A stretch of 7,665 nt of DNA. Origin: Thermoleophilia bacterium (GTDB lineage Bacteria > Actinomycetota > Thermoleophilia > Gaiellales > SKUG01). The stretch lies in NCBI GenBank assembly GCA_025964455.1, contig JAOPYU010000079.1, forward strand, positions 1-7,665, written 5' to 3'. The position numbers were made by a program, and so were the translations under genes. A model generated the notes under the pieces. The model was given only the letters and a program-made list of their open reading frames with translations, made no database searches and was not told the origin of the DNA. This document shows positions 1 through 7,665 of the stretch, in pieces (position 1 is the first letter of the stretch; each line of letters opens with the position of its first letter).

Positions 1-658
1 GGAACCAGTCGGCCTTGATCAGGTCACGCGGCATGTTGGTCGTCGACAGGAACAGCGACGCGAACAGCAGCGGGAAGATCCCCTGCAGCGCTTCGCTCTC
101 GCCGGAGCGCAGCGCGATCCAGGCCCCGATCGTCGCGAACGAGAACGCGGTCCACATCGACAGGACGAGCAGGACCAGCACCCCGAGCGGACCCGTGTGG
201 AAGTCCACCTGCGTCACGAACATGATCGTGATGTAGAGCAGCGACGCGCCGAGGGCGATCACGATCGCGCCGGAGATCTGGGCCACGACGAGCGCACCTG
301 CGCGCATGGGTGTCAGCGCGAGCCGGTCGAGGAAGCCGCTCTCGATGTCGCGGACCAGGCCGAGCCCGGCGCTCGAGGTGGCGAACAGCGCGGACTGCAT
401 GAAGGTGAGGACGATCAGGAAGTCGAGGAAGCGATCCGCGGGAAAGCCCGGAATGTCGGTCGCGCTCGACAGGCCGCTCGAATTGATGGCGAGCAGCAGC
501 AGCGGCATGATGATGCCGGGCATGTAGCCGGCCGGGGAACTGAGCGCGCCACGCACGGACCGCCCGACGAGCAGCCGGATCTGGTGCGCGAGCGAGGTGC
601 CCGTCGCATGGGGGTTGATGACCCCGGTCGTCTGCACGGCAGCGGTCGCGGTGCTCAT
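1..658 (-). CDS. ABC-2 type transporter permease, DrrB-like (partial, C-terminus beyond left edge)
   Basis: This is the membrane subunit of a two-gene ABC exporter; such permeases move lipids, polyketides or drugs across the cytoplasmic membrane using the partner ATPase. From ATG at 658 the frame stays open to the window edge, giving 219 residues. The family is usually about 250-280, so some 30-60 are missing. It has a soluble N-terminus (MSTATAAVQTT...), then a first hydrophobic segment around GYMPGIIMPLLLLAI. The cytoplasmic stretch with GLGLVRDIESGFLDRLALTPM matches the conserved ABC-2 coupling segment (R-x-x-G-x-x-x-R-L-x-x-x-P). Several hydrophobic helices follow, and then LFASLFLSTTNMP, like the family's FxSxxFxPxxxMP region. 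The start overlaps the ATPase stop (ATGA), with a GAGGG ribosome-binding site inside the ATPase gene. Substrate unknown. Confidence 0.9.
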   Translation of the reverse strand, partial: MSTATAAVQTTGVINPHATGTSLAHQIRLLVGRSVRGALSSPAGYMPGIIMPLLLLAINSSGLSSATDIPGFPADRFLDFLIVLTFMQSALFATSSAGLGLVRDIESGFLDRLALTPMRAGALVVAQISGAIVIALGASLLYITIMFVTQVDFHTGPLGVLVLLVLSMWTAFSFATIGAWIALRSGESEALQGIFPLLFASLFLSTTNMPRDLIKADWF

Positions 659-1620
659 GCGGCACCCTCGAGCGTGAGGCCGGTCTTCTTGAGGAACACG
701 TCGTCGAGCGTCGGCTCGTGCTGGCGCACCTCGGCGACCTGCAGCCCGGCATCGTCGACGGCGCGGATGACGGTCACGAGGCTCGCCTTGTCGACGCCGC
801 CGGTCAGGCGGACGGCCACGGCGCCAGGCGTCATCGGTGCGGCCTCCTCGCCGAACTGCGCGAGCACGCCCGCTAGGGCCGCACGATCGCCGTCACCGAC
901 GGGCACGACCTCGACGGTGGGCGCACCGATCTCCGCCTTGAGTGCTGCCGGGGTGCCCTCGGCGACGATCTTGCCGGCGTTGATGATGCCGACGCGGTCG
1001 GCGAGCACGTCCGCCTCCTCCAGGTACTGCGTGGTGAGGAACACGGTGACACCCTCCTCCTTGGCGAGGCGGCGCACCTCCTCCCAGAGCGCGGTGCGGC
1101 TCTGCGGATCGAGGCCGGTGGTCGGCTCGTCCAGGAACAGCACGCGCGGCTCGTGCACGAGCGCCAGGGCGAGGTCGAGGCGGCGCTGCATGCCGCCGGA
1201 GTAGCCCCCGACCTTGCGATCGGCAGCGTCCTCGAGGCCGACGCGATCGAGCAGCGTCTTCGCGCGCTCGTCGGCGCGGGCGCCGGTGATGCCCTGCAGG
1301 GATGCGATCAGCTTCAGGTGCTCGCGGCCGGTCAGGAACTTGTCGAGCGCGACCGCCTGCAGCGCGGCGCCGATCGCCTTGCGCACGTCGCCGCCCTGGG
1401 TCGCGACGTCCCAGCCCGCGACGGTCGCGGTGCCCGACGTCAGCGGGAGCAGAGTCACGAGCATGTTCACGGTCGTGGACTTGCCGGCTCCGTTGGGGCC
1501 GAGGAACCCGTAGATCTCGCCCGGCGCGACGTCGAGGTCGATGCCGTCGACCGCGAGCGGGCCCTTGTTGAACTGCTTGACGAGGCCGCGAACCTCGATG
1601 CCATTGTCCTGTGTCGCCAT
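655..1620 (-). CDS. ABC transporter ATP-binding protein, DrrA-like
   Basis: This is the ATPase that powers the downstream permease, acting on the cytoplasmic face of the membrane. Its 321 residues are complete for the family. Visible motifs are Walker A GPNGAGKST (41-49), Q-loop Gln88, signature YSGGM (140-144), Walker B VLFLDE (160-165) and the D-loop region GLD (169-171). At the H-switch the sequence is TTQYLEEAD, with Gln198 where most ABC ATPases have His; this is usual in the DrrA (daunorubicin resistance) family. The C-terminal part, ending in EPTLDDVFLKKTG, is the DUF4162-type accessory domain of such exporters. The ATG at 1620 is the natural N-terminus (the nucleotide-binding fold begins at IEVRGLVKQF), but no good ribosome-binding site precedes it. 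It lies 37 bp after the membrane protease-like gene and overlaps the permease by ATGA. The transported substrate cannot be read from the sequence. Confidence 0.95.
   Translation of the reverse strand: MATQDNGIEVRGLVKQFNKGPLAVDGIDLDVAPGEIYGFLGPNGAGKSTTVNMLVTLLPLTSGTATVAGWDVATQGGDVRKAIGAALQAVALDKFLTGREHLKLIASLQGITGARADERAKTLLDRVGLEDAADRKVGGYSGGMQRRLDLALALVHEPRVLFLDEPTTGLDPQSRTALWEEVRRLAKEEGVTVFLTTQYLEEADVLADRVGIINAGKIVAEGTPAALKAEIGAPTVEVVPVGDGDRAALAGVLAQFGEEAAPMTPGAVAVRLTGGVDKASLVTVIRAVDDAGLQVAEVRQHEPTLDDVFLKKTGLTLEGAA
665..669 (-). promoter_or_regulatory. Ribosome-binding site of the permease gene
   Basis: GAGGG on the minus strand lies six bases upstream of the ATG at 658, inside the 3' end of the ATPase gene. 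It fixes the permease start and supports translational coupling of the two subunits. Confidence 0.6.
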
Positions 1621-1626
1621 GGTGCG

Positions 1627-1632
1627 ACGCTA
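1627..1632 (-). promoter_or_regulatory. Possible -10 box upstream of the ATPase gene
   Basis: TAGCGT on the minus strand fits the actinobacterial -10 consensus TANNNT and ends six bases before the ATG at 1620. Transcription from it would begin at or beside the start codon, giving a leaderless mRNA, which would suit the missing ribosome-binding site. No convincing -35 box is seen, and a TANNNT match is easily found by chance. Confidence 0.2.
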
Positions 1633-1657
1633 CCACGCTGGGCAGGTAGTTGCGCGC

Positions 1658-2425
1658 TCACACATCCGCAGGCGGACGCGTCTCGCGCCACGCTGCGCGG
1701 GCGTCGCGAACGAGCGCCGGGCCGGTCGCGAGCAGGAAGGCCACGCACAGCAGCGGCAGCGCCGGCAGCGCGTCCTGTGGGCGCTCGATGACGAGGATGG
1801 TGGTGAGCAGCAGGCCGGTGGGCAGCAGCACGAGCGCGCGCCGGATCCCGAGACCCCAGCGAACGGTCGCCGCGAGCATGAGCGCGAGGAACAGGACGTC
1901 GACGATGCCGAGCCGGCCGAGGAACTCGTAGTCCACGCCGGCGACCGGAGAGGCGATCGTGGGCCAGTCGATCCAGCGAGGTTCGTCGCGGGCGCGCTCG
2001 ACCACCTGGTTGGTGACGCCCTGGTCGCTGAACACGCTCCACGCGTCGGCTGCGGGGACGAGCAGGAAGATCGGCAGCAGCCACCAGGGACGCTCGATGG
2101 CACGGACGAAGGCGACCCCGGCGAGCGAGCCGAAGCAGAGCTTGGCGACGTCCGAGGCGATGTCGACGTCCGCGACGTTCAGCACGACCACGAGCGCGAA
2201 GCTGAGCGCCACGCCCGCGAGGAGCAGCCGCATCGGGGCCGGCCAGGCGACCGCGACGCTCCAGGCGAGCGCCGTCACGAGGGCGAACCACGCGGCGTGC
2301 GACACGTAGGCCGCGACTCGGTACTCGTCGAGCGAGGTCGGGCCGGGCAGCAGCGGAGCGAGCGCGAGAGCGGCGGAGGCGACCAGCGCGAGGAGTGCGC
2401 TGCGGACGAGGACGCGGCGGGTCAC
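1658..2425 (-). CDS. Presenilin/signal-peptide-peptidase-like intramembrane aspartyl protease (putative)
   Basis: This 255-residue, almost wholly hydrophobic protein has about eight membrane helices by eye (near 5-26, 36-60, 66-84, 89-108, 113-132, 167-188, 195-214, 219-240). The last four match the presenilin/SPP (family A22) catalytic core in order. Helix 5 has Asp127 in PAADAWSVF, like the YD helix. A polar loop reading GVTNQVVERARDEPR follows. Helix 6 has Asp176 in LGRLGIVDVLF, like GLGD with G-x-x-D kept. A plain helix 7 comes next, and helix 8 begins ALPALP (219-224), the PAL motif. Such proteases cut peptides within the membrane using the two aspartates. The GTG at 2425 is one base after the upstream stop (TGACGTG). 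Longer forms back to 2626 would run through the UDG-like gene with an Arg/Ser-rich, non-coding-looking sequence. No ribosome-binding site is seen, so translation probably depends on coupling. Differences from classical members are Tyr to Ala before Asp127, the second Gly of GLGD to Val, and one fewer N-terminal helix. Alternatively it is an uncharacterised membrane protein that matches by chance. Confidence 0.62.
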   Translation of the reverse strand: MTRRVLVRSALLALVASAALALAPLLPGPTSLDEYRVAAYVSHAAWFALVTALAWSVAVAWPAPMRLLLAGVALSFALVVVLNVADVDIASDVAKLCFGSLAGVAFVRAIERPWWLLPIFLLVPAADAWSVFSDQGVTNQVVERARDEPRWIDWPTIASPVAGVDYEFLGRLGIVDVLFLALMLAATVRWGLGIRRALVLLPTGLLLTTILVIERPQDALPALPLLCVAFLLATGPALVRDARAAWRETRPPADV

Positions 2426-2426
2426 G

Positions 2427-3056
2427 TCAGAACGGGGGCTTGTCGGAGTACCACTCGCCGAGCACCCGGAACGCCTGCCAGAACGCCTGCTTGGACGCGG
2501 GCCGGTCGAGCGAATCGTCGATGTCCGGACACCAGATCGCCTCGCACGCGTGCGTCCATCGCTGGACCGCGCCGGGGGTCGGCTCCAGCCGCGATGCGTC
2601 CGGCACCTCGAGCCCGTTGATCGCATCGAGCGAGGCCTGGCCCATCACCACGAGCAGCTTGGGCTCGACGATGCGGATCTCGCGCAGCAGCCACTCCGGG
2701 CAGCGCTCGCGCATGCATGCCGTCGGGTGAGACGAGCACTTGATCAGGTTCGTGCCGTACAGGTCGAGCGGGTCCACCGCGAGGCGCTCGACGCTGCGCC
2801 GGATCGCGTCGCCCGAACGACCGTGGAAGGCGACGCCGAAGTCGAGCTCCTCGCTCGACGGCGACCACTTCACGAGCATCACGTCGGCGAGTGGATGCCC
2901 GGTGCCCAGCACGCGCGATTCGCGCGGATCGTCGTGGTCGCAGAGCCCGCACGCGGCGACGTCGTCACCGAGGGAGTGGATGTCGACGATCGCCCGATCC
3001 AGGTATTTCTGGAAGACCTGGTCGTCGTCGGCTCGGTGCGGATGCAGGTGCGCCAT
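2427..3056 (-). CDS. Divergent uracil-DNA glycosylase superfamily protein (family 4-like, Fe-S)
   Basis: This is a probable member of the uracil-DNA glycosylase superfamily, whose enzymes excise uracil from DNA in base-excision repair. It has 209 residues, close to the usual 200-220. The four-cysteine pattern of the 4Fe-4S families is present: C36-x2-C39 near the N-terminus, C107 in TNLIKC (family: NVVKC) and C119 in RERCPEWLLREI. The stretch EPKLLVVMGQASLDAI corresponds to the core strand usually reading P-x-x-hhhLG-x-x-A. Two active-site motifs are altered. The GEAPG(x)xE loop reads VKWSPSSEE (62-70), and the C-terminal HPS loop reads WCPDIDDSLDRPASK (175-189), with no histidine. It may therefore have changed activity or recognise another lesion. 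The ATG at 3056 is chosen because the only earlier start is a TTG at 3122 inside a hairpin arm. No clear ribosome-binding site is seen. The stop lies one base before the presenilin-like gene. Confidence 0.65.
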   Translation of the reverse strand: MAHLHPHRADDDQVFQKYLDRAIVDIHSLGDDVAACGLCDHDDPRESRVLGTGHPLADVMLVKWSPSSEELDFGVAFHGRSGDAIRRSVERLAVDPLDLYGTNLIKCSSHPTACMRERCPEWLLREIRIVEPKLLVVMGQASLDAINGLEVPDASRLEPTPGAVQRWTHACEAIWCPDIDDSLDRPASKQAFWQAFRVLGEWYSDKPPF

Positions 3057-3080
3057 GCCCGAGGGAGATTCGGCGTGGAC

Positions 3081-3098
3081 GGGGCAGAATCCTGCCCC
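3081..3098 (-). other. Short GC hairpin in the leader of the UDG-like gene
   Basis: GGGGCAG and CTGCCCC form a perfect 7-bp stem around a four-base loop, ending 24 bases upstream of the ATG at 3056. It could be a leader hairpin affecting translation, or part of a transcription end for the upstream gene. There is no T-run after it. Confidence 0.4.
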
Positions 3099-3110
3099 AC
3101 CCCCTCCCCG

Positions 3111-3159
3111 GTCGCCTCGCAATTATTCGCGGTACAACGACAGGAAATTGCGAGGCGAC
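3111..3159 (-). terminator. Perfect 14-bp inverted repeat downstream of the GT-PHP gene (possible terminator or operator)
   Basis: Arms 3111-3124 and 3146-3159 are perfectly complementary (GTCGCCTCGCAATT and its reverse complement) around a 21-base loop. The repeat starts 8 bases after the stop codon at 3168, which suits a 3'-end stem-loop. Its AT-rich centre is unusual in this GC-rich window. It lacks the U-run of a classic intrinsic terminator, so it may be a non-canonical terminator, an mRNA-stabilising structure, or a regulator-binding site before the UDG-like gene. Confidence 0.45.
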
Positions 3160-3167
3160 GTCGGGTG

Positions 3168-5039
3168 TCAGTCCTCGTCGGGACCCACGGCCTCGGCCGG
3201 GAGCCGCTTCGAGCGACCGGTCAGGTCGTTGACCCACTTCAGGCCCTGCAGGTAGAGCAGGCTCTTGGGACGCTTGAGGATCTCGCCTTGGCCGAGGGAG
3301 ACGAGGAACGACTCCTTGTCATCCCATGCGGGCATGTGGACAGCAGCGGTCCCCAGGCCCTGCACGACGTGCGAGTCGGACCCCGCCCCTTCGACGAGGT
3401 TGTACTTGCGCGCGAAGCGCTCCGCGTCGCGGTTGTACTGGTCGAACGGCAGGCGCGCGTTGTAGGTCTCGAAGGCGTCGATCTCGTCGAGCGTGTCGCG
3501 CAGCAGGTGCACGTCGGGGATCGTGTGGAGCCGGTCGAACGGATGCGGCACGTAGACGAGCCCGTCCTGGGCGCGAATGCGCTCGATCGTCTCGTGCCAG
3601 CTGAGGCCGGGTTCGATGCGCTCGGTCAGGAACAGGCCGATCACCTCGCCCTGGGAGGTCTTGACCTCTTCCCCGACGATCACCTGGATACCGTACTCCT
3701 CGGCCAGCTCGGCGCAGGCGAGCGCTCCGGAGATCTCGTTGTGGTCGGTGACGGCGACGGCCGTGAGACCGACCTGCTTGGCGACGTAGAGCAGCGCCTC
3801 GGGATCGGTGGCGCAGTCCCAGGAGTGGGACGTGTGCATGTGCAGGTCGATGACGCAGTTCTTCTCGTTCGCCCGCGGCGCGGCGATGTGCACCTGGATG
3901 CGCTCGCGCAGCGATTCGTACTCGCGCACGTGCGAGCGGGCGAGGTCGGCGGGATCCGGCAGGTCGATGTCCGGCGCGCGCTCGGCGAGCGCCGTCTCGA
4001 CCAGGACGTGGAGGGCCTCGGTGTCGCGGGCGTCGTCATCGGTGACGGTCGGCACGTCGACCACCGGGACGCCCGCCGCGAGCGCCTCCTCGCGGCTGCG
4101 TCGGTGCGTGCCGGCGAGCGCGAGGTAGGCACCGGCCCCGGCGAGCACGGCATCGGCCTGCTCGCGCGTCGGAGCCTCGATGGCGAGGACCCGGCCACGG
4201 AGTGCGCGCGGCACGACCGGGCGGTGGTGCACGCCGAATCTCGACAGCAGCGTCAGTGTCAGCTCCGGGCGCGCATCGAGCAGCGGGGCGAGGTCGCGGA
4301 CCAGATCGCGGACGCTCGCCTCGTCGTCCTCGCCGCGCCCGACGACCACGACCGGGCCGGTGCCGGCGCCGCGCGCACGCGTGCGGGTCGCACCCGTGGG
4401 AACGAGCGCAGGCTCCAGCTGCTCGCCGAAGGTCTCGCGGAGCAGCTCCGACGCCGCGTCCCCGTCGACCAGCCAACGGTCGACGCCATCGACGACGCGC
4501 TCACGCAGGGGCGCAGCGATCGTCGCGGCGACGGTCGGGATCGGGGCGTCGTGAAACGTCGCGACGGTCAGCCCGCTCCAGCGTCGCACCACGAAACGGG
4601 CGAGGTCGTTGGCGAGCGGGTCATGCACGTGCACGAGATCCGCGCCCGCGCGCTCGAGGATGACACGCACCGCCGCGCGCAGGCTGACCGATGCCGGACC
4701 GATCGGCAGCGGCAGCGCGAGCAGCGGCCAGTCGCGCATCGCCTCGTGCGAGCGCTTCTCGCCGGGCGCCGACGCGGCGAGCGCGAGCTCCTCGTCCTCG
4801 AGGCTGCCGAAGACGTCATCGTAGGACGCGCCCCGGGCCAGCTCCCGCAGGGCCCGGCGCGTGGCACGTCGAGCACGCAGGTCGGCGCTGGGCGCCACGA
4901 CGATCGGCTGTGGGACGGAGCTGTCGCCCGCCTCACGCAGCGCGACGAGCCCATCGGCCAGCTCGGCGACGTGCTCGTTGACCGGATGCGGCGTCGTCCA
5001 CGGCCAGGGCGAGACGAGCAGGACACGGGCATCGCTCAT
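3168..5039 (-). CDS. Glycosyltransferase-like (GT-B) and PHP-domain phosphoesterase fusion protein
   Basis: This 623-residue soluble protein has two parts. Residues 1-385 resemble a GT4-type GT-B glycosyltransferase. The N-terminal Rossmann part has LLVSPWPW, then N-x-HVAELADGL, DLVHVHDPLAND (134-145) and TFHDAP (161-166). The C-terminal half ends in REEALAAGVPVVDVP (316-330), like the donor-site helix. The first Glu of the E-x7-E motif is a Gly (310), so sugar transfer is uncertain. Residues about 396-590 form a PHP metal-dependent phosphoesterase domain with its metal motifs intact: DLHMHT (His400, His402), TDHN (Asp432, His433), GEE (457-458), PHPFDR (His499), TYNAR and GSDSH (Asp555, His557). 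TrpH/YciV-type relatives hydrolyse phosphate esters or short nucleic acids; the substrate here is unknown. The start overlaps the acyltransferase stop (ATGA), with GAGGT six bases upstream. The pairing suggests envelope sugar or lipid chemistry, which is inference. Confidence 0.85.
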   Translation of the reverse strand: MSDARVLLVSPWPWTTPHPVNEHVAELADGLVALREAGDSSVPQPIVVAPSADLRARRATRRALRELARGASYDDVFGSLEDEELALAASAPGEKRSHEAMRDWPLLALPLPIGPASVSLRAAVRVILERAGADLVHVHDPLANDLARFVVRRWSGLTVATFHDAPIPTVAATIAAPLRERVVDGVDRWLVDGDAASELLRETFGEQLEPALVPTGATRTRARGAGTGPVVVVGRGEDDEASVRDLVRDLAPLLDARPELTLTLLSRFGVHHRPVVPRALRGRVLAIEAPTREQADAVLAGAGAYLALAGTHRRSREEALAAGVPVVDVPTVTDDDARDTEALHVLVETALAERAPDIDLPDPADLARSHVREYESLRERIQVHIAAPRANEKNCVIDLHMHTSHSWDCATDPEALLYVAKQVGLTAVAVTDHNEISGALACAELAEEYGIQVIVGEEVKTSQGEVIGLFLTERIEPGLSWHETIERIRAQDGLVYVPHPFDRLHTIPDVHLLRDTLDEIDAFETYNARLPFDQYNRDAERFARKYNLVEGAGSDSHVVQGLGTAAVHMPAWDDKESFLVSLGQGEILKRPKSLLYLQGLKWVNDLTGRSKRLPAEAVGPDED

Positions 5040-6280
5040 GGCGCGACCTCACCGGGGCGAGGATGCGCCACGCCCAGCTGCAGGAGCCCTCGGGGAACGT
5101 GCGGGCGCGGCAGCCGGATGCGACCGTCGAGGACCGGCTCCTCGATGAGGTGCCAGCTCGCCCACGCGAGCGGGAAGGTCAGTGCGAGCGCGATCGCGGT
5201 GTTGGCTGTGACGGCGCCCAGGCCACCAGCGCGCGTCACGCCCGCGACGCTCATCCAGTGCAGCACGACGTAGTGCCACAGGAAGATGCCGTAGGAGATG
5301 CGACCGATGGCGAGCAGTGCGGGTGCGCCGACCACGCGCGCCAGGAGCGAGCGGTCGGGGCGCAGCGCGACGGCGAGCATCCAGCACGCCACGCCGAACG
5401 CGACGGGGGTGACCCACCACCACGTGGTCGTGACGCGGCCTCCGTCGAGCCCGTCCCAGCGCGCGCGAAGCCCGATCGCGACCAGGACCGTGCCGAGCAC
5501 GGTCCACACCAGCGGTGACATCCCGCGCACACGAGCTGCGAGGCGTCCGGAACCGGAGAACGCGGCGACCAGCACGATCGCCGCGAAGATCCCCGCCCCG
5601 AAGTTGTCGAGGTACCCGAGCGCCGTGACGCGCGGCTCAAGACCGGCGACCGACAGCTCCGGCGAGCGGCGCACGAGGCAGCCGACCACGATGCCCGCCA
5701 CCGGCACCGACATGAGCAGACCGGCGCGCACCGCGAGCGACGGAAGCCGGCGCACGATCGGCGCCAGCCCGAGCATGGCGAGCGGCAGCAGCAGGTAGAA
5801 GCCGAGCTCCACGGTCAGCGTCCAGGTCACGGGCAGCAGGTGCACGCCGCCGGGCGCGAGGTTCTGCACGAGCAGCGCGTTGACCACGACCTGCTCGACG
5901 CTCGTCTGGTTGATCGACACGGTTGCGGCTGCGACGAGCATCACGAGCATGTAGAGCGGCCAGATGCGCCGGAAGCGGCGCACCGCGAATCGACGCACGC
6001 CGGGGCGCGAGGCATCGGGAATCAGCATCCACCGCACGAACGGCAACGCGAGCAGCAGGCCGCTCAGCACGAAGAACACGTTGGTGCGGAGCGTCAGGTT
6101 GCGGAAGGCGCCGTGGACCACGTCCGGCATCCCCGCCACGAACGCCGGATCGGTCGGGCTGGTCGCCGTCGCCCACCCGGTCGCCAGATAGGCGTGGAAG
6201 GCCACGATCGCGAGCGCTGCAAGCGCGCGGAACCCGTCCATTCCCGGGAATCGCCGTGGCATCTCGTTCAGCTCGGACAT
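5036..6280 (-). CDS. Acyltransferase family 3 membrane protein (OafA/YrhL-like)
   Basis: This integral membrane O-acyltransferase has 414 residues and about ten membrane helices. The family moves acyl groups (acetyl, succinyl and similar) onto sugars of polysaccharides, glycolipids or antibiotics. Family marks are MDGFRALAALAIVAFH (14-29) with the presumed catalytic His29, FFVLSGLLLALPF (69-81), RRFRRIWPLYML (101-112) with the conserved Arg pair, TWTLTVELGFYLLLPL (152-167), ISYGIFLWH (328-336) and HLIEEPVL (377-384). A short basic tail (RPHVPRGLLQLG...) lacks the SGNH domain of some OafA proteins. The ATG at 6280 is chosen because homology begins just after it. ATGs at 6304 and 6262 are also possible, and earlier in-frame sequence back to 6583 is low-complexity and crosses the hairpins and the end of ino1. 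It overlaps the GT-PHP gene, whose product may make or process its acceptor. Confidence 0.9.
   Translation of the reverse strand: MSELNEMPRRFPGMDGFRALAALAIVAFHAYLATGWATATSPTDPAFVAGMPDVVHGAFRNLTLRTNVFFVLSGLLLALPFVRWMLIPDASRPGVRRFAVRRFRRIWPLYMLVMLVAAATVSINQTSVEQVVVNALLVQNLAPGGVHLLPVTWTLTVELGFYLLLPLAMLGLAPIVRRLPSLAVRAGLLMSVPVAGIVVGCLVRRSPELSVAGLEPRVTALGYLDNFGAGIFAAIVLVAAFSGSGRLAARVRGMSPLVWTVLGTVLVAIGLRARWDGLDGGRVTTTWWWVTPVAFGVACWMLAVALRPDRSLLARVVGAPALLAIGRISYGIFLWHYVVLHWMSVAGVTRAGGLGAVTANTAIALALTFPLAWASWHLIEEPVLDGRIRLPRPHVPRGLLQLGVAHPRPGEVAP
5046..5050 (-). promoter_or_regulatory. Ribosome-binding site of the GT-PHP gene
   Basis: GAGGT on the minus strand is six bases upstream of the ATG at 5039, within the last codons of the acyltransferase gene. 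It fixes the start and supports translational coupling of the two genes. Confidence 0.55.
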
Positions 6281-6288
6281 CGCCGCCA

Positions 6289-6294
6289 AGCATA
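6289..6294 (-). promoter_or_regulatory. Possible -10 box of the acyltransferase gene
   Basis: TATGCT on the minus strand fits TANNNT and lies 8 bases upstream of the ATG at 6280, so a transcript from it would have almost no leader. It sits below the two hairpins that probably end the ino1 transcript, where a new promoter would be expected. No good -35 hexamer is seen. Confidence 0.25.
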
Positions 6295-6342
6295 CCGACG
6301 GCATCCACGCCGCCCCGCCGTCCTGGTCCCGCCCGCCCCGGC

Positions 6343-6391
6343 GATTTCGGTGACGTTGGCCGCGCCACAGCCGGCCAACGTCACCAAAATC
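6343..6391 (-). terminator. Second (distal) hairpin after ino1: 19 of 20 bp paired
   Basis: Arms 6349-6362 and 6372-6385 (GGTGACGTTGGCCG and its reverse complement) form a perfect 14-bp stem around a nine-base loop. After one mismatch five more pairs follow (GATTT 6343-6347 with AAATC 6387-6391). It lies 74 bases beyond the ino1 stop and before the acyltransferase start, so a terminator or insulating 3' structure is the simplest reading. No U-run follows. A palindromic operator is the alternative. Confidence 0.5.
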
Positions 6392-6405
6392 AGGGGCAGA
6401 CGAGC

Positions 6406-6440
6406 GAGGGGCCCGCCGCGGCGTTCGCGACGGACCCCTC
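6406..6440 (-). terminator. First (proximal) hairpin after ino1: 15-bp stem, 5-base loop
   Basis: Positions 6406-6420 pair with 6426-6440 around GCGTT (plus-strand reading). Thirteen pairs are Watson-Crick. The other two (6416/6430 and 6412/6434) are C-A on the plus strand but G-U in RNA made from the minus strand, so the stem is continuous only in ino1-sense RNA. It begins 25 bases after the ino1 stop. This fits an intrinsic-like terminator or 3' stabilising stem of the ino1 mRNA, though without a clean U-run. Confidence 0.55.
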
Positions 6441-6464
6441 CCCCTTCGGTGACCCACGCGTCGA

Positions 6465-7665
6465 TCAGGCGTGTGCCGGGATCGGTGCGCCGACCGCGTC
6501 GGCGGCCAGGTGGTAGTCGATGCCACCGTCGCGACGACGATCCTCGCCGGTGCGCTCAGATGACTCGCGGCCGGCCGGGCCACCCGCGATGAACGCCTCG
6601 AGGTGCTCGCGCGCGATGTCGTCGTCGTGCTGCCACGGCGGCGACTTCATGAGGTACGCGCTCGGCCACTCGAGTGCGCCGCCGATCTTGCGATCCATCG
6701 CCGCCTTGGCGAAGCGGACCGCGTCGATCGTGATGCCCGCCGAGTTCGGCGAGTCGACGACCTCGAGCTTGACCTCCATCATGAGCGGCACGCCGCCGAA
6801 GGCTTCGCCCTCGACGCGGATGTGCGCCCACTTGCGGTCCTCGAGCCACGGCACGTAGTCGCTCGGCCCGACGTAGACGTCCTTGGCCGGGATCTCGTAC
6901 GGCAGCACGCTCGTGACCGCATTGGTCTTGGAGACCTTCTTGCTCTCGAGGCGCTCGCGCTCGAGCATGTTGCGGAAGTCGGAGTTGCCACCGACGTTCA
7001 GCTGGCTCGTGCGCAGGATCTTGACCCCACGGTCACGGAAGAGCTGGGCGATGCGGCGATGCAGGATCGTCGCGCCCACCTGGCTCTTGATGTCGTCACC
7101 GATGATCGGCAGGTTCGCCTCTTCGAAGCGCGCCCGCCATTCGGGACGACCCGCGATGAACACGGGGATGCAGTTCACGAAGCCGGTGCCGGCCTTGAGT
7201 GCTGCATCCGCGTAGAACTCGACGGCCTGCTGGCTGCCCACGGGGAGCAGGTTGATCAGGACGTCGGCCTTGGTGTCCCTCAGGACCTGGACCACGTCGA
7301 CGGGCTCGGCCTCCGACAGCTCGACGACCTCGGAGAGGTACTTGCCGATGCCATCGAGCGTCGGGCCGCGGTGCACGGTCACCCCTGCGTTCGCCACCTC
7401 GGAGAACACGACGGTGTTGTTCTCACCCGCGAAGATCGCCTCGGAGAGGTCCAGCCCCACCTTGGCCGCCGCGACGTCAAACGCCGCGACGAACTCGATG
7501 TCGCCCACGCCGTAGCCGGCGATCGTGTGGTGCATGAGGCCCGGGACCTCTTCCGTGGCGCCCGCGTAGTGCGTGACTCCCTGGACGAGGCTCGAGGCGC
7601 AGTTGCCGATACCGGCGATCGCGACGCGGACCTTGCCGCTGTTAGGGACCGGGGTCCCCGGCTGG
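6465..7665 (-). CDS. ino1: Inositol-3-phosphate synthase (partial, N-terminus beyond right edge)
   Basis: It converts glucose 6-phosphate to 1D-myo-inositol 3-phosphate with bound NAD+, the first step toward phosphatidylinositol, mycothiol and inositol solutes in Actinomycetota. The frame is open to the right edge and shows 399 residues. The NAD-binding loop is [18 protein letters not shown] near the visible N-terminus, followed by [15 protein letters not shown]. Further family blocks are [62 protein letters not shown] (with the lysine-rich active-site segment), [16 protein letters not shown] and LMKSPP. The visible part is already as long as typical actinobacterial enzymes (about 360), because it carries a roughly 32-residue polar tail after EAFIAGG ([15 protein letters not shown]...). 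The true start cannot be seen; only about ten residues precede the NAD-binding strand, so little may be missing. Two hairpins follow the stop, so it probably ends its transcript. Confidence 0.95.

Follow-up and report, generated by a model that had tools for sequence, protein, structure and literature searches.

A presenilin-like intramembrane aspartyl protease candidate encoded beside a UDG-superfamily gene in a Thermoleophilia bacterium

Presenilin-type proteases have been studied mainly in eukaryotes and archaea. The locus described here, carried on a contig of 7,665 nucleotides from a Thermoleophilia bacterium (the window, that is, the whole stretch of DNA analysed), raises the question of whether bacteria encode a reduced member of this superfamily. 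PMC2947513 describes archaeal MCMJR1 as a protease of presenilin type that has YD and GxGD; it names a PAL motif and, in the part cited here, states that such enzymes had not been demonstrated earlier outside eukaryotes. The part of PMC7593790 cited here counts aspartyl enzymes among bacterial intramembrane proteases, yet the example that it gives is a eukaryotic presenilin. Titles and abstract openings in the open-licence literature, subscription papers being outside the scope of the search, reported neither a bacterial presenilin family nor a presenilin-UDG link.

The candidate gene, its relatives and its active-site residues

The initial annotation, made from the nucleotide sequence, proposed a presenilin/SPP-like protease. 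Its coordinates hold and its strand is corrected to minus: the reading frame runs from a GTG at 2425-2423 to a stop at 1660-1658, whereas 1658-2425 read on the plus strand does not give this protein (Table 1). About eight helices had been expected, and eight of transmembrane (TM) length are predicted (residues 3-25, 32-58, 65-84, 88-107, 113-132, 174-190, 194-214 and 222-249). Asp127, within ADAWSVF, is in helix 5 and Asp176, within GIVDVLF, is at the start of helix 6, which places the two aspartates in successive predicted TM helices, while helix 8, the last, opens with ALPALP. The three motifs stand in the order first described. The loop between helices 5 and 6 includes a G136/T138 motif and two short predicted strands (156-159 and 170-173). 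The fold predicted is that of presenilin/SPP, matched by two separate predicted models, and the two conserved aspartates together with a PAL motif before the last helix are further features of the superfamily.

Table 1. Position of the candidate protease gene, its motifs and its neighbours in the window
Feature	Position	Strand	Remarks
Presenilin-like intramembrane aspartyl protease candidate	1658..2425	-	255 aa, 8 predicted helices
Asp127 codon, first putative catalytic Asp (presenilin TM6 Asp equivalent)	2045..2047	-	261/262 sequences
Asp176 codon, second putative catalytic Asp in GIVD (presenilin TM7 GxGD equivalent)	1898..1900	-	260/262 sequences
PALP codons, residues 221-224	1754..1765	-	PAL-type motif, start of last helix
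Loop between the two catalytic helices, residues 133-173	1907..2029	-	strands predicted
UDG-superfamily gene, directly upstream	2427..3059	-	210 aa; PF03167 and 1ui0 matches
Glycosyltransferase-like and PHP-domain protein	3168..5039	-	upstream of the UDG-like gene
DrrA-type ABC ATPase	655..1620	-	ordinary neighbour
Acyltransferase-3 membrane protein	5036..6583	-	ordinary neighbour
Myo-inositol-1-phosphate synthase	6465..7535	-	ordinary neighbour

A first search, in which 7999 candidates were scored, gave 67 proteins including the window's own, and the distant relative P0069 used as query gave 2580 matches at E ≤ 0.01 (7998 scored). Those among the listed matches are annotated as hypothetical protein or as uncharacterized membrane protein SirB2. 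Among named genomes, three of the 80 pattern matches encode relatives, all three in MAGs titled Thermoleophilia bacterium. The 67 proteins form profile A1 (64 rows of the window subfamily and 3 of a sister family), while A2 is the sister-family profile. The two families are homologous, as hhalign comparison of A1 and A2 without shared rows gave 99.7% and an E-value of 1.5e-26; a value of 5.8e-58 was rejected as inflated by three rows common to both alignments. Profile A2 matches in 12 of 246 genomes of the phylum, in 73 of the 149 genomes of the class to which the nearest named relative belongs and in 7 of 39 genomes of a second class. The window's own subfamily (A1 score above 300 bits) occurs in only one of those 149. 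Together these proteins make up a large branch, in bacteria, of the presenilin/SPP fold, for which neither Pfam nor NCBIfam, as tested, has a curated family. PADLOC returned no anti-phage defence match, and plasmids gave no match. One genome (G001) carries a second copy (L016), in which an open frame of 576 residues ends in the presenilin-like domain and has, at its N-terminus, a stretch with weak likeness to GGDEF (E 0.032).

Residue conservation was assessed over 262 aligned rows, namely the 67 of A1, 118 further sister-family members and 77 sequences from genome loci. D127, G136, G173, D176, P221, L223 and P224 are invariant in the 64 window-subfamily rows. Over all 262 sequences the near-invariance anticipated initially is found for the aspartates (D127 in 261, D176 in 260) and PALP (P221 in 258, A222 in 257, L223 in 256, P224 in 260), and two glycines (G136 in 262, G173 in 260) are conserved to the same degree. 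Because they are conserved both across the window subfamily and over the 262 sequences, these motifs are not due to chance. Departures at D127, G173, D176 and P224 are confined to two highly diverged members, L079, which has lost both aspartates, and L080, which has lost the second; those at P221 occur in L024, L026, L038 and L068. Four more diverged members, from genomes in which A2 has no match, follow the UDG-like gene: judged by eye, L086 and L099 retain both aspartates and L114 and L116 lack the second. Both aspartates are kept in 77 of 81 genomic members. L079, L080, L114 and L116, which lack one or both and keep the UDG-like neighbour, are possible pseudoproteases.

Two strict signatures are absent. 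The residue preceding Asp127 is V in 175 sequences, A in 71, I in 9, T in 3, L in 2 and S in 2, never the Y of YD; position 175 is P in 146, V in 65, S in 38, T in 8 and A in 5, never the G of GxGD. Since the strict A22/GxGD signatures are lacking, we do not file the family under A22. By these signatures it is not an A22 GxGD protease, but it most likely works like one. The A22 assignment first made is supported by the predicted fold, together with the near-invariant aspartates and PALP, and not at the level of strict membership (no YD, no GxGD, eight helices).

Pairing with a UDG-like gene

The initial description of the locus missed the UDG-like gene, whose stop is separated by one base from the protease GTG. 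The same-strand gene order is glycosyltransferase/PHP, UDG-like, candidate protease, ABC ATPase. The longer open reading frame 2427-3122 matches PF03167 (E 2.2e-11); the protein aligns to type-4 UDGs (1ui0, E 3.7e-11) and falls below the cut-offs of the NCBIfam type-4 UDG and UdgX models. We aligned 29 of the 75 partners and considered catalytic motifs A (GEAPG) and B (HPS). The position of the GEAPG glutamate, placed by the 1ui0 alignment, is Y, H, F or W, and that of the HPS histidine, which falls outside the same alignment and was located by eye, is T, V or C; none of the 29 has D or E at the first or H at the second. Four Fe-S-type cysteines are each retained in 11-13 of the 29. GHP, K64, E71, G75-V76, G80-R81, G83, P178, D181 and P208-P209 are invariant in the aligned partners, and these invariant residues of its own indicate that the protein is constrained for something. 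The gene is found in 140 of the 149 class genomes, with one match each except for a second, partial one in G295; nearly every genome of the class encodes a UDG-superfamily protein that lacks the canonical catalytic residues.

Among 79 distinct loci (L011 repeats L001), the UDG-like gene is directly upstream of the protease gene on the same strand in 75, with an offset of -52 to +231 nt relative to where the protease match begins, two of the UDG-like matches being weak (L014, 43 bits; L015, 40 bits). The four others are two loci cut by contig ends (L029 and L051), the second copy in G001, and L012, which has another gene upstream. At the genome level, the pair is present in 71 of the 73 protease-bearing genomes of the class, all of which are represented in the loci, and the two misses are cut contigs. 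The UDG-like gene itself occurs in 71 of the 73 genomes that have a detected protease and in 69 of the 76 that have none (p 0.17). As it is nearly as common without a detected protease, we rejected it as a dedicated partner; the genome counts show no co-occurrence signal. Forty of the 69 genomes with the UDG-like gene only were examined and four of them have the diverged protease-like genes mentioned above; at least four of the remaining 36 (L109-L112) end less than 650 nt downstream and are uninformative.

A competing explanation, which concerns the partner claim only, is that the pairing is inherited gene order without functional meaning. All loci are from related bacteria, the co-occurrence signal is missing, and flanking genes are common too: one upstream gene is shared by 22 of 38 loci (alike in those sampled) and one downstream group comprises 41 of 70, so that the block is partly ancestral. 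Against this, a gene that looks RumA-like (RNA uracil methyltransferase; the name was given by eye from 2 upstream and 4 downstream examples) is found upstream of the pair in one group of loci (14 of 38) and downstream of it in another (41 of 70), with the pair itself intact. The RumA-like gene often flanks the pair, on one side or the other, and the pair outlasts some rearrangement. Its tight spacing also argues for more than inheritance, as does one natural UDG-protease fusion, P0170. In the model of P0170, built on an alignment from which misaligned UDG rows were left out, the UDG half is poor, with five stretches of pLDDT below 50, and the packing of the halves is unreadable. We give inherited order a substantial chance, somewhat short of even.

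Membrane orientation and proposed activity

Lysine and arginine are richer in the presumed-inside short loops plus the C-terminus than in the opposite short loops in all 262 proteins, and in 260 of them when the C-terminus is left out; only the short loops and the C-terminus entered the comparison, to the exclusion of the N-terminus and the long loop between helices 5 and 6. In four loci (L039, L041, L045 and L060) the helix 5-6 loop holds about 100 extra residues. Two of these inserts have no Pfam match. A profile of the four has 35 PDB matches, with a whole-sequence E-value of 1.5e-6 and weak values per domain; most are proteins that we take to contain FnIII domains, presumably an extracytoplasmic kind of domain. 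Both domains fused to the termini are of cytoplasmic kinds: the UDG-like domain of P0170 precedes helix 1, and a VapB antitoxin domain at the C-terminus of P0078, a sister-family member, follows the last helix. Since charge bias, loop inserts and terminal domains all agree, we infer an SPP-like orientation, with both termini inside and the helix 5-6 loop outside the cell. In presenilin, the loop between the catalytic helices is in the cytoplasm.

Computation supports the fold, the conserved active-site residues and the gene pairing. We consider it probable that the window encodes an intramembrane diaspartyl protease of presenilin/SPP fold and SPP-like orientation, paired with a UDG-fold protein. 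Asp127 and Asp176 would activate a water molecule to cut a transmembrane helix, the unwound substrate being placed by PALP at the start of helix 8 and by the short strands before helix 6, as in gamma-secretase. With cytoplasmic N- and C-termini and the catalytic-helix loop outside, as in signal peptide peptidase, its natural substrates would most likely be helices whose N-terminus is inside, for example signal-peptide remnants or type II proteins. The protease is probably co-translated with the UDG-fold protein, which, without the usual catalytic residues, may sit at the cytoplasmic face as an adaptor or sensor. More speculatively, and with a rather low probability in our estimate, the two would constitute a regulated-intramembrane-proteolysis module, in which the UDG-fold protein senses a nucleobase, nucleic acid or redox state at that face and switches the protease; redox is considered because some partners keep the Fe-S-type cysteines.

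The same residues could serve a presenilin-fold protein without proteolytic activity, acting as a scaffold, channel or receptor (possibly for the UDG-like partner), in which the aspartates bind, for example, protons or ions. The GxGD glycine is missing from 262 of 262 sequences, and 4 of 81 members have lost catalytic aspartates and still keep the gene pairing, as such a role would allow. However, few positions of this fast-evolving protein are as conserved as Asp127, Asp176 and PALP, and we judge this alternative unlikely. If the protease reading is correct, these proteins would be small relatives of the Alzheimer protease, and a bacterial branch with eight helices, GxxD and an SPP-like orientation would test which active-site parts are essential and bear on the origin of the superfamily. 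The gene pair would then be a first handle on the possible control of a prokaryotic presenilin.

Links to presenilins and signal peptide peptidases

Taken singly, the window protein has no Presenilin, A22B or SPP match in Pfam (only FecCD, E 0.69), no match in NCBIfam and, by phmmer against the PDB, only NADH-ubiquinone oxidoreductase chain 5 (E 0.067). In contrast, presenilins rank first in the PDB for all four family profiles, so that the profile link anticipated initially fails for the single protein and appears with its relatives. At E ≤ 10, the mixed profile A8 finds PSEN2 (5.5e-5) and PSEN1 (1.3e-4) only, A1 finds PSEN1 (9.4e-4) and PSEN2 (2.4e-3) only, the window subfamily alone (A9) finds PSEN1 (0.0055), PSEN2 (0.033) and an unrelated protein (1.6), and A2 finds PSEN1 (0.028) and an unrelated protein (0.95). 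In Pfam at the same threshold, Presenilin is the family matched by most members (12 of 67, best 1.1e-4; 33 of 121, best 5.7e-4), with similar best values from AbrB (4.7e-4, one member) and DUF4267 (5.2e-4). The curated cut-offs of PF01080, PF04258 and PF06550 are not reached, the window protein having no match; the single PF01080 score given for a relative is 6.1 bits against a cut-off of 34.3. The likeness first seen between the loop and LVETAQERNE of presenilin is in register, hmmsearch having aligned it with PSEN2 unprompted, but weak (6.8 bits, i-Evalue 51).

The archaeal SPP profile PF06550 matches in 0 of 3 genomes and in 0 of 246 genomes of the phylum, while archaeal control genomes do match. 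We compared our alignments with 64 archaeal PF06550 fragments (64 of 120 matches listed), using 150 block-shuffled alignments and a reversed one as controls. The sister family scores 34.1, above all 150 shuffles (maximum 26.9; reversed 13.2), and the 262-row alignment 33.7 (maximum 27.3; reversed 12.7). A1 scores 26.5, below its shuffle maximum of 32.3, and the 64 window-subfamily rows 25.6, judged against the shuffles of A1. At the sequence level, the tie to archaeal SPP is no more than suggestive. An unrelated polytopic membrane protein with a chance likeness to A22 motifs would agree with the single protein's lack of an A22-type Pfam or NCBIfam match and with this weak profile match, but is hardly credible given a presenilin fold matched by two models, presenilins ranking first for four profiles and the conservation of the motifs.

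The upstream protein shares the UDG superfamily domain with type-4 UDG and UdgX and lacks the canonical family-4 catalytic residues. As for the protease, MEROPS A22 specifies nine TM helices, whereas eight are predicted here. Archaeal PSH/MCMJR1 (PF06550; 4hyc, 4y6k) is weakly linked in sequence, and the alignment gives PSH the motifs YD and GMGD. SPP/SPPL (PF04258, A22B; for example SPPL2a, 9k93) differs in helix count and in YD and GxGD, both absent from the window family, and the window protein has no Pfam match to it. Compared with presenilin (PF01080, MEROPS A22A; PSEN1/PSEN2 of gamma-secretase), the window family has eight helices instead of nine in about 255 residues, no YD, GxxD in place of GxGD and an apparently opposite orientation, and it is bacterial.
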